From the IMG/VR virus record IMGVR_UViG_3300031884_000037, positions 1 to 48,282 of that record: 48,282 nucleotides of DNA; one strand, written 5' to 3'. Each line of letters begins with the position of its first letter. The stretch's first letter is position 1. The notes under the pieces are model-generated. The model searched no databases. It had not been told where the DNA came from and saw only the letters and a program-made list of their open reading frames with translations. Source of the stretch: a virus. A program made the translations under genes and the position numbers. Below are positions 1-48,282 of this stretch, one piece after another.

Positions 1-65
1 TTCTAAGCTAGAAGGGCGTAGCAAGAAAACATCAATCATTTTAGATTAGTAAATATACAATATTA

Positions 66-73
66 TATAAATA
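66..73 (+). promoter_or_regulatory. T4-type late promoter box TATAAATA
   Basis: Exact TATAAATA, the T4 late promoter consensus, 25 bases before the HNH start codon. The same box occurs at 18360 and 37304. The gp33 homologue at 45246 makes T4-style late transcription plausible here. Confidence 0.45.
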
Positions 74-97
74 GTTACTCTACTAATGGAGTAATCA

Positions 98-550
98 ATG
101 AATAAAAAATATAATAATTATAAAAAAGATGAATTAGCTTTAATAGTAGCAGATTCGATGTCTTTATCTGAAGTTTTGAGGAAATGTGACAAGAGGCCTG
201 TCGGAGGCAACATAAGTCATTTAAAGCGTGTGTGTTCGAAATTTCAAATTGATTTGTCTCATATGACTGGTCAAGCTTGGAATAAAGGAAAAGTCTCTCT
301 AAATAAGAGAAATCCTATCGAACGCTTAGTTACAAGAGATATAAATTCTGGAAGACAAAAAGCATCCCATTTAAGAAATGGATTAATTGCTTTAGGGATA
401 CCAGAAATATGTAATGAATGTAAAATTGAATCTTTTTGAAATAATAAAAAATTGATTTTAGAAATTGATCATATCAATGAAAAACATTGGGATGACTCAC
501 CTGAAAATTTACAATTTTTATGTCCAAATTGCCATTCACAAAAAAGATAG
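98..550 (+). pseudogene. HNH homing endonuclease with in-frame TGA
   Basis: The first 113 residues have a basic N-terminus and a CNEC zinc knuckle. The reading frame meets TGA at 437-439 and then continues in the same frame to TAG at 548-550 with the rest of an HNH domain (EIDHI, then ENLQFLCPNCH). In this family a Trp usually sits where the TGA is (C-x2-C-x5-W-N/G), so a TGG to TGA change explains it. It is either a decayed nuclease, or a full protein made by UGA readthrough. It ends two bases before a tRNA, as expected for a homing element in a tRNA array. A TATAAATA box lies upstream. Confidence 0.75.
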
Positions 551-551
551 T

Positions 552-628
552 GGCGATGTAGTCCAACGGCAGGAGACAACTGGCTTAGAACCAGAACAGT
601 GTGAGTTCGAATCTCTCCATCGCTACCA
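552..628 (+). tRNA. tRNA-Leu(TAG), class I shape
   Basis: Cloverleaf with acceptor GGCGATG/CATCGCT (first pair G-U), D stem GTC/GAC, anticodon stem CTGG/CCAG with loop CTTAGAA giving anticodon TAG, T arm with loop TTCGAAT, and encoded CCA. The variable loop is only five bases (ACAGT), whereas bacterial tRNA-Leu normally has a long variable arm, so charging by LeuRS is uncertain. There are mismatches at 27:43 and in the T stem. Confidence 0.8.
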
Positions 629-636
629 TATAATAT

Positions 637-711
637 CTAGGTGAGATAGCAAGGGCTAAACGGTGGTTTGGAACCACCGGATCGTGGGAGCGTTACCCAC
701 CACCTAGACCA
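637..711 (+). tRNA. tRNA-Pro(TGG), first copy
   Basis: Acceptor CTAGGTG/CACCTAG with the C1:G72 pair expected for Pro, D stem TAGC/GCTA, perfect anticodon stem GGTGG/CCACC with loop TTTGGAA (anticodon TGG), encoded ACCA. The T loop is AGCGTTA instead of TTCNANN, an unusual departure. A second tRNA-Pro(TGG) with a normal T loop is at 5169. Confidence 0.8.
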
Positions 712-854
712 GTTTTATATGTGTGTAGAGGTTCGAAACTCGAAACACAGAGTAAGAGGCCACCCATCACCGTAGCGATGGGCATTCATAGTTGAATAGC
801 TAAGATTGGTTGGGCGGGGTAGGAATCCTCATGCTACGGATGGTTTAATAGAGT
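712..854 (+). other. Structured non-coding segment between tRNA-Pro and tRNA-Phe
   Basis: No gene is seen. Complementary blocks include TGTGT/ACACA closing a TTCGAAA-containing hairpin (720-748), CCCATC/GATGGG near 763-782, and CCGTAGC (770-776) with GCTACGG (833-839). AAGAGGC at 754-760 can also pair with the GCCTCTT of the tRNA-Phe acceptor. The last pairing competes with the tRNA fold, so the segment could affect processing, or be a degraded tRNA or tRNA-like RNA. Confidence 0.3.
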
Positions 855-930
855 GCCTCTTTAGCTGATGTGGTCATAGCGTCCGCCTGAAGAGCGGAAG
901 AACGGGGATCGAAACCTCGGAGAGGCACCA
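855..930 (+). tRNA. tRNA-Phe(GAA)
   Basis: Acceptor GCCTCTT/GAGAGGC, D stem GCT/AGC, anticodon stem TCCGC/GCGGA with loop CTGAAGA (anticodon GAA), T arm CGGGG/CCTCG with loop ATCGAAA, encoded ACCA. Confidence 0.9.
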
Positions 931-937
931 CATTTAT

Positions 938-1022
938 GGGTAGGTAAAGCTAGGGGTTCTAGCAGACGGTCTGTAAAACCTGACCTTAACCGGGAGTGGT
1001 TCGAGTCCACACTTACCCACCA
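938..1022 (+). tRNA. tRNA-Tyr(GTA)
   Basis: 85-nt class II tRNA. Acceptor GGGTAGG/CTTACCC, D stem AGCTAG/CTAGC, anticodon loop CTGTAAA (GTA), long variable region as expected for bacterial Tyr, T arm GTGG/CCAC with loop TTCGAGT, encoded ACCA. Confidence 0.9.
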
Positions 1023-1080
1023 ATTTTTATGTTGACTTTGTGTTGAAAATGATTTATTGCAGATGGTAAGGAGAAGTTTT

Positions 1081-1299
1081 ATGAAACCAATTCTAATCGA
1101 TGCAATTCCAACTCACGGTCGACATGCCCAAACGAACTATGAAGTTGGGGAAATGGTGCTAGTAAATACCAATAAATTTGGATGTCAACTGGCTATTATT
1201 TCTGAATTTTGTACATATTACGACGAGGCATGTGTAATAGTGACATATAAAGATGGAGAAGATAAGATAATTCCTATCAGAAACCTATCTAAATATTAA
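1081..1299 (+). CDS. Small phage protein, unknown function
   Basis: 72 residues (starts MKPILIDAIPTHG). ATG 1081 is chosen because AAGGAG lies eight bases upstream; an earlier in-frame ATG at 1057 has no ribosome-binding site. The protein is compact and mixed in charge, with no membrane segment. A pattern such as GEMVLVNTN followed by VTYKDGEDKIIPI suggests a small beta-rich (SH3-like) fold, which is inference only. It lies between tRNA-Tyr and tRNA-Asp. Confidence 0.7.
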   Translation: MKPILIDAIPTHGRHAQTNYEVGEMVLVNTNKFGCQLAIISEFCTYYDEACVIVTYKDGEDKIIPIRNLSKY

Positions 1300-1304
1300 A
1301 TAAT

Positions 1305-1378
1305 GGCTCTGTTGCCGTCAGGGAAGGCCACCGGCTGTCTACCGGTGAAGACGGGTTCGAGTCCCGTCAGAGTCGCCA
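1305..1378 (+). tRNA. tRNA-Asp(GTC)
   Basis: Acceptor GGCTCTG/CAGAGTC, discriminator G73 as expected for Asp, anticodon stem ACCGG/CCGGT with loop CTGTCTA (GTC), T loop TTCGAGT, encoded GCCA. CTAAATA at 1289-1295 lies just upstream. Confidence 0.93.
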
Positions 1379-1646
1379 GTTTTAGGATTGTTACAGCAAA
1401 TAAAAACGCTATAACTTTGGGTGTCTTAGCGGACAAAAGCAATCCTGTGATATTAGGCTGATTACCGCATTTAAAAAATACTTTTTTGAACAAGAGGTCT
1501 GAACCGTTCGATTCGGTGTGCGGGTGGTCCCGGTTAAGCACAGCGCAGCCTGTTATATTACGAAAAAGGGATTATAGTAGTTCCATTAAACCAGAATCCC
1601 CGAAAGACCCACAGACGAAAGTTGGTTGAAGCTGTTAGGATGGAAT
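1379..1646 (+). other. Gene-free segment with a T-arm-like three-way junction and other helices
   Basis: No coding signal is seen. GGATTG/CAATCC (1384-1445 region) can enclose CGCTA/TAGCG. Further on, CCGCA/TGCGG encloses an A6/T6 hairpin, a 12-base linker and a hairpin ACCG-TTCGATT-CGGT with a tRNA-type T loop (about 1465-1530). GGGATT/AATCCC forms another stem near 1569-1601. The T-loop junction resembles the minus-strand RNA at 46407-46459. Confidence 0.35.
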
Positions 1647-2031
1647 ATGAAATTATTTAAAATTATGAAAGATGGCGGTCCAGAATCCACTGTTACAGGA
1701 TATTGGTTGATAGAATGGAAAAATGTTTTTTCAATTGCGCTTTTGAAATTTGAAGGCAAATCGAGAGAAATGTTTCATTCTCATGCATTCAATTGCTTTT
1801 CATGGGTTCTTTATGGAAGATTGACAGAAACTTTTTTAGGTGGTAGATGGGTTTGGCATAAACCAAGTTTGAAACCATTTATAACTAGACGAGAAGATTT
1901 TCATAAAGTTGATTCAAATGGTACTACTTTTCTCTTGACATTTAGAGGTCCTTGGGCTAAAAGATTGGGAAGAATATGATCCAAAGTCAGATAAGTTTCA
2001 GACTTTGACAAATGGAAGGGTAATATTATGA
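1647..2031 (+). CDS. Conserved phage protein (cupin-like), frame interrupted
   Basis: ATG 1647 follows TTAGGA. The frame gives about 110 residues with HSHAFNCFSWVLYGRL near the middle, like the metal-site strand of cupins, and ends at TGA 1977 after GPWAKRLGRI. From 1966 the +1 frame reads WEEYDPKSDKFQTLTNGR and ends at TGA 2029-2031, overlapping the next ATG as ATGA. That overlap and the sensible C-terminus argue that the true gene ran to 2031 and that a one-base shift near 1958-1966 breaks it. This could be a mutation, a sequence error or recoding. Function unknown. Confidence 0.6.
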
Positions 2032-2234
2032 TAGACTGGAATCAAGAAGATTTGAAGTATCCTGATTATGATCTTTGTGTTTACAAAAATAACATCTATA
2101 TTGATATCGTGCGTAATAATGTAAATCTTACTTGGAGTTTCATATTCGATAATAAAATGATTGCATATAATCTTTCTTCAAGAAAAGATGCAATGAATTT
2201 TGCAGAAAATTGGATGGCCGAAAAACAAGAATAA
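2028..2234 (+). CDS. Small acidic phage protein, unknown function
   Basis: 68 residues. The start overlaps the stop of the preceding (frameshifted) frame as ATGA, a sign of translational coupling, with AAGGG upstream. The sequence has the pattern of a small alpha/beta domain (YPDYDLCVYKNNIYIDIVRN, then AENWMAEKQE). I do not recognise a family. Confidence 0.65.
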   Translation: MIDWNQEDLKYPDYDLCVYKNNIYIDIVRNNVNLTWSFIFDNKMIAYNLSSRKDAMNFAENWMAEKQE

Positions 2235-2252
2235 ATTTTGTGATATAAGCTT

Positions 2253-2390
2253 CTAAATAAGCGTACCTACAATCCTAGGGTAGGTTATGTTAGGAAAACA
2301 TCGGTGCAATTCCGGTTGTCGCAGCCAAGTTAATAAAACGTTTAAGGGTAGAGTGCGTTCCGGCTAGGAAAAACCCTTTATTTTTTAAAT
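2253..2390 (+). ncRNA. Candidate structured RNA with T-loop core, promoter box and terminator
   Basis: CTAAATA (2253-2259) is followed by hairpin ACCTAC/GTAGGT, hairpin ATGTT/AACAT, a T-arm-like hairpin CGG-TGCAATT-CCG, and the string CGCAGCCA. The core GGTGNAANTCC matches the conserved T-loop element of cobalamin riboswitches, but no convincing B12 box follows and no + strand gene lies downstream. It ends with stem AAGGGT (2344-2349)/ACCCTT (2373-2378) and a T tract, like an intrinsic terminator. A free-standing small RNA, a riboswitch relative, or a degenerate tRNA are all possible. Confidence 0.4.
2344..2386 (+). terminator. Intrinsic terminator of the 2253-2390 RNA
   Basis: Stem AAGGGT (2344-2349) with ACCCTT (2373-2378), then TTATTTTTT. 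It overlaps the 3' end of the convergent minus-strand gene ending at 2378. Confidence 0.5.
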
Positions 2391-2962
2391 ATGTCTTTGA
2401 AATTTAAAGCCGTGCTTATTCCAATACTAAACTTTTTCTTGTCATATCCGATATCGAATTGTATATTTTGATGTTTAAGTGGTATCCATGCTACAAAAGC
2501 CGCTACTCTAGGTTTACCATCAAAATATACAGTTGGACTGATTGTTAAGGTAGAAGTAGGAGTAAAATTAAATTCGCCAGCGTATATCTTAACTGTCTTA
2601 GAGATAGAAATATCTGTTCCTAAATTAAACCATTTGTTGTAGGTATAATTGGAAGGAATTTCTACCACAGTTTTAAGAGTTTCATCATATGATATTTTTA
2701 GAGATGATTTAAATGTATCATTATCTATTAGTGATACCTTGGCCCCCCAGCTTGTGTCATCTCGATCCAATTCAAATCCTTTTAATACCCCAAGGCGAAT
2801 TTCTTTAGAATCAGTTCCCATCTCTGGTTGTAATGTATATTGTGGAACAGTTTCAGGATCCGCACCAATACCCGGCCTATCAGCAGTTATAGTTTGACCG
2901 AATGTTGGATTACTACATAAAATAATATTTAAGATCAAGAAGAGACAGAGACGTAACCACAT
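2378..2962 (-). CDS. Secreted/outer-membrane beta-strand-rich protein
   Basis: 194 residues. An N-terminal signal peptide (WLRLCLFLILNIILC, cleaved near TFGQ) is followed by TADRPGIGADPETVP, which resembles the start of outer-membrane transporter-like barrels of the phenol-degradation MetA family. The rest alternates hydrophobic strands, as in a barrel. It probably alters or decorates the host envelope. AAGGAT lies upstream of ATG 2962. Its start overlaps the end of the neighbouring membrane gene by 28 bases, so the two are likely cotranscribed. Confidence 0.65.
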   Translation of the reverse strand: MWLRLCLFLILNIILCSNPTFGQTITADRPGIGADPETVPQYTLQPEMGTDSKEIRLGVLKGFELDRDDTSWGAKVSLIDNDTFKSSLKISYDETLKTVVEIPSNYTYNKWFNLGTDISISKTVKIYAGEFNFTPTSTLTISPTVYFDGKPRVAAFVAWIPLKHQNIQFDIGYDKKKFSIGISTALNFKDIFKK

Positions 2963-3276
2963 CCAGCTTTATCCTTATGAAGTTGATTGAGAGTTGAATG
3001 AATTTCTTTGATTTCAGCTAATTCTGCCATCAATGTTTCATGATCTTGGATTGCTCTTATTTCTGTCTTTTCACCTTGAACTTGTTGTCCTACCATGATA
3101 AGAGGAAGGACAACAAGTTGAATTATAGACGATGAAATATACATTATTGGAGTCATTAATGTGGGGAATACCAATGGTATCATAACTAAAAAAAAGAAAA
3201 AATACACTGTTCCCATGGTCCCCATTAAATCAGTTGCAGTGACCGCTATTTTTTTATTAATATTGTTTATGGACAT
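2935..3276 (-). CDS. DUF1003-like inner-membrane protein
   Basis: 113 residues with two hydrophobic segments (about 20-42 and 46-62) followed by a cytoplasmic helix (GQQVQGEKTEIRAIQDHETLMAELAEI). The arrangement of two membrane helices then a long charged helix is that of DUF1003 proteins, some of which are magnesium-related or linked to toxin systems. The phage role is unknown. It overlaps the endonuclease gene upstream by 10 bases and the signal-peptide gene downstream, so it sits in a minus-strand operon. Confidence 0.65.
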   Translation of the reverse strand: MSINNINKKIAVTATDLMGTMGTVYFFFFLVMIPLVFPTLMTPIMYISSSIIQLVVLPLIMVGQQVQGEKTEIRAIQDHETLMAELAEIKEIHSTLNQLHKDKAGCGYVSVSS

Positions 3277-3971
3277 AATTCTTTCCTTTTGGCTATTCTT
3301 AATTTTTGAGACTCGCTGAGTTTTCTTTTACTTTCTTCAGACATAGGTTTTCCTTTGTTTGCTCCGGGTCTACCTATCATAGCCAATCGTTGTTTATGCT
3401 TTTGTTCTTCTGTTCTTGGTATTCCTCTGACTCTATCTGCTAATAAGTTTTTATATTTATCTTTATTCATTATTTCTTTTATTTTTTGTTTATGTTCATC
3501 CGATTTAGGAATTTTTAATTTTTCAATATGTTCGGAATTTTTCTTTATACCTGACAAGGATTGTGATATTTTAGCAACCCTTGGATCATTTTCTTTAGTT
3601 AGTCCTTTGTTCCAAGATTTTCTACCTAAAGCTTTTTCTGATATTTTTATTCTGCACTCTTCGCTTCTTGGTGATCCCGACTGCCCTCTAATTCTTCCAG
3701 AAATTCCAATCTCTTCTATAAGGTTGGCCCATTGATTAGAATTGACGATATTATTATCACGAGAGAATTTTAAAGCAAACTCAGTACAAAGCTTTTGGTC
3801 ATCAAATCCCCAAACATCTAATGTTTTAATATAATCTCTACCATGTTTTTTGATATGTTTTGACCAATATTTACCAGAACCTTTATAAGTAAAGGGATTT
3901 AATTTAGTAGTCATTCCAAAATATTTTAATCCTGTGATGGAATGTTGTTTTACGTAGAGATAAATAATCAT
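3267..3971 (-). CDS. GIY-YIG homing endonuclease with NUMOD3 repeats
   Basis: 234 residues. GIY-YIG domain at residues 1-90 (IIYLYVKQH, YFGMTT, then YKGSGKYWSKHIKKHG), then NUMOD3-type DNA-binding motifs (SWNKGLTK, ANKGKPMSEESKRKLSES). These enzymes nick or cut DNA to spread their own gene. Start 3971 has AAGGAG upstream. The overlapping ATG TCA ACA TGA just before it is a four-codon micro-ORF. It stands between a tRNA promoter and envelope genes, as a free-standing mobile gene. Confidence 0.88.
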   Translation of the reverse strand: MIIYLYVKQHSITGLKYFGMTTKLNPFTYKGSGKYWSKHIKKHGRDYIKTLDVWGFDDQKLCTEFALKFSRDNNIVNSNQWANLIEEIGISGRIRGQSGSPRSEECRIKISEKALGRKSWNKGLTKENDPRVAKISQSLSGIKKNSEHIEKLKIPKSDEHKQKIKEIMNKDKYKNLLADRVRGIPRTEEQKHKQRLAMIGRPGANKGKPMSEESKRKLSESQKLRIAKRKELCP

Positions 3972-4060
3972 GTTGACATGCTCCTTGAAAGCTGTTAAGG
4001 TGGTTGGAAGTGGGGACTTCGTGAACCACAAAGTTATTTATAAAATATTGAAAATATTAC

Positions 4061-4089
4061 TTGACAACCTATAAATTTACATATATACT
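4061..4089 (+). promoter_or_regulatory. Sigma70-type promoter for the tRNA-Gly/Val group
   Basis: TTGACA at 4061-4066, 17-base spacer, TATACT at 4084-4089, thirteen bases before tRNA-Gly. Divergent from the endonuclease gene at 3971. Confidence 0.75.
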
Positions 4090-4101
4090 TTAGAAATACA
4101 T

Positions 4102-4177
4102 GCGGGCGTGGCGTAGTGGTTTGCGTGACTGGCTTCCAACCAGTAGGTGTTGAGTTCGATCCTCACCGTCCGTACCA
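4102..4177 (+). tRNA. tRNA-Gly(TCC)
   Basis: Acceptor GCGGGCG/CGTCCGT with G-U pairs, anticodon stem ACTGG/CCAGT with loop CTTCCAA (TCC), T arm TGAG/CTCA with loop TTCGATC, encoded ACCA. Confidence 0.92.
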
Positions 4178-4194
4178 TAAAATTTTGAAAAAAT

Positions 4195-4269
4195 GCTCGG
4201 TTAACTCAGCGGTAGAGTGCTGCTTTTACACGGCAGTTGTCAGTGGTTCGATCCCACTACCGAGTACCA
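4195..4269 (+). tRNA. tRNA-Val(TAC)
   Basis: Acceptor GCTCGGT/ACCGAGT, D arm CTC/GAG, anticodon stem CTGCT/GGCAG with loop TTTACAC (TAC), T arm GTGG/CCAC, encoded ACCA. An endonuclease gene starts 12 bases after the CCA. Confidence 0.92.
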
Positions 4270-4281
4270 GAATTAATAAGA

Positions 4282-4860
4282 ATGAAATACACGGTCTATA
4301 AAACAACAAACATAAAAAATGGAAAATTTTATATCGGGAAACATCAGACTGATAACATAAATGATTTCTATCTTGGTTCTGGAAAAGCGATTAAAGCTGC
4401 AATATCATATTATGGTAAGGAATCTTTTGTAAAAGAAATTTTATTTGTGTTCGAGACAGAAGTTGAAATGAATAAAAAAGAAAAAGAATTGGTAACTGAG
4501 GATTTAGTAAATAATCCATTATGTTATAATATGGGAATTGGCGGAGAAGGTGGCCCTCATTTTAAAGGGAAATGTCATTCGGCAGAAACTCGAAAAAAGA
4601 TAAAAAATAATACAAAGCCTATGTCAGATAATAATAGAAAAAGATCGTCTGAGTTTATGAAAAAATTGAACAAAGATAAAACATTTACAAATGAAACTCG
4701 GTCTAAAATATCAACAAAGGCAAAATTAAGATATAATGATGTAGAGTATATGGAAAAGTTTAAAAATTCTCTAAAAAATAGACCAAAACGGGTACTTTCT
4801 GAGGAAACTAAATTAAAAATTTCTTTAACTCTTAAGAAACGAAATATAAATATCATATAG
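4282..4860 (+). CDS. GIY-YIG homing endonuclease inside the tRNA array
   Basis: 192 residues. N-terminal GIY-YIG nuclease (YTVYKTTNIKNGKFYIGKH, YLGSGKAIKAAISYYG, F at the usual acidic-helix region), C-terminal NUMOD3-like repeats (SAETRKKI, NETRSKISTKAKLRY, SEETKLKISLTLKKR). It sits tightly between tRNA-Val (ends 4269) and tRNA-Met, and its stop codon TAG 4858-4860 shares bases with the tRNA-Met 5' end. The context says it moves by targeting the tRNA array. The ribosome-binding site is weak. Confidence 0.88.
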   Translation: MKYTVYKTTNIKNGKFYIGKHQTDNINDFYLGSGKAIKAAISYYGKESFVKEILFVFETEVEMNKKEKELVTEDLVNNPLCYNMGIGGEGGPHFKGKCHSAETRKKIKNNTKPMSDNNRKRSSEFMKKLNKDKTFTNETRSKISTKAKLRYNDVEYMEKFKNSLKNRPKRVLSEETKLKISLTLKKRNINII

Positions 4861-4936
4861 CGGGGAGGACAAGACGGTTAGTCGCCTGTCTCATAAGCAG
4901 GTAATCTGTGGGATTCGAGCGCCCACTCCGCAACCA
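4860..4936 (+). tRNA. tRNA-Met(CAT) (initiator/elongator/Ile2 not resolved)
   Basis: Acceptor GCGG(G)G/CTCCGC, D stem GAC/GTC, anticodon stem CCTGT/GCAGG with loop CTCATAA (CAT), T-loop region ATTCGAG, encoded ACCA. Position 1 falls on A4859 or G4860, giving an unpaired 1:72, which recalls initiator tRNAs, but the three G-C pairs of initiators are missing from the anticodon stem. It overlaps the endonuclease stop. Confidence 0.8.
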
Positions 4937-4942
4937 ATTAAT

Positions 4943-5024
4943 GCCCTAGTATCCCCCTCCGCTACGAACGGAGCGAAAGGTAACTGGAACTAACATGTGG
5001 GTTCGAATCCTACCTAGGGTGCCA
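4943..5024 (+). tRNA. Atypical tRNA, anticodon ACG (Arg), no normal D arm
   Basis: Acceptor GCCCTAG/CTAGGGT, T arm GTGGG/CCTAC with loop TTCGAAT and encoded GCCA are clear. A perfect hairpin CTCCG-CTACGAA-CGGAG gives anticodon ACG. Only seven bases separate the acceptor from this hairpin, so there is no D arm, while about 24 bases separate it from the T arm. Either the D arm is lost and the variable region expanded, or this is a tRNA-like RNA. Confidence 0.6.
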
Positions 5025-5168
5025 ATATTGTTTTAGTAGTGTAGTTAAACGATCAATAAATAGCACACCAATCACAAAGGCCAAAAATAGTCATATAGAA
5101 GGCTTGACAGTAAGATGGTAGAGCGGGTGAAGAATCGTCACTCCCGCCTAAAACTAAATAAAGAATAT
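5025..5168 (+). other. Spacer with a partial tRNA-Pro remnant
   Basis: Around 5114-5129 the string GGTAGAGCGGGTG repeats the D-arm/anticodon start of the tRNA-Pro at 5169, followed by a GGGTGA/TCACTCCC hairpin with no usable anticodon. It looks like a broken duplicate. CTAAATA at 5154-5160 lies nine bases before the real tRNA-Pro. Confidence 0.4.
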
Positions 5169-5244
5169 CGGGAAGTAGCTCAGGTGGTAGAGCGGGTGCT
5201 TTGGGAGCATCAGGTCGCAGGTTCGATCCCTGTCTTCCCGACCA
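5169..5244 (+). tRNA. tRNA-Pro(TGG), second copy
   Basis: Acceptor CGGGAAG/CTTCCCG with C1:G72, D stem GCTC/GAGC, anticodon stem GGTGC/GCATC with loop TTTGGGA (TGG), T loop TTCGATC, encoded ACCA. Fully canonical. Confidence 0.95.
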
Positions 5245-5289
5245 ATTGTATATACGTTTCATATGCTAGTATTTTATGAGGGATTAAAT

Positions 5290-5448
5290 ATGTCACATGA
5301 TCGTCCAGATTTTAACGAATATATAGAACATATTAAAACGATGCCTAGAGAACATTTAGAATTACTAGTCGTAATATTGGCAGGCACATCGGCAAACTCA
5401 CTGCATCAATATAAAGAAATAATAGAAATTATAAATAATTTTAATTAG
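5290..5448 (+). CDS. Small acidic phage protein, unknown function
   Basis: 52 residues from ATG 5290, preceded by GAGGGA; an earlier ATG at 5263 lies in the tRNA trailer and lacks a ribosome-binding site. It is mostly helical (YIEHIKTMPREHLELLVVILAG) with no membrane segment. Followed by another small gene on the same strand. Confidence 0.6.
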   Translation: MSHDRPDFNEYIEHIKTMPREHLELLVVILAGTSANSLHQYKEIIEIINNFN

Positions 5449-5455
5449 GTTGCAT

Positions 5456-5659
5456 ATGACCGATCAAGAAATAATAGATGATATATTCGATAGTAGTAAA
5501 TATTTCTATCCGCAAACATTTAGCTTTCTTAAAGCTTTACCGAATACCAAACCACGGGATGGCGGCGGAATAATATTTTATTATTCAGATGTTATAGATT
5601 ATGCAACTAAAAATGATTTAGTTATTAAGAACCAAAATGTCGTTAATCTCGGACAATAG
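5456..5659 (+). CDS. Small phage protein, unknown function
   Basis: 67 residues, starting MTDQEIIDDIFDSSK. An alternative ATG at 5450 would add two residues. There is no strong ribosome-binding site (AGGTTG upstream), so it may be coupled to the gene ending at 5448. No recognised motif. Confidence 0.55.
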   Translation: MTDQEIIDDIFDSSKYFYPQTFSFLKALPNTKPRDGGGIIFYYSDVIDYATKNDLVIKNQNVVNLGQ

Positions 5660-5742
5660 GTAGCATGCATCAGAGCTGCTCTGGTATAATACAGAGATTA
5701 AGTTTTCTTGCAGGGTTTTTCTTTAAAAAACCTTGCCCTCAC

Positions 5743-5820
5743 GTTTGCGTAGTGATCAATGGTTTAACACGTCAGTCTCCAAAACTGAAAATCTGGGTTC
5801 GAATCCCAGCGCATTCGCCA
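5743..5820 (+). tRNA. tRNA-Trp(CCA)
   Basis: D stem GTG/CAC, anticodon stem TCAGT/ACTGA with loop CTCCAAA (CCA), T arm CTGGG/CCCAG with loop TTCGAAT, discriminator G and encoded CCA. The acceptor GTTTGCG/CGCATTC has mismatches at 2:71 and 3:70. With anticodon CCA it would not be a standard UGA reader, which matters for the in-frame TGA at 437. Confidence 0.85.
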
Positions 5821-5829
5821 ATATTTTCC

Positions 5830-5857
5830 TTGACATAGTAATATCAAGTCTATATAG
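5830..5857 (+). promoter_or_regulatory. Sigma70-like promoter before the YkuK-like gene
   Basis: TTGACA at 5830-5835 and TATATAG around 5851-5857, spacer 15-16. ATG of the next gene is at 5894. Confidence 0.55.
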
Positions 5858-5893
5858 AAGGCAACATTACTTAATGTTTTGAAAGGAAGTAAT

Positions 5894-6331
5894 ATGTTTG
5901 AAGATGCCAAAAAAGCTATCATGAACTCATCACAAAGTTCTTCTGTGTATGTTGGCGCAGATAGTATTCGTTATAAGAAAAATAAAAAGTGGATGGCAAA
6001 GTATTCAACTGTTATTATTCTACATAAAGATTCTCGACATGGATGCCAAATTTTTCATCATACAGTAGACCTAGAAGATTATGGCAATCTAAAGCAACGA
6101 CTACTGACAGAGGTTCAGTTTGCAGTAGATGCCGCAACTGATATTCTGGAAGTCCTAGGTGGTAGGCATATGTCGGTCCATCTTGATATCAATCCAAATC
6201 CAAAGCATAAGTCTAATGTGGCTGTTAAAGAAGCTCTTGGTTGGGTTAAGGGCTGTCTGGGTATAGATGCACAAATTAAACCTCTGGCATGGGCCGCTAC
6301 TCACGCCGCCGATCATGTTGTTAGACACTAG
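5894..6331 (+). CDS. RNase H-like YkuK/DUF458 family protein
   Basis: 145 residues. The N-terminal VYVGADSIRY is the acidic first strand of the RNase H-like fold seen in YkuK (DUF458) proteins, and the later HLDINPNPKHKSN and a C-terminal AATHAADHVV with Asp and His fit the rest of that site. The family's activity is not well established; a nuclease role is inferred. AAGGAAG precedes ATG 5894. It is the first gene behind the promoter at 5830 and is followed by nucleic-acid genes. Confidence 0.7.
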   Translation: MFEDAKKAIMNSSQSSSVYVGADSIRYKKNKKWMAKYSTVIILHKDSRHGCQIFHHTVDLEDYGNLKQRLLTEVQFAVDAATDILEVLGGRHMSVHLDINPNPKHKSNVAVKEALGWVKGCLGIDAQIKPLAWAATHAADHVVRH

Positions 6332-6342
6332 AAAGTAAAATT

Positions 6343-6810
6343 ATGAAAGTAACTAATCGTGTAGTCAAGATATCTCGTAAAGATGTGTGGAATCTTGACT
6401 ACACGTTAGCACGAATTATTCATCCCGCTCTCATCAAATTAAAAAAGAATAAGCATGGTTCATGTATTGTAGATAACGAAGATGTACCAGAAGAATTAAG
6501 GAATCATAATTCAGGTTTTGATAACGATGAAACTGTACATGATAGATGGAATTGGGCTTTGGATGAAATGATTTGGGCATTTGCTCAAATTTTAAAGCCA
6601 GAAGATTTTCATCATCATAGTGATAATATGACATTAGTTTTCACCCCTAAAGCTGATAAACCAAAATATTCAGAAATGCATATAAATGACCAAGTGGATC
6701 CAAACAAGCCTAAATATTGGTATGATAAAGAATCTGCATTAGAATATGATAAACGTATAGCTAATGGATTGATATTATTTGGCAAATATTATAGAGGATT
6801 GTGGGATTAA
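6343..6810 (+). CDS. Conserved phage protein, unknown function
   Basis: 155 residues, soluble, rich in Trp and His (DRWNWALDEMIWAFAQI, then DFHHHSDN). I recognise it only as a type found in other large myoviruses. The stop overlaps the next start (TAATG). No catalytic motif identified. Confidence 0.7.
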   Translation: MKVTNRVVKISRKDVWNLDYTLARIIHPALIKLKKNKHGSCIVDNEDVPEELRNHNSGFDNDETVHDRWNWALDEMIWAFAQILKPEDFHHHSDNMTLVFTPKADKPKYSEMHINDQVDPNKPKYWYDKESALEYDKRIANGLILFGKYYRGLWD

Positions 6811-7127
6811 TGCCTATTTACAGATTTAAAAATACTGAAACTGATGAAGAATGGGAAGATTATATGGGTATTTCCGCTCGTGAATCTTATTTGGCCGACA
6901 ATCCTCATATAAAACAAATGGTAACTGGATGTGCTATCATAAGCGGAACTGGCGATAGTATCAAACCAGATGCCGGATTTAATGATATGATGGGAAGAAT
7001 AGCTAGAGCCAATCCTACTTCTAAAATGGCAGATACATATGGTGATAAAGGTATTAAGCAAACAAAAATTCGAGAAGTCGTAAAGGCTAAACAGAAAAAA
7101 TTTGGTATCAAAGCTACTACAGATTGA
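6810..7127 (+). CDS. FmdB-like small phage protein without zinc cysteines
   Basis: 105 residues starting MPIYRFKNTETDEEWEDYMGISARE. The N-terminus follows the pattern of FmdB-type zinc ribbons (MPxYxF-x-T-G-x-E-F/W-E), but the cysteines are absent. The C-terminus is basic (VVKAKQKKFG). In related phages the protein is small and uncharacterised. Start 6810 overlaps the previous stop. Role unknown. Confidence 0.7.
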   Translation: MPIYRFKNTETDEEWEDYMGISARESYLADNPHIKQMVTGCAIISGTGDSIKPDAGFNDMMGRIARANPTSKMADTYGDKGIKQTKIREVVKAKQKKFGIKATTD

Positions 7128-7134
7128 ATAAATT

Positions 7135-7800
7135 ATGTCACTTGAATTAATGAAATTTGAAGATTTAGAATGTGAAACTCTACCAACAGGTAGATATTAT
7201 ATCACACCAGATGGTAAAAAATATCCATCAGTGACTACGGTATTAGGTAAAACATCCGATAAAGACCATCTAATAAAATGGAGACTTAAAATTGGAGATG
7301 CAGAAGCTGATAGAATCACTAGGGCCGCTGCAATGCGAGGAAATGAATTACATAGTTTGGCCGAACGATTTGTCATGGGAGAAAAAATAGATCCTAGACG
7401 GGAAAATAGTTTGGCATTAGCTCTATTTGGCCAAATAAGACCTATTCTATTAAAAAATGTTAGAAATATTGTAGGGATAGAAGTTCCATTATATTCAGAT
7501 ACACTTCGAATAGCCGGAAGATCTGATTTAATTGCCAAATTTAAGGGCAAAAGATCGATTATAGACTATAAAACCAGCACCAACGAGAAAAAGAAAGAAT
7601 GGATAGAAGATTATTTTATCCAATCTACGATCTATGCTATCGCATTTAAAGAACTAACTGGGATATCCATTGATCAAGTTGTGATTATCATTGCTAACGA
7701 AAATGGCGATGGTCCATCTGTTTTTATTGAAAATGTATCCGATTGGGTTACAGTCGCACATGAAAGAGTTGACGCATATTATAGCTTGACATCTGAGTAA
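7135..7800 (+). CDS. PD-(D/E)XK exonuclease, MGME1/RecB-nuclease-like
   Basis: 221 residues. Motifs in order: RGNELHSLAERF with His73, GIEVPLYS with Glu116, AGRSDL with Asp131, IIDYKTS with Asp144 and Lys146, and QSTIYAIAF at 178-186. This is the full catalytic set of the RecB/Cas4/MGME1-type PD-(D/E)XK fold, which degrades single-stranded or flapped DNA. In phage it probably acts in replication/recombination or host DNA breakdown. It follows the small FmdB-like gene by seven bases. Confidence 0.85.
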   Translation: MSLELMKFEDLECETLPTGRYYITPDGKKYPSVTTVLGKTSDKDHLIKWRLKIGDAEADRITRAAAMRGNELHSLAERFVMGEKIDPRRENSLALALFGQIRPILLKNVRNIVGIEVPLYSDTLRIAGRSDLIAKFKGKRSIIDYKTSTNEKKKEWIEDYFIQSTIYAIAFKELTGISIDQVVIIIANENGDGPSVFIENVSDWVTVAHERVDAYYSLTSE

Positions 7801-7836
7801 AATTGGAATATAACTCCTAAATAAGGAGACAATTCC

Positions 7837-8016
7837 ATGGCAAACTTTATGGTCGATTTTTATTATTCTAAGAATAATGTTCGTAATCGTCGTCAGCAAC
7901 AGGGATCCAGTGTGGTCCATTTGCATGGGGCTGAATCAGAATTTGCCGTCCAAAGTTACCTAGATCGTCTATATCCTGATGCTAGGATTTCTATTAATAA
8001 AATTTCTTGGAGATAA
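7837..8016 (+). CDS. Small phage protein, unknown function
   Basis: 59 residues (MANFMVDFYYSKNNVRN...). AAGGAG lies nine bases before ATG 7837 and CTAAATA at 7817-7823 may be its promoter box. The basic N-terminal half and a hydrophobic HLHGAESEFAVQSYL segment look like a compact alpha/beta fold. It ends two bases before the glutaredoxin gene. Confidence 0.7.
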   Translation: MANFMVDFYYSKNNVRNRRQQQGSSVVHLHGAESEFAVQSYLDRLYPDARISINKISWR

Positions 8017-8017
8017 T

Positions 8018-8473
8018 ATGCGTTTCATCGTTTATGGAAAAAATAATTGTCAATTTTGTGATAAAGCAAAAGAAGTTCTCACTAATAAGAATTTTGAATT
8101 TACATATATGAATCTTGGAGAGGACTATACCAAAGAAGAGCTTTTAGAATTAGCACCAGATGCTAAGACTGTTCCTCAAATTTGGGTTATATACGAAGAT
8201 TCTTACTATAGACCTATAGGCGGGTATGATTCTTTAGTTGAATATATTTCAGAAATGGATGATCAATATAAATCATTATTTTTTCATGATATGACAAATT
8301 ATTCTCCATTATCGGTTGAATATAACACTGGTTTACACAGTGAACAAGATATGCTTACATTTATATCATTAGATCCATTAGATAAAGATATCGTGGTAGT
8401 GTCTGGTAAACATGGAAAATTTAATCTGAATTATTCAAATGTTATTTCTTATACGATAAGTGAGAGTATATGA
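8018..8473 (+). CDS. Glutaredoxin with an extra C-terminal domain
   Basis: 151 residues. Residues 1-80 are a glutaredoxin: active site C11-Q-F-C14, TVPQIW with the cis-proline, then GGYDSLVEY. Glutaredoxins reduce disulfides, typically recharging ribonucleotide reductase in T4-like phages. Residues about 85-151 form an extension with no family I recognise. ATG 8018 is two bases after the previous stop. The C-terminal half could be a phage-specific regulator. Confidence 0.85.
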   Translation: MRFIVYGKNNCQFCDKAKEVLTNKNFEFTYMNLGEDYTKEELLELAPDAKTVPQIWVIYEDSYYRPIGGYDSLVEYISEMDDQYKSLFFHDMTNYSPLSVEYNTGLHSEQDMLTFISLDPLDKDIVVVSGKHGKFNLNYSNVISYTISESI

Positions 8474-8631
8474 TACAACCGTTGACCAAATGGGAACATA
8501 TTAAAGCTAAAATAGCGGTATGGTTAGTTGTAAATCTAGCGTCCAGAATAAGTGCAATGGCAGTCTTGTCGTTATGCTTAGATATCGGGCGAAAATATGT
8601 TGAAGAAATAGAAATTGGGGATGAATTGTGA
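8470..8631 (+). CDS. Small membrane protein, unknown function
   Basis: 53 residues with one hydrophobic helix (AVWLVVNLASRISAMAVLSL) and an acidic tail. ATG 8470 overlaps the glutaredoxin stop (ATGA) and its own stop overlaps the epimerase GTG start, so it is tightly coupled in an operon. Confidence 0.65.
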   Translation: MIQPLTKWEHIKAKIAVWLVVNLASRISAMAVLSLCLDIGRKYVEEIEIGDEL

Positions 8632-9614
8632 AAGCTATTGTTACCGGAGCAGGGGGATATATTGGCCGAATTCTTTGTAAAATTCTTCATGAATCTGGTT
8701 GGAATGTTGTGGCTTTGGATATTGATAATAAGCCTTTGGACATCATTTCTAATTATGTTTCTCGTGCTTATAATAATAAGCCTACAGGATATGGCAATAT
8801 CAACTTTTGGAAAGCTAAACAAAATAAAGTTGATGTAATATTCCATTTAGGAGCCAATAGTTTGCTTGGCCCATCTGTGACAAATCCTCTTACATATTTT
8901 AAAAACAACAATTCACATTTAACTGAAATGTTGACTGGTATCGTAGAAGGAGTAAATCAAAAAACTCCTATTGTTTTTGCTTCTTCTGCTGCGGTATATG
9001 GTGATGTTGGAACATCACATCTAATCAGAGAAGATTTAGCAGGAAATCCCATCAACCCCTATGGATGGACCAAATGGTTCGGAGAGAAGCTCTTAGAGGC
9101 TGTATGTGCCGCATATGGTGCCAGAGCTATGGCTATGAGGTTTTTCAATGTAGCAGGCTCATATGGGGAATTAGGACAGGATGTTGATCAACCTCATATA
9201 TTGACAAAAATGTCTATGGCCTCTATAAATAAGTCTGAATTCAAGATATTTGGATCTGATTATAATACATATGACAGAACCTGTGTTAGAGATTACATAC
9301 ATGTAGAAGATGTGTGTCGAACTCTTATAGCTGCCGCCAACCATATCATCCTCACTGAATATGGATATTTCGACACATTTAACGTTGGAAATGGTAATGC
9401 ATGCCATAGCTCTAATAAAGAGCTTGTAAAAATGTTTCAGCAGCATTTTCCTTTAACTTATTCGATAAGCGAAGAACGTTCTGGGGATCCTGCGTATCTT
9501 TTAGCAGATACGTTTAAAACCATCACACAATTGAATTATAGACCCAAACACAATTTAAGCGATATTATTAAATCGCATTATAGACATATCGAGGAATTAA
9601 ATTATGAGCATTGA
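8628..9614 (+). CDS. NAD-dependent sugar epimerase/dehydratase (GalE-like)
   Basis: 328 residues, extended SDR family. GAGGYIG at 7-13 binds NAD; SSAAVYG (119-125) provides the catalytic Ser and YGWTK (145-149) the Tyr and Lys; MRFFNVAGSYG matches the GalE substrate region. It probably interconverts a nucleotide sugar, most like UDP-glucose 4-epimerase, though the heptose genes downstream allow a heptose 6-epimerase (HldD-like) role. GTG start 8628 is coupled to the small gene before it. It overlaps the glycosyltransferase by 11 bases. Confidence 0.85.
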   Translation: MKAIVTGAGGYIGRILCKILHESGWNVVALDIDNKPLDIISNYVSRAYNNKPTGYGNINFWKAKQNKVDVIFHLGANSLLGPSVTNPLTYFKNNNSHLTEMLTGIVEGVNQKTPIVFASSAAVYGDVGTSHLIREDLAGNPINPYGWTKWFGEKLLEAVCAAYGARAMAMRFFNVAGSYGELGQDVDQPHILTKMSMASINKSEFKIFGSDYNTYDRTCVRDYIHVEDVCRTLIAAANHIILTEYGYFDTFNVGNGNACHSSNKELVKMFQQHFPLTYSISEERSGDPAYLLADTFKTITQLNYRPKHNLSDIIKSHYRHIEELNYEH

Positions 9615-10614
9615 TCCAAAACTTTGGTCCCGTAATGAATTAAATAAGAATTCTCATGGCGGAACTGAACAAATGGTAGAAGGTCTTATTTCAAGATTAA
9701 ACCCGGAATTTCATGATAAATTTCAGATTATTCCTTCTCGTGTACGAGAATTACATGATGATAGGCTTAGAATTTATTGGGTTCATGATCTACCAATGGA
9801 TAGTGAAACTAAACATCTACAGGATCCTAATAGCAGAAATAGGTTTCATAAGATAGTATATTGTGGTAATTGGCAAATGAACGCATATCAGATGTTGTTA
9901 GGTGTCCCCCAAACTCAGCAATTCTGTGTAATCGATACCGCAATTGATCCATTTCCAGCAATTAATAAACCAGATCCAAAAAAAGAAATACGTTTAATCT
10001 ATACCTCCACTCCTCAGAGAGGATTGAACATCTTGGTGCCAGTATTTGAAGAACTGGCGAAGAAACATCCTAATATAATTTTAGATGTATTTTCTAGCTA
10101 TGCAATTTATGGATGGTCAGAAGCTGATGCACAATTCGAAGAATTATTTGAACGTTGTCGAAATCATCCCCAAATTAACTACCACGGATTTGCTAGTAAC
10201 GAAACTGTAAGACAGCATGTAGCAAATGCACATATTTTTGCATATCCTTCCATTTGGATGGAATGTAATAGTAGATCCTTGATTGAGGCAATGTCATCTG
10301 GTTGTGTATGCGTTCATCCTAATTTTGCAGGATTAACTGATACAAGTGGTGGGTTGACATTACAATATCAATGGGATAATGATCAAAACAAACATGCTGG
10401 ATTGTTCTATAATCTCTTGGATGATACTATTAATCGTCTACAAAATGATAATATGATGCCATATCTTAATTTTGTAAAAACATATGCAGATTTTAGATTT
10501 AATTGGGATAGAGTGTCTTCTCAGTGGAATGCCTTATGCCAATCATTGGTAGCCGAAAACATAGGGAAAGACATTTCTGTAGCGTCTCCAAAGTTCATGT
10601 ATAGGACCGGATAA
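9604..10614 (+). CDS. GT4-type glycosyltransferase
   Basis: 336 residues with a GT-B architecture. The N-terminus has NSHGGTEQMVEGL, the sugar-phosphate-binding start of GT4 enzymes; the C-terminal half has YTSTPQRGL and ECNSRSLIEAMSSG, the E-x7-E donor-site motif. It would transfer a sugar from a nucleotide donor, perhaps to phage DNA, a virion protein or a host glycan. It lies directly between the epimerase and the heptose kinase genes. Confidence 0.85.
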   Translation: MSIDPKLWSRNELNKNSHGGTEQMVEGLISRLNPEFHDKFQIIPSRVRELHDDRLRIYWVHDLPMDSETKHLQDPNSRNRFHKIVYCGNWQMNAYQMLLGVPQTQQFCVIDTAIDPFPAINKPDPKKEIRLIYTSTPQRGLNILVPVFEELAKKHPNIILDVFSSYAIYGWSEADAQFEELFERCRNHPQINYHGFASNETVRQHVANAHIFAYPSIWMECNSRSLIEAMSSGCVCVHPNFAGLTDTSGGLTLQYQWDNDQNKHAGLFYNLLDDTINRLQNDNMMPYLNFVKTYADFRFNWDRVSSQWNALCQSLVAENIGKDISVASPKFMYRTG

Positions 10615-10760
10615 TGACAGAGGATGGACGTAAAGAAGCCAAGCGCAAAGAATATCACGATGAGCTATGGGATGCTACCCCAGATTGTGACGGGGATATA
10701 GTTAATGCCCCCGGCGGCGGGGTAAAATGTACTAAATGTAGAGGTTGGGGTTGTTATTGA
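10614..10760 (+). CDS. Tiny zinc-ribbon-like protein
   Basis: 48 residues. The N-terminal half is a charged helix (GRKEAKRKEYHDEL); the C-terminal half is Gly/Cys-rich, DCDGDI then VKCTKCRGWGCY, like a half zinc knuckle. ATG overlaps the previous stop (TAATG). Function unknown; it may bind RNA or protein. Confidence 0.65.
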   Translation: MTEDGRKEAKRKEYHDELWDATPDCDGDIVNAPGGGVKCTKCRGWGCY

Positions 10761-10769
10761 GGAAATTTT

Positions 10770-11717
10770 ATGATTTTAGCTAAAGCTCCGTTACGGGTTA
10801 GCTTTTTTGGAGGTGGTACAGATGTTCCAGAGTATTATATTAATAATGGCGGTGGCGCTACAATCTCCATCGCTGTTGATAAATTTGTTTATGTGGCTGT
10901 TAGTAAAACTCCGCATCGTCATGTTAAAATTTCATATATGAAACAAGAACTTGTCTATGATATCAATGATATTGAACATGATATTGTCAGAGAAGTTCTC
11001 AAATATTTTGGAATAAAAACAGGTATCGAAATTAATACATGGGCGGATATTCCTACGATAGGAAGTGGGCTAGGTGGATCTTCTGCCTTCACATGTGCCC
11101 TTATTTCTGCTGTAGTAGATTTATATTCTTTTTCTGGATATAATGCATATTCAATAGCAGAGCTTGCCTCTAAGATAGAAATTGAAAAATGCGGATGGAG
11201 AATTGGCAAACAAGATCAGTATGCTTCAGCATTTGGTGGGATGAATTATATCGAATATTCAGAATCTGGATGTAAAATTTCTAAAATTGATGATAATAAT
11301 ATATTGGATAATTGTGTTCTTATTTCAACTGGAATACAAAGAAAAGCCACCTCAATTTTAGATACTGTGGTGTTTGATAAATCGAACCACTTAGATAAAA
11401 TAAAAGATATAGCGCATTTAATTGGAAATTCTAAAGTAGATATAATTCAGTATGGCACAAATTTATCTCATTCGTGGAACCTTAAGAAAAAAACATCATC
11501 CGAAATATCAAACAATATCATAGATGATATTATTGAAACTTGTTATTCCTTAGGCAGTATCGGATGTAAGGTTCTTGGTGCTGGCGGAGGTGGGTATATA
11601 TTAGCCATGATGCAAACAGAAAAAGATCGCAACAAATTAACACAATGTAAGTTTAAAGACACAGTGTTAACAGTTAAAATGGCACCAGAAGGTGCAAAGG
11701 TGGTATATCGTGACTAA
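10770..11717 (+). CDS. hddA: GHMP kinase, D-glycero-D-manno-heptose 7-phosphate kinase-like
   Basis: 315 residues. APLRVSFFGGGTDVPEYY at the N-terminus, GSGLGGSSAF (about 93-102, the ATP loop) and VLGAGGGGYILA near the C-terminus are the three GHMP motifs, and the first is typical of HddA. HddA phosphorylates heptose 7-phosphate at O-1 in GDP-heptose synthesis. GmhA directly downstream makes the substrate, which supports the call. GAGGAAAT precedes the start. Confidence 0.85.
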   Translation: MILAKAPLRVSFFGGGTDVPEYYINNGGGATISIAVDKFVYVAVSKTPHRHVKISYMKQELVYDINDIEHDIVREVLKYFGIKTGIEINTWADIPTIGSGLGGSSAFTCALISAVVDLYSFSGYNAYSIAELASKIEIEKCGWRIGKQDQYASAFGGMNYIEYSESGCKISKIDDNNILDNCVLISTGIQRKATSILDTVVFDKSNHLDKIKDIAHLIGNSKVDIIQYGTNLSHSWNLKKKTSSEISNNIIDDIIETCYSLGSIGCKVLGAGGGGYILAMMQTEKDRNKLTQCKFKDTVLTVKMAPEGAKVVYRD

Positions 11718-12306
11718 ACCTTATCTAGATTTGCATACTTATGCTGATGACCTAGCAGTAGCAATTCATAATATTGATGAATTTGATTTAGATCAAATAG
11801 TTGATATTATGATACAAGCTATGGGATCTTCTAAAACCATATTCACATGTGGCAATGGCGGGTCAGCAGCAATATCTGAACATTTATCATGTGATTGTAT
11901 GAAAGGGGTAGCAACAGATACAGAATTATATCCAAAAATTATTTCTTTAGCATCAAATGTTTCTGTTATGACTGCCATCGCCAATGATATTGGTTATGAT
12001 GAAGTTTTTTCAAAACAAATAGAATGGCAAGGAAGGCGCAATGATGTTTTAATTGCTATTAGTTCATCTGGAAATAGTCCAAATATTTGCAAAGCATTAC
12101 AAACAGCTAAAGCTAAATGTATGAAAACAATTGCAATTGTAGGATTCGATGGAGGAGCAGCATTAGACTACTCAGATGTTTATTTACATATCGAATCTAA
12201 TAATTATGGGATTGTTGAAGATGCAAGCCAAGCATTGATGCATTTTATCGCTCAGACTATCCGTAGAACTCAGAGCGATAAAAATCCAGAGGAGATAAAA
12301 TACTAA
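11710..12306 (+). CDS. gmhA: Sedoheptulose 7-phosphate isomerase (GmhA-like)
   Basis: 198 residues, single SIS domain. CGNGGSAAISEHLSCD, AISSSGNSPN and VEDASQALMHFIA match GmhA, which converts sedoheptulose 7-phosphate into D-glycero-D-manno-heptose 7-phosphate. GTG 11710 is preferred: AAAGGTGG lies upstream, and it overlaps the kinase stop by eight bases. Together with the kinase it forms the first two steps of nucleotide-heptose synthesis. Confidence 0.88.
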   Translation: MTKPYLDLHTYADDLAVAIHNIDEFDLDQIVDIMIQAMGSSKTIFTCGNGGSAAISEHLSCDCMKGVATDTELYPKIISLASNVSVMTAIANDIGYDEVFSKQIEWQGRRNDVLIAISSSGNSPNICKALQTAKAKCMKTIAIVGFDGGAALDYSDVYLHIESNNYGIVEDASQALMHFIAQTIRRTQSDKNPEEIKY

Positions 12307-12779
12307 TGATTACAACAATTGCTTTAGATATAGATGGCGTATTGGCAGATTTTAATTCTGGATATGATTTTTCTAGTAGCACAAAAGAAGAGTGGCAGTG
12401 GAAATTTCCAAAATTTGTTAAAGATGGTGGATTTGAAACCCTTCCTGTTTTACCAGATGCATTCGATCTTATTAGATATCTTCAATCGATAAATCTTAAA
12501 GTTTTTTATCTTTCATCCGCTGGTGGCATTCAACAGGATTTATTCATTGATGTTGCTAAACAGAAAATTAGATGGTTGATATCCAATGGATTTCCATCTT
12601 GGATTCCAGTTATCGTACCTAAAAAAGAGGTAAAAGCTCTGTATGCAGCGCATGATATATTATTGATAGATGATCAATGGAAAAATGTTGACGCATTTAT
12701 CACAGCTGGTGGCAGAGGAATAACTCATACATCCGCTGAACAGACTATCGACTTGGTATCTAACATAAAAGATTTTTAA
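12306..12779 (+). CDS. HAD-family phosphatase (NT5C-like)
   Basis: 157 residues. DIDGVLADFN at 8-17 is the HAD nucleophile motif (second Asp as acid/base), SSAGG is motif II, KKE motif III, LLIDDQWKNV motif IV. It most resembles 5'(3')-deoxyribonucleotidases (NT5C). Its place behind GmhA and the heptose kinase suggests it could instead fill the GmhB step (heptose 1,7-bisphosphate 7-phosphatase), but the Cys/His zinc loop of GmhB is missing. ATG overlaps the previous stop. Confidence 0.8.
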   Translation: MITTIALDIDGVLADFNSGYDFSSSTKEEWQWKFPKFVKDGGFETLPVLPDAFDLIRYLQSINLKVFYLSSAGGIQQDLFIDVAKQKIRWLISNGFPSWIPVIVPKKEVKALYAAHDILLIDDQWKNVDAFITAGGRGITHTSAEQTIDLVSNIKDF

Positions 12780-12787
12780 ATTTAGGC

Positions 12788-12815
12788 TTGACTTAGTTTT
12801 ATAAACGTCTATAAA
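12788..12815 (+). promoter_or_regulatory. Sigma70-type promoter
   Basis: TTGACT at 12788-12793, 16-base spacer, TATAAA at 12810-12815. It opens the 12840-16421 block after the sugar operon. Confidence 0.7.
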
Positions 12816-12839
12816 GGCTTCAACACAAAGGAGATCTTT

Positions 12840-13181
12840 ATGGGCGTTTATTGCTACACTCGTCGGAAAGATGTTAAGGTCACAGAAGAAGGCATTGAAA
12901 TTGTACGATTTGACTATGCTTATAAATGTTCTGGATGGTATAATACCGACTATCAGCGTAGAATAGCAATTATGCATAGCCATGCTGAACGGGCGACAGA
13001 TGCTACATCTCATGTTAAATATGGTGTACTTGGAAGTTGGACCTATGCCTGTGAGAAAGAAGGTCTTAGTATTTTTGAAATAGATCCTGATGAAGAGGCA
13101 ATTATTGATAATAATATCGGTAATTATGTTGGGATTTTGCGTAAAAATGGCCGTAAACTTATTATAGAATGGAACGATTAA
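12840..13181 (+). CDS. Phage early-type protein, unknown function
   Basis: 113 residues, soluble, Cys and Tyr rich near the N-terminus (MGVYCYTRRKDV), strand-rich. AAAGGAG sits at ideal spacing behind a strong promoter, suggesting high early expression. No family recognised. Confidence 0.7.
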   Translation: MGVYCYTRRKDVKVTEEGIEIVRFDYAYKCSGWYNTDYQRRIAIMHSHAERATDATSHVKYGVLGSWTYACEKEGLSIFEIDPDEEAIIDNNIGNYVGILRKNGRKLIIEWND

Positions 13182-13183
13182 TC

Positions 13184-13435
13184 ATGGTAGATATTGAACA
13201 ATTGATGAAAAAGTCTGATAGCCTACGTAAAATTATTCATGAAGAAATTCTGGTGTTTCTTGGTGGAGCTAACGCCAAAAATCTTACTCCTGAATCGTCA
13301 TTTATTATTGCAGATGCACTTAGCGATATTGTTGGTTGGTATGCAAGTGTTATCAATGTGATCGATCCAAATCTAACAACTATGTTGAGGGTAATGATTG
13401 AAAGAGCGATTAAAGAAGGTGAAAATAGGATTTGA
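13184..13435 (+). CDS. Small helical phage protein, paralogue of 14334
   Basis: 83 residues from ATG 13184 (MVDIEQLMKKSD). An in-frame ATG at 13169 overlaps the previous gene and is less likely. The second half (SFIIADALSDIVGWYASVINVIDPNLTTML) parallels the gene at 14334 (GIISSALTWKIEGVVYTLAIQGGAKTL), so the two look like distant duplicates. Function unknown. Confidence 0.6.
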   Translation: MVDIEQLMKKSDSLRKIIHEEILVFLGGANAKNLTPESSFIIADALSDIVGWYASVINVIDPNLTTMLRVMIERAIKEGENRI

Positions 13436-13460
13436 CATCTATCGCTAATTAGGTTATATA
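13432..13460 (+). promoter_or_regulatory. Sigma70-type promoter
   Basis: TTGACA at 13432-13437, 17-base spacer, TATATA at 13455-13460, 28 bases before ATG 13488. Confidence 0.75.
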
Positions 13461-13487
13461 TTTTCACATCAAATTGAGGATTATATT

Positions 13488-14321
13488 ATGTCACATTTTA
13501 GTCTACTGGTAATCACACCCACTAAGCCTACCCAAATGGAGCTGGAAACCATTCTTGCGCCTTGGCATGAATTTGAATGTACAGGGTTAGATGATCAATA
13601 TGTCAAAGATATCGACATTACGGCTGAGGCTAGGGCAGAATTTAAAGCTCATAATTCATCTCCTGATAATACCAAAATGACATTTGTTGAATTTCTTTCG
13701 TATTATTATGGAGATGATATAAATGAAAATGGTAAGTATTATCGATTCACCCGTAAATCAAACGGTCACATTAATCGAGTTATTCATCGAACCAATCCTA
13801 ATAAAAAATGGGATTGGTGGGTTGTCGGTGGTCGATGGGGTGGACATATTGCCATGGACAAATCAACTAAAGGTGCCATCAATATTGTAAAGATTCGTGA
13901 TGATGCTGAAGCGTCTGCTAGAATTAAATGGAAAAAATTTCACACAATTCGTGATGGCCGAGTGCTTCCAACTTATAATTATATTTTGTTGGAAAATGAT
14001 TATAATCATGATAAGGCTAGACAAATCTTCTCATCTTCTCCAGTGATTATGGATCTTAATGCATCTGAAGAATTCAGGTGGGATAGAAATTATGAATCAT
14101 ATTCAGTAACTGAAGATGAATACGCTAGTAATGCTAGGGCAGCAGCCTTTACAACTTTTGCTGTTGTAAAGGATGGAACTTGGTTCGAACGGGGAGAAAT
14201 GGGTTGGTTTGGCAGCGTTTCTAACGAAATGAGTAAAACCGAGTGGTACAATTGGTACGCAGACCTTATTAATAAAACACCATCAGACCAGTGGTTTACT
14301 GTGGTCGATTGTCACATTTAA
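13488..14321 (+). CDS. Conserved phage protein, unknown function
   Basis: 277 residues, Trp-rich (KKWDWWVVGGRWGGHI, RGEMGWFGSVSNEM). The same pattern of WWVVGGRWGG followed by GEMGWFG occurs in a family of proteins from many unrelated phages, none with known function that I can name. It has its own promoter and the shared TTATATTATG leader. Possibly a host-takeover factor, which is inference. Confidence 0.75.
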   Translation: MSHFSLLVITPTKPTQMELETILAPWHEFECTGLDDQYVKDIDITAEARAEFKAHNSSPDNTKMTFVEFLSYYYGDDINENGKYYRFTRKSNGHINRVIHRTNPNKKWDWWVVGGRWGGHIAMDKSTKGAINIVKIRDDAEASARIKWKKFHTIRDGRVLPTYNYILLENDYNHDKARQIFSSSPVIMDLNASEEFRWDRNYESYSVTEDEYASNARAAAFTTFAVVKDGTWFERGEMGWFGSVSNEMSKTEWYNWYADLINKTPSDQWFTVVDCHI

Positions 14322-14333
14322 GGAAATTATATT

Positions 14334-14633
14334 ATGAATAAAATAAAAACCGAACGACTAGATGATCTTCATAATTATATTATAGAATTGGTAGCCGAGC
14401 TTACAAAGACAACTGATTCCTATTTTAAATCTCATGATGACTTGACAACCACAGAAAAATTTGGTATTATATCTTCAGCGTTAACATGGAAGATAGAAGG
14501 AGTTGTATATACTTTGGCCATTCAAGGTGGAGCTAAAACATTAGTTCCAGCATATATTGACCTAATTCAACACCGTATAAATTCTGGTGTGGATCAAGCT
14601 CTTCGAGAAATGAAGAACGTTACTATTAATTAA
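14334..14633 (+). CDS. Small helical phage protein, paralogue of 13184
   Basis: 99 residues, alpha-helical throughout (LHNYIIELVAELTK, FGIISSALTWKIEG, LIQHRINSGVDQALREM). Related in layout to the gene at 13184. The leader AAGGAAATTATATTATG is shared with the neighbours. Function unknown. Confidence 0.7.
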   Translation: MNKIKTERLDDLHNYIIELVAELTKTTDSYFKSHDDLTTTEKFGIISSALTWKIEGVVYTLAIQGGAKTLVPAYIDLIQHRINSGVDQALREMKNVTIN

Positions 14634-14652
14634 ATTTTGAAGGAATTATATT

Positions 14653-15045
14653 ATGGGAACTCGGTCACTAACATACTTTTATGAAACTGATGGAAAAACC
14701 CCGTTTGTGGCATTTTATCGTCAATTTGATGGTTATCCTACAGGACATGGTAAGGATATCGCATCTTTTATGAATTCTAAGACTATGGTAAATGGCTACA
14801 ATGATGCAGCTACCCAATTTAATGGAATGGGATGTATGGCTGCTCAAATTGTTGGCCGATTGAAAGGTGATAGTGCGGGAGGAATTTATTTGTGTTCTCC
14901 TGAATTGAATCAAGATAAATGGCAGGAATTTGAGTATCACATTTATCCAGATAAGGTGGTGATCAAGGATCCTACTGATGTAATATTTACAGGATCATGG
15001 CGAGAATTTGAAAATTTTTGCTGCGTCGAAGAAACCGTAGATTAA
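14653..15045 (+). CDS. Conserved phage protein (GTRSLTYFYE family), unknown function
   Basis: 130 residues starting MGTRSLTYFYETDG, then FYRQFDGYPTGHGKD. This N-terminus marks a family spread through phages of many hosts. The function is not known. A C-terminal pair of cysteines (NFCCVEE) stands out. It shares the AAGGAATTATATTATG leader. Confidence 0.8.
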   Translation: MGTRSLTYFYETDGKTPFVAFYRQFDGYPTGHGKDIASFMNSKTMVNGYNDAATQFNGMGCMAAQIVGRLKGDSAGGIYLCSPELNQDKWQEFEYHIYPDKVVIKDPTDVIFTGSWREFENFCCVEETVD

Positions 15046-15061
15046 TAAAGGAAATTATATT

Positions 15062-15346
15062 ATGAATAATCTATCTTCTATTCAAATTGCTTGTATGACT
15101 TCAAAGACTCGTCAAGATCTTCTAGGCGTTCCTAGTGATACGAAAGATCAGTCTATCCATATTTTGGTAAACGGTCGCAGGGTTGGAGTAAACAACACTA
15201 AACCCGCTCGTACACGGTCTGGGAAGAAGTTCCCCGGTGGCCGTACTATGCGGCGAGTTCTTACCAAGCTAACATCCCGTCAAAATGAATTTAATGCATC
15301 TCCTCGTAAGGAGAAGTACACAAATCCGGGTTCTCGACAGGGTTGA
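15062..15346 (+). CDS. Small basic phage protein
   Basis: 94 residues, strongly basic in the C-terminal half (TRSGKKFPGGRTMRRVLTKL, then SPRKEKYTNPGSRQG). Charge and size suggest a nucleic-acid or RNA-polymerase binding protein, by inference only. Same leader as its neighbours. Codons are more host-like and GC-richer than in the genes upstream. Confidence 0.7.
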   Translation: MNNLSSIQIACMTSKTRQDLLGVPSDTKDQSIHILVNGRRVGVNNTKPARTRSGKKFPGGRTMRRVLTKLTSRQNEFNASPRKEKYTNPGSRQG

Positions 15347-15377
15347 TAAAATAATTGCACTTTTTTGAAAAAAGATG

Positions 15378-15410
15378 TTGACTCTTATATCTGTTGGGGG
15401 TATAAGAGTC
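15378..15410 (+). promoter_or_regulatory. Promoter embedded in an inverted repeat (operator-like)
   Basis: TTGACT (15378-15383) and TATAAG (15401-15406), spacer 17. Perfect 10-bp arms GACTCTTATA (15380-15389) and TATAAGAGTC (15401-15410) overlap both boxes. A further palindrome CTTTTTTGAAAAAAG lies just upstream. Either a repressor operator or a 5' hairpin of the transcript. Confidence 0.6.
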
Positions 15411-15455
15411 ACATCAAGAGCGGATGGACTGCTCTGGTTAAAAGGAAAATATATT

Positions 15456-16421
15456 ATGGCACATGCACTTGAAATGGTAAATGGTGAAGCACAGATGGCT
15501 TGGGCTGGTGAATTGCCTTGGCACGGTCTGGGTACTAAGGTTCCGGCTGATTTGACTCCTGAACAGATTATGCAGGCTGCTGGCTTGGATTGGGAAGTTG
15601 CGAAGACTCCTCTTTTCACCCATGTAAATGGTGAAACCATTCGAGTTAACGCAAAGTCGGCGTTGGTTCGCACTTCTGATAATCGTATTTTGGATGTTGT
15701 TGGTAAGGATTGGAATCCTGTTCAAAACAGCGAAGCGTTTAATTTCTTTAATGATTTTGTCGCTGCTGGTGATATGGAAATGAATACCGCAGGTTCCTTG
15801 AACGATGGTCGTAATGTATGGGCACTTGCCAAGATCAATGAATCGTTTGAAATTCTTGGTCATGATCGAGTTGAAGGATTTCTTCTTTTTTCTAACCCGC
15901 ATCAGTATGGTAAGTCGATTGAAATCCGTTTTACTCCTATCCGGGTAGTCTGTGCTAATACTCTTGCAATGGCAATGGGTTCCTCGTTTACTTCTCGGTT
16001 CTCAGCTGGTCATCGTAGCCAGTTTAATGCTGATCTTGCAAAGGAAGCCCTCGGTATTTCGAAGGAGAAGCTTGCTAAGTATAAGGAAATGGCTGAATAT
16101 CTGTCTAGCAAGCGTTTCACCAATGAAACCATTGTTGAATACTTTAACCGTATTTTCCCAGCTGTCAGCAATGCTAAGGCTGAAGAGGGTGAACTGGCCA
16201 GCCGTCCAGCTCGTACCGTATACGAAGCACTAGAGAGTCAGCCCGGTGCAGAATTTGGTCGTGGCACATGGTGGCAGGCATTTAATGCAGTGACTTATGC
16301 CACTGATCACATCCTTGGTCGTTCGACTGAAAGCCGTCTTCAATCCGCTTGGTTTGGTGCAAACCAGAATCGTAAGATCCAAGCTGCAAACATTGCTATG
16401 GAAATGGCAGAAGCTGCCTAA
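15456..16421 (+). CDS. DUF932 / TIGR03299 phage-plasmid protein
   Basis: 321 residues from ATG 15456 (AAAGGA upstream). MAWAGELPWHGLGTKV near the N-terminus and FSNPHQYGKSIEIRFTPIRVVCANTLAMA in the middle are the hallmarks of DUF932, found on phages, plasmids and mobile elements. Function is not established; an anti-restriction or replication link has been suggested for relatives. Codon use is optimised and GC-richer than neighbours, suggesting strong expression. It has its own promoter and a terminator directly behind it. Confidence 0.88.
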   Translation: MAHALEMVNGEAQMAWAGELPWHGLGTKVPADLTPEQIMQAAGLDWEVAKTPLFTHVNGETIRVNAKSALVRTSDNRILDVVGKDWNPVQNSEAFNFFNDFVAAGDMEMNTAGSLNDGRNVWALAKINESFEILGHDRVEGFLLFSNPHQYGKSIEIRFTPIRVVCANTLAMAMGSSFTSRFSAGHRSQFNADLAKEALGISKEKLAKYKEMAEYLSSKRFTNETIVEYFNRIFPAVSNAKAEEGELASRPARTVYEALESQPGAEFGRGTWWQAFNAVTYATDHILGRSTESRLQSAWFGANQNRKIQAANIAMEMAEAA

Positions 16422-16429
16422 TTTAACTA

Positions 16430-16457
16430 GGGGGTGGATTTACCACCCCCCCTTCTT
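16430..16457 (+). terminator. Intrinsic terminator after DUF932
   Basis: GGGGGTGG (16430-16437), loop ATTTA, CCACCCCC (16443-16450), then a pyrimidine-rich CCTTCTT. Confidence 0.75.
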
Positions 16458-16476
16458 CCCTCATAGGAAAACCAAT

Positions 16477-16734
16477 ATGTTTATATATTTCGTATGTGCA
16501 TTACTTATATTCTTTTTGATTATTGGAATAATAGGGTTTGCGTACCAATCTGATCCCACACCTTTTTATTATAAAAATGGGGAACTTGACGAGGATATGC
16601 TTCTTAAATGCACTTTACTTCTCATTATAAGCTCTTTGGCATGGCCTATAATTATTATGGTCATTCCAGCTATAATTGTATTTACAATGGGAAAGAAAAT
16701 TGCTAAACTCTTAAAGGAAAAAAAGAATGTGTGA
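16477..16734 (+). CDS. Small two-helix membrane protein
   Basis: 85 residues with transmembrane helices at about 2-23 and 48-73, a short exposed loop (YQSDPTPFYYKNGELDED) and a basic cytoplasmic tail (KKIAKLLKEKKNV). First of three overlapping membrane genes ahead of the SPFH lipoprotein. Function unknown. Confidence 0.7.
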   Translation: MFIYFVCALLIFFLIIGIIGFAYQSDPTPFYYKNGELDEDMLLKCTLLLIISSLAWPIIIMVIPAIIVFTMGKKIAKLLKEKKNV

Positions 16735-16963
16735 ACTTTATATATTGGGAGCAATAGTAACTCTCATTATTCGAGGTTATTTGGCATATGGTAAAGATTT
16801 TCAAGTGTTCGATACCTTTAGTCGTAGTAGGACTACAGAAATCGATGGAGAAAAGGTTTTTGGATATTTGTTATCCAGTGTGGCATTATCCATAGTGTGG
16901 TTTATTGCAATATTTCCAACTATTGGATTTCTTATTGCAAAATCTAAGGGGAAAAAGTCTTGA
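16727..16963 (+). CDS. Small membrane protein
   Basis: 78 residues, hydrophobic segments at 4-19 and 47-70 with a polar middle (SRSRTTEIDGEKVFG). ATG overlaps the preceding stop region by eight bases, indicating coupling. Function unknown. Confidence 0.7.
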   Translation: MCELYILGAIVTLIIRGYLAYGKDFQVFDTFSRSRTTEIDGEKVFGYLLSSVALSIVWFIAIFPTIGFLIAKSKGKKS

Positions 16964-17190
16964 AATCTTTTTTAAATGTGGCTAAATGGCCATTTATTAT
17001 ATTTGGTGTATTCATCTTGATACCAAAGACTATTCAGTTTTTGTTTAATGCTCATGATGATGTCGGAATTGCACTAATCGTATTGATGGTATCGATTATT
17101 GTATGGGTTATTTCCATCGTATTTAAACGAGCAGCGGCAATAATGCCAGTTGTCAATCAAAAGGAAGATGTTAATAATGAAGATTCGTGA
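16960..17190 (+). CDS. Small membrane protein, TTG start
   Basis: 76 residues with two membrane helices (about 8-28 and 37-56). TTG at 16960 overlaps the previous stop and has AAGG-GGAAAAAG upstream. The end overlaps the SPFH gene start by 14 bases. Likely a partner in one membrane complex with its neighbours (inference). Confidence 0.65.
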   Translation: MKSFLNVAKWPFIIFGVFILIPKTIQFLFNAHDDVGIALIVLMVSIIVWVISIVFKRAAAIMPVVNQKEDVNNEDS

Positions 17191-18004
17191 TATTATTTTG
17201 CTTAGCGTTTGCGCTGTCAGTCTTGGTGCGTGTTCGAGGGTTGCTCCGGGTAACGTGGGTATCCAAGTTACCTCATGGGGTTCTAATGCCGGTGTAGATC
17301 CAGATCCTAAGGGAATTGGTACTTATTTTACCGGACTAGGCACTTCGATTTATGAGTATCCTGTATCGACTCATACTTATGTTTGGACAGCTTCTTCCAA
17401 TGAAGGGAATAATGTTAACGAGGAATTTCAGTTCAACGATAGTAACGGTATGAGTGCTACAGCAGATATTGGTGTAGCATACCATGTGGATCCATCTAAG
17501 GCTCCTAAGTTGTATACAAACTATCGTATGGATATGGACGATATCATTGCTGGACCACTTCGCAATGAAATTCGTGGAGCTTTGATTAATCAAGCCTCTG
17601 CAATGAGCATTGAAGATATCTATGGTGCTAAGAAGGGAGAGCTTTTGGCACGAACTCAGGTTGATGTTCAGAAGTTTTTCAACGACCGTGGTTTGGTTGT
17701 AGAGCAGCTTTATTGGGCTGGCGGTCCTCGTGTTCCTCAGGCTGTTATGGCACAGATCAATCAAAAGATCACTAACCAACAGCAAGCTCTGGCAGCTGAA
17801 GCTAATGTCGCAACTGCCAAGGCTGATGCAGAAGCACGAGTAGCTAAGGCTACAGGTGATGCTAAGGCTACCCAGATCGAGGCACAAGCTCTAGAAGCGA
17901 ATCCCAACATTCTGAAGCAAAAGTATCTGGAAAAGTGGGATGGTCATTTGCCAACTTATGTTGCAGGCAATGCATCCAATATGATCCAGCTTCCTAGCAA
18001 CTAA
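17177..18004 (+). CDS. SPFH/band 7 (prohibitin-like) lipoprotein
   Basis: 275 residues. Lipobox LGAC (Cys about residue 18) marks a lipoprotein. An SPFH domain follows (VAPGNVGIQVTSWGS to about 190), then an Ala/Lys/Glu-rich coiled coil (QQQALAAEANVATAKADAEA). SPFH proteins form ring-like membrane scaffolds that guard proteases. A phage copy may control envelope stress or protect phage proteins. Codon use is strongly optimised compared with the three small membrane genes before it. Confidence 0.88.
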   Translation: MKIRDIILLSVCAVSLGACSRVAPGNVGIQVTSWGSNAGVDPDPKGIGTYFTGLGTSIYEYPVSTHTYVWTASSNEGNNVNEEFQFNDSNGMSATADIGVAYHVDPSKAPKLYTNYRMDMDDIIAGPLRNEIRGALINQASAMSIEDIYGAKKGELLARTQVDVQKFFNDRGLVVEQLYWAGGPRVPQAVMAQINQKITNQQQALAAEANVATAKADAEARVAKATGDAKATQIEAQALEANPNILKQKYLEKWDGHLPTYVAGNASNMIQLPSN

Positions 18005-18012
18005 TTGAATTT

Positions 18013-18039
18013 GGAGGGGAGAAATCCCCTCCATTTTTT
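18013..18039 (+). terminator. Intrinsic terminator after the SPFH gene
   Basis: GGAGGGGA (18013-18020), tetraloop GAAA, TCCCCTCC (18025-18032), then ATTTTTT. Very strong. Confidence 0.9.
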
Positions 18040-18050
18040 AGGATTATAAT

Positions 18051-18359
18051 ATGAAACTTTTATCTTGCATTATTGCGATATGTTTGCTATCAGGATGCGA
18101 AGCCCAAGGTGGGCAATCTGGTAAACATAATAAAATTAATACATCTCAAGTCGATACAGGAATACCTACTACCAGCGAAACTGATGTTCCTGTCGATACA
18201 TCTACTTCAACACCACCATCAAATGATGGATTGGTAATTGGATATCGGACAGATGGAGATAAAACTACTGACGATATGAATATAATTCAAGATAATAAAT
18301 ATGATTGTCAATATATTCAGACAAAGGTTGGAATCGTATTAAGAGAGCATTCTTGCTAA
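18051..18359 (+). CDS. Small phage lipoprotein
   Basis: 102 residues. Signal sequence MKLLSCIIAICLLSGC with lipobox LSGC, then a Ser/Thr-rich linker (TTSETDVPVDTSTSTPP) and a C-terminal part with two cysteines (YDCQYIQTK and REHSC) that could form a disulfide. Possibly a superinfection-exclusion type envelope lipoprotein, by inference from class only. Confidence 0.7.
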   Translation: MKLLSCIIAICLLSGCEAQGGQSGKHNKINTSQVDTGIPTTSETDVPVDTSTSTPPSNDGLVIGYRTDGDKTTDDMNIIQDNKYDCQYIQTKVGIVLREHSC

Positions 18360-18367
18360 TATAAATA
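18360..18367 (+). promoter_or_regulatory. Late-type promoter box TATAAATA
   Basis: Exact TATAAATA starting at the last base of the preceding stop region, 53 bases before the NMN adenylyltransferase-Nudix start. Confidence 0.4.
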
Positions 18368-18419
18368 CCGATGCTTAGAGATAGACTCTTTGCATAATTA
18401 CTCAAAGGAGTTTTGAGCT

Positions 18420-19517
18420 ATGAATAAAGAATTTGACCTATTGGTTTTTATTGGGCGATTTAGTCCTCTTCACCTTGGCCATGTCAAGGTTATCCAAACC
18501 GCTTTAGAGAAATCAAGAAATGTCTTGGTTTTGGTTGGATCTGCTGGTAAAGCACGTACAATTCGTACCCCCTTTACATTTCAAGAGCGAGAAAATGTTA
18601 TTTCTGAGGTATTCTCAGATCATGTAGGGATTCCATTTGGATATTCCACAGAAACTGCTAACAGTCGCCTTATTATTAAGCCTCTATATGATAAGCTTTA
18701 CAATGATAGTGCGTGGGTTAAGCAAATTCAAGATATTGCTAATAATGTAACTCTTGATATCATTAATGAGGGTGGATTTCATCTTCATGGAACTGCTGAT
18801 GCCAAAGTAGGCTTGATTGGAGCCTCTAAAGATCATTCTTCATATTATCTTAAATTGTTCCCCCAATGGGAATCCGTGAATGTGGATGTTCATGGAGATA
18901 TTCATGCAACTAATATTCGTGAAGGATTTCTTGAAGGACGGTTACATAAATGGGAAGTCCAAGATTCTCTTCTTCCTAAGGAGAGCGCACAATTTCTCTT
19001 TGACCGATTTATTCATACCTCAGAGTATGACCAATTGAAGTCGGAATTGGTCCACGTAAAGGCATATAAGAAATCATGGGCAGCTGCACCATATCCAGTT
19101 AAACATGTTACTGTAGATGCTGTTGTAGAGCAATCTGGGCATATTCTGTTGGTAAAGCGCCGCAGTGAGCCGGGAAAGGGGCTGTGGGCACTTCCGGGAG
19201 GCCATTTAGAGATGGATGAACGTATATCCGATGGTATCCTTCGTGAACTTAAGGAAGAAACTCTTATTAAGGTTCCTGAAAAGGTTATCCGTGGTTGTCA
19301 AGTAGGCGAACATGTGTTCGATGATGTGCATCGATCTACTTTGGGTAGGGTTATCACTCATGCTGCCCATTTCAAGTTGACAGATGATGTAAAATTGCCT
19401 AAGGTCAAAGGTGCGGATGATGCTGAAAAAGCAAAGTGGATCCCTATCGGGGAACTTCGTGAAGATATGCTTTTTGATGATCATTTTCATATTATCAATT
19501 TCTTCCTAGGAGTATGA
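18420..19517 (+). CDS. nadM: Bifunctional NMN adenylyltransferase / Nudix hydrolase
   Basis: 365 residues. N-terminal nucleotidyltransferase: GRFSPLHLGH with H18-x-G-H21, and ATNIREGFLEG, the second conserved patch; it joins NMN and ATP to give NAD+. C-terminal Nudix domain (about 215-365) with the box GGHLEMDERISDGILRELKEE, complete but for one Gly replaced by Thr; such domains cleave ADP-ribose or related nucleotides. The fusion is known for NadM-Nudix enzymes in bacteria and T4-like phages. With the NAMPT halves downstream it forms a two-step nicotinamide-to-NAD+ route. Confidence 0.92.
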   Translation: MNKEFDLLVFIGRFSPLHLGHVKVIQTALEKSRNVLVLVGSAGKARTIRTPFTFQERENVISEVFSDHVGIPFGYSTETANSRLIIKPLYDKLYNDSAWVKQIQDIANNVTLDIINEGGFHLHGTADAKVGLIGASKDHSSYYLKLFPQWESVNVDVHGDIHATNIREGFLEGRLHKWEVQDSLLPKESAQFLFDRFIHTSEYDQLKSELVHVKAYKKSWAAAPYPVKHVTVDAVVEQSGHILLVKRRSEPGKGLWALPGGHLEMDERISDGILRELKEETLIKVPEKVIRGCQVGEHVFDDVHRSTLGRVITHAAHFKLTDDVKLPKVKGADDAEKAKWIPIGELREDMLFDDHFHIINFFLGV

Positions 19518-19520
19518 TAT

Positions 19521-20006
19521 ATGCGTCTACTTTTTGACACTGATACTAATTTGATGGACAAACATCAAGATATTGAATTTCATGAATTTGATGTGAAGAA
19601 AATATTGCGAGATTTAATTGATAACGCAGCGAGCAAATTAGACATGAATATCAGAAAGCAAAATAAAATTACAAAGGCTGAAGATATTGGATGGATATTT
19701 TATACCAATATGTTTGATGTAGCTATTATGCTCGATATGGATAATCAATCTGGCGAACTGTCTGATATTGTAGGCAGAGGAGCTAGTATTGAAGATATCG
19801 TCTGTATACCATCAGGAATCTTTCCTTCCGATTGTAATATTGCTAATTGTGGCGAAGTTAAACTCGGCGCATTACATTTTATAAATTTAGATCTAAAATG
19901 CCCTAGGTGTTGGAAACGATATAAAATTGTTGACAATGAAACTGGCTTATGTGATAGATGCAAAAATGTGGTTGAAACACATTATTACCCGGAAACATTG
20001 CCATGA
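19521..20006 (+). CDS. Unknown protein ending in an IleRS-type zinc finger
   Basis: 161 residues. The C-terminus, K-C127-P-R-C130-W-KRY then L-C144-D-R-C147, follows the pattern of the zinc finger at the end of isoleucyl-tRNA synthetase. Residues 1-110 resemble no part of IleRS that I recognise. It could bind tRNA or host IleRS sites, by inference. It begins three bases after the NAD gene, so it is cotranscribed. Its stop overlaps a 17-codon ORF. Confidence 0.7.
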   Translation: MRLLFDTDTNLMDKHQDIEFHEFDVKKILRDLIDNAASKLDMNIRKQNKITKAEDIGWIFYTNMFDVAIMLDMDNQSGELSDIVGRGASIEDIVCIPSGIFPSDCNIANCGEVKLGALHFINLDLKCPRCWKRYKIVDNETGLCDRCKNVVETHYYPETLP

Positions 20007-20055
20007 ATAAATTTAAAAATTGGACAAGCAGTAGTAAATTATTAAGGAATTAGTT

Positions 20056-20367
20056 ATGAAATACTTTATTATGATATTAATATGTTTAACTCTTTCTGGT
20101 TGTGATGATGACGCCTCTTCTGGGTATTACATCGGCAATCCCCCATATCGTAATCTAGCTGGAAATGAAAATGAAACTGTGGAAGAACAATATAAGTTAC
20201 CTGTATCTTCCACAATAGTTAAAATTTGTGGAGATACGAAAATACAAAAATTACATGGAGGACAGTTTGATGGAAGATTTGCTATTTGGAATGCATATAA
20301 TGGATGGCAGCTTATTGAAACAGACAATATTGATTCAGTTTGCAGTTTAACTGAAAAGTCTAACTGA
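20056..20367 (+). CDS. Small phage lipoprotein
   Basis: 103 residues. MKYFIMILICLTLSGC is a lipoprotein signal with lipobox LSGC; the mature part is acidic with two cysteines (KICGDTKI and SVCSL). AAGGAATTAG precedes it. Function unknown; it resembles the lipoprotein at 18051 in layout only. Confidence 0.7.
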   Translation: MKYFIMILICLTLSGCDDDASSGYYIGNPPYRNLAGNENETVEEQYKLPVSSTIVKICGDTKIQKLHGGQFDGRFAIWNAYNGWQLIETDNIDSVCSLTEKSN

Positions 20368-20427
20368 TCGTTATAAATTAAAGATTAGTTAATGTATTTA
20401 TGAAGTAAATTATTAAGGTGATTAATT

Positions 20428-20753
20428 ATGTATATTAAGTTCCAAGATAAGTTATTCAAAGTATTAATAGATTCTAATACTGAAAAATTGATGGTAGAAT
20501 TTTATAATGAGACTAGAAATGTAAGAGATAAAATAGAAGCTTATACTACATGTGATTTACGTAAAAAGATATTACAGAAAAGTAATTATTATGGTTCTAG
20601 TGATATTTTATCACCATTGATATATATACTTTTCTACAAGAACAAATTAATAAATTTAAGATAGGTGATCCAGTTAAGTTTATTAACGAAGATTATAATG
20701 ATGATGAGGCAACTGAAAAAGAAATTCTTGATATATTAGATAAGGTCGAGTAA
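20428..20753 (+). CDS. Phage protein with a broken frame, unknown function
   Basis: The frame from ATG 20428 (AAGGTGA upstream) gives 78 residues and ends at TAG 20662. From 20604 the -1 frame is open and reads on as FLQEQINKFKIGDPVKFINEDYNDDE to TAA 20751-20753, overlapping the next ATG. The second part looks like the natural C-terminus (DPVKFINEDY is SH3-like). A one-base slip in the TATATATA run near 20620-20628 would explain this as mutation, sequence error or recoding. Confidence 0.55.
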
Positions 20754-20896
20754 TGTCAGATTTAGATTATTTTAAACTTAAAGCTATTATAACTCGTAAG
20801 CTTCCAGATAAAAGACTTACATTATATAAGTTAAAGGAAGGCATTGATATCTATAACGAGTATACCAACAGATATCTTTGGTTTAGCTTGAATTAG
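20753..20896 (+). CDS. Tiny phage protein
   Basis: 47 residues (MSDLDYFKLKAIITRKLPDK...). ATG overlaps the TAA of the preceding frame. Basic, helical, ending in YNEYTNRYLWFSLN. Function unknown. Confidence 0.55.
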   Translation: MSDLDYFKLKAIITRKLPDKRLTLYKLKEGIDIYNEYTNRYLWFSLN

Positions 20897-20919
20897 ATAT
20901 GTGAATAAAGGATAGAAAA

Positions 20920-21264
20920 ATGAGATTTGCACAATTTGTTATAAACCAAATTAAAAATGAGGGATATGATATCTTATGGGATAATTGGCATGAAACGAGC
21001 TATTATGTCAATAAAGATAGAATTCGTAATATAAACGATAATTGGCGTGTTTGTGTTTATGGATTCTTCTGGAAAACTGTAACATTGACGAGAGGCGCAA
21101 TTTTAGCAGATAGAGATACTCTATTCAACATAGATCTAACATGTGAGGAAAAGAAATTTTTTATTAATATGGATAAAGAATATGAAAGAAGCATTCGTTT
21201 AAAACAAAAAAATGCTAAAATGCTACGTGAATTTGAACGTAAGAAAGCGCAGGATTGGCCATGA
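20920..21264 (+). CDS. Small phage protein, unknown function
   Basis: 114 residues. Trp/Tyr-rich N-terminal domain, then a long basic helix (EYERSIRLKQKNAKMLREFE). The stop overlaps the MazG-like start. No family recognised. Confidence 0.65.
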   Translation: MRFAQFVINQIKNEGYDILWDNWHETSYYVNKDRIRNINDNWRVCVYGFFWKTVTLTRGAILADRDTLFNIDLTCEEKKFFINMDKEYERSIRLKQKNAKMLREFERKKAQDWP

Positions 21265-21560
21265 CTAAACCATATTGTATAGGATCAAGCGAATGGAACG
21301 GGTTGTCCAAGCTGATCGAAGAATTGGGTGAACTGCAACAAGTTTGCGGAAAGCTGATTGGATCTGAAGGCAAGACTGATCATTGGTCTGGCGATCTTAA
21401 TGAAAAGTTTATCGAAGAAATCGGTGACGTATACGCTGCTTTGAATTACTTTGTCGCCAATAATTTCAATTTTTCTCAATCGATCGCAATTGTAGAACAG
21501 TCTACTAAGAAATACAAAACCTTTTGCAAATGGGATGATGAGGTTCGGAATCGAATATAA
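21261..21560 (+). CDS. MazG-like nucleotide pyrophosphohydrolase
   Basis: 99 residues. KLIEELGELQQVCGKLI and FIEEIGDVYAAL carry the E-x2-E...E-x2-D metal site of all-alpha NTP pyrophosphatases (MazG/dUTPase-like). Phage members hydrolyse non-standard or signalling nucleotides, including ppGpp in proposed cases. ATG 21261 overlaps the previous stop (CCATGA). Its 3' end lies inside a 15-bp inverted repeat. Confidence 0.82.
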   Translation: MTKPYCIGSSEWNGLSKLIEELGELQQVCGKLIGSEGKTDHWSGDLNEKFIEEIGDVYAALNYFVANNFNFSQSIAIVEQSTKKYKTFCKWDDEVRNRI

Positions 21561-21584
21561 TTTACCACCATATTCGATTCCGAA
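21544..21584 (+). repeat. Perfect 15-bp inverted repeat at the end of the MazG-like gene
   Basis: TTCGGAATCGAATAT (21544-21558) and its exact complement at 21570-21584 with an 11-base loop. No T tract follows, so it is an mRNA-stabilising hairpin or a weak/Rho-type terminator rather than a standard terminator. Confidence 0.75.
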
Positions 21585-21605
21585 ACGCAATTTGGGATAA
21601 ATTTT

Positions 21606-21800
21606 ATGATAAATGATAAAACAACAGATCGTGTTGAATGTGATTGTATAGAATTTTGTTCTAGATGGTCGCTGAATGATGATGGTTCAGGAGGATGTTT
21701 TGTTCCTTACAACCCATTTTCATTAGCCGCTTGTCGTCATATAATTTATGAAAATATGAAGCCGAAAATTCGAAAAATTGAAAGTCAGAACAATGCTTAA
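21606..21800 (+). CDS. Small cysteine-rich phage protein
   Basis: 64 residues with Cys spaced ECDCIEFC, GGCFV and AACRH, which suggests a metal-binding fold. The end overlaps the macro-domain gene by eight bases. Function unknown. Confidence 0.6.
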   Translation: MINDKTTDRVECDCIEFCSRWSLNDDGSGGCFVPYNPFSLAACRHIIYENMKPKIRKIESQNNA

Positions 21801-22260
21801 ACATACCAAAGGAAACCTTATTGATCTTGCCGAACAAGGTGAGTTTGATGTTATCGTACATGGTTGCAACTGTCAAAACACAATGGCAGGGGGCATTGCC
21901 AAGGAAATTCGTGCAAGATATCCGGGTGCATATGATGCTGATTGTTTGGCATCTCAACAGTGGAAGAATCCTGTCGCTAAGCTTGGCAACTTTAGCTCGT
22001 ATACAACTTTTAATTTCATCGTGATCAATGCATACACTCAGGTCCACTATACGCCTCGTGGCATTGATCATTTCGAGTATGAGAGCTTCTATCTTATTCT
22101 AAAGAAGCTTACTACACTTAGTAAAGCTAGATTTGGATTTCCTTATATCGGAATGGGTCTTGCTGGTGGAGATAAAAATCGTATCTTGACTATGCTAGAA
22201 GATTTTGCTAAGGTGATAACAGAGCAAGGAGGCTCGGTAACTTTAGTGGAGTTTGAATAA
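21793..22260 (+). CDS. Macro domain protein (ADP-ribose-1''-phosphatase-like)
   Basis: 155 residues, a single macro domain. DVIVHGCNCQNTMAGGIAKEI gives the substrate-binding Asn and Gly-rich loop, and GFPYIGMGLAGGDKNRILTML the phosphate loop near the C-terminus, most like Poa1-type ADP-ribose-1''-phosphate phosphatases. It binds or processes ADP-ribose species. Lying between the NAD+ synthesis genes, it may recycle ADP-ribose produced by host NADase defence or remove ADP-ribose marks (inference). ATG 21793; the stop overlaps the next start. Confidence 0.87.
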   Translation: MLKHTKGNLIDLAEQGEFDVIVHGCNCQNTMAGGIAKEIRARYPGAYDADCLASQQWKNPVAKLGNFSSYTTFNFIVINAYTQVHYTPRGIDHFEYESFYLILKKLTTLSKARFGFPYIGMGLAGGDKNRILTMLEDFAKVITEQGGSVTLVEFE

Positions 22261-22574
22261 TGGTAACATCTAGACATATACTTCCTATTTCACCAAAAGA
22301 AGCTTTATCTAGTAAAGTCCATTATATTCCTCAAATTGTTATCGAAACTGTTAATGAGTTAATTGTTAAGGAATTTAATAATAGACCATTTACAATTTCT
22401 CAAAATACAATTATAGAAAAGCTCATTAAATCTGGGATGACACGAGTAGAAATATTCGAAAATAATTATCTTGATATTGAAGAAATTTATAGACAACAGG
22501 GTTGGACTGTAGTATATGATTCTCCCGGATGGAATGAAAATTATGATGCGGTTTTTAAGTTTTCGCCTAAATAA
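22260..22574 (+). CDS. Conserved phage protein, unknown function
   Basis: 104 residues. The pattern INELI...EKLIKSG then LDIEEIYRQQGWTVVYDSPGWNENYDAVFKF is shared by a family of small proteins in diverse large phages. Function not known. Start overlaps the macro-domain stop (TAATGG). CTAAATA (22566-22572) overlaps its stop and could drive the NAMPT gene. Confidence 0.75.
   Translation: MVTSRHILPISPKEALSSKVHYIPQIVIETVNELIVKEFNNRPFTISQNTIIEKLIKSGMTRVEIFENNYLDIEEIYRQQGWTVVYDSPGWNENYDAVFKFSPK
22566..22572 (+). promoter_or_regulatory. Candidate late promoter box CTAAATA before NAMPT
   Basis: CTAAATA overlapping a stop codon, 56 bases before ATG 22628. The same heptamer recurs at 2253, 5154, 7817, 23329, 37782 and 42038. 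Confidence 0.35.
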
Positions 22575-22627
22575 CGACTGATCTAGGACAGACCAAGATC
22601 ATTAACAAGCAAAGGAGTTTTGCTACT

Positions 22628-23332
22628 ATGAAAAATATTATTCTTAACGCAGATTCGTATAAGTACAGCCAGTTCAATCAATATCCTCCTAACACCGAAT
22701 ATATCTACAGTTATATCGAGAGTAGGGGTGGAAAGTATGATGAAACCGTATTTTTTGGCCTCCAAGCATTTATCAAGGAATACTTGCTTGCACCTATTAC
22801 CCAAGACATGATTGATGAAGCTGAGGCCATTATTACTGCCCATGGTGAACCATTTAACCGTGAAGGATGGGAATATATTCTTCATGCTCATAATGGTTGC
22901 CTTCCTGTTCATATTAAGGCAGTTCCAGAGGGAATGGTTATTCCTGTTCGTAATGTGTTGGCGACTATCATCAACACAGATCCAAAATGTTATTGGTTGA
23001 CAAGTTTTCTTGAAACTGCTATTCTTCGTTCGATTTGGTATCCTACAACAGTAGCAACCAATAGTCGTGAAATTAAGAAGGTGATTTTGGATGCTCTTGA
23101 ACATACTGGCACACCCGCTGATATTAATTTTAAATTGCACGATTTCGGCGCTCGTGGCGTATCTAGTTTGGAATCTGCTGGAATTGGCGGATCTGCCCAT
23201 CTTATCAACTTCATGGGTACTGACACTATCGAAGCTCTTTTGTATGCTCGTCGGTATTATGGTGCTGATATGGCTGGTTTTAGTATTCCTGCTAGCGAAC
23301 ATTCTATAAGTGCAAGTCACCAAAAGGACTAA
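22628..23332 (+). CDS. nampt: Nicotinamide phosphoribosyltransferase, N-terminal part
   Basis: 234 residues matching the first half of NAMPT: MKNIILNADSYKYSQFNQYP, YSYIESRGGKYD, KLHDFGARGVSS and MAGFSIPASEHS. His225 in EHS is the conserved catalytic His (His247 in human NAMPT). Family members continue STITxWGK; here the frame reads ISASHQKD and stops. The C-terminal half is a separate gene at 24443. GCAAAGGAG precedes the start. NAMPT makes NMN from nicotinamide and PRPP. Activity would need the two chains to reassemble, with a changed loop after the catalytic His. Confidence 0.9.
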   Translation: MKNIILNADSYKYSQFNQYPPNTEYIYSYIESRGGKYDETVFFGLQAFIKEYLLAPITQDMIDEAEAIITAHGEPFNREGWEYILHAHNGCLPVHIKAVPEGMVIPVRNVLATIINTDPKCYWLTSFLETAILRSIWYPTTVATNSREIKKVILDALEHTGTPADINFKLHDFGARGVSSLESAGIGGSAHLINFMGTDTIEALLYARRYYGADMAGFSIPASEHSISASHQKD

Positions 23333-23335
23333 ATA
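23329..23335 (+). promoter_or_regulatory. Candidate late promoter box CTAAATA before the endonuclease
   Basis: CTAAATA overlapping the NAMPT-N stop and 32 bases before the endonuclease ATG 23367. It could give the inserted gene its own timing, as known for T-even seg/mob genes. Confidence 0.35.
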
Positions 23336-23366
23336 AGTGTGTTACTGCAATGGAGCATACTTAAAA

Positions 23367-24446
23367 ATGTTTTATATTATATACGAAACTACAAATACTA
23401 TCAATGGTATGATATATGTTGGACAGCATTCTACTACCAACATTGATGATGGATATCTTGGTTCCGGGACTCGTTTTACTAATGCCTTGTTAAAATACGG
23501 TGTTCATGCGTTTAGCAGACGCATATTATACATGTATGATTCGTTTGATGAGATGAATAACAAAGAAGCGGAACTTGTAAATGAAGATTTCGTGAAAAGG
23601 GTAGATACTTATAATATAATATCCGGAGGCAGAGGGTGGAATACTAAAAATACGGTTGTTGTTAGATTGCTAGAAGATTCAACTTATTTCAGGATTCCAA
23701 AAGATGAGTTTGATTCTACTATTCATGCTTATCCTACTAGCAACAGTGTTCGGGTTATAAAAATATCATCTGGTGGTGTTTGTAGAGTTTCCGTAGAGGA
23801 ATACCGAAACAATAAACATCTATATCGCACCGCATCGTCTGGCAAAGTTAGTGTACGAGTTATTGAAACAGGAGAAACAAGTTCCATGCCAGTTAGCATG
23901 TTTGATCCTAGTGTTCATGTTAAGGTGTTTGGAGGGAAAGTAATAGATGATGCTGGAATGCGAAGATATGCAACTACAGAAGACAATCATGAACTTAATG
24001 GCATTCATGCAGGTAAGGTTACTGTAAAAGACTCCTTCACTGATAAAATATGTCATGTAACAACCGAAGAATATTACCATAATAAGGATAGATACTCAAC
24101 ACTGGCGTCCAAAGAAAATAGGAAACCTGATCATGGAACAACAAAGGGGATGGTCACAGTCTTTATTAAAGAACTGAATAAGTTTGTGAATATCAACTGC
24201 GATGAGTATGATCCTAGTATTCACATGAAGGCTACTGACAAGAAAATAGAATGCTATTCCCCGGTAGACAATCTTTTGTTTACCTTTTGTGGTAATAAAG
24301 GTTCATTTTTGAGAGAACATAGATGCACTGAAGGGGTATGGAACATAGCCATCAAAGAAGGCACATATAATAGTTATTCAAAAAGAAACGCTAAGTTTAA
24401 TGGATGCTCTTTTAAACTAGTTGATTGGAAAGGAAATATAAAATGA
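23367..24446 (+). CDS. GIY-YIG homing endonuclease interrupting NAMPT
   Basis: 359 residues. GIY-YIG domain at 1-95 (FYIIYETTNTINGMIYVGQHS, YLGSGTRFTNALLKYG, EMNNKEAELVNEDFV). The rest is about five divergent copies of a 40-60 residue unit (for example VSVRVIETGETSSMPVSMFDPSVH and VTVFIKELNKFVNINCDEYDPSIH), probably a modular DNA-recognition arm. ATG 23367 follows TGGAG. The stop TGA overlaps the start of the NAMPT C-terminal gene. Too little extra sequence is present for a group I intron, so this is a free-standing insertion. Confidence 0.88.
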   Translation: MFYIIYETTNTINGMIYVGQHSTTNIDDGYLGSGTRFTNALLKYGVHAFSRRILYMYDSFDEMNNKEAELVNEDFVKRVDTYNIISGGRGWNTKNTVVVRLLEDSTYFRIPKDEFDSTIHAYPTSNSVRVIKISSGGVCRVSVEEYRNNKHLYRTASSGKVSVRVIETGETSSMPVSMFDPSVHVKVFGGKVIDDAGMRRYATTEDNHELNGIHAGKVTVKDSFTDKICHVTTEEYYHNKDRYSTLASKENRKPDHGTTKGMVTVFIKELNKFVNINCDEYDPSIHMKATDKKIECYSPVDNLLFTFCGNKGSFLREHRCTEGVWNIAIKEGTYNSYSKRNAKFNGCSFKLVDWKGNIK

Positions 24447-25150
24447 GTGAACGAACCTACATTAACACGATGATTGACAATTTTGGCACCGGTGGTAAGA
24501 CTTTTGCAATAGTAGGAGATACTTATAATATTTTTGAGTTTTGCGAACTCCTAGGAACTGATCCTGAAATTAAACAGAAGATTATCTTGAACGGAGAACT
24601 TGGTGGGTTTACCGTTATCCGCCCAGATAGTGGCGATCCAGCAACAGTGGTAGAAAGCTGCATCCGAATCCTTGATTATCATTTTGGGCATGCTATTAAT
24701 GATAAAGGATATAAGGTTCTCAACAATGTTCGTGTAATTCAAGGCGATGGTATTACTATTGACACTATCAAAGAAATTCTGAATGCTATTATTGCTATTG
24801 GTTATAGTGCTGATAATGTGGCATTCGGCCAAGGCGGCGCTCTTCTACAGATTGTTAATCGTGACGATCAAAAGTTTGCAATGAAGTGTTCGGCGGCATT
24901 TATCAACGGTGAATGGATTGACGTGTATAAGGATCCTCTTACTGATTCTGGTAAAAGGTCTAAGAAGGGTCGAATGATTCTTAAGCATACCCCATATTGG
25001 GATAGTAAGTTTTTTACTTATACCACGGAGAGCCATCCCGTTAAATATGAGATGTATGCAGAAGATGATGTTTTGCAAGATGTGTATTCAGATGGTGAAC
25101 TATTGCGTGACCAGCTGTTTGATGATGTTCGTAACAACGCATTGATTTGA
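24443..25150 (+). CDS. nampt: Nicotinamide phosphoribosyltransferase, C-terminal part
   Basis: 235 residues. It begins (M)SERTYINTMIDNFG, which aligns with the segment right after the catalytic loop of NAMPT, then VIRPDSGDPATVVE (phosphoribosyl site), NVRVIQGDGI, VAFGQGGALLQ and KDPLTDSGKRSKKGR. These cover the rest of the active site. Its own AAAGGA and ATG overlap the endonuclease stop. About eight residues expected between the halves (STITxWGK) are missing from both. Split but translated halves recall the phage Aeh1 NrdA split by mobE, which still assembles. Confidence 0.9.
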   Translation: MSERTYINTMIDNFGTGGKTFAIVGDTYNIFEFCELLGTDPEIKQKIILNGELGGFTVIRPDSGDPATVVESCIRILDYHFGHAINDKGYKVLNNVRVIQGDGITIDTIKEILNAIIAIGYSADNVAFGQGGALLQIVNRDDQKFAMKCSAAFINGEWIDVYKDPLTDSGKRSKKGRMILKHTPYWDSKFFTYTTESHPVKYEMYAEDDVLQDVYSDGELLRDQLFDDVRNNALI

Positions 25151-25180
25151 ACAAAATTTATGAATAGGTAGAATCTCGAT

Positions 25181-25327
25181 ATGTATACAAGTGAAGAAAT
25201 ATCCCAAGCATCTCAATTTTATCGCCTCCTATATAATAAGAAGAACTTCTATGATCTTCCACATAAGAAACAATTGATGTTTCTTGATAGTGTTTCACAA
25301 TTTAAGACAATTATAAAAGGCGAATGA
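25181..25327 (+). CDS. Tiny phage protein
   Basis: 48 residues (MYTSEEISQASQFYRLLYNKKNFY...), helical and basic. It precedes the DUF6433-like gene by four bases, so probably the same transcript. A weak AGGTAG lies upstream. Function unknown. Confidence 0.5.
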   Translation: MYTSEEISQASQFYRLLYNKKNFYDLPHKKQLMFLDSVSQFKTIIKGE

Positions 25328-25331
25328 TAAT

Positions 25332-25973
25332 ATGACTGAACAGCGTAGACAGGGGATTTCTGAAATTCTCAAGATTATTTCTGGAATTAAAGATCCTAAA
25401 CAACGCCAAGATGCATTGGGTACATGTGCAAGCATTAAACCACTCGTACAAATTTTGATGTATATGTTTCACCCTGACGTAGTATTTAACCTTCCTGAAG
25501 GCGCACCTAACTTTAAAAAGATGCCAAAGGCTGCTGATAGTGAAGGAAGTCTTTACAGGGAGTCTAGAACCCTTTATCTATTCATCAAAGGACAGGCTGA
25601 CAATATTCCAGATCTTAAACGTCAAACTATGTTTGTACAGCTACTAGAGGCTCTTGATCCAGACGATGCAGAACTTGTTCTTGCTATGAAAGAGAAAAGA
25701 TGTCCTTATAAGAATATCACATATGATTTGGTTCATAACACATTTCCCGGATTATTGCCAGATTTGAATCAGCATAATGTTACAAAAACAGATGATGTTT
25801 TAGATCTTCAATCTTCACAGATTGTGGTATCGGGAAAGGACGAAAAAAAGGACAGAAGCAAAGCAAAGCCATGCCCTTTTGGTTGCATATCATCCGCAGA
25901 GGACGGGAATTTTTTACCCGGCCCACTAGCGAAACATGTGAAGAATTCACACCAATCGGAGAAGGTTGGGTAA
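25332..25973 (+). CDS. DUF6433-like T4-superfamily protein with C-terminal zinc finger
   Basis: 213 residues. The body (RQGISEILKIISGIKD, HPDVVFNLPEGAPNFKK, VHNTFPGLLP) matches a family of uncharacterised proteins of T4-like phages including cyanophages. The C-terminus adds PCPFGC and LAKHVKNSH, a C2H2-type pattern. Possibly DNA or RNA binding. It ends just before a promoter-like sequence at 25992. Confidence 0.75.
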   Translation: MTEQRRQGISEILKIISGIKDPKQRQDALGTCASIKPLVQILMYMFHPDVVFNLPEGAPNFKKMPKAADSEGSLYRESRTLYLFIKGQADNIPDLKRQTMFVQLLEALDPDDAELVLAMKEKRCPYKNITYDLVHNTFPGLLPDLNQHNVTKTDDVLDLQSSQIVVSGKDEKKDRSKAKPCPFGCISSAEDGNFLPGPLAKHVKNSHQSEKVG

Positions 25974-25991
25974 TAGGGAATGAATATACCC

Positions 25992-26020
25992 TTGACACCA
26001 GAGTAAAATAGGAGTAAAGA
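25992..26020 (+). promoter_or_regulatory. Sigma70-like promoter
   Basis: TTGACA at 25992-25997, 17-base spacer, TAAAGA at 26015-26020. Precedes the small gene at 26054. Confidence 0.45.
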
Positions 26021-26053
26021 ATCTGTGTTTATTGAGAAGAGGTTTTAATTTCA

Positions 26054-26224
26054 ATGTCTAAGAGCCAAGATGATATGCGTAAAAGTCATGAATATGATGA
26101 TGTTCGAGATTTTAGGCGAGATATCTTTGATCGTAATTCCCATCGAAAAGAAAAAAAGATACGGAATGCTCTACACACTAGAAATATAGAAGCACTTATG
26201 GAGGAAGATGACCTAGATTGGTAA
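26054..26224 (+). CDS. Small highly charged phage protein
   Basis: 56 residues, basic centre (DRNSHRKEKKIRNALHTR) and acidic end (MEEDDLDW). Such RKEKK-RNAL proteins are frequent in T4-like phages, function unknown. The weak start context suggests low expression. Confidence 0.6.
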   Translation: MSKSQDDMRKSHEYDDVRDFRRDIFDRNSHRKEKKIRNALHTRNIEALMEEDDLDW

Positions 26225-26227
26225 TCG

Positions 26228-26280
26228 TTTTGTTCTCCGTTTGATAAATAGATTCTTTACTTTTTAAACGGAGAACAAAA
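26228..26280 (+). promoter_or_regulatory. Hairpin hiding the ribosome-binding site of the SpeD-like gene
   Basis: Perfect 15-bp inverted repeat: TTTTGTTCTCCGTTT (26228-26242) with AAACGGAGAACAAAA (26266-26280), loop 22 bases. The 3' arm contains the Shine-Dalgarno GGAGA and the A of the start codon ATG 26280, so the folded RNA would block initiation. Confidence 0.75.
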
Positions 26281-26651
26281 TGGAAGAACCTTGGGGATGG
26301 TTGACTGCCATCGATGCATCTAATTGTAATTCAGATGCTATTAATTGTAAGATAACATTTCAAAAGTTTATAGATGAACTTCTTGAACGTATCGAAATGA
26401 TTAAAATTGGGGATCTTCAAATCGTATGGTGTGAAACCAACGATCCTAATAAGGTTGGATTCTCCATTTATCAGCTTTTACAAGACTCTAATATATCGGC
26501 ACATTTTTGCCCGTCTGACGGCAATTCTGCCTATGTTGATATTTTTTCTTGCAAACCATATGATCCTATGTTAGTATTGGCCATATTTGAGAAATATTTT
26601 TCTCCTGAGAAATTTATTCATCATGTTATAGAGCGAAGAGCACCAAGATAA
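26280..26651 (+). CDS. SpeD-like pyruvoyl decarboxylase (AdoMet decarboxylase family)
   Basis: 123 residues. WGWLTAIDASNC at the N-terminus, FSIYQLLQDSNISAHF and NSAYVDIFSCKPYDP fit class 1 S-adenosylmethionine decarboxylases. By alignment Ser70 in QDS would become the pyruvoyl group, with His75 and Cys91 matching the Ser63/His68/Cys83 set of Thermotoga SpeD. The family makes decarboxylated AdoMet for spermidine, but phage homologues can act on ornithine or arginine, so the substrate is open. Translation is probably controlled by the hairpin just upstream. Confidence 0.8.
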   Translation: MEEPWGWLTAIDASNCNSDAINCKITFQKFIDELLERIEMIKIGDLQIVWCETNDPNKVGFSIYQLLQDSNISAHFCPSDGNSAYVDIFSCKPYDPMLVLAIFEKYFSPEKFIHHVIERRAPR

Positions 26652-26663
26652 AAGGTTTATATT

Positions 26664-26900
26664 ATGAGCATGCCTACAAGATTTACTGTTTTAACAGATG
26701 ATATGGAATTGATACCAAATCAATCTTTGTTTACCCTATCGTATAGTGCTGATTTGAAAGATCGGAAAGTATGGTTGGATGCATTTAAAGACTTCTTTGC
26801 TAAAGCTCCTAAACGGTATATCCCAGATTGGTATGAAAAATTATATGGTATAACTGTAGATGGATATGGTCATACTTTTTATAGAGAAGAATTGGTATGA
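26664..26900 (+). CDS. Small phage protein, unknown function
   Basis: 78 residues. Leader AAAAGGTTTATATTATG resembles the leader of the 13488-15456 genes. N-terminal beta part, then VWLDAFKDFFAKAPKRYIPDWYEKLYG. The end overlaps the exonuclease gene by four bases (ATGA). Unknown. Confidence 0.65.
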   Translation: MSMPTRFTVLTDDMELIPNQSLFTLSYSADLKDRKVWLDAFKDFFAKAPKRYIPDWYEKLYGITVDGYGHTFYREELV

Positions 26901-27355
26901 TTTATTTTTTAGATTGTGAATTTAATGGATTCGGCGGAGAATTAATCTCTCTTGCATTGGTCAGGCAGGATGGTGAAAGCATTTATTGTGTAGCTCCTGT
27001 ATCGAAAAAGAAATGTGAACAATGGGTAAAGGATAATGTTCTTCCCATTCTATGGGATATTCCAAGTCCTCTTCCCGGTATGGCATATAAATGTGATAAT
27101 ACAGCCGATATTGGTAGAAAGATTAAAACCCTTATCGGAAATGATCGTGATCCGGTTATAATTGCAGATTGGCCAGATGATATTAAATATTTTAATGAAT
27201 GTTTAATTACTGGACCGGGTATGATGGTAGGGCTTGACAACCTCACCTTTCGTATGGTAAGGGTGGACTCATATCCAAGTAAACTTGAAAATGCTGTTCG
27301 CCATAATGCGTGGTGGGATGCGATGGCACTTAAAGAAAAATGGATGAATCCATAA
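26897..27355 (+). CDS. DEDDh-type 3'-5' exonuclease-like protein
   Basis: 152 residues. FLDCEFN with Asp6 and Glu8 is Exo I, ADWPDD (Asp91/Asp95) Exo II, and RHNAWWDA (His136, Asp141) Exo III, the DEDDh set of DnaQ-like nucleases. Compact, with no added domain, similar in size to oligoribonuclease-like phage proteins. Probable RNA or DNA end trimming. Coupled to the gene before it. Confidence 0.8.
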   Translation: MIYFLDCEFNGFGGELISLALVRQDGESIYCVAPVSKKKCEQWVKDNVLPILWDIPSPLPGMAYKCDNTADIGRKIKTLIGNDRDPVIIADWPDDIKYFNECLITGPGMMVGLDNLTFRMVRVDSYPSKLENAVRHNAWWDAMALKEKWMNP

Positions 27356-27400
27356 TATGTCCTTTATAGCATAAACTTATTTTATGCGTTTAGAGACATA
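27356..27400 (+). repeat. Nested hairpin between 27355 and the coiled-coil gene
   Basis: TATGTC (27356-27361) with GACATA (27395-27400) encloses GCATAAA-CTTAT-TTTATGC. No T tract. Likely an mRNA processing or attenuation structure. Confidence 0.5.
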
Positions 27401-27418
27401 AATTAAGTGAAAGGTTTT

Positions 27419-27736
27419 ATGATGATACATGATGATGACAAGACTTGGTGTGAAATGCGGGATGAGCGGGATGCTCTAGTTAAAGAACTAGATATTCTAG
27501 ATAAAGAACTCGCTGAATTGAAAGAAGAAAAATTCCGTATGTTGTCTGCAATGAATGATATGAAAACGGCATACCAAGCAACTGCTAAAGCTGCTGCAAC
27601 ACACTTGAAGGATTTGATAGACACTAAGGCACGGCTGGCGGAGGCGGTGCAGCTGTTAAGAAATTGGGTGGATCCCTGCGATTTACCACCGCCAGTTTCT
27701 GACTTTCTCGCAGAACAGGACACCAGCCATGATTGA
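27419..27736 (+). CDS. Coiled-coil phage protein
   Basis: 105 residues; ATG 27419 (AAAGG upstream), with another ATG at 27422. Residues 10-60 form a charged coiled coil (ERDALVKELDILDKELAELKEEK). The last third is encoded in GC-richer DNA and ends DPCDLPPPVSDFLAEQDTSHD. Unknown role, perhaps oligomeric. The stop overlaps the next start by eight bases. Confidence 0.6.
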   Translation: MMIHDDDKTWCEMRDERDALVKELDILDKELAELKEEKFRMLSAMNDMKTAYQATAKAAATHLKDLIDTKARLAEAVQLLRNWVDPCDLPPPVSDFLAEQDTSHD

Positions 27737-28025
27737 GGCGACGCAAGCGGATAGGGAAGCGGCTGGAGCATTAGTGCGCTGGACATTCCCGCACACAGAA
27801 GGCGCTGGGGAGGGGATAGTCGATGGGCAATGGGATCATGAAGTACCTGTCCAAGCCTTCGCCCGCCACAGAATCGCAGCCGAGGATCGTTTAACTGATA
27901 CTGAAGCAACTTTGGAATTAGCAGTATCCATTATCGAATGCTTGACATCAGGTGTTATTGCCGGATCATCAGATCATTTAAAACGTGCCAAAGCCTTTCT
28001 CACAAACCAAAATAAAGGGAAGTGA
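27729..28025 (+). CDS. Imported-looking small protein in GC-rich DNA
   Basis: 98 residues. ATQADREAAGALVRW and PVQAFARHRIAAEDR are of a kind found in proteobacterial phages and prophages of higher GC content. The DNA from about 27620 to 27880 is visibly GC-richer than the flanks. It is likely a recent acquisition. Helical, function unknown. Confidence 0.65.
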   Translation: MIEATQADREAAGALVRWTFPHTEGAGEGIVDGQWDHEVPVQAFARHRIAAEDRLTDTEATLELAVSIIECLTSGVIAGSSDHLKRAKAFLTNQNKGK

Positions 28026-28026
28026 T

Positions 28027-28215
28027 ATGAAGAATATATTATATTTTATCGTGGCAATGATTATATCACCAATTTTTATGGCAATTGCTGGCGTGGGTAT
28101 GTGTGGCGATTCAATGAATTGGAATGCATTTTTTGGTCCCGTTAGTGCTATGGTTCTTGGTTTTATTTTTGGTCGTCTCAGTAACGATGTAGAACGAGAC
28201 ACTAACCATGACTAA
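28027..28215 (+). CDS. Small membrane protein
   Basis: 62 residues with two hydrophobic helices (about 3-24 and 34-52, GPVSAMVLGFIFGRL) and a charged tail. It begins two bases after the previous stop with AAAGGGAAG upstream and overlaps the next gene. Holin-like in size, but no evidence for that role. Confidence 0.6.
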   Translation: MKNILYFIVAMIISPIFMAIAGVGMCGDSMNWNAFFGPVSAMVLGFIFGRLSNDVERDTNHD

Positions 28216-28672
28216 CCAAATGCCTGAAGATGAACTGAATGCACTGGTGGAACAACTTTACTTATCTGCTATTGCCTCTTCGGAAATTAGTAAGATGATG
28301 GCCGAAGCGAAGTCACTACGCCAAACTGACAATCTAGATGGACGCACCGATTTATATTCTTGGCCCACACCAGATAAAACATATGAGGGACGAGCCGCCA
28401 CCGTGATTACTGAACTACGGTATGAGGTTGCTCATCTTAAACGTAACGTGATAGCTCTCAGAGAAGATGCAGATCACCGCATAACTGCCCTAAAATACGC
28501 TAAAGAATTACTCGATATAACCAACGCCAAGCTTACCAATACCAAAGAAATCTTAGCTGAAGCGGTGGAATGGGAATGTGAGGCACGTAATTTACTCAAA
28601 CAAGCTGCGAATTATATGCCTCGAATTATGTTCTTTCTTGCAAAACAAACTACTCGCCATGCACCACAATAG
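28208..28672 (+). CDS. Helical phage protein, unknown function
   Basis: 154 residues, long helices (VITELRYEVAHLKRNVIALRED, ALKYAKELLDITNAKLTN). Resembles in layout the coiled-coil gene at 27419 (short lead, coiled coil, LLKQAANYMPRIMFFLAKQTTRHAPQ tail against LLRNWVDPC...DFLAEQDTSHD), so the two may be distant duplicates. Function unknown. Confidence 0.6.
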   Translation: MTNQMPEDELNALVEQLYLSAIASSEISKMMAEAKSLRQTDNLDGRTDLYSWPTPDKTYEGRAATVITELRYEVAHLKRNVIALREDADHRITALKYAKELLDITNAKLTNTKEILAEAVEWECEARNLLKQAANYMPRIMFFLAKQTTRHAPQ

Positions 28673-28698
28673 ACCGTGAATAAAAGGGAAATTAAAAT

Positions 28699-28866
28699 AT
28701 GAGTATGATTATTTTTCTTGTGACTTTAGCATGGCCTATAATTGGATTGTTTCTCGTAATTGGTGGAGCTGGAAATTTTATGACCACTTCGGAACTTGTA
28801 TGGTGGCCTGTTGCACTTATTAAGTATATGATAAAAAGTTTATATGAGGTTTTAACCAAATGGTGA
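28699..28866 (+). CDS. Small membrane protein
   Basis: 55 residues, first helix IIFLVTLAWPIIGLFLVIGG, then an amphipathic part. AGGGAAAT lies upstream and the end overlaps the next start by seven bases. Confidence 0.6.
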   Translation: MSMIIFLVTLAWPIIGLFLVIGGAGNFMTTSELVWWPVALIKYMIKSLYEVLTKW

Positions 28867-29066
28867 TGATATTTTATTACATTCTTACATTTTTAATGTT
28901 GTGGATTGGAGTATGTGATATAGCCCGTACATTCGACAAGAATAATCCAATACATAGGTTTTCTATGGTGTCTCGTATTGCATATTATATCACTAAATGT
29001 GCTATGGATCTTATAGTGATCACAGTAGGGTTTATCTTTTTGGTAGAAGCGATTTTAAATTCATGA
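28860..29066 (+). CDS. Small membrane protein
   Basis: 68 residues with two membrane helices (MIFYYILTFLMLWIGVC and the C-terminal LIVITVGFIFLVEAIL). It ends as ATGA overlap with the nucleotidyltransferase. Confidence 0.6.
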   Translation: MVMIFYYILTFLMLWIGVCDIARTFDKNNPIHRFSMVSRIAYYITKCAMDLIVITVGFIFLVEAILNS

Positions 29067-29605
29067 CAAATGGTTTCATAGCTTCTTCATTTGATCTTTT
29101 ACATGCTGGGCATTTACTAATGCTTAAGGAATGTAGGGAGAATTGTAGCCACCTCTATATTGGATTGCATACTGATCCCACTATAGATCGCCCTGAGAAG
29201 AACAGACCTATCCAATCATATTTCGAACGATGGTTACAATTAAGTAGTTGTATTTTTGCATCAGGTGCCACAATTATTCCATACGAAACAGAAGATGATC
29301 TATATGCTATCTTGACAACGTATCCAATTGATGTTAGATTTCTTGGTGCTGATTACAAACATAATCATACTTTTACAGGGGCTAATTTACCTATTAAGAT
29401 TCATTATTGTTCTCGTGATCATCATTTTAGTTCGTCTGGTCTACGTAAAAAGATCTATGATGCAAATGTTAGTAAGACACCTAAACCTTATCTCTATGAA
29501 GGATTGGATCATATTGCCAATTTTCTAAATTCTTTAGATACGGAAGGTATGTCGGCAAATGACGTAAGATCAAGGATTTATAAAGAATGTATGGACCCGA
29601 GTTAA
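29063..29605 (+). CDS. Cytidylyltransferase-family nucleotidyltransferase (HldE C-domain/TagD-like)
   Basis: 180 residues. SSFDLLHAGHLLML has the HxGH site; RPIQSYFERWLQL matches the R-x-x-x-x-x-x-E-R substrate helix, and GADYKHN the later conserved loop. Such enzymes activate heptose 1-phosphate (HldE), glycerol 3-phosphate or ethanolamine phosphate. With the GmhA and HddA-like genes 17 kb upstream it could supply the missing nucleotide-transfer step (inference). Start ATG 29063 overlaps the previous stop. Confidence 0.82.
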   Translation: MTNGFIASSFDLLHAGHLLMLKECRENCSHLYIGLHTDPTIDRPEKNRPIQSYFERWLQLSSCIFASGATIIPYETEDDLYAILTTYPIDVRFLGADYKHNHTFTGANLPIKIHYCSRDHHFSSSGLRKKIYDANVSKTPKPYLYEGLDHIANFLNSLDTEGMSANDVRSRIYKECMDPS

Positions 29606-29652
29606 TCAATAAGAAATGTTTTGTATATTGTGGAATCGAAAGGTGTAATTGT

Positions 29653-29949
29653 ATGGCTGGTAATAATCCATTCACAAAGGAAGAAATGCAAGAGTTAAAG
29701 AAGCTGTCTGATGAATTAGAAGCTTCTCTAGTTCGTGAATGCTTTCCAGATAAAATCGATTGGGTATATCGGGATCTGCCTAGAATGACACGAAAAGTAA
29801 TGGCCGATTTTGTAAATCTTGTAGGAAAAGAAAATCTTCATTGGTTGACTTTTGCTGATTATGGAGATTCTGCAAGAGGTCAAGTAATTATTTCTCCCGC
29901 AGGCATGCGCAGTGTCGAACAATACAACAGAGAAAATAAAAATGTTTAA
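29653..29949 (+). CDS. Phage protein, unknown function
   Basis: 98 residues from ATG 29653 (AAAGGTG upstream). An acidic helical start (FTKEEMQELKKLSDELEASL) is followed by a domain with ENLHWLTFADYGDSARGQVI. The end overlaps a 39-codon gene by eight bases. Unknown. Confidence 0.65.
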   Translation: MAGNNPFTKEEMQELKKLSDELEASLVRECFPDKIDWVYRDLPRMTRKVMADFVNLVGKENLHWLTFADYGDSARGQVIISPAGMRSVEQYNRENKNV

Positions 29950-30061
29950 CCCTATAGAAACTATTTCGAAATTCTATGACCTGATGGCAAGGGCAAAGAA
30001 TCCTAAGTTCCAAGCCTTATGGAAAGCCAAGGCAGAAGAGCTTAAGTCTAAACTAAACTAA
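29942..30061 (+). CDS. Tiny helical basic protein
   Basis: 39 residues (MFNPIETISKFYDLMARAKN...), ending WKAKAEELKSKLN. ATG overlaps the previous frame. Small amphipathic helix, function unknown. Confidence 0.5.
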   Translation: MFNPIETISKFYDLMARAKNPKFQALWKAKAEELKSKLN

Positions 30062-30082
30062 TATTATTAAAGGAATGAATAT

Positions 30083-30562
30083 ATGAATAAGTCTATTTTG
30101 TTTGCTATCGCTACAGCTGTCCTTGCATTTGCTGCAACTCCTGCTATGGCAGATAGCTTTACTGGACCTCGTGTGACAGCGACAGCTGGCTATCAGGATG
30201 TTACAAATGTGCCTGCGAACCATAGTTTCAATTATGGCGTAGAAGCTGGATATGATGCAAAGCTTGTCGGACCTGTTACGGTAGGTGTAGAAGCTGGGTT
30301 GTCAAACGTATTTGATCGTTCTGACATCAACGTTGGTGGCCGAGTTGGTTACGAATTGAATAACCATGCGCTTCTTTATGCTGGTGCGGCATATGATAAT
30401 TTCCGTGATTTTAATGCTCGTTCCATTAAGGGAGCTGTTTTCACTGGCGGTGTCGAGGTTAATGTTGTTGGTCCGGTATCTGTAGGTGCCCAATACCAAT
30501 ATCATGATTTGGGATCTACCCATAAGAATGCTGTAGCTGCTACGGCAACTCTACGATTCTAA
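30083..30562 (+). CDS. Small OmpA-like outer-membrane barrel
   Basis: 159 residues. A clear signal peptide is cleaved after PAMA-DS. Eight alternating strands follow (VTATAGYQDV, FNYGVEAGYD, GVEAGLSNV, NVGGRVGYEL, LLYAGAAYD and so on), ending in the aromatic TLRF typical of assembled outer-membrane proteins. The barrel resembles porin-like proteins of alphaproteobacteria and has host-like codon use, so it is probably host-derived. It may mask receptors or alter the envelope during infection. AAAGGA upstream and a strong terminator behind. Confidence 0.8.
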   Translation: MNKSILFAIATAVLAFAATPAMADSFTGPRVTATAGYQDVTNVPANHSFNYGVEAGYDAKLVGPVTVGVEAGLSNVFDRSDINVGGRVGYELNNHALLYAGAAYDNFRDFNARSIKGAVFTGGVEVNVVGPVSVGAQYQYHDLGSTHKNAVAATATLRF

Positions 30563-30595
30563 ATTAGAGCATGGGCTGATTTAGAATAGGCGGGG

Positions 30596-30626
30596 AAAGG
30601 GGAGGGAGAAATCTCTCCCCTTTTTT
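30596..30626 (+). terminator. Intrinsic terminator after the barrel gene
   Basis: AAAGGGGAG (30596-30604) pairs with CTCCCCTTT (30615-30623), followed by TTT. Strong. Confidence 0.85.
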
Positions 30627-30640
30627 ATTAAGGAAAATTT

Positions 30641-30991
30641 ATGACAGACGAAGAAATTAAACAAACTCAACGTTATAATGAGTTTAGACAAAGACTATTG
30701 GATAAATCAACAAATGAAGATCTACCAAAATGGATGCGTGATGGTGCATTAGAATTATTGGAAACGGTCGATAGAATTAGATCCAGATCATCACCTACAT
30801 CCGATGAGGCACAGGTCGCTTTGGCATGGTGTAAGCACAATGGTAATCCTCATTTAATATTTTTGGATGAGGATATTCACGCAAAGGAAGTCATTATAAT
30901 TAATCACACTTTTGATAAAAATATCATTTCTAATTTCTGGCAGAAGATTTTAGATTTTATCTATATGATTATATCGAAGTCAAAAATTTAA
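30641..30991 (+). CDS. Phage protein fused at its C-terminus to a decayed copy of the next gene
   Basis: 116 residues. Residues 1-75 are a helical domain (RYNEFRQRLLDKSTNEDLPKW). From about residue 77 (EDIHAKEVIIINHTFDKNIISNFWQK) the DNA repeats the leader and first codons of the gene at 31055, with its ATG changed to ATA and a 39-base deletion. The C-terminus is thus translated leader plus gene remnant. Function unknown. Confidence 0.65.
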   Translation: MTDEEIKQTQRYNEFRQRLLDKSTNEDLPKWMRDGALELLETVDRIRSRSSPTSDEAQVALAWCKHNGNPHLIFLDEDIHAKEVIIINHTFDKNIISNFWQKILDFIYMIISKSKI

Positions 30992-31140
30992 AATAAATGT
31001 TGACACTATAATTAAAATATATTAGAAGAGGATATTCACGCAAAGGAAGTCATTATGACCAATCACACTTTTGATGAAAATCTTATTTCGGATATCCATA
31101 AGGATGCATACGGATATCGTCCTACTTCTAATTTCTGGCA
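30869..31140 (+). repeat. Partial tandem duplication of the 31055 gene start
   Basis: 29 identical bases at 30869-30897 and 31028-31056 (leader with GCAAAGGAAGTCATTAT), followed by similar coding sequence, and TTCTAATTTCTGGCA at 30928-30942 and 31126-31140. The spacing changes from 159 to 198, showing a 39-base deletion in the upstream copy. Confidence 0.85.
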
Positions 31141-31429
31141 ACAGTGGAAGAGTGCTGATGATGACGGTAAGCAAGCAATTTGGGATGAAGTTTGTGAAAT
31201 TTCTGACGCTTCTATTGAACGTGAACGGATTGAACAAAAAAATCGGGAAGCTGATTTCAATAATCGTATTCTGATTATTCGTGATGCAATGAACAATAGT
31301 CGTGAAGACGCTATTCGAATCCTCATTTGTGCAGAAGGACTTGAAGAACAATTTAAATTTTATGGCTATGATTATATCGAATATGAATTCGGTTTGGGGT
31401 ATAACTTCATCAAAAATTCTTTGGCATAA
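31055..31429 (+). CDS. Acidic phage protein, unknown function
   Basis: 124 residues (MTNHTFDENLISDIHKDAYG...), acidic, helical (ERERIEQKNREADFNNRIL). CAAAGGAAG is upstream, with a TTGACA at 31000-31005 and a weak AT-rich -10. A decayed duplicate of its start lies inside the gene before it. Unknown role. Confidence 0.7.
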   Translation: MTNHTFDENLISDIHKDAYGYRPTSNFWQQWKSADDDGKQAIWDEVCEISDASIERERIEQKNREADFNNRILIIRDAMNNSREDAIRILICAEGLEEQFKFYGYDYIEYEFGLGYNFIKNSLA

Positions 31430-31487
31430 GATAACCAATAATTAATCTATTGGTGTTATACCAAATCAATTGATAAGGAGTTCAACC

Positions 31488-31688
31488 ATGAAGTATTTTA
31501 TTATGTCGATTACTATCTTGATTTCTAATCCTGTCTATGCCAAGGATATTCATGGATCTGTGGGTGATCCTATCGGAAATATTATCATCCATACTAGGCA
31601 AGCTGAGACTGCATGGGCAGCTGCACAAGACGTTATGAAGAACTACCCGAAAGGTCGATCAGCCCACTCCCATGTGTTAGCCCGTTAA
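31488..31688 (+). CDS. Small exported protein
   Basis: 66 residues. Signal peptide YFIMSITILISNPVYA, cleaved before KDIHG. The short mature peptide ends HSHVLAR. AAGGAG lies upstream of ATG 31488. Its 3' end overlaps the convergent spike gene by 56 bases. Confidence 0.6.
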   Translation: MKYFIMSITILISNPVYAKDIHGSVGDPIGNIIIHTRQAETAWAAAQDVMKNYPKGRSAHSHVLAR

Positions 31689-33432
31689 AAAGGGTTAATA
31701 CTTGGCGTCTATTTCCTCCACCATTATATGATATATGAATCCATGGTAATTTAGTACCAGAATTTTTATACTCTAATAATAATTGATCGTATGGTACATT
31801 ATCTCGTATCCATTGAGCATATGTAAAGTATTGATTTCTATTTGCATTTGCAGATGCAAATTGCATATCACATGCCATACCTCGTTCATGTTGAGAATTA
31901 GAACTTCCTAATCTAAATCCACTTGTAATCTGCATGTCTGGAAACTTTTTCTTAATTAATTCCAGAGAATTCAATGCTAACATTTGAAGATTTTGTACCA
32001 TCTGCAATTGACTTAACCCATGTTGAGCTACTACTGATGTAGGGCTTGCCAAAGCATGTTTAGAAAGTCTTCCCAAAGTGAAATTAGGCGATAGCTGAAG
32101 ATTATCTAAAGCACCTCCACTAGGCAGCGCAATAATAGAAGTTGGAATAGCATTAAAATTGACATTAGGCGCACCAGCCGCATCTGATTGACCAGCCGCA
32201 GGTGGTATAAGATCCGCAGATTGGATAGTACCATTTTTAAGACCTGTTTGAATAGCTGTCATTGCAGATTGGGTATCATCATCATTCATCATATAAACGT
32301 CATCTGGATTGTTAGATCCAGTTATACCAGATCCATTAGATAATTGAGCTGGAACAAATTGATCTGGGGATTGACTACTACCACTAGCTGAACCTTGTCC
32401 TTGAACAGGAGTACCAGACGCTAACATATTAGTTTGACCTTGTGCATTTAATATCCCGGCTACTTCTATAGATGATCCTGTTAATACAGTCTTGCCACCA
32501 GAAATAATATCTGTATCTCCTTGGGATTGCATATAAATTCCTCCGCTTGCCTGAGCGACAATATCAGACATAGAATGTTCTGATATCTTTTGAGCTTCTA
32601 TAACCAAATTCTGCCCAGCTTTGATAGATGTTATATTATCACTTTGGATAGCTGTCGATTGACTTTTAATATTAGTGGATCCAGCGGCTGTCATAGTTAA
32701 ATTGGCAGCAGATAGGAATGAAATATCACCAGATGTGGATTCGAAAGCCAAACTAGAAGCTCTAACTCTTAGTGCCCCCTTTGATACTAAGTTACATCCT
32801 CCATCTGTTATAATATTAATGGAACCACCTATTCTCATATTACATTCTTGTTCGCCATGAACTAATATAGAACCTTGAACTGTAATATGATCTGCGCCCG
32901 CAACAATTGTATAACTGTCACCAACCACCTTGATAACATGGTCGCCTGAAGCCTTCATTTCCTGATATGTACCAGATACATGCTGATCTAACAAACGTTC
33001 ATTACCGGGAGTATCGTCTATTTCTTTAAGATGGCCTGACTCACTCACATAAGCTTTATTATATGGATAATAGCTAACCTGCCCCGCTACAGGAGGTTCA
33101 TTACCTATTGGATTGACATATCTAGTGGTTGGATTAACAACTCCATTGGCAGATGTATTTGATCCAGTTATATCACTTCTAACACTAACGTTTGGATTAT
33201 ATAATATTGTATTAGTGTCTACATCTGAAGTAGTGGAAGAAAGCGTTGGATATGTTTCTACAGTAGAAATGGGGATAGTATTAGTAAAACTTTGAATATA
33301 TTGGGTTAGATTATTTACAGATAAGTTCCCTGCTCCACCGAAAACAGAAAGAAAATCTGTTGATGCTATATCTACTATTGCCATTTCTGTAGAAGTTATG
33401 ATATTATTAATTGTGTTTGATAAATCTGTCAT
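31633..33432 (-). CDS. Tail spike/beta-helix protein with M15 peptidase domain
   Basis: 599 residues. Central part (about 160-345) is strand-repeat rich (SGTYQEMKASGDHVIKVVGD, ISFLSAANLTMTAAGSTNIKS), like the gp5/VgrG beta-helix needle. The C-terminus is an M15 D-Ala-D-Ala carboxypeptidase-like domain: SQHERGMACD gives His515 and Asp522, PWIH gives His566, the zinc ligands. It would pierce the outer membrane and cleave peptidoglycan cross-links. ATGA overlap with the lysozyme-bearing gene upstream suggests T4 gp5 functions are spread over two proteins here. Confidence 0.85.
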   Translation of the reverse strand: MTDLSNTINNIITSTEMAIVDIASTDFLSVFGGAGNLSVNNLTQYIQSFTNTIPISTVETYPTLSSTTSDVDTNTILYNPNVSVRSDITGSNTSANGVVNPTTRYVNPIGNEPPVAGQVSYYPYNKAYVSESGHLKEIDDTPGNERLLDQHVSGTYQEMKASGDHVIKVVGDSYTIVAGADHITVQGSILVHGEQECNMRIGGSINIITDGGCNLVSKGALRVRASSLAFESTSGDISFLSAANLTMTAAGSTNIKSQSTAIQSDNITSIKAGQNLVIEAQKISEHSMSDIVAQASGGIYMQSQGDTDIISGGKTVLTGSSIEVAGILNAQGQTNMLASGTPVQGQGSASGSSQSPDQFVPAQLSNGSGITGSNNPDDVYMMNDDDTQSAMTAIQTGLKNGTIQSADLIPPAAGQSDAAGAPNVNFNAIPTSIIALPSGGALDNLQLSPNFTLGRLSKHALASPTSVVAQHGLSQLQMVQNLQMLALNSLELIKKKFPDMQITSGFRLGSSNSQHERGMACDMQFASANANRNQYFTYAQWIRDNVPYDQLLLEYKNSGTKLPWIHISYNGGGNRRQVLTLFNGLTHGSGLIDLSGSSS

Positions 33433-34400
33433 GAATAGGTTCCTGTTCCACTAACTGGCTGGCCAGTACCTTTCATGCCAGCCCATATCAATTGTGCATA
33501 ATTTATGCGACGAGGTGTTGTAGTGGCTAAACATCTATAGGCAGGACGTTCAAACTGTCCTAGGACATAGGACGTTGCCCCTATGATATTATCCACATTA
33601 TGTGGTCCGTTAGGATTTCCAGCTGCACTATGCGTACCGCCAGATGCTAACGCATTTAACATACCTTTAAATGATCCTGTAAGTTCATATATGAGAAAAC
33701 TCATATTAGCATCCTCGCTCTGAGGGTTCTTATTATGTTGGCTACAATAATTGAGATAATTAACCAATCTACTATTGGTCCATTGTGCAAATCCGTATCC
33801 GACATTATGACTGTTGATAGGAGGAGGGCCAGATGGATGCCCAAAATGTCCTTCTACCACGGCTTGAACACCAGATTCGCCAGCAATATTTCCCATTATT
33901 GCCGCTGCATGAAAATCTTTTATTTTAAATCCTGCATTATTTAAATTCTGTAATAGAAATTTAGCATAGAATGCTCCACGGGATATCATGCCAGTTGATG
34001 CAGCTGTGGGAATAAAGCCCGCTACGAAGCCTGATAACGTATCCCCTAGTGATGCACTAGAACCTGCGTCAAGGTGTCCTACACCGCCTGCAATCGTTCC
34101 TAGCATATATGGAAGCTGGCGCTCTATACCATCAGCAAATATACCAAAAACTGTTGTACCAATAACTGGTCCTACAGGAGAATGCCCCATGCCAGCAAAA
34201 GCCGGTGATCCATTAACAGGAAGAATTGGCATAGCCCATGGAAGATCTGTGGTAGGAACTAATGTTTTATCATCAGGGTGTACACCAATTATTCTAACTT
34301 GACATCTACCTAACATTAATGGATCATCTCTATTTTCTACAACTCCGACATACCATATAGTATGATCTACTCCCATAATATGTTGAAGGTCACTAATCAT
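33429..34400 (-). CDS. 5: Baseplate hub spike base with OB fold and lysozyme (gp5-like)
   Basis: 323 residues. Residues about 12-110 are a gp5/VgrG OB fold (WYVGVVENRDDPLMLGRCQVRIIGVHP, GTTVFGIFADG). Residues about 145-290 are a phage tail lysozyme: AAIMGNIAGESG puts the catalytic Glu at 175, followed by GYGFAQW. It joins the hub and opens peptidoglycan during injection. The beta-helix part that T4 gp5 carries is on the next gene. Four-base overlaps on both sides. Confidence 0.87.
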   Translation of the reverse strand: MISDLQHIMGVDHTIWYVGVVENRDDPLMLGRCQVRIIGVHPDDKTLVPTTDLPWAMPILPVNGSPAFAGMGHSPVGPVIGTTVFGIFADGIERQLPYMLGTIAGGVGHLDAGSSASLGDTLSGFVAGFIPTAASTGMISRGAFYAKFLLQNLNNAGFKIKDFHAAAIMGNIAGESGVQAVVEGHFGHPSGPPPINSHNVGYGFAQWTNSRLVNYLNYCSQHNKNPQSEDANMSFLIYELTGSFKGMLNALASGGTHSAAGNPNGPHNVDNIIGATSYVLGQFERPAYRCLATTTPRRINYAQLIWAGMKGTGQPVSGTGTYS

Positions 34401-35836
34401 TTAGAATTTCCTGTGTTAGATGTGGTATTTGATTTAGGTAAATCCATTGTTGGTAGTTTTGTGTCAACAGCATTCTTATAGATATCCATTTTCATATGAT
34501 AATATGTTTGACTTATGATATGTCGAATAGTACAAACAAGATAATAGCCACTAATAAATTTATTAGGAGAATTATCTACACTAGACGGAATGGTGGCATA
34601 AATGACATCACCTGCATTTACTTTGGTATTCCCATAAGTATCTAGAGTAAACATATTCTGGGCCATTCCTGTAAAATATGATGCCCTGTTAGGATAAATC
34701 GTATCTAGAAATGTGTCTGGTTGGCTTGTATCTTTAGGTATCATGAAAAATTTACTATATTTAACGACATTATCGCTATTAGATGTAGCAAATGTCATAA
34801 AAGAATTACTATTGGTAGGAAAAGAGTTTCCTGTCTCATTACCCAATCCAACCTGATTGGTATTGGTTTTGTCAAGAGTAGTTATATATCTATATCTGGT
34901 AGGAGAATAAGTTCCTTTGGTATAATCGAATAGGACTGTATCGGATTCTATTAGTCCTCTTTTTAATTTTTCAATAGTATCAAAATAATGTTTTTGATGC
35001 ATTGCTTGAATGGCATTCATTTCTCTTAGTTGTGGTTGTTTAGAGGTAGAGCCAACCACAATAGGATCTTCGAATCTGTATACCATAGGATGATAATCTG
35101 TCTGAGAAGTATATTTACCAAATGAATTAAATTTTGTTATTCCTTGGGTGATAAGATATTCCAAATCACAAAAATTAAATCCTTTAAAGTTTTCAAAGAA
35201 TAGGTATGTACCTGTATTCATCGCTGCATCTGCCGCAATAGAACGTCTGGCAAGAAAATGTGCGGCTTGAATTGGCGGCAATCTAGGAATGACAACATTC
35301 TGGTTGCCTCTGGTCGGCTGTATCTTATCGAATTTCTTAATTGCATGTCCTTTATATGGTATATCTACCTTATCTATTTGTAAGAAATCCTTACATAGAT
35401 TTTGAACATTATCTGAATTAATGCCAGTATAGCTTTTCATTACCACTGTAGTAGAATCGATCAGATGTTCTTCACTACAGAAATTAAGGGTGTACTGTTT
35501 TTTAAAATTGGATTTTCCGTATACGATATCGTCAACAGAATATACCATAAATCTTAAATTAACTGTATCTTGATTTAACGGAGTATACGATACCAAAAGG
35601 AATTCTTCTCCGACTATAGGAAAGCCTTGTAAATTTGGATTATTTGGCGCACCTTCGAGAAGGCCGATTGCATCTTTGATAATAACCGATCCGTATAATG
35701 TATTCTTGAAAATATCTTCAGTAATAGAGAGATTAACGAATATAGAAGATATGTCTATTTGTTTAGATCCATCAAAGTTGGTGATGATTAGGGATATCTT
35801 GGATAAGGATCCGGGATTATATGTATTGTTAGGCAT
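34397..35836 (-). CDS. 27: Baseplate hub protein (gp27-like)
   Basis: 479 residues. The N-terminal ISLIITNFDGSKQIDISSIFVNLSITEDIF is typical of the tube-fold hub domain of gp27-like proteins, with later FLLVSYTPL and GDVIYATIPSS blocks. Gene order with gp5-like and gp53 supports it. It forms the trimeric ring that connects spike and tail tube. Overlaps of four and eight bases with neighbours. Confidence 0.8.
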   Translation of the reverse strand: MPNNTYNPGSLSKISLIITNFDGSKQIDISSIFVNLSITEDIFKNTLYGSVIIKDAIGLLEGAPNNPNLQGFPIVGEEFLLVSYTPLNQDTVNLRFMVYSVDDIVYGKSNFKKQYTLNFCSEEHLIDSTTVVMKSYTGINSDNVQNLCKDFLQIDKVDIPYKGHAIKKFDKIQPTRGNQNVVIPRLPPIQAAHFLARRSIAADAAMNTGTYLFFENFKGFNFCDLEYLITQGITKFNSFGKYTSQTDYHPMVYRFEDPIVVGSTSKQPQLREMNAIQAMHQKHYFDTIEKLKRGLIESDTVLFDYTKGTYSPTRYRYITTLDKTNTNQVGLGNETGNSFPTNSNSFMTFATSNSDNVVKYSKFFMIPKDTSQPDTFLDTIYPNRASYFTGMAQNMFTLDTYGNTKVNAGDVIYATIPSSVDNSPNKFISGYYLVCTIRHIISQTYYHMKMDIYKNAVDTKLPTMDLPKSNTTSNTGNSK

Positions 35837-36425
35837 TTAGTAATCCAGATAATTCAGAAACAATTCGTTGTAATAGACTTTTATCTATGAGTGATATATT
35901 ACGTTTATTTTCGTTAAGTTCATTCTCATAATCATACGCATATACTGGAAAGTAATTGGCCGGATCTTGTATAGTAGCATATGATGATGGAGTTATTCTT
36001 AAATCTGTATTATTTACCACAACATTATATCCCTGTTGCGGAGAAGATGAAAATTGACTACCATCAGGAGATAGATATCCTATATCTGGCTCTCGTCTAT
36101 AGAATAATATTTCAGATTGAGCGGCTTGTATACTACCATATGTTTTAATAATATAATCTGAAAATTGAGCAGATGTTTTGGGCCATTGACTATAAGGATC
36201 TATGATATTATTTGCTAGGTAAATTACCCAATCATAAACGGGACTACCATAATACCAAGATGCGATGCCATCAGCAGTTTCTCCTTCTTCTATAACATAT
36301 GGATAATATACAGATGAAGCCAGCCGTAACGTTTCTAGAAATTTAACTCGCATGAATATATTAGGAATAGTTGTTCCATTATAAACTGTATTAGGAAAAT
36401 TTCCGAAATAAGAAGGCGTTGTCAT
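35829..36425 (-). CDS. 53: Baseplate wedge protein gp53
   Basis: 198 residues. YFGNFPNTVYNGTTIPNIFMRVKF, YPYVIEEGETADGIASWYYG and YDWVIYLANNIIDPYSQWP are diagnostic of gp53, with a LysM-like central part. It joins the wedges to the hub. Located between tube cap and hub genes, overlapping both. Confidence 0.92.
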   Translation of the reverse strand: MTTPSYFGNFPNTVYNGTTIPNIFMRVKFLETLRLASSVYYPYVIEEGETADGIASWYYGSPVYDWVIYLANNIIDPYSQWPKTSAQFSDYIIKTYGSIQAAQSEILFYRREPDIGYLSPDGSQFSSSPQQGYNVVVNNTDLRITPSSYATIQDPANYFPVYAYDYENELNENKRNISLIDKSLLQRIVSELSGLLNA

Positions 36426-37294
36426 TATGATATATCCGACGATGTTATAATAGTACGTTCTCTAAATGATATCATAAGGTCTACTTCTACTGGTGCATTA
36501 GAATTTAAAAAGAATGCAGGACTCGTAGATCCACCATAGCTTACCTGAATATCTTCGATAAAGCAACCAAAACCTGCAAATGTAATTAATCCGTTACCCT
36601 GAGGGCCATTCAAAGATAAAAATGCAACATCTGGATAATCTAGGATAGTAAAACTACTACCAGCGTTTCTAGATGGAAGAGCAGCCGTTTTTAAAAGTTT
36701 TATTATTCCGTATATTTGATTAGATTCAGCAGAATTTTTGGCTACCAATTTCCATCGGAACGAATGAGTTCTAATACCTATTCCTTTAAATAAGACAGAT
36801 ATATTAGGATTAACAGCTTGTCCTACAGCTTGTTGCCCGATTGTGCCAGTTTTATTTAAAATAGCCCCGTGAAGTTCTGATCCCACAAAGGCAGATATAC
36901 CCTCCCATTCACCATAATAACTATTTTTTATACCATCTTCTACTCTAGAAATATATCCTGCATGGGGATCACCTGCAACTGTTCTATTATGAAGCGCAGC
37001 CATAACAGCAGCCGCTGTACCACCTAAAACATCTCTAGCAGTATTTTCATAATCGATATGAAAATTATCTTCTAATCCTGCGTATGGTATAGGCAGGTGA
37101 ATATTATATCCTGATACAGAAGGAGCAGAACCTCCACTAGTTATTCCGGGAGTATTTTGATATGATCTGATATTCATAGATAAAAAATTAGCAGATTTTG
37201 CTAATTCAGGCGGAAATACATGCGATTGTGAGCCAGTATATGGCTTGTAAGATTGTTTTACTACATTTGGGTCAGTAATAGTGGTTGAACTCAT
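36425..37294 (-). CDS. 48: Baseplate tail tube cap protein (gp48/gp54 family)
   Basis: 289 residues from ATG 37294 (AGGGAAAG upstream). GIRTHSFRWKLVAKNSAESNQIYGIIKLLK and VEVDLMISFRERTIIT match gp48/gp54, which cap the baseplate and start tube growth. It is shorter than T4 gp48 (364), and gp54 identity is not excluded; another tube-fold protein is at 38468. A CATAAATAC box at 37334-37326 (minus) may be its late promoter. Confidence 0.82.
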   Translation of the reverse strand: MSSTTITDPNVVKQSYKPYTGSQSHVFPPELAKSANFLSMNIRSYQNTPGITSGGSAPSVSGYNIHLPIPYAGLEDNFHIDYENTARDVLGGTAAAVMAALHNRTVAGDPHAGYISRVEDGIKNSYYGEWEGISAFVGSELHGAILNKTGTIGQQAVGQAVNPNISVLFKGIGIRTHSFRWKLVAKNSAESNQIYGIIKLLKTAALPSRNAGSSFTILDYPDVAFLSLNGPQGNGLITFAGFGCFIEDIQVSYGGSTSPAFFLNSNAPVEVDLMISFRERTIITSSDIS

Positions 37295-37303
37295 GGCTTT
37301 CCC

Positions 37304-37334
37304 TATAAATATTATATTGGATAAAGTATTTATG
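37304..37334. promoter_or_regulatory. Divergent late promoter pair
   Basis: TATAAATA on + at 37304-37311, 37 bases before the gp4 start. On the minus strand CATAAATAC at 37334-37326, 32 bases before the tube-cap start. Each faces its own virion operon. Confidence 0.6.
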
Positions 37335-37347
37335 TGAGATAAATTAA

Positions 37348-37785
37348 ATGAACTATAAAACCTATAAAGGCCGTTATACCCCAGAGAATCCCGATAAATA
37401 TATGGGCAATCCAAATAATATTATATATCGCTCTGGGTGGGAACTACAAGTATTCCGTAGATTAGATTTAGATCCTTCTGTTTTAAAATGGGCATCAGAG
37501 GAATTTTCTATTGTATACTTTAATCCTATTGACCAAAAAAGCCATAGATATTTTCCAGATATTTACTTAGAAAATAAAGCTGGTGATAAAATTGTAATGG
37601 AGATTAAACCCGATAAGTATACCAAACCTCCTGTTAAACCTAAACGTCAAACTAAAAGATATCTAGAAGAAGCCTCTACGTATATGATCAATCAGGCGAA
37701 ATGGAATGCATGTAAAAAATTCTGTGATGAACGAGGCTGGATATTTGTTATATCTACAGAAAAGAACAGTGGGTTTATCAACTAA
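37348..37785 (+). CDS. 4: Head completion protein gp4
   Basis: 145 residues. YKGRYTPENPDKYMGNPNNIIYRSGWEL, then FSIVYFNPIDQKSHRYFPDIYLE and KIVMEIKPDKYTKPP. This is gp4 (also called gp50/gp65), with the D...E-x-K layout of TnsA/PD-(D/E)XK nucleases; it finishes the head after packaging. It starts the + strand virion block under the TATAAATA box. Confidence 0.92.
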   Translation: MNYKTYKGRYTPENPDKYMGNPNNIIYRSGWELQVFRRLDLDPSVLKWASEEFSIVYFNPIDQKSHRYFPDIYLENKAGDKIVMEIKPDKYTKPPVKPKRQTKRYLEEASTYMINQAKWNACKKFCDERGWIFVISTEKNSGFIN

Positions 37786-37788
37786 ATA
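37782..37788 (+). promoter_or_regulatory. Candidate late promoter box CTAAATA
   Basis: Overlaps the gp4 stop and precedes ATG 37812 by 24 bases. Confidence 0.4.
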
Positions 37789-37811
37789 TATAAAACGAGG
37801 AATGATTTTAA

Positions 37812-38468
37812 ATGGTTTCAACTACCACCAGTAAATATATCTATAGTAATATGCTTAAAAAAGCCGCTGATTTGGGTATTCTTCCTAATAAATCTAAAGA
37901 GGCAAGAGATTGGTTTCGTAATAAGGCATTAAATTATAGGGCTGCTAGATTGATTTCTAATAGAGATAACCTATTTGGGAATGCTTTGGCCACTAATACA
38001 TGTATGCCGGGACGTATGTATATGTTCACATATGATGCTAAACATAAAGATGAGCTTCCGTATTGGGATGCATTCCCTCTTATATTTCCAGTAGCAACAT
38101 TCCCCGGAGGATTCTACGGTATTAACCTACACTATCTTCAACCAGTGCTAAGGGCTAAACTAATGGATGCTTTGTATGTGATAGCTAATAATAAAAAGTA
38201 TGATGATACAACTCGTTTAATGATATCATACCAAACCTTAAAAAATGCATCTAATCTTTCATTATTCAAGCCATGTTTTAAAATGTATTTATACGATCAT
38301 GTGAGATCCCAATTTTTATACATTGAGCCTAAAGAATGGGATATTGCATTGATGTTACCTACTCAGAAATTCCAAAAAGCAACTACTGCTGCTGTTTGGA
38401 AGGATTCTGCTGCTATGTTGTCATCCGTGAAACAAAAGAAACCTGCTAAACCCATAAGGAAGAAATAA
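37812..38468 (+). CDS. T4-superfamily virion protein (possible DNA end protector gp2)
   Basis: 218 residues. GRMYMFTYDAKHKDELPYWDAFPLIFPVATFPGGFYGINLHYL is a signature of a conserved protein in T4-like phages including cyanophages. In T4, genes 2, 4 and 53 are adjacent, so gp2 (DNA end protector) is a fair candidate, but I am not certain of the match. Basic ends (KKPAKPIRKK). ACGAGGAATG precedes it, and its stop overlaps the next start. Confidence 0.7.
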   Translation: MVSTTTSKYIYSNMLKKAADLGILPNKSKEARDWFRNKALNYRAARLISNRDNLFGNALATNTCMPGRMYMFTYDAKHKDELPYWDAFPLIFPVATFPGGFYGINLHYLQPVLRAKLMDALYVIANNKKYDDTTRLMISYQTLKNASNLSLFKPCFKMYLYDHVRSQFLYIEPKEWDIALMLPTQKFQKATTAAVWKDSAAMLSSVKQKKPAKPIRKK

Positions 38469-39088
38469 TGTCATTCAATATCCAAACATTCTTATCTCAA
38501 ACAAATCAAAGTTTGGCACGAGAAGCCCATTTTGAAATGATGCTAAATCCTCCTAGTAGTGTTAAAGGATCTGCCCAAAGTATTAATCTATTATGTACAT
38601 CTGCCCAACAGCCAAATAGACGTATCGAAACTAATTCTACAAAACGTCTCGGATATGGTATTGATATGCCATATGCTACAGGTACGAATTTTTCCAACTT
38701 AGATCTTATGTTTTATTGTGATGCATCTGGAAATATTTTAGAACTTTTACAAAGTTGGATAAATCTAGTGATGCCCTCGTATTCAGGATCAGGGGCTATG
38801 CTCTTAAACTATCACGATAGCTATATCGGGCAAGGAACCCTTACGCAATTTGGGCAAGATGGCGGAACGATCATGACAACCACATTTAAAGATATATTCC
38901 CTGTATCAGTCGGTCCTATTAATTTTTCATGGGCTGCAACGGACAGCTTGGTGCTTGTTCCAGCTTCTTTTGCGTATACGTACTACTCCACAACTAATCC
39001 TGTTAATTTTAATACAAATAACCTATCGATATCACAACAGCCTTCCCAAATAACAAATTTACCAGCAACTGGTATTACCATACTATAA
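38468..39088 (+). CDS. Tail-tube-fold protein (gp19/gp54-like)
   Basis: 206 residues. FNIQTFLSQTNQSLAREAHFEMML and FSNLDLMFYCDASGNILELLQSWINLVMP follow the gp19 tube subunit pattern, later GTIMTTTFKDIFPVSVGPINFSW. It may be a tube initiator (gp54-like) because it lies with baseplate genes, not with the sheath. Start overlaps the previous stop (TAATG). Confidence 0.72.
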   Translation: MSFNIQTFLSQTNQSLAREAHFEMMLNPPSSVKGSAQSINLLCTSAQQPNRRIETNSTKRLGYGIDMPYATGTNFSNLDLMFYCDASGNILELLQSWINLVMPSYSGSGAMLLNYHDSYIGQGTLTQFGQDGGTIMTTTFKDIFPVSVGPINFSWAATDSLVLVPASFAYTYYSTTNPVNFNTNNLSISQQPSQITNLPATGITIL

Positions 39089-39099
39089 TGAGGTTTTAA

Positions 39100-39789
39100 A
39101 TGACTCTTCCAATTATTTCCGCTCCAACTTTTGAGACATCTTTGATCAGTGTAAAAGATAAAGTAAAATTTAGACCCTTTACTGTAAGAGAAGAAAAAAT
39201 ATTTCTTATAGCCCAAGAAAGCAATGATCCAAAAGATACAGCGAATGCTGTTAAACAAGTATTAACAAATTGTCTTGGTGACAGTTCTATAGATGTCAAT
39301 AAACTACCAATATTTGATGTAGAGTATCTATTTTTACAAATTAGAGCCAAATCTGTCAATGATGTTGTGACCCTACGATATAGAGATAAAGAGGATAATA
39401 AGATATATTCATTTGATGTCGATATAGATTCTATTAAGCCCACTATATTTCCAGAACATCATACATTAATAGATATCGGAAATGATATTAAAATTCAATT
39501 CCGATACCCTACTATTAATGATACATCGGTAAAAACTAAAATTGATATGATAGCATCCTGTCTGGAAACGATTTATGAAGGAGATAAAGTATATGATGCT
39601 GCATCATATAGCTTAGAAGAAAAACAGGAATTCATAAATAATTTTGGAAAAGTAAATTATGAAAAGATTTTAGATGAATTTGTAGATACAATGCCAAAAC
39701 TTCGCCATACTATTAAGTATACCAATACTAAAAAGAATGATAGAATTATTGAATTGGAAGGAATTGCTGATTTTTTTCCGTGGGGCTGA
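39100..39789 (+). CDS. 26: Baseplate hub protein gp26, zero-frame product of a frameshift pair
   Basis: 229 residues. FETSLISVKDKVKFRPFTVREEKIFLIAQES and VEYLFLQIRAKSVNDVVTLRYR are typical of the T4 gp26 (T4_baseplate) family, here in the position of lambda gpG before the tape measure. The C-terminus GIADFFPWG is read from codons TTT TTT in a T-TTT-TTT heptamer, where a -1 slip would fuse it to the gp51-like frame. Confidence 0.9.
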   Translation: MTLPIISAPTFETSLISVKDKVKFRPFTVREEKIFLIAQESNDPKDTANAVKQVLTNCLGDSSIDVNKLPIFDVEYLFLQIRAKSVNDVVTLRYRDKEDNKIYSFDVDIDSIKPTIFPEHHTLIDIGNDIKIQFRYPTINDTSVKTKIDMIASCLETIYEGDKVYDAASYSLEEKQEFINNFGKVNYEKILDEFVDTMPKLRHTIKYTNTKKNDRIIELEGIADFFPWG

Positions 39790-39840
39790 GTCATAATTCG
39801 TTAATAAACTATTACTATTTAATATTTAATTTGACTCAGC
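39771..39840 (+). promoter_or_regulatory. Programmed -1 frameshift signal (gp26/gp51)
   Basis: Slippery T-TTT-TTT (39771-39777) in the gp26 frame, 7-base spacer, then a 9-bp perfect stem GCTGAGTCA (39785-39793)/TGACTCAGC (39832-39840) with a 38-base loop. After a -1 slip the ribosome enters the downstream frame with no stop until 39951. Stop TGA of gp26 is ten bases past the heptamer. Confidence 0.85.
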
Positions 39841-39953
39841 GACATAATTTCTCTATACCAGAAATAGAAAATTTATTTCCTTTTGAAAGAGATATCTATT
39901 CGGGTTTAATACAACAGAAGCTTAAAGAGGAACTAGAGAATAACGATGGCTAA
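39780..39953 (+). CDS. 51: gp51-like tail chaperone segment, reached by -1 frameshift
   Basis: 57 codons if started at GTG 39780, but there is no good ribosome-binding site, so translation by frameshift from gp26 is more likely. FSIPEIENLFPFERDIYSGLIQQKLKEE resembles the second segment of G/GT-type tail assembly chaperones. T4 has separate gp26 and gp51 (hub assembly). The end overlaps the tape-measure start by eight bases. Confidence 0.75.
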   Translation: MGLSHNSLINYYYLIFNLTQRHNFSIPEIENLFPFERDIYSGLIQQKLKEELENNDG

Positions 39954-41757
39954 AGAACCTATTACCATCAATGGCGAAAAATATTCATTTGATGAATCGA
40001 ATGGAAAATGGTTTGCCGGGAAAAAAGAAGCTCCGATAGCTACTGCTAAAATGCTTGACCGTGTTTCTGCAACAGTTAAAACTGCGGAAGTACAAGAAGA
40101 TGTATCAACAGCTGAGTTACTGAAACCAGAACCCCAAGCACAAAAACAAGAAAGTGATAAGCCTCGACTTCCTAAGGTATCAAGTGATAATTTAAAAGAA
40201 TCTTTGAATCATATTGACGCTAATCTAGATAAATCAAGTGATAATTTAAAAGAATCTTTGAATCATATTGACGCTAATCTAGATAAATCAAGTGATAATT
40301 TAAAAGAATCTTTGAATCATATTGACGCTAATCTAGATAAATCTAGTAAAGTATTAGATAATCTAAGTAAAGTTCTTGATAATATCAAAGATGCATTTAT
40401 TAAGCGCAAACCTATCAATGAGAGAGAGTCTCTTGGTAAGTTAATGGATCTTACAAATGCAGAAAAAACTCGTCTTAAAAAGATGGGTATTGCTCCGATG
40501 TCTCCCAATGACTTTTCTTATAGAAAAGATGGAATACCACTTTCTAAAAATGATATTACCGAACATTTAAATAATCATGCTAATGACCATAATAAAAAAT
40601 TAGGTGACCAGCACGATAAGGTAAATAACCATCGTGATAAAGTTAAGAGACTGGCTGGCGATGCGGCCAAGAAATATGTAGGACACGTTCATGAACGATT
40701 GGCTGTTCACATGCCAATTATGGATGATATTGCAAAGGTAATGAATTGGTTCAAAAAAGATAAAGAACCTATTAAAAGAGAACATGCGTTCCCAATTATG
40801 AATCTAGATTCTTCTAAATTATTAATGTCGATAGATAAGAACGTATCGAATATTCTTTCATATATGATGACAGGTAAAATAAAAGAAGAAGAAAAACAAG
40901 AACATGAGCAAGTAGAAAAGCTTAATGAACGTGAGGATAAAGAGCGCCATGATGCAGAACAAGTATCAGAAAAAAGCAAGACAAGTGTAGGAGAGAAACT
41001 TAAAAAGTTGTTCACCAGAGAATCTAAAGATGAAGAATCTAAAGATGAAGAAGGTGAAGGGAATAAAGGTAGTTTCCTACATGATGCAACTAAAGTTGCT
41101 GCTGGTGTTGCTGAAGAAAAGGTAGGAGAGCATGTTCTTTCTAAAGTTGGTCCTAAAGTTAAAAATTTATTTGGTAATGGTAAATCTCCTAAAGGTGGAA
41201 GTCTCTTAAAAGATGCCGCTCCTGAAGCGGCTGGGGCTGAGGCATTAGGTGGAGAGGCAGGTGCCGCTGTAGGGGGCGCAGAGGCGTTAGGAGGGTTAGT
41301 AGAAGGTGGTGGCCTACTAGCTGGTATAGGAGAGGGTCTAGCGGGCGTTGGAGCTGTTCTAGCTGCACCAGAAGTATTAGCCGGAGCGGCTGCTGTCGCT
41401 GGTACAGCGGCTTTGGGATATGGGGCTTATAAATTATTTGATGGTGGGGATGCGTCTCCCGCACCCACGGCTACACCAACTACTAAACGAAGTCCTATGA
41501 TAGCTACACCTAAAACTCATCCTGCCACTAAAATACATGCGCCATTACAAGAAAAATCAAAACAATTGGTGACCATGGATAGAGAACATGAAAAAAGGAA
41601 GGATGCTAAAACATCTAAGCAATTTGCTACTGCCGGTCATACTATTATAAATAATAAAACAAACAATTCAAGTGCTGGTGGTAGCGGTGGTGGAGTAACT
41701 ATTTCTCCAACGGCAGCACCAAGAAATTCATTAGATTTAAATTATTGGAGCAATTAA
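39946..41757 (+). CDS. 29: Tail tape measure / baseplate hub protein (gp29-like)
   Basis: 603 residues, close to T4 gp29 (590). N-terminal small domain (ITINGEKYSFDESNGKWF), three identical 18-residue repeats beginning SSDNLKESLNH (about 79-132), long charged helices, a Gly/Ala-rich hydrophobic stretch (about 427-500), and a C-terminal Gly/Asn tail. Position behind the G/GT-type pair fits a tape measure that sets tail length. Identity as gp29 is by position and layout. Confidence 0.72.
   Translation: MAKEPITINGEKYSFDESNGKWFAGKKEAPIATAKMLDRVSATVKTAEVQEDVSTAELLKPEPQAQKQESDKPRLPKVSSDNLKESLNHIDANLDKSSDNLKESLNHIDANLDKSSDNLKESLNHIDANLDKSSKVLDNLSKVLDNIKDAFIKRKPINERESLGKLMDLTNAEKTRLKKMGIAPMSPNDFSYRKDGIPLSKNDITEHLNNHANDHNKKLGDQHDKVNNHRDKVKRLAGDAAKKYVGHVHERLAVHMPIMDDIAKVMNWFKKDKEPIKREHAFPIMNLDSSKLLMSIDKNVSNILSYMMTGKIKEEEKQEHEQVEKLNEREDKERHDAEQVSEKSKTSVGEKLKKLFTRESKDEESKDEEGEGNKGSFLHDATKVAAGVAEEKVGEHVLSKVGPKVKNLFGNGKSPKGGSLLKDAAPEAAGAEALGGEAGAAVGGAEALGGLVEGGGLLAGIGEGLAGVGAVLAAPEVLAGAAAVAGTAALGYGAYKLFDGGDASPAPTATPTTKRSPMIATPKTHPATKIHAPLQEKSKQLVTMDREHEKRKDAKTSKQFATAGHTIINNKTNNSSAGGSGGGVTISPTAAPRNSLDLNYWSN
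40180..40341 (+). repeat. Three perfect 54-bp direct repeats in the tape-measure gene
   Basis: Units at 40180-40233, 40234-40287 and 40288-40341, each TCAAGTGATAATTTAAAAGA onward, identical at base level and in frame (18 codons). The identity argues for recent expansion. Confidence 0.95.
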
Positions 41758-42041
41758 TGAAAATAACTCTCGCATTTTCATATGTATCAAAAATTCTTCA
41801 GGATTACGATGGCGTCCCTTCCTCTAAACGATGGGTCGCATTTATCTGTTTGATGATGGTGGTTGCTACTTGGGCTTCCAATTTATATTATGGAAAGACT
41901 ATTACCGAATTTATCTACGATTCTTTAGTATATCTAATAATCGGATGCCTTGGTATAAGTGGTGTCGAAAAATTTGTTCCTAAAAAGAAACCTACTCCCC
42001 AACCAGATGATGCTGGCGACAGTGGATCATCCAACAACTAA
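41757..42041 (+). CDS. Holin-like membrane protein
   Basis: 94 residues from ATG 41757 (GGAGC upstream). SSKRWVAFICLMMVVATWASNLYYG and FIYDSLVYLIIGCLGISGVEKF form two membrane helices with a charged tail, a pattern seen in phage holins of the small two-helix type. Its place after the tape measure also fits a structural membrane role. Start overlaps the tape-measure stop. Confidence 0.65.
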   Translation: MKITLAFSYVSKILQDYDGVPSSKRWVAFICLMMVVATWASNLYYGKTITEFIYDSLVYLIIGCLGISGVEKFVPKKKPTPQPDDAGDSGSSNN

Positions 42042-42082
42042 ATAAAATTAGACTAGAACAAAATAATAACTGTCTATAAACT

Positions 42083-42108
42083 AAAGGGGAGCATTAGCTC
42101 CCCTTTTT
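42083..42108 (+). terminator. Bidirectional intrinsic terminator between convergent genes
   Basis: AAAGGGGAG (42083-42091)/CTCCCCTTT (42098-42106), then TT on + and a shorter T run on minus. It separates the virion block from the minus-strand operon ending at 42110. CTAAATA at 42038-42044 overlaps the stop before it. Confidence 0.85.
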
Positions 42109-42109
42109 A

Positions 42110-42313
42110 TTATCCTGCTAGATACTCTGGCCCAGATGTACTCGAACCTTTATCGCACTCTGCAATAATCACAGGCTTAAGATCTATAACACCCATATCT
42201 TTTTCATGAACTGCAAAATTTACATTTAGACCTTTTCCAAAAGTAAAGGCTTCTGACGCAGTTTCGAATTCCTTATTAATAGAAATTCCATTCCCTAAAA
42301 TAATATATTTCAT
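42110..42313 (-). CDS. Small phage protein, unknown function
   Basis: 67 residues (MKYIILGNGISINKEFETAS...), compact alpha/beta, ending SGPEYLAG. Overlaps the upstream gene by four bases. Function unknown. Confidence 0.65.
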   Translation of the reverse strand: MKYIILGNGISINKEFETASEAFTFGKGLNVNFAVHEKDMGVIDLKPVIIAECDKGSSTSGPEYLAG

Positions 42314-42522
42314 GCGTATATCTCTCCATCAGGACCACCATCGCTATTGATGGAAATCAGTTCCATAAATTCGTTGTAAATTTTTACCAAATCATGCTCA
42401 AATTCTGAAGCTATACGTTTAGCTTCTTCTAGATTTCTAGCAAATTTGTTTGTAGTTTGAAGTCTGCCTTGGTCATCCCATTTGTATAATACTACGGAAT
42501 GAGGATCTAATTCGCTTGACAT
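42310..42522 (-). CDS. Small phage protein, unknown function
   Basis: 70 residues with VLYKWDDQGRLQTTNKFARNLEEAKRIASEF, acidic end. Cotranscribed with the glycosyltransferase upstream (two-base gap) and the gene downstream. Unknown. Confidence 0.65.
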   Translation of the reverse strand: MSSELDPHSVVLYKWDDQGRLQTTNKFARNLEEAKRIASEFEHDLVKIYNEFMELISINSDGGPDGEIYA

Positions 42523-42524
42523 TG

Positions 42525-43586
42525 TTATGATACCCTTTTAAAATAGTTTTCCCAGATTTTACGTGTCTTGTTAGTGTATTTATACAATTTCTTTTGATTT
42601 CTTCGTACATTGACATTTGGAAACATATATGTGCGAGTCAATGCCTTAGCAATACCATCGCTATTATATGGCTCGGCATTGAATAACCTAGATGCCCAAG
42701 GAATTTCACTGGATCCTACAATAGGGACGCCTTGTGAAACAAGATCTGCACTAACAATATTAAACGTTTCTGAATGATTACACTGCATTCCAATATCCAT
42801 ATCGGAACATACTTTTAAAAATTGTTCTCTAGGACACCATGTATGCATGATAATTTCATGTTTGGCAGTGGAAGTAGAAAAATGTTGGAACATCCCCTTA
42901 AGATTATTAAGAATGGGATCTCCCTTCATCTCAATTCTATCACCATTCACATGAAATCGCAATTGCTTTTTAATGGAATTAGCAAACTTTAATGCAGCAA
43001 GAGCCTGTAATACATGATTTTTAAGAGGTCTGACCGCTCCGAAACAAGATATATCGATCCAATATTTATCTTTATCAAAAGATTTAATTGAATATTCTTG
43101 TGGGTAAAAATTTGGAAGGTAAATAACCTTATCCTCTGTCTTCTCATTAGACCATCTAAATTTTGATTTTAGAAATACCCTTACCTCACCTAGCATTCTT
43201 GGTGCGTTACAGGCTATTAAAACATTATTGAATGAAGCATAATCGCCCATCCAATCCAATGCAATACCTTCGCCAGCCATGAAGGGCATTTCGCTGTGTA
43301 GTCTAATAATCCATGTCACATTAGGATGTAATTTTGTAAGCTCGGCAAATTTAGAAGGTACTACCCAAAGTGCTTCTATAATTACGTGAGTTGGGTTATG
43401 TTCAGTCACGAGTCTGTCTATGCAATTATTATCGACAGCCACCTCTAAGACAGAATCAAATCCAGATTCCACCATCATATCATTCATGAATTTAGCGGAA
43501 TTATATAATCCTGTGCTTAGACCAATTTTTGAATGTATTTCAGAATTATAATCTTCTCTTCTTTTGAGAATAAAAAGCAACTTCAT
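42525..43586 (-). CDS. GT-B glycosyltransferase-like protein
   Basis: 353 residues. N-terminal Rossmann start (MKLLFILKRREDY), NPTHVIIEALWV, and a C-terminal GT4-like half: CFGAVRPLKNHVLQALAAL, HTWCPREQFLKVCSDMDIG and HSETFNIVSADLVSQGVPIVGS. Such phage enzymes glycosylate DNA bases, virion proteins or host glycans. Placed next to gp32, but regulated separately by the terminator in between. The acceptor is unknown. Confidence 0.78.
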   Translation of the reverse strand: MKLLFILKRREDYNSEIHSKIGLSTGLYNSAKFMNDMMVESGFDSVLEVAVDNNCIDRLVTEHNPTHVIIEALWVVPSKFAELTKLHPNVTWIIRLHSEMPFMAGEGIALDWMGDYASFNNVLIACNAPRMLGEVRVFLKSKFRWSNEKTEDKVIYLPNFYPQEYSIKSFDKDKYWIDISCFGAVRPLKNHVLQALAALKFANSIKKQLRFHVNGDRIEMKGDPILNNLKGMFQHFSTSTAKHEIIMHTWCPREQFLKVCSDMDIGMQCNHSETFNIVSADLVSQGVPIVGSSEIPWASRLFNAEPYNSDGIAKALTRTYMFPNVNVRRNQKKLYKYTNKTRKIWENYFKRVS

Positions 43587-43601
43587 ATAGGAATCTCTTT
43601 G

Positions 43602-43635
43602 AAAAAAATAGGGTGGCTATTACACCACCCTATTT
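43602..43635 (-). terminator. Intrinsic terminator after gp32
   Basis: On the minus strand AAATAGGGTGG, an 8-base loop and CCACCCTATTT (43635 to 43606), followed by a T run (43608-43602). Strong. Confidence 0.88.
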
Positions 43636-43641
43636 AGGATA

Positions 43642-44589
43642 TCAATCTTCTAACAACTTAGCGAAGTCATCAGGATCGAAGTCATCCGATCCAAAGGTTG
43701 TATTAGAGTCAGAACCACTATCCCAAGGCAATGACTCATCTACTGATTCTTCTTTCATTGACTTGGAAAGAGCCTTTTTAAGCTCCTTAGGCTCTTCTCT
43801 TGGTGACGAATCAGGCTTACTACCCAAAACAAATGCGAGGCGCTTATGAAGCTCTTCAAAGCTCTTAAATGTCGCTGGATCAATAAATTCTTTTATTGAA
43901 AATTCATTTGCATGGATTTTTTCCAATTCGTTATCTGGTGCCAACACACGAGGTGCGCCCCATGAAGAATTTTCATATGTGCGTTGCTTATTTTTAACAT
44001 TAAAACGCATATAAAAATCTGCACCAGTCCAAAAATTGAATGGATCAAATGCCGCATGCAAAGGTTCTTTTGTCAAATCATCAATAGGTGGATTCATTGC
44101 TGTTTTAATGAAATTGAAAATTCCGGGACCAAAATCATATAAAAAGATCTTACCTTCATTCTGGGGAGCATTGGTATCCTTGATCACAAGGATATTTGCA
44201 ACGAAATGTTGATGTCTCTTTTGCTTACGAGCTTGTTCACGCTCAGGGGATTTATCGTTATACGATCCATCTTCCCAAAGTTTACCATTGACCTCCATTA
44301 CAGGATCTGGTAATCCAATTGTCGAACGGCACTTTTCAATGTACCATTTTCCATTTGCTTCGTTTTTGAATGAGTGCCCGTAATATTTGACATATGGTTG
44401 CCTATCGCCACCATCTACGGCTGGTGTAGCTAAAAATCGAATGATGGCCGAACCATTACCTTGCTTATCTGCGGTAGGCTTCCATAGACGATCATCTGCC
44501 TTATTGTTATTACCTTCGGTCTTCGCTAAATCTTCACTAAGCTTACGAAGAGAGTCTTGTTGGGATTGTTTAAATTTACTAAATGACAT
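43642..44589 (-). CDS. 32: Single-stranded DNA-binding protein gp32
   Basis: 315 residues. The N-terminal basic LAST-type region (SFSKFKQSQQDSLRKLSEDL) is for cooperativity. The OB core includes IRFLATPAVDGGDRQPYVKYYGHSF and IEKCRSTIGLPDPV, where T4 uses Cys/His for zinc. The acidic C-terminus (SDSNTTFGSDDFDPDDFAKL) recruits partners. It coats replication and recombination intermediates. Followed by a strong terminator and preceded by CATAAATAC (44649-44641). Confidence 0.95.
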   Translation of the reverse strand: MSFSKFKQSQQDSLRKLSEDLAKTEGNNNKADDRLWKPTADKQGNGSAIIRFLATPAVDGGDRQPYVKYYGHSFKNEANGKWYIEKCRSTIGLPDPVMEVNGKLWEDGSYNDKSPEREQARKQKRHQHFVANILVIKDTNAPQNEGKIFLYDFGPGIFNFIKTAMNPPIDDLTKEPLHAAFDPFNFWTGADFYMRFNVKNKQRTYENSSWGAPRVLAPDNELEKIHANEFSIKEFIDPATFKSFEELHKRLAFVLGSKPDSSPREEPKELKKALSKSMKEESVDESLPWDSGSDSNTTFGSDDFDPDDFAKLLED

Positions 44590-44640
44590 GTGATATTTCC
44601 TCTTATATTCTCTGATGGTATGAGGATCTAAGCCTCGGTA

Positions 44641-44649
44641 GTATTTATG
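44641..44649 (-). promoter_or_regulatory. Late-type box CATAAATAC before gp32
   Basis: Minus-strand CATAAATAC, 52 bases before the gp32 start. Between box and start a short hairpin GAGG-CTTAGAT-CCTC (44636-44622) is possible. Confidence 0.4.
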
Positions 44650-44673
44650 TTCACAATATCATAACAAAGAGGA

Positions 44674-45249
44674 TTAACCCCATTTTTCTTTCAAAATTTT
44701 CTTTATTTTTACCATATCTATTTGTACGAAAGGTTTATATTTCCGTACCCGAGATATGACATCTTGATAGAAGATGGGATCATCAATTAACTTATCCCAA
44801 TATGAGATAAAGTTAAGTACATAGTCCATAGCTATTAAGCTTTCTGTTGATAAGGATCCATCAACATACAACTGAAATAGCTTTGGATAATCGCCGCTAG
44901 TTTTTATTAACGACGATAAATCATCCGATAAGGATGAAATTTCATTAGAAAGATTATAGGATAAGGATCCTAAAGAAGCCGCCCATTTGCGGTAATTATC
45001 CTGATATTCAGGACTCTTCACTAAATCTCCAATCCAGATAGTATATCCGCATTTTGAGAAATTTGCAATCAAAAAACCTTTAGGATCTGGATGTAAAGAG
45101 AGTTTTTTAAAGAAATATTTATCTTTTCTTTTTTCAAATGTTGAATCTGTTAGTTTTGTCTTACCATTGTACTTGAAAAAATTATACTTTTCATCTCTAA
45201 AATGCTGTTTTAGAGCATTATAAAGTTTATATGCTTCGAATGGTGTCAC
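44674..45249 (-). CDS. 59: Helicase loader gp59
   Basis: 191 residues. MTPFEAYKLYNALKQHFRDEKYNFFKYNGKTKLTDSTFEKRKDKYFF matches T4 gp59 (YKLYLMIKQHM, KRRDKYFF). It loads the gp41 helicase on gp32-coated DNA. The gene order 33-59-32 equals T4. Overlaps gp33 by four bases. Confidence 0.9.
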   Translation of the reverse strand: MTPFEAYKLYNALKQHFRDEKYNFFKYNGKTKLTDSTFEKRKDKYFFKKLSLHPDPKGFLIANFSKCGYTIWIGDLVKSPEYQDNYRKWAASLGSLSYNLSNEISSLSDDLSSLIKTSGDYPKLFQLYVDGSLSTESLIAMDYVLNFISYWDKLIDDPIFYQDVISRVRKYKPFVQIDMVKIKKILKEKWG

Positions 45250-45476
45250 AAATCGATTCTACTTGTTTTTTGAGTTAAAAAGTTGAGGTCTTCAGCCTCC
45301 GTTTGGATTTTAGACCTCAACTTTTCATTAGATTTTATAGCTTTGGCTATAGTTTCTATTTCGATTCCATTTTCTTCACAATAATGAATAGCTGCATCCA
45401 TATAAGGGATCTTATATGTTTTAACTAGTCCATCTAAAATAACGCATAGATCTTTAATCTCAGGTAAAGACGACAT
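45246..45476 (-). CDS. 33: Late transcription coactivator gp33
   Basis: 76 residues. YKIPYMDAAIHYCEENGIEIETIAKAI and KIQTEAEDLNFL follow the C-terminal part of T4 gp33 (YLEATTAFLEENSIPE, KIQSEAIDENLL). gp33 binds the RNA polymerase flap and the sliding clamp to activate late promoters. It lacks the N-terminal 35 or so residues of T4 gp33. Its presence supports the TATAAATA boxes noted here. Confidence 0.85.
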   Translation of the reverse strand: MSSLPEIKDLCVILDGLVKTYKIPYMDAAIHYCEENGIEIETIAKAIKSNEKLRSKIQTEAEDLNFLTQKTSRIDL

Positions 45477-45631
45477 TACTCAGACTCTTCTTCGTAATAT
45501 TCTTTTAACTGATCATAATCAATAAATCCCTCATTTTTTAAGAAATCTACAATAATATTTGCTTGGAATTTATTTAGGCGGGCGACTTTAACAAAATCAA
45601 TCGCCAATTCATCATACACGTTACTTGCCAT
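45476..45631 (-). CDS. Small acidic protein upstream of gp33
   Basis: 51 residues (MASNVYDELAIDFVKVARLN...), ending LKEYYEEESE. Stop overlaps the gp33 ATG (TAATG). In T4 a small DNA-binding gene (dsbA) lies at this place, but I see no clear similarity. Function unknown. Confidence 0.65.
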   Translation of the reverse strand: MASNVYDELAIDFVKVARLNKFQANIIVDFLKNEGFIDYDQLKEYYEEESE

Positions 45632-45634
45632 TAT

Positions 45635-46081
45635 TTAAACCTTATAGAAAACTAACTGACCAATTCTTATAGCATATCTATGTTTGCATGTCAAGCGGGT
45701 TGATCTAAAAAATAATGACCCGTTAGATGGATCATTTGTTTGACCATTATATACTCTTTCCGCTATTGGGATAACGCTTGCATACAATTTTCTGTCTCGT
45801 ACTTTTGCATGTGTACAAACCCATGAAAATTGGCAAGTGCGTTTTGTTCTTTGATGTATAACTGAGCAGGCGGAACTACCAAATCGGCCATCCCTAATCC
45901 TATTCATCACTGTAGTTGCAACTGCAATCTTGCCACGTTCGGGTTGGTTTCCAGCCTCAAAATATATGTTTTGTGCAAGGCAGTTAATTTCATTTTGATT
46001 ATTTGCTGCATAGGCTACTGATGGAGCCATGGTAACGAAAGCTAGGGCAAATGTTAATCCTAGTGCGATTTTCTTTAACAT
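45635..46081 (-). CDS. SleB-type cell wall hydrolase, exported
   Basis: 148 residues from ATG 46081. Signal peptide KKIALGLTFALAFVTMAPSVAYA, then the SleB hydrolase domain: EINCLAQNIYFEAGNQP with the catalytic Glu, VMNRIRDGRFGSSACSVIHQRTK and CQFSWVC. It cleaves peptidoglycan, probably as the lysis endolysin (with a signal for export) or for envelope remodelling. It precedes the gp33 group by a few bases, and a long structured region lies upstream. Confidence 0.85.
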   Translation of the reverse strand: MLKKIALGLTFALAFVTMAPSVAYAANNQNEINCLAQNIYFEAGNQPERGKIAVATTVMNRIRDGRFGSSACSVIHQRTKRTCQFSWVCTHAKVRDRKLYASVIPIAERVYNGQTNDPSNGSLFFRSTRLTCKHRYAIRIGQLVFYKV

Positions 46082-46470
46082 TGTATTCTCTTGTCTAAAC
46101 GACTTTGGCAATAAAATAAAGACTTAATAACGTATCTCAACGTATATCTTAAATTATGCTATAGAAGATACAATAAAGGATCTTCTTCATCCATTCCCCA
46201 TTACTAGAAATGCAAAATCGTTTGGTTTCGTAGGTGTTTATATCCTAAAATATAAACGCTTTCTTAGCCATTAAGACTTGAAGCTTGTTGTAATGTTTCA
46301 CAGAGGAAGATCCTCTAATTTATATGACTGGCTTCCCGTATCCTGCCGTCATAACCTTATCTCTTCAGATACCCACAGCCAGATCCCCTCTAGGGAGATT
46401 GATGAACAGCTTGTAGAAGTCGAATCTACCTTAATGCACTAGCTCCCACGAGCAAGCTGAACCTATAAAA
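46082..46470 (-). ncRNA. Long structured minus-strand region, includes candidate Y-like RNA
   Basis: No coding frame. Minus-strand helices: a tRNA-like junction (46459-46407), hairpin ATCTCC-CTAGA-GGGGAT (46400-46384), CTGGCT (46384-46379)/AGCCAG (46333-46328) enclosing TATCT-GAAG-AGATA, TATGAC/GTCATA alternatives, AGAGGA-TCT-TCCTCT near 46315-46301, and GTTTATA/TATAAAC near 46258-46235. The density of helices and location between a tRNA-Ala pair and SleB argue for a transcribed RNA, or for a long leader of the SleB gene. Extent not defined. Confidence 0.4.
46407..46459 (-). ncRNA. Minimal tRNA-like three-way junction
   Basis: Minus strand 5' to 3': CAGCTT (46459-46454), hairpin GCTC-GTGG-GAGC (D-arm-like, GG in loop), 12-base linker, T arm GTAGA-TTCGACT-TCTAC (46429-46413) with a true T loop, AAGCTG (46412-46407) closing the acceptor-like helix. 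No anticodon arm and no CCA. This is the layout described for the tRNA-mimic module of bacterial Y RNAs. Confidence 0.5.
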
Positions 46471-46473
46471 CTT

Positions 46474-46544
46474 TGGTGGAGCTACGGGAAATCGAATCCC
46501 GGTTAGTAGACTGCCAGCCTGCCACCCGACCCATCGGTAGCCCC
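46474..46544 (-). tRNA. tRNA-Ala(GGC)-like RNA with shrunken D arm
   Basis: 71 nt with encoded CCA. Acceptor GGGGCTA/TAGCTCC contains G3-U70, the alanine identity pair; T arm CGGGA-TTCGATT-TCCCG is perfect. Loop CTGGCAG gives anticodon GGC (Ala), on a stem with one mismatch. The D arm is replaced by CCGA-TGGG-TCGG joined directly to the acceptor. It is either a diverged tRNA-Ala or an alanine-accepting mimic. Confidence 0.6.
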
Positions 46545-46635
46545 ATAATTTATTATTTTAAACCGCCCCATCCCTCAGATGGTTGGTGACTTTTATTGTT
46601 AATCCAACTGCCACTCATATAAAATTCCTAAAAAT

Positions 46636-46711
46636 TGGTGGAGATGAGGAGGCTCGAACTCCTGACCTTAAGCTTGCAAAGCTTCTGCTCTCCCAACTGA
46701 GCTACATCCCC
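46636..46711 (-). tRNA. tRNA-Ala(TGC)
   Basis: Acceptor GGGGATG/CATCTCC with G3-U70, D stem GCTC/GAGC, anticodon loop TTTGCAA (TGC), T arm AGGAG/CTCCT with loop TTCGAGC, encoded ACCA. First gene behind the minus promoter at 46753. Confidence 0.95.
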
Positions 46712-46724
46712 ATTTACATATCTA

Positions 46725-46753
46725 TTTATAGAGTATAAAATTTAGACTGTCAA
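46725..46753 (-). promoter_or_regulatory. Sigma70-type promoter for the minus-strand tRNA/RNA group
   Basis: Minus strand TTGACA (46753-46748), 17-base spacer, TATAAA (46730-46725), 14 bases before tRNA-Ala(TGC). It probably also transcribes the tRNA-like RNAs and possibly SleB. Confidence 0.8.
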
Positions 46754-46800
46754 CATCTAATAATCGATTCATCGTATATTATACACATTATAACTATGAA

Positions 46801-46840
46801 AAAGGTGGAATGCCCTCCATCACAACGACATTCCACCTTT
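46801..46840. terminator. Bidirectional intrinsic terminator after the TROVE/vWA-like gene
   Basis: AAAGGTGGAATG (46801-46812) and its exact complement at 46829-46840, with A/T runs on both outer sides. For the minus gene it ends transcription 87 bases past the stop at 46927. Confidence 0.88.
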
Positions 46841-46926
46841 TATTTATTGGTCTGACAATTCCTGATATCACATTTCAATATATCAGGCACAGACTGTATG
46901 GTTTGTATACCATAGCAATAAATTAT

Positions 46927-48282
46927 TCAATAAGAATAACGATCCGAAAGGACTGCCTTCTTCATGATACCTTCTGGTGTCATTCCAGACATATCTCCAT
47001 CCAATATCGACTTCATAATGGAAGGAGAAAATCCAGAGACAAGTGCAGTACCCTTTTCATCGAAACGAACAGGCACATTGTCAGAGGAATTCAAATTCCA
47101 AAAGATGACGTTAGGAGCTTCATATCCAGCTTCATGATACTTACGATGAATCATCTGGAATGCAGTATCATCATAATTCATACAGCAATTAAACTGCATA
47201 TCGGAAAGGATCAGAAGAGCCTTAGGCATGTCTTCAGGTGGAACTCGATTAGAAACCGCTACTCGCAGAATTTCATTAAACGCCGAATGAAGATCAGTAG
47301 ACATTTCCCAATGTGAACTTTCCATTTGGCGAAGCTTCTGAGAAAGAGTCCCCTTCAGATGTTCAAACTTAGGCTTGCTGCTAAAGGTCAAGAATAGATC
47401 CTTGAATGCTCCTGTATTCTTATCAGAAAGATACAAACCAAGAGATACTGCAACATCCAGACAAGAGATAGTAGAGCTACCTCCAACCTTAGAAGTCATA
47501 GACCCTGAAACATCAACCAATGGTAGGGCCATTGCATCACCAACATAGTTTGGCAAAGCTTTCCATTGCTCATCAGCAAGAGAATTATCCCCATAACGAA
47601 CGTTCTTAACAATGTCGTAAGGATAAACTGCTCCCGCATTTACCTTGACCTTAGGATCATCACCCTTCTTCAAGGCTTCCTTATAGGAAGTAAATGCATC
47701 AGGAGCATTCTTACCAAATGCCTTAGAGTAACGAGACATTGCAAGTGAAGGAACGTGGCTAAAGTTGATGGTATCCCATTCCTTAGAACACATTTGAGTT
47801 TCTACAACCTTGGTAAGTTCTACAAGACGCTTACGATAGAACTTAGGACTCCATCCAAGATAGCTACGGAGTTCTACAGCAACCGCACCCTTACGAGGCA
47901 TCCACTTTGCACATAGACCATTTCCAGCCTCCAACGCCTTTGCAATCAAAGAAAATGCATATGCCTTAACTTCTACATCTTCAAAAATCAAAAGATCGTC
48001 CCAACGTCCAATTTCAGGGACATTAACAAGAAGAGTAGTATCCAGAAGATCACTCTTGAAATTCTTTTCAATTAGCTTGAGAGCTTGACGGAACAGCTGG
48101 CGTTCACCTGCTCCACCACGAACATCTCGTGCCCATTGGATGATACGAAGGGTAAGGTCACGATCTTCATGATATGCCTTAAGCAAATTTACCGAAATAT
48201 CCTTACCACGGCTTGCACCGATCTTAAAAAATAGGTCAGTAGTATTGCTAAGAGTGGACTCCAACGCACTCATACCATTCTT
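46927..48282 (-). CDS. TROVE-like / von Willebrand A protein (DUF2828 type), possible Ro60-like RNA binder, 5' end at window edge
   Basis: At least 448 residues. N-terminal helical-repeat part has RIIQWARDVRGGAGERQLFRQALKLI and VPEIGRWDDLL, patterns shared by TROVE/Ro60 and DUF2828 proteins. The C-terminal von Willebrand A domain has a complete metal site: Asp254-x-Ser256-x-Ser258 (DVSGSM), Thr326 and Asp358 (LSDMQF). Ro60 proteins bind Y RNAs and misfolded RNAs in a ring. First ATG in view is at 48273, but the frame stays open to the edge, so the real start may lie outside. GC and codons look highly expressed. Confidence 0.78.
   Translation of the reverse strand, partial: KNGMSALESTLSNTTDLFFKIGASRGKDISVNLLKAYHEDRDLTLRIIQWARDVRGGAGERQLFRQALKLIEKNFKSDLLDTTLLVNVPEIGRWDDLLIFEDVEVKAYAFSLIAKALEAGNGLCAKWMPRKGAVAVELRSYLGWSPKFYRKRLVELTKVVETQMCSKEWDTINFSHVPSLAMSRYSKAFGKNAPDAFTSYKEALKKGDDPKVKVNAGAVYPYDIVKNVRYGDNSLADEQWKALPNYVGDAMALPLVDVSGSMTSKVGGSSTISCLDVAVSLGLYLSDKNTGAFKDLFLTFSSKPKFEHLKGTLSQKLRQMESSHWEMSTDLHSAFNEILRVAVSNRVPPEDMPKALLILSDMQFNCCMNYDDTAFQMIHRKYHEAGYEAPNVIFWNLNSSDNVPVRFDEKGTALVSGFSPSIMKSILDGDMSGMTPEGIMKKAVLSDRYSY

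Follow-up and report, generated by a model that had tools for sequence, protein, structure and literature searches.

The window, a 48,282-nt stretch of DNA from a freshwater T4-like phage, carries on its plus strand a gene (positions 39100 to 39789) whose zero-frame product of 229 amino acids matches PF12322 (T4_baseplate; E=2e-55) and phrog_150 (E=4e-59), identifying it as gp26 and as the short tail assembly chaperone form, TAC-N. The AlphaFold2 model of gp26 has a mean pLDDT of 93, and a Foldseek search with this model returned viral gp26-like and unnamed models, with no significant match in the PDB. The comparison of the model with the HK97 chaperone 2ob9 (E=1.7, TMt 0.34) gives no more than a hint that gp26 may have an HK97-type chaperone fold. 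A choline kinase that was the single match in a PDB sequence search of gp26 (E=0.25) was taken as a chance match.

Downstream on the same strand lies an open reading frame of 603 amino acids (39946 to 41757), whose start overlaps the end of a short reading frame in the -1 frame of gp26. The 603-amino-acid product has no family or phage-collection match, though the gene directly upstream has one; by its position and composition it is a candidate tape measure protein, which would make gp26 the immediate upstream neighbor of the tape measure gene. In phage Cr30, the large open reading frame that follows the -1 frame, with one small open reading frame between, is annotated as encoding a tail tape measure protein. 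The open reading frame in the window also contains, between 40179 and 40347, three near-perfect 54-nt tandem repeats that encode 18 amino acids each.

The last zero-frame codons of gp26 read GAT TTT TTT CCG TGG GGC TGA, with the stop codon at 39787 to 39789. The third base of GAT, T39771, is the first base of a slippery heptamer of the X_XXY_YYZ type, T_TTT_TTT (39771 to 39777), which is in slip phase with the zero frame and sits, to the base, where the original prediction had placed it. Runs of seven T are rarer in the window than in shuffled sequences (12 observed versus 38.7 expected), and in a scan of 27 open reading frames no other in-phase TTTTTTN lay 45 nt or less from a stop codon. Read from the heptamer, the -1 frame encodes FFSVGLSHN...IPEIENLFPFERDIYSGLIQQKLKEELENNDG and is open until a stop codon at 39951 to 39953. 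This extension of 58 amino acids plus stop (39777 to 39953) matches phrog_634 (E=6e-19), annotated as "baseplate hub assembly catalyst", and corresponds to the C-terminal domain of gp51 (TAC-C), in agreement with the predicted open, gp51-like frame; the same segment is found in Cr30, S-PM2, and phiM7. Together with residues 1 to 226 of gp26, the extension would form a TAC-NC protein of 284 amino acids.

The heptamer is flanked by two potential stimulatory elements. Downstream, after a spacer of 7 nt (39778 to 39784) that falls within the range of 5 to 9 nt for downstream stimulatory structures, the sequence GCTGAGTCA (39785 to 39793) can pair with TGACTCAGC (39832 to 39840) across a 38-nt loop; the TGA stop codon lies within the 5' arm. 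The perfect 9-bp stem described at this spacing in the original prediction was thus recovered exactly. The window contains this exact stem pattern a single time and none of 100 shuffles contains it, and the region from 39778 to 39870 folds with a z score of -3.3, with no shuffled sequence equally stable. Upstream, AAGGA (39758 to 39762), 8 nt before the heptamer, is a weak Shine-Dalgarno (SD)-like element by the published criterion for such elements, which was taken from PMC4066793, and a possible stimulator.

A tblastn search with gp26 identified 796 phage records, and no relatives were found in bacterial genome contigs. Junctions were fetched and translated from 15 named phages besides T4, and scans of IMG/VR added about 240 loci. 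A T_TTT_TTY heptamer at the last Phe-Phe of gp26, followed by the gp51 domain in the -1 frame, was found in Cr30, S-PM2, phiM7, P-RSM6, P-SSM2, AG-345-L05, P-HM1, OC, IG49, EniLVp02, Marzo, and Ahp1, and the gp51 domain lies in the -1 frame of gp26 in all 250 loci with a detectable gp51 domain. Homopolymers are error prone, and a T run miscounted in sequencing or assembly could in principle have split a single continuous gene. The same run of seven T, however, is present in three IMG/VR contigs that come from this phage or one nearly identical to it, and the 250 loci with the -1 arrangement include those of S-PM2, P-SSM2, and phiM7, whose genomes are finished. Because these contigs and finished genomes agree, such an error is refuted for practical purposes, and the probability left to it is negligible. 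Two of the three contigs differ from the window at a single base of the compared junction, A39842C, which alters the third position of a -1-frame codon without changing the encoded Arg (CGA to CGC).

Removal of junctions that were at least 90% identical left 172 representatives. Phe-Phe near the end of gp26 is within the last few codons in 165 of these and slightly further upstream in 5; the remaining 2, both from Ackermannviridae, are without it. Counting slightly longer zero-frame tails, the heptamer T_TTT_TTY is present in 170 of 170 loci. All of them have TTT as the first Phe codon, versus 73% of cases elsewhere in gp26 (log10 P = -22.9), and the codon before it ends in T without exception, over Ser, Asp, Asn, Ala, and Thr (log10 P = -29.3); both values assume independent loci, whereas the loci are related and not fully independent. 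All 165 representatives in the first round of scoring had an open -1 frame at the heptamer. A conserved hydrophobic residue immediately follows the slip; it was weighed as a sign of coding and set aside, since the overlapping zero-frame stop codon partly forces it and makes it weak evidence.

The composition of the run also bears on transcriptional slippage, in which RNA polymerase would add or drop a U on the T run and produce a mixture of mRNAs. Homopolymers are known slippage sites, with U7 raised in PMC4066793, and the window has such a homopolymer of seven T. In 138 of the 170 loci, however, the run is short, consisting of six T followed by C, and slippage by the polymerase needs neither an SD element 10 nt upstream nor a structure 5 to 7 nt downstream. 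This mechanism is therefore considered highly improbable.

A more substantial alternative is that gp51 is a separate small gene with its own start codon, translationally coupled to the termination of gp26. Public annotations do list gp51 as its own coding sequence, a -1 offset is common for overlapping stop-start arrangements, and in 110 of the 170 loci an ATG is found among the first codons of the -1 frame past the heptamer, so that independent initiation is conceivable there; many cyanophages have such an ATG. In the window, however, the -1 frame contains no ATG, and the earliest possible start, GTG at 39780, is 17 nt from AAGGA. An ATG accompanied by an SD element occurs in only 6 of the 170 loci, 43 loci have neither an early ATG nor an early GTG or TTG, and 15, including the window, lack an ATG in the 20 codons that follow the heptamer. 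The frequent Met falls at an alignment column that holds Leu in other loci, and a separate gene would leave the invariant heptamer, the SD element 10 nt before it, and the stem unexplained. On this comparison of junctions, frameshifting accounts for all of the loci and a separate start for only part of them, and a separate gp51 gene is accordingly judged very unlikely.

Structure downstream of the heptamer is a common property of these junctions. Sliding 60-nt folds across the 170 loci gave a sharp minimum beginning 5 nt after the heptamer, with a mean z score of -2.44 and 59% of loci below -2, versus values near 0 in most other windows of the scan, and the best helix usually starts 5 to 7 nt past the heptamer. 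The stem with the 38-nt loop is itself lineage specific. In the gp26 tree, the window groups with locus L183, in a set rich in this stem. Covariation was assessed in a gap-free alignment of 26 loci of this clade, picked by the tree and not by the stem, a set that leaves out Cr30 and phiM7, the two phages in culture. In these loci, 93.2% of the stem cells are paired, versus 21 to 39% when the partner is slid, and compensatory changes are present at 5 of the 9 pairs. There are 10 compensatory cells versus 2.2 in shuffles; such shuffle counts are not probabilities, and a structure drawn from one member favors itself. The compensatory cells are the stronger sign. The suggestion that the 38-base loop could form a pseudoknot was unsupported, as no helix between the loop and downstream sequence is conserved; the best, of 5 bp, is 82% paired compared with 92% for the stem.

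An SD-like element by the same criterion is found at this place in 69% of the 170 loci, compared with 11% of control windows; within the clade of the window, the figure is only 23%. GGAGG exactly 10 nt before the heptamer occurs in 62 of the 170 loci and is often carried by cyanophages. With the heptamer invariant and both the SD element and the stem differing between clades, the slip site is constant and the stimulators vary by lineage. The original prediction would have been refuted by relatives that keep gp51 with its own start while lacking heptamer and stem; for the heptamer no such relative was seen among the 170 loci, and this particular stem belongs to some lineages only, although a positioned structure of some kind is usual.

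Taken as a whole, the invariant -1 frame, the heptamer that is invariant against the codon background, the positioned structure, the covarying stem, and the SD-like elements strongly support the predicted -1 programmed frameshift joining gp26 to the gp51-like segment. It is thus very probable, from the comparison of loci, that gp26 of this phage is a tail assembly chaperone gene that yields both TAC-N and TAC-NC by programmed -1 frameshifting. Most ribosomes would read the zero frame to the TGA codon and produce the short form. A minority would pause at U_UUU_UUU owing to the 9-bp stem, perhaps aided by the weak upstream AAGGA, and both Phe tRNAs would slip back by one base, so that translation would continue in the -1 frame and end with the gp51 C-terminal domain. 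The analysis shows the sequence, the frame, the conservation, the covariation, and the positioned structure; slippage in cells and its efficiency are inferred from these. By analogy to gpG and gpGT of lambda, the two chaperone forms may bind the tape measure protein, coating and recruiting it.

The proposed system resembles lambda G/GT in having a -1 slip close to where the short chaperone gene ends, ahead of the tape measure region (in the window a candidate), and in producing short and long forms. It differs in the slip site, which is U_UUU_UUU in the window and G_GGA_AAG in lambda, and its likeness in fold to HK97 2ob9 is limited to the E value of 1.7. The lambda frameshift (Levin 1993; Xu 2004) has been reviewed (PMC5009743). 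With Escherichia coli dnaX, the locus shares a slippery heptamer, an upstream internal SD element (in many relatives GGAGG, 10 nt upstream), and a downstream structure; the heptamer is a different one, the gene is unrelated, and the SD element of the window is only the weak AAGGA.

T4 itself has two separate genes on opposite strands, 26 and 51, that encode homologous short and long chaperones. PF12322 matches gp26 of the window as well as both T4 gp26 and T4 gp51, and phrog_634 matches the -1 segment of the window and the C terminus of T4 gp51. Within the 249 amino acids of T4 gp51, PF12322 covers residues 1 to 201 and phrog_634 covers residues 147 to 246. Because gp51 matches both families, it is a complete long chaperone encoded in one frame, with gp26 as the short form. 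The description of the -1 segment as gp51-like therefore holds for the C-terminal domain but not for gp51 as a whole, which also has a gp26-like N-terminal domain. The abstract of Vladimirov, Gautam, and Davidson (2022) reportedly states that frameshifting is kept in several T4-like groups and that T4 uses separate genes 26 and 51, in agreement with the papers that cite it.

T4 gp26 and gp51 have been listed as hub assembly chaperones (PMC3004832). A passage of PMC12846349 describes polyT -1 signals as known in the TAC-N genes of T4-like phages, and one in PMC10885494, on PRFect, describes some T4-like phages in which a short TAC gene and a separate, fused long one take the place of frameshifting; both credit Vladimirov, Gautam, and Davidson (Virology 566:9-15, 2022). 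On the strength of these passages, a frameshifted T4-like chaperone is a known kind of system. The link between the T4 hub assembly genes and the G/GT system drawn in the original prediction is not new; the citing papers credit Vladimirov et al. The system credited to them shares with the window the gp26/gp51 family, a polyT signal at the end of TAC-N, and a long form with the C-terminal domain; the clade of the window differs by its covarying 9-bp stem with a 38-nt loop. While the polyT switch has already been reported, as far as the citing passages go, the lineage-specific detail of the stimulators may be new.

One possible history is that the -1 frameshift is ancestral in T4-like phages, with T_TTT_TTY kept and the stimulators swapped, the cyanophages using an upstream SD element and a short hairpin and the relatives of the window a long-loop covarying stem, and that T4 replaced the switch with a duplicated, prefused gene 51. 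This history is judged about as likely as not. The results support one shared mechanism that sets the chaperone ratio in contractile-tailed and non-contractile-tailed phages, and the junctions offer clean natural signals with exchangeable stimulators that could be used to test frameshifting.

The more distant Ackermannviridae are without the T_TTT_TTY heptamer. In five of their loci (L016, L020, L258, L260, and L259), a gp51-like C-terminal domain is unannotated and lies in the -1 frame, with no ATG near the junction. Ackermannviridae gp26 ends read (A/G)TT TTC AT(T/C) stop; in Serratia phage 3M, the sequence is G_GTT_TTC, which resembles the slip site of T7 gene 10. In Vibrio phage 1.244.A (L019), gp26 ends in CTT TTT CGC TAA TG and the C-terminal domain is in the -1 frame, with no canonical heptamer; the TAATG overlap suggests that reinitiation may operate there instead. 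The "gp51" genes annotated in many cyanophages are probably the -1-frame half of gp26 and not separate genes. The records for L013, L014, and cyanophages begin gp51 at an internal start or list it as a gene of its own, and the annotated -1 product is probably truncated.
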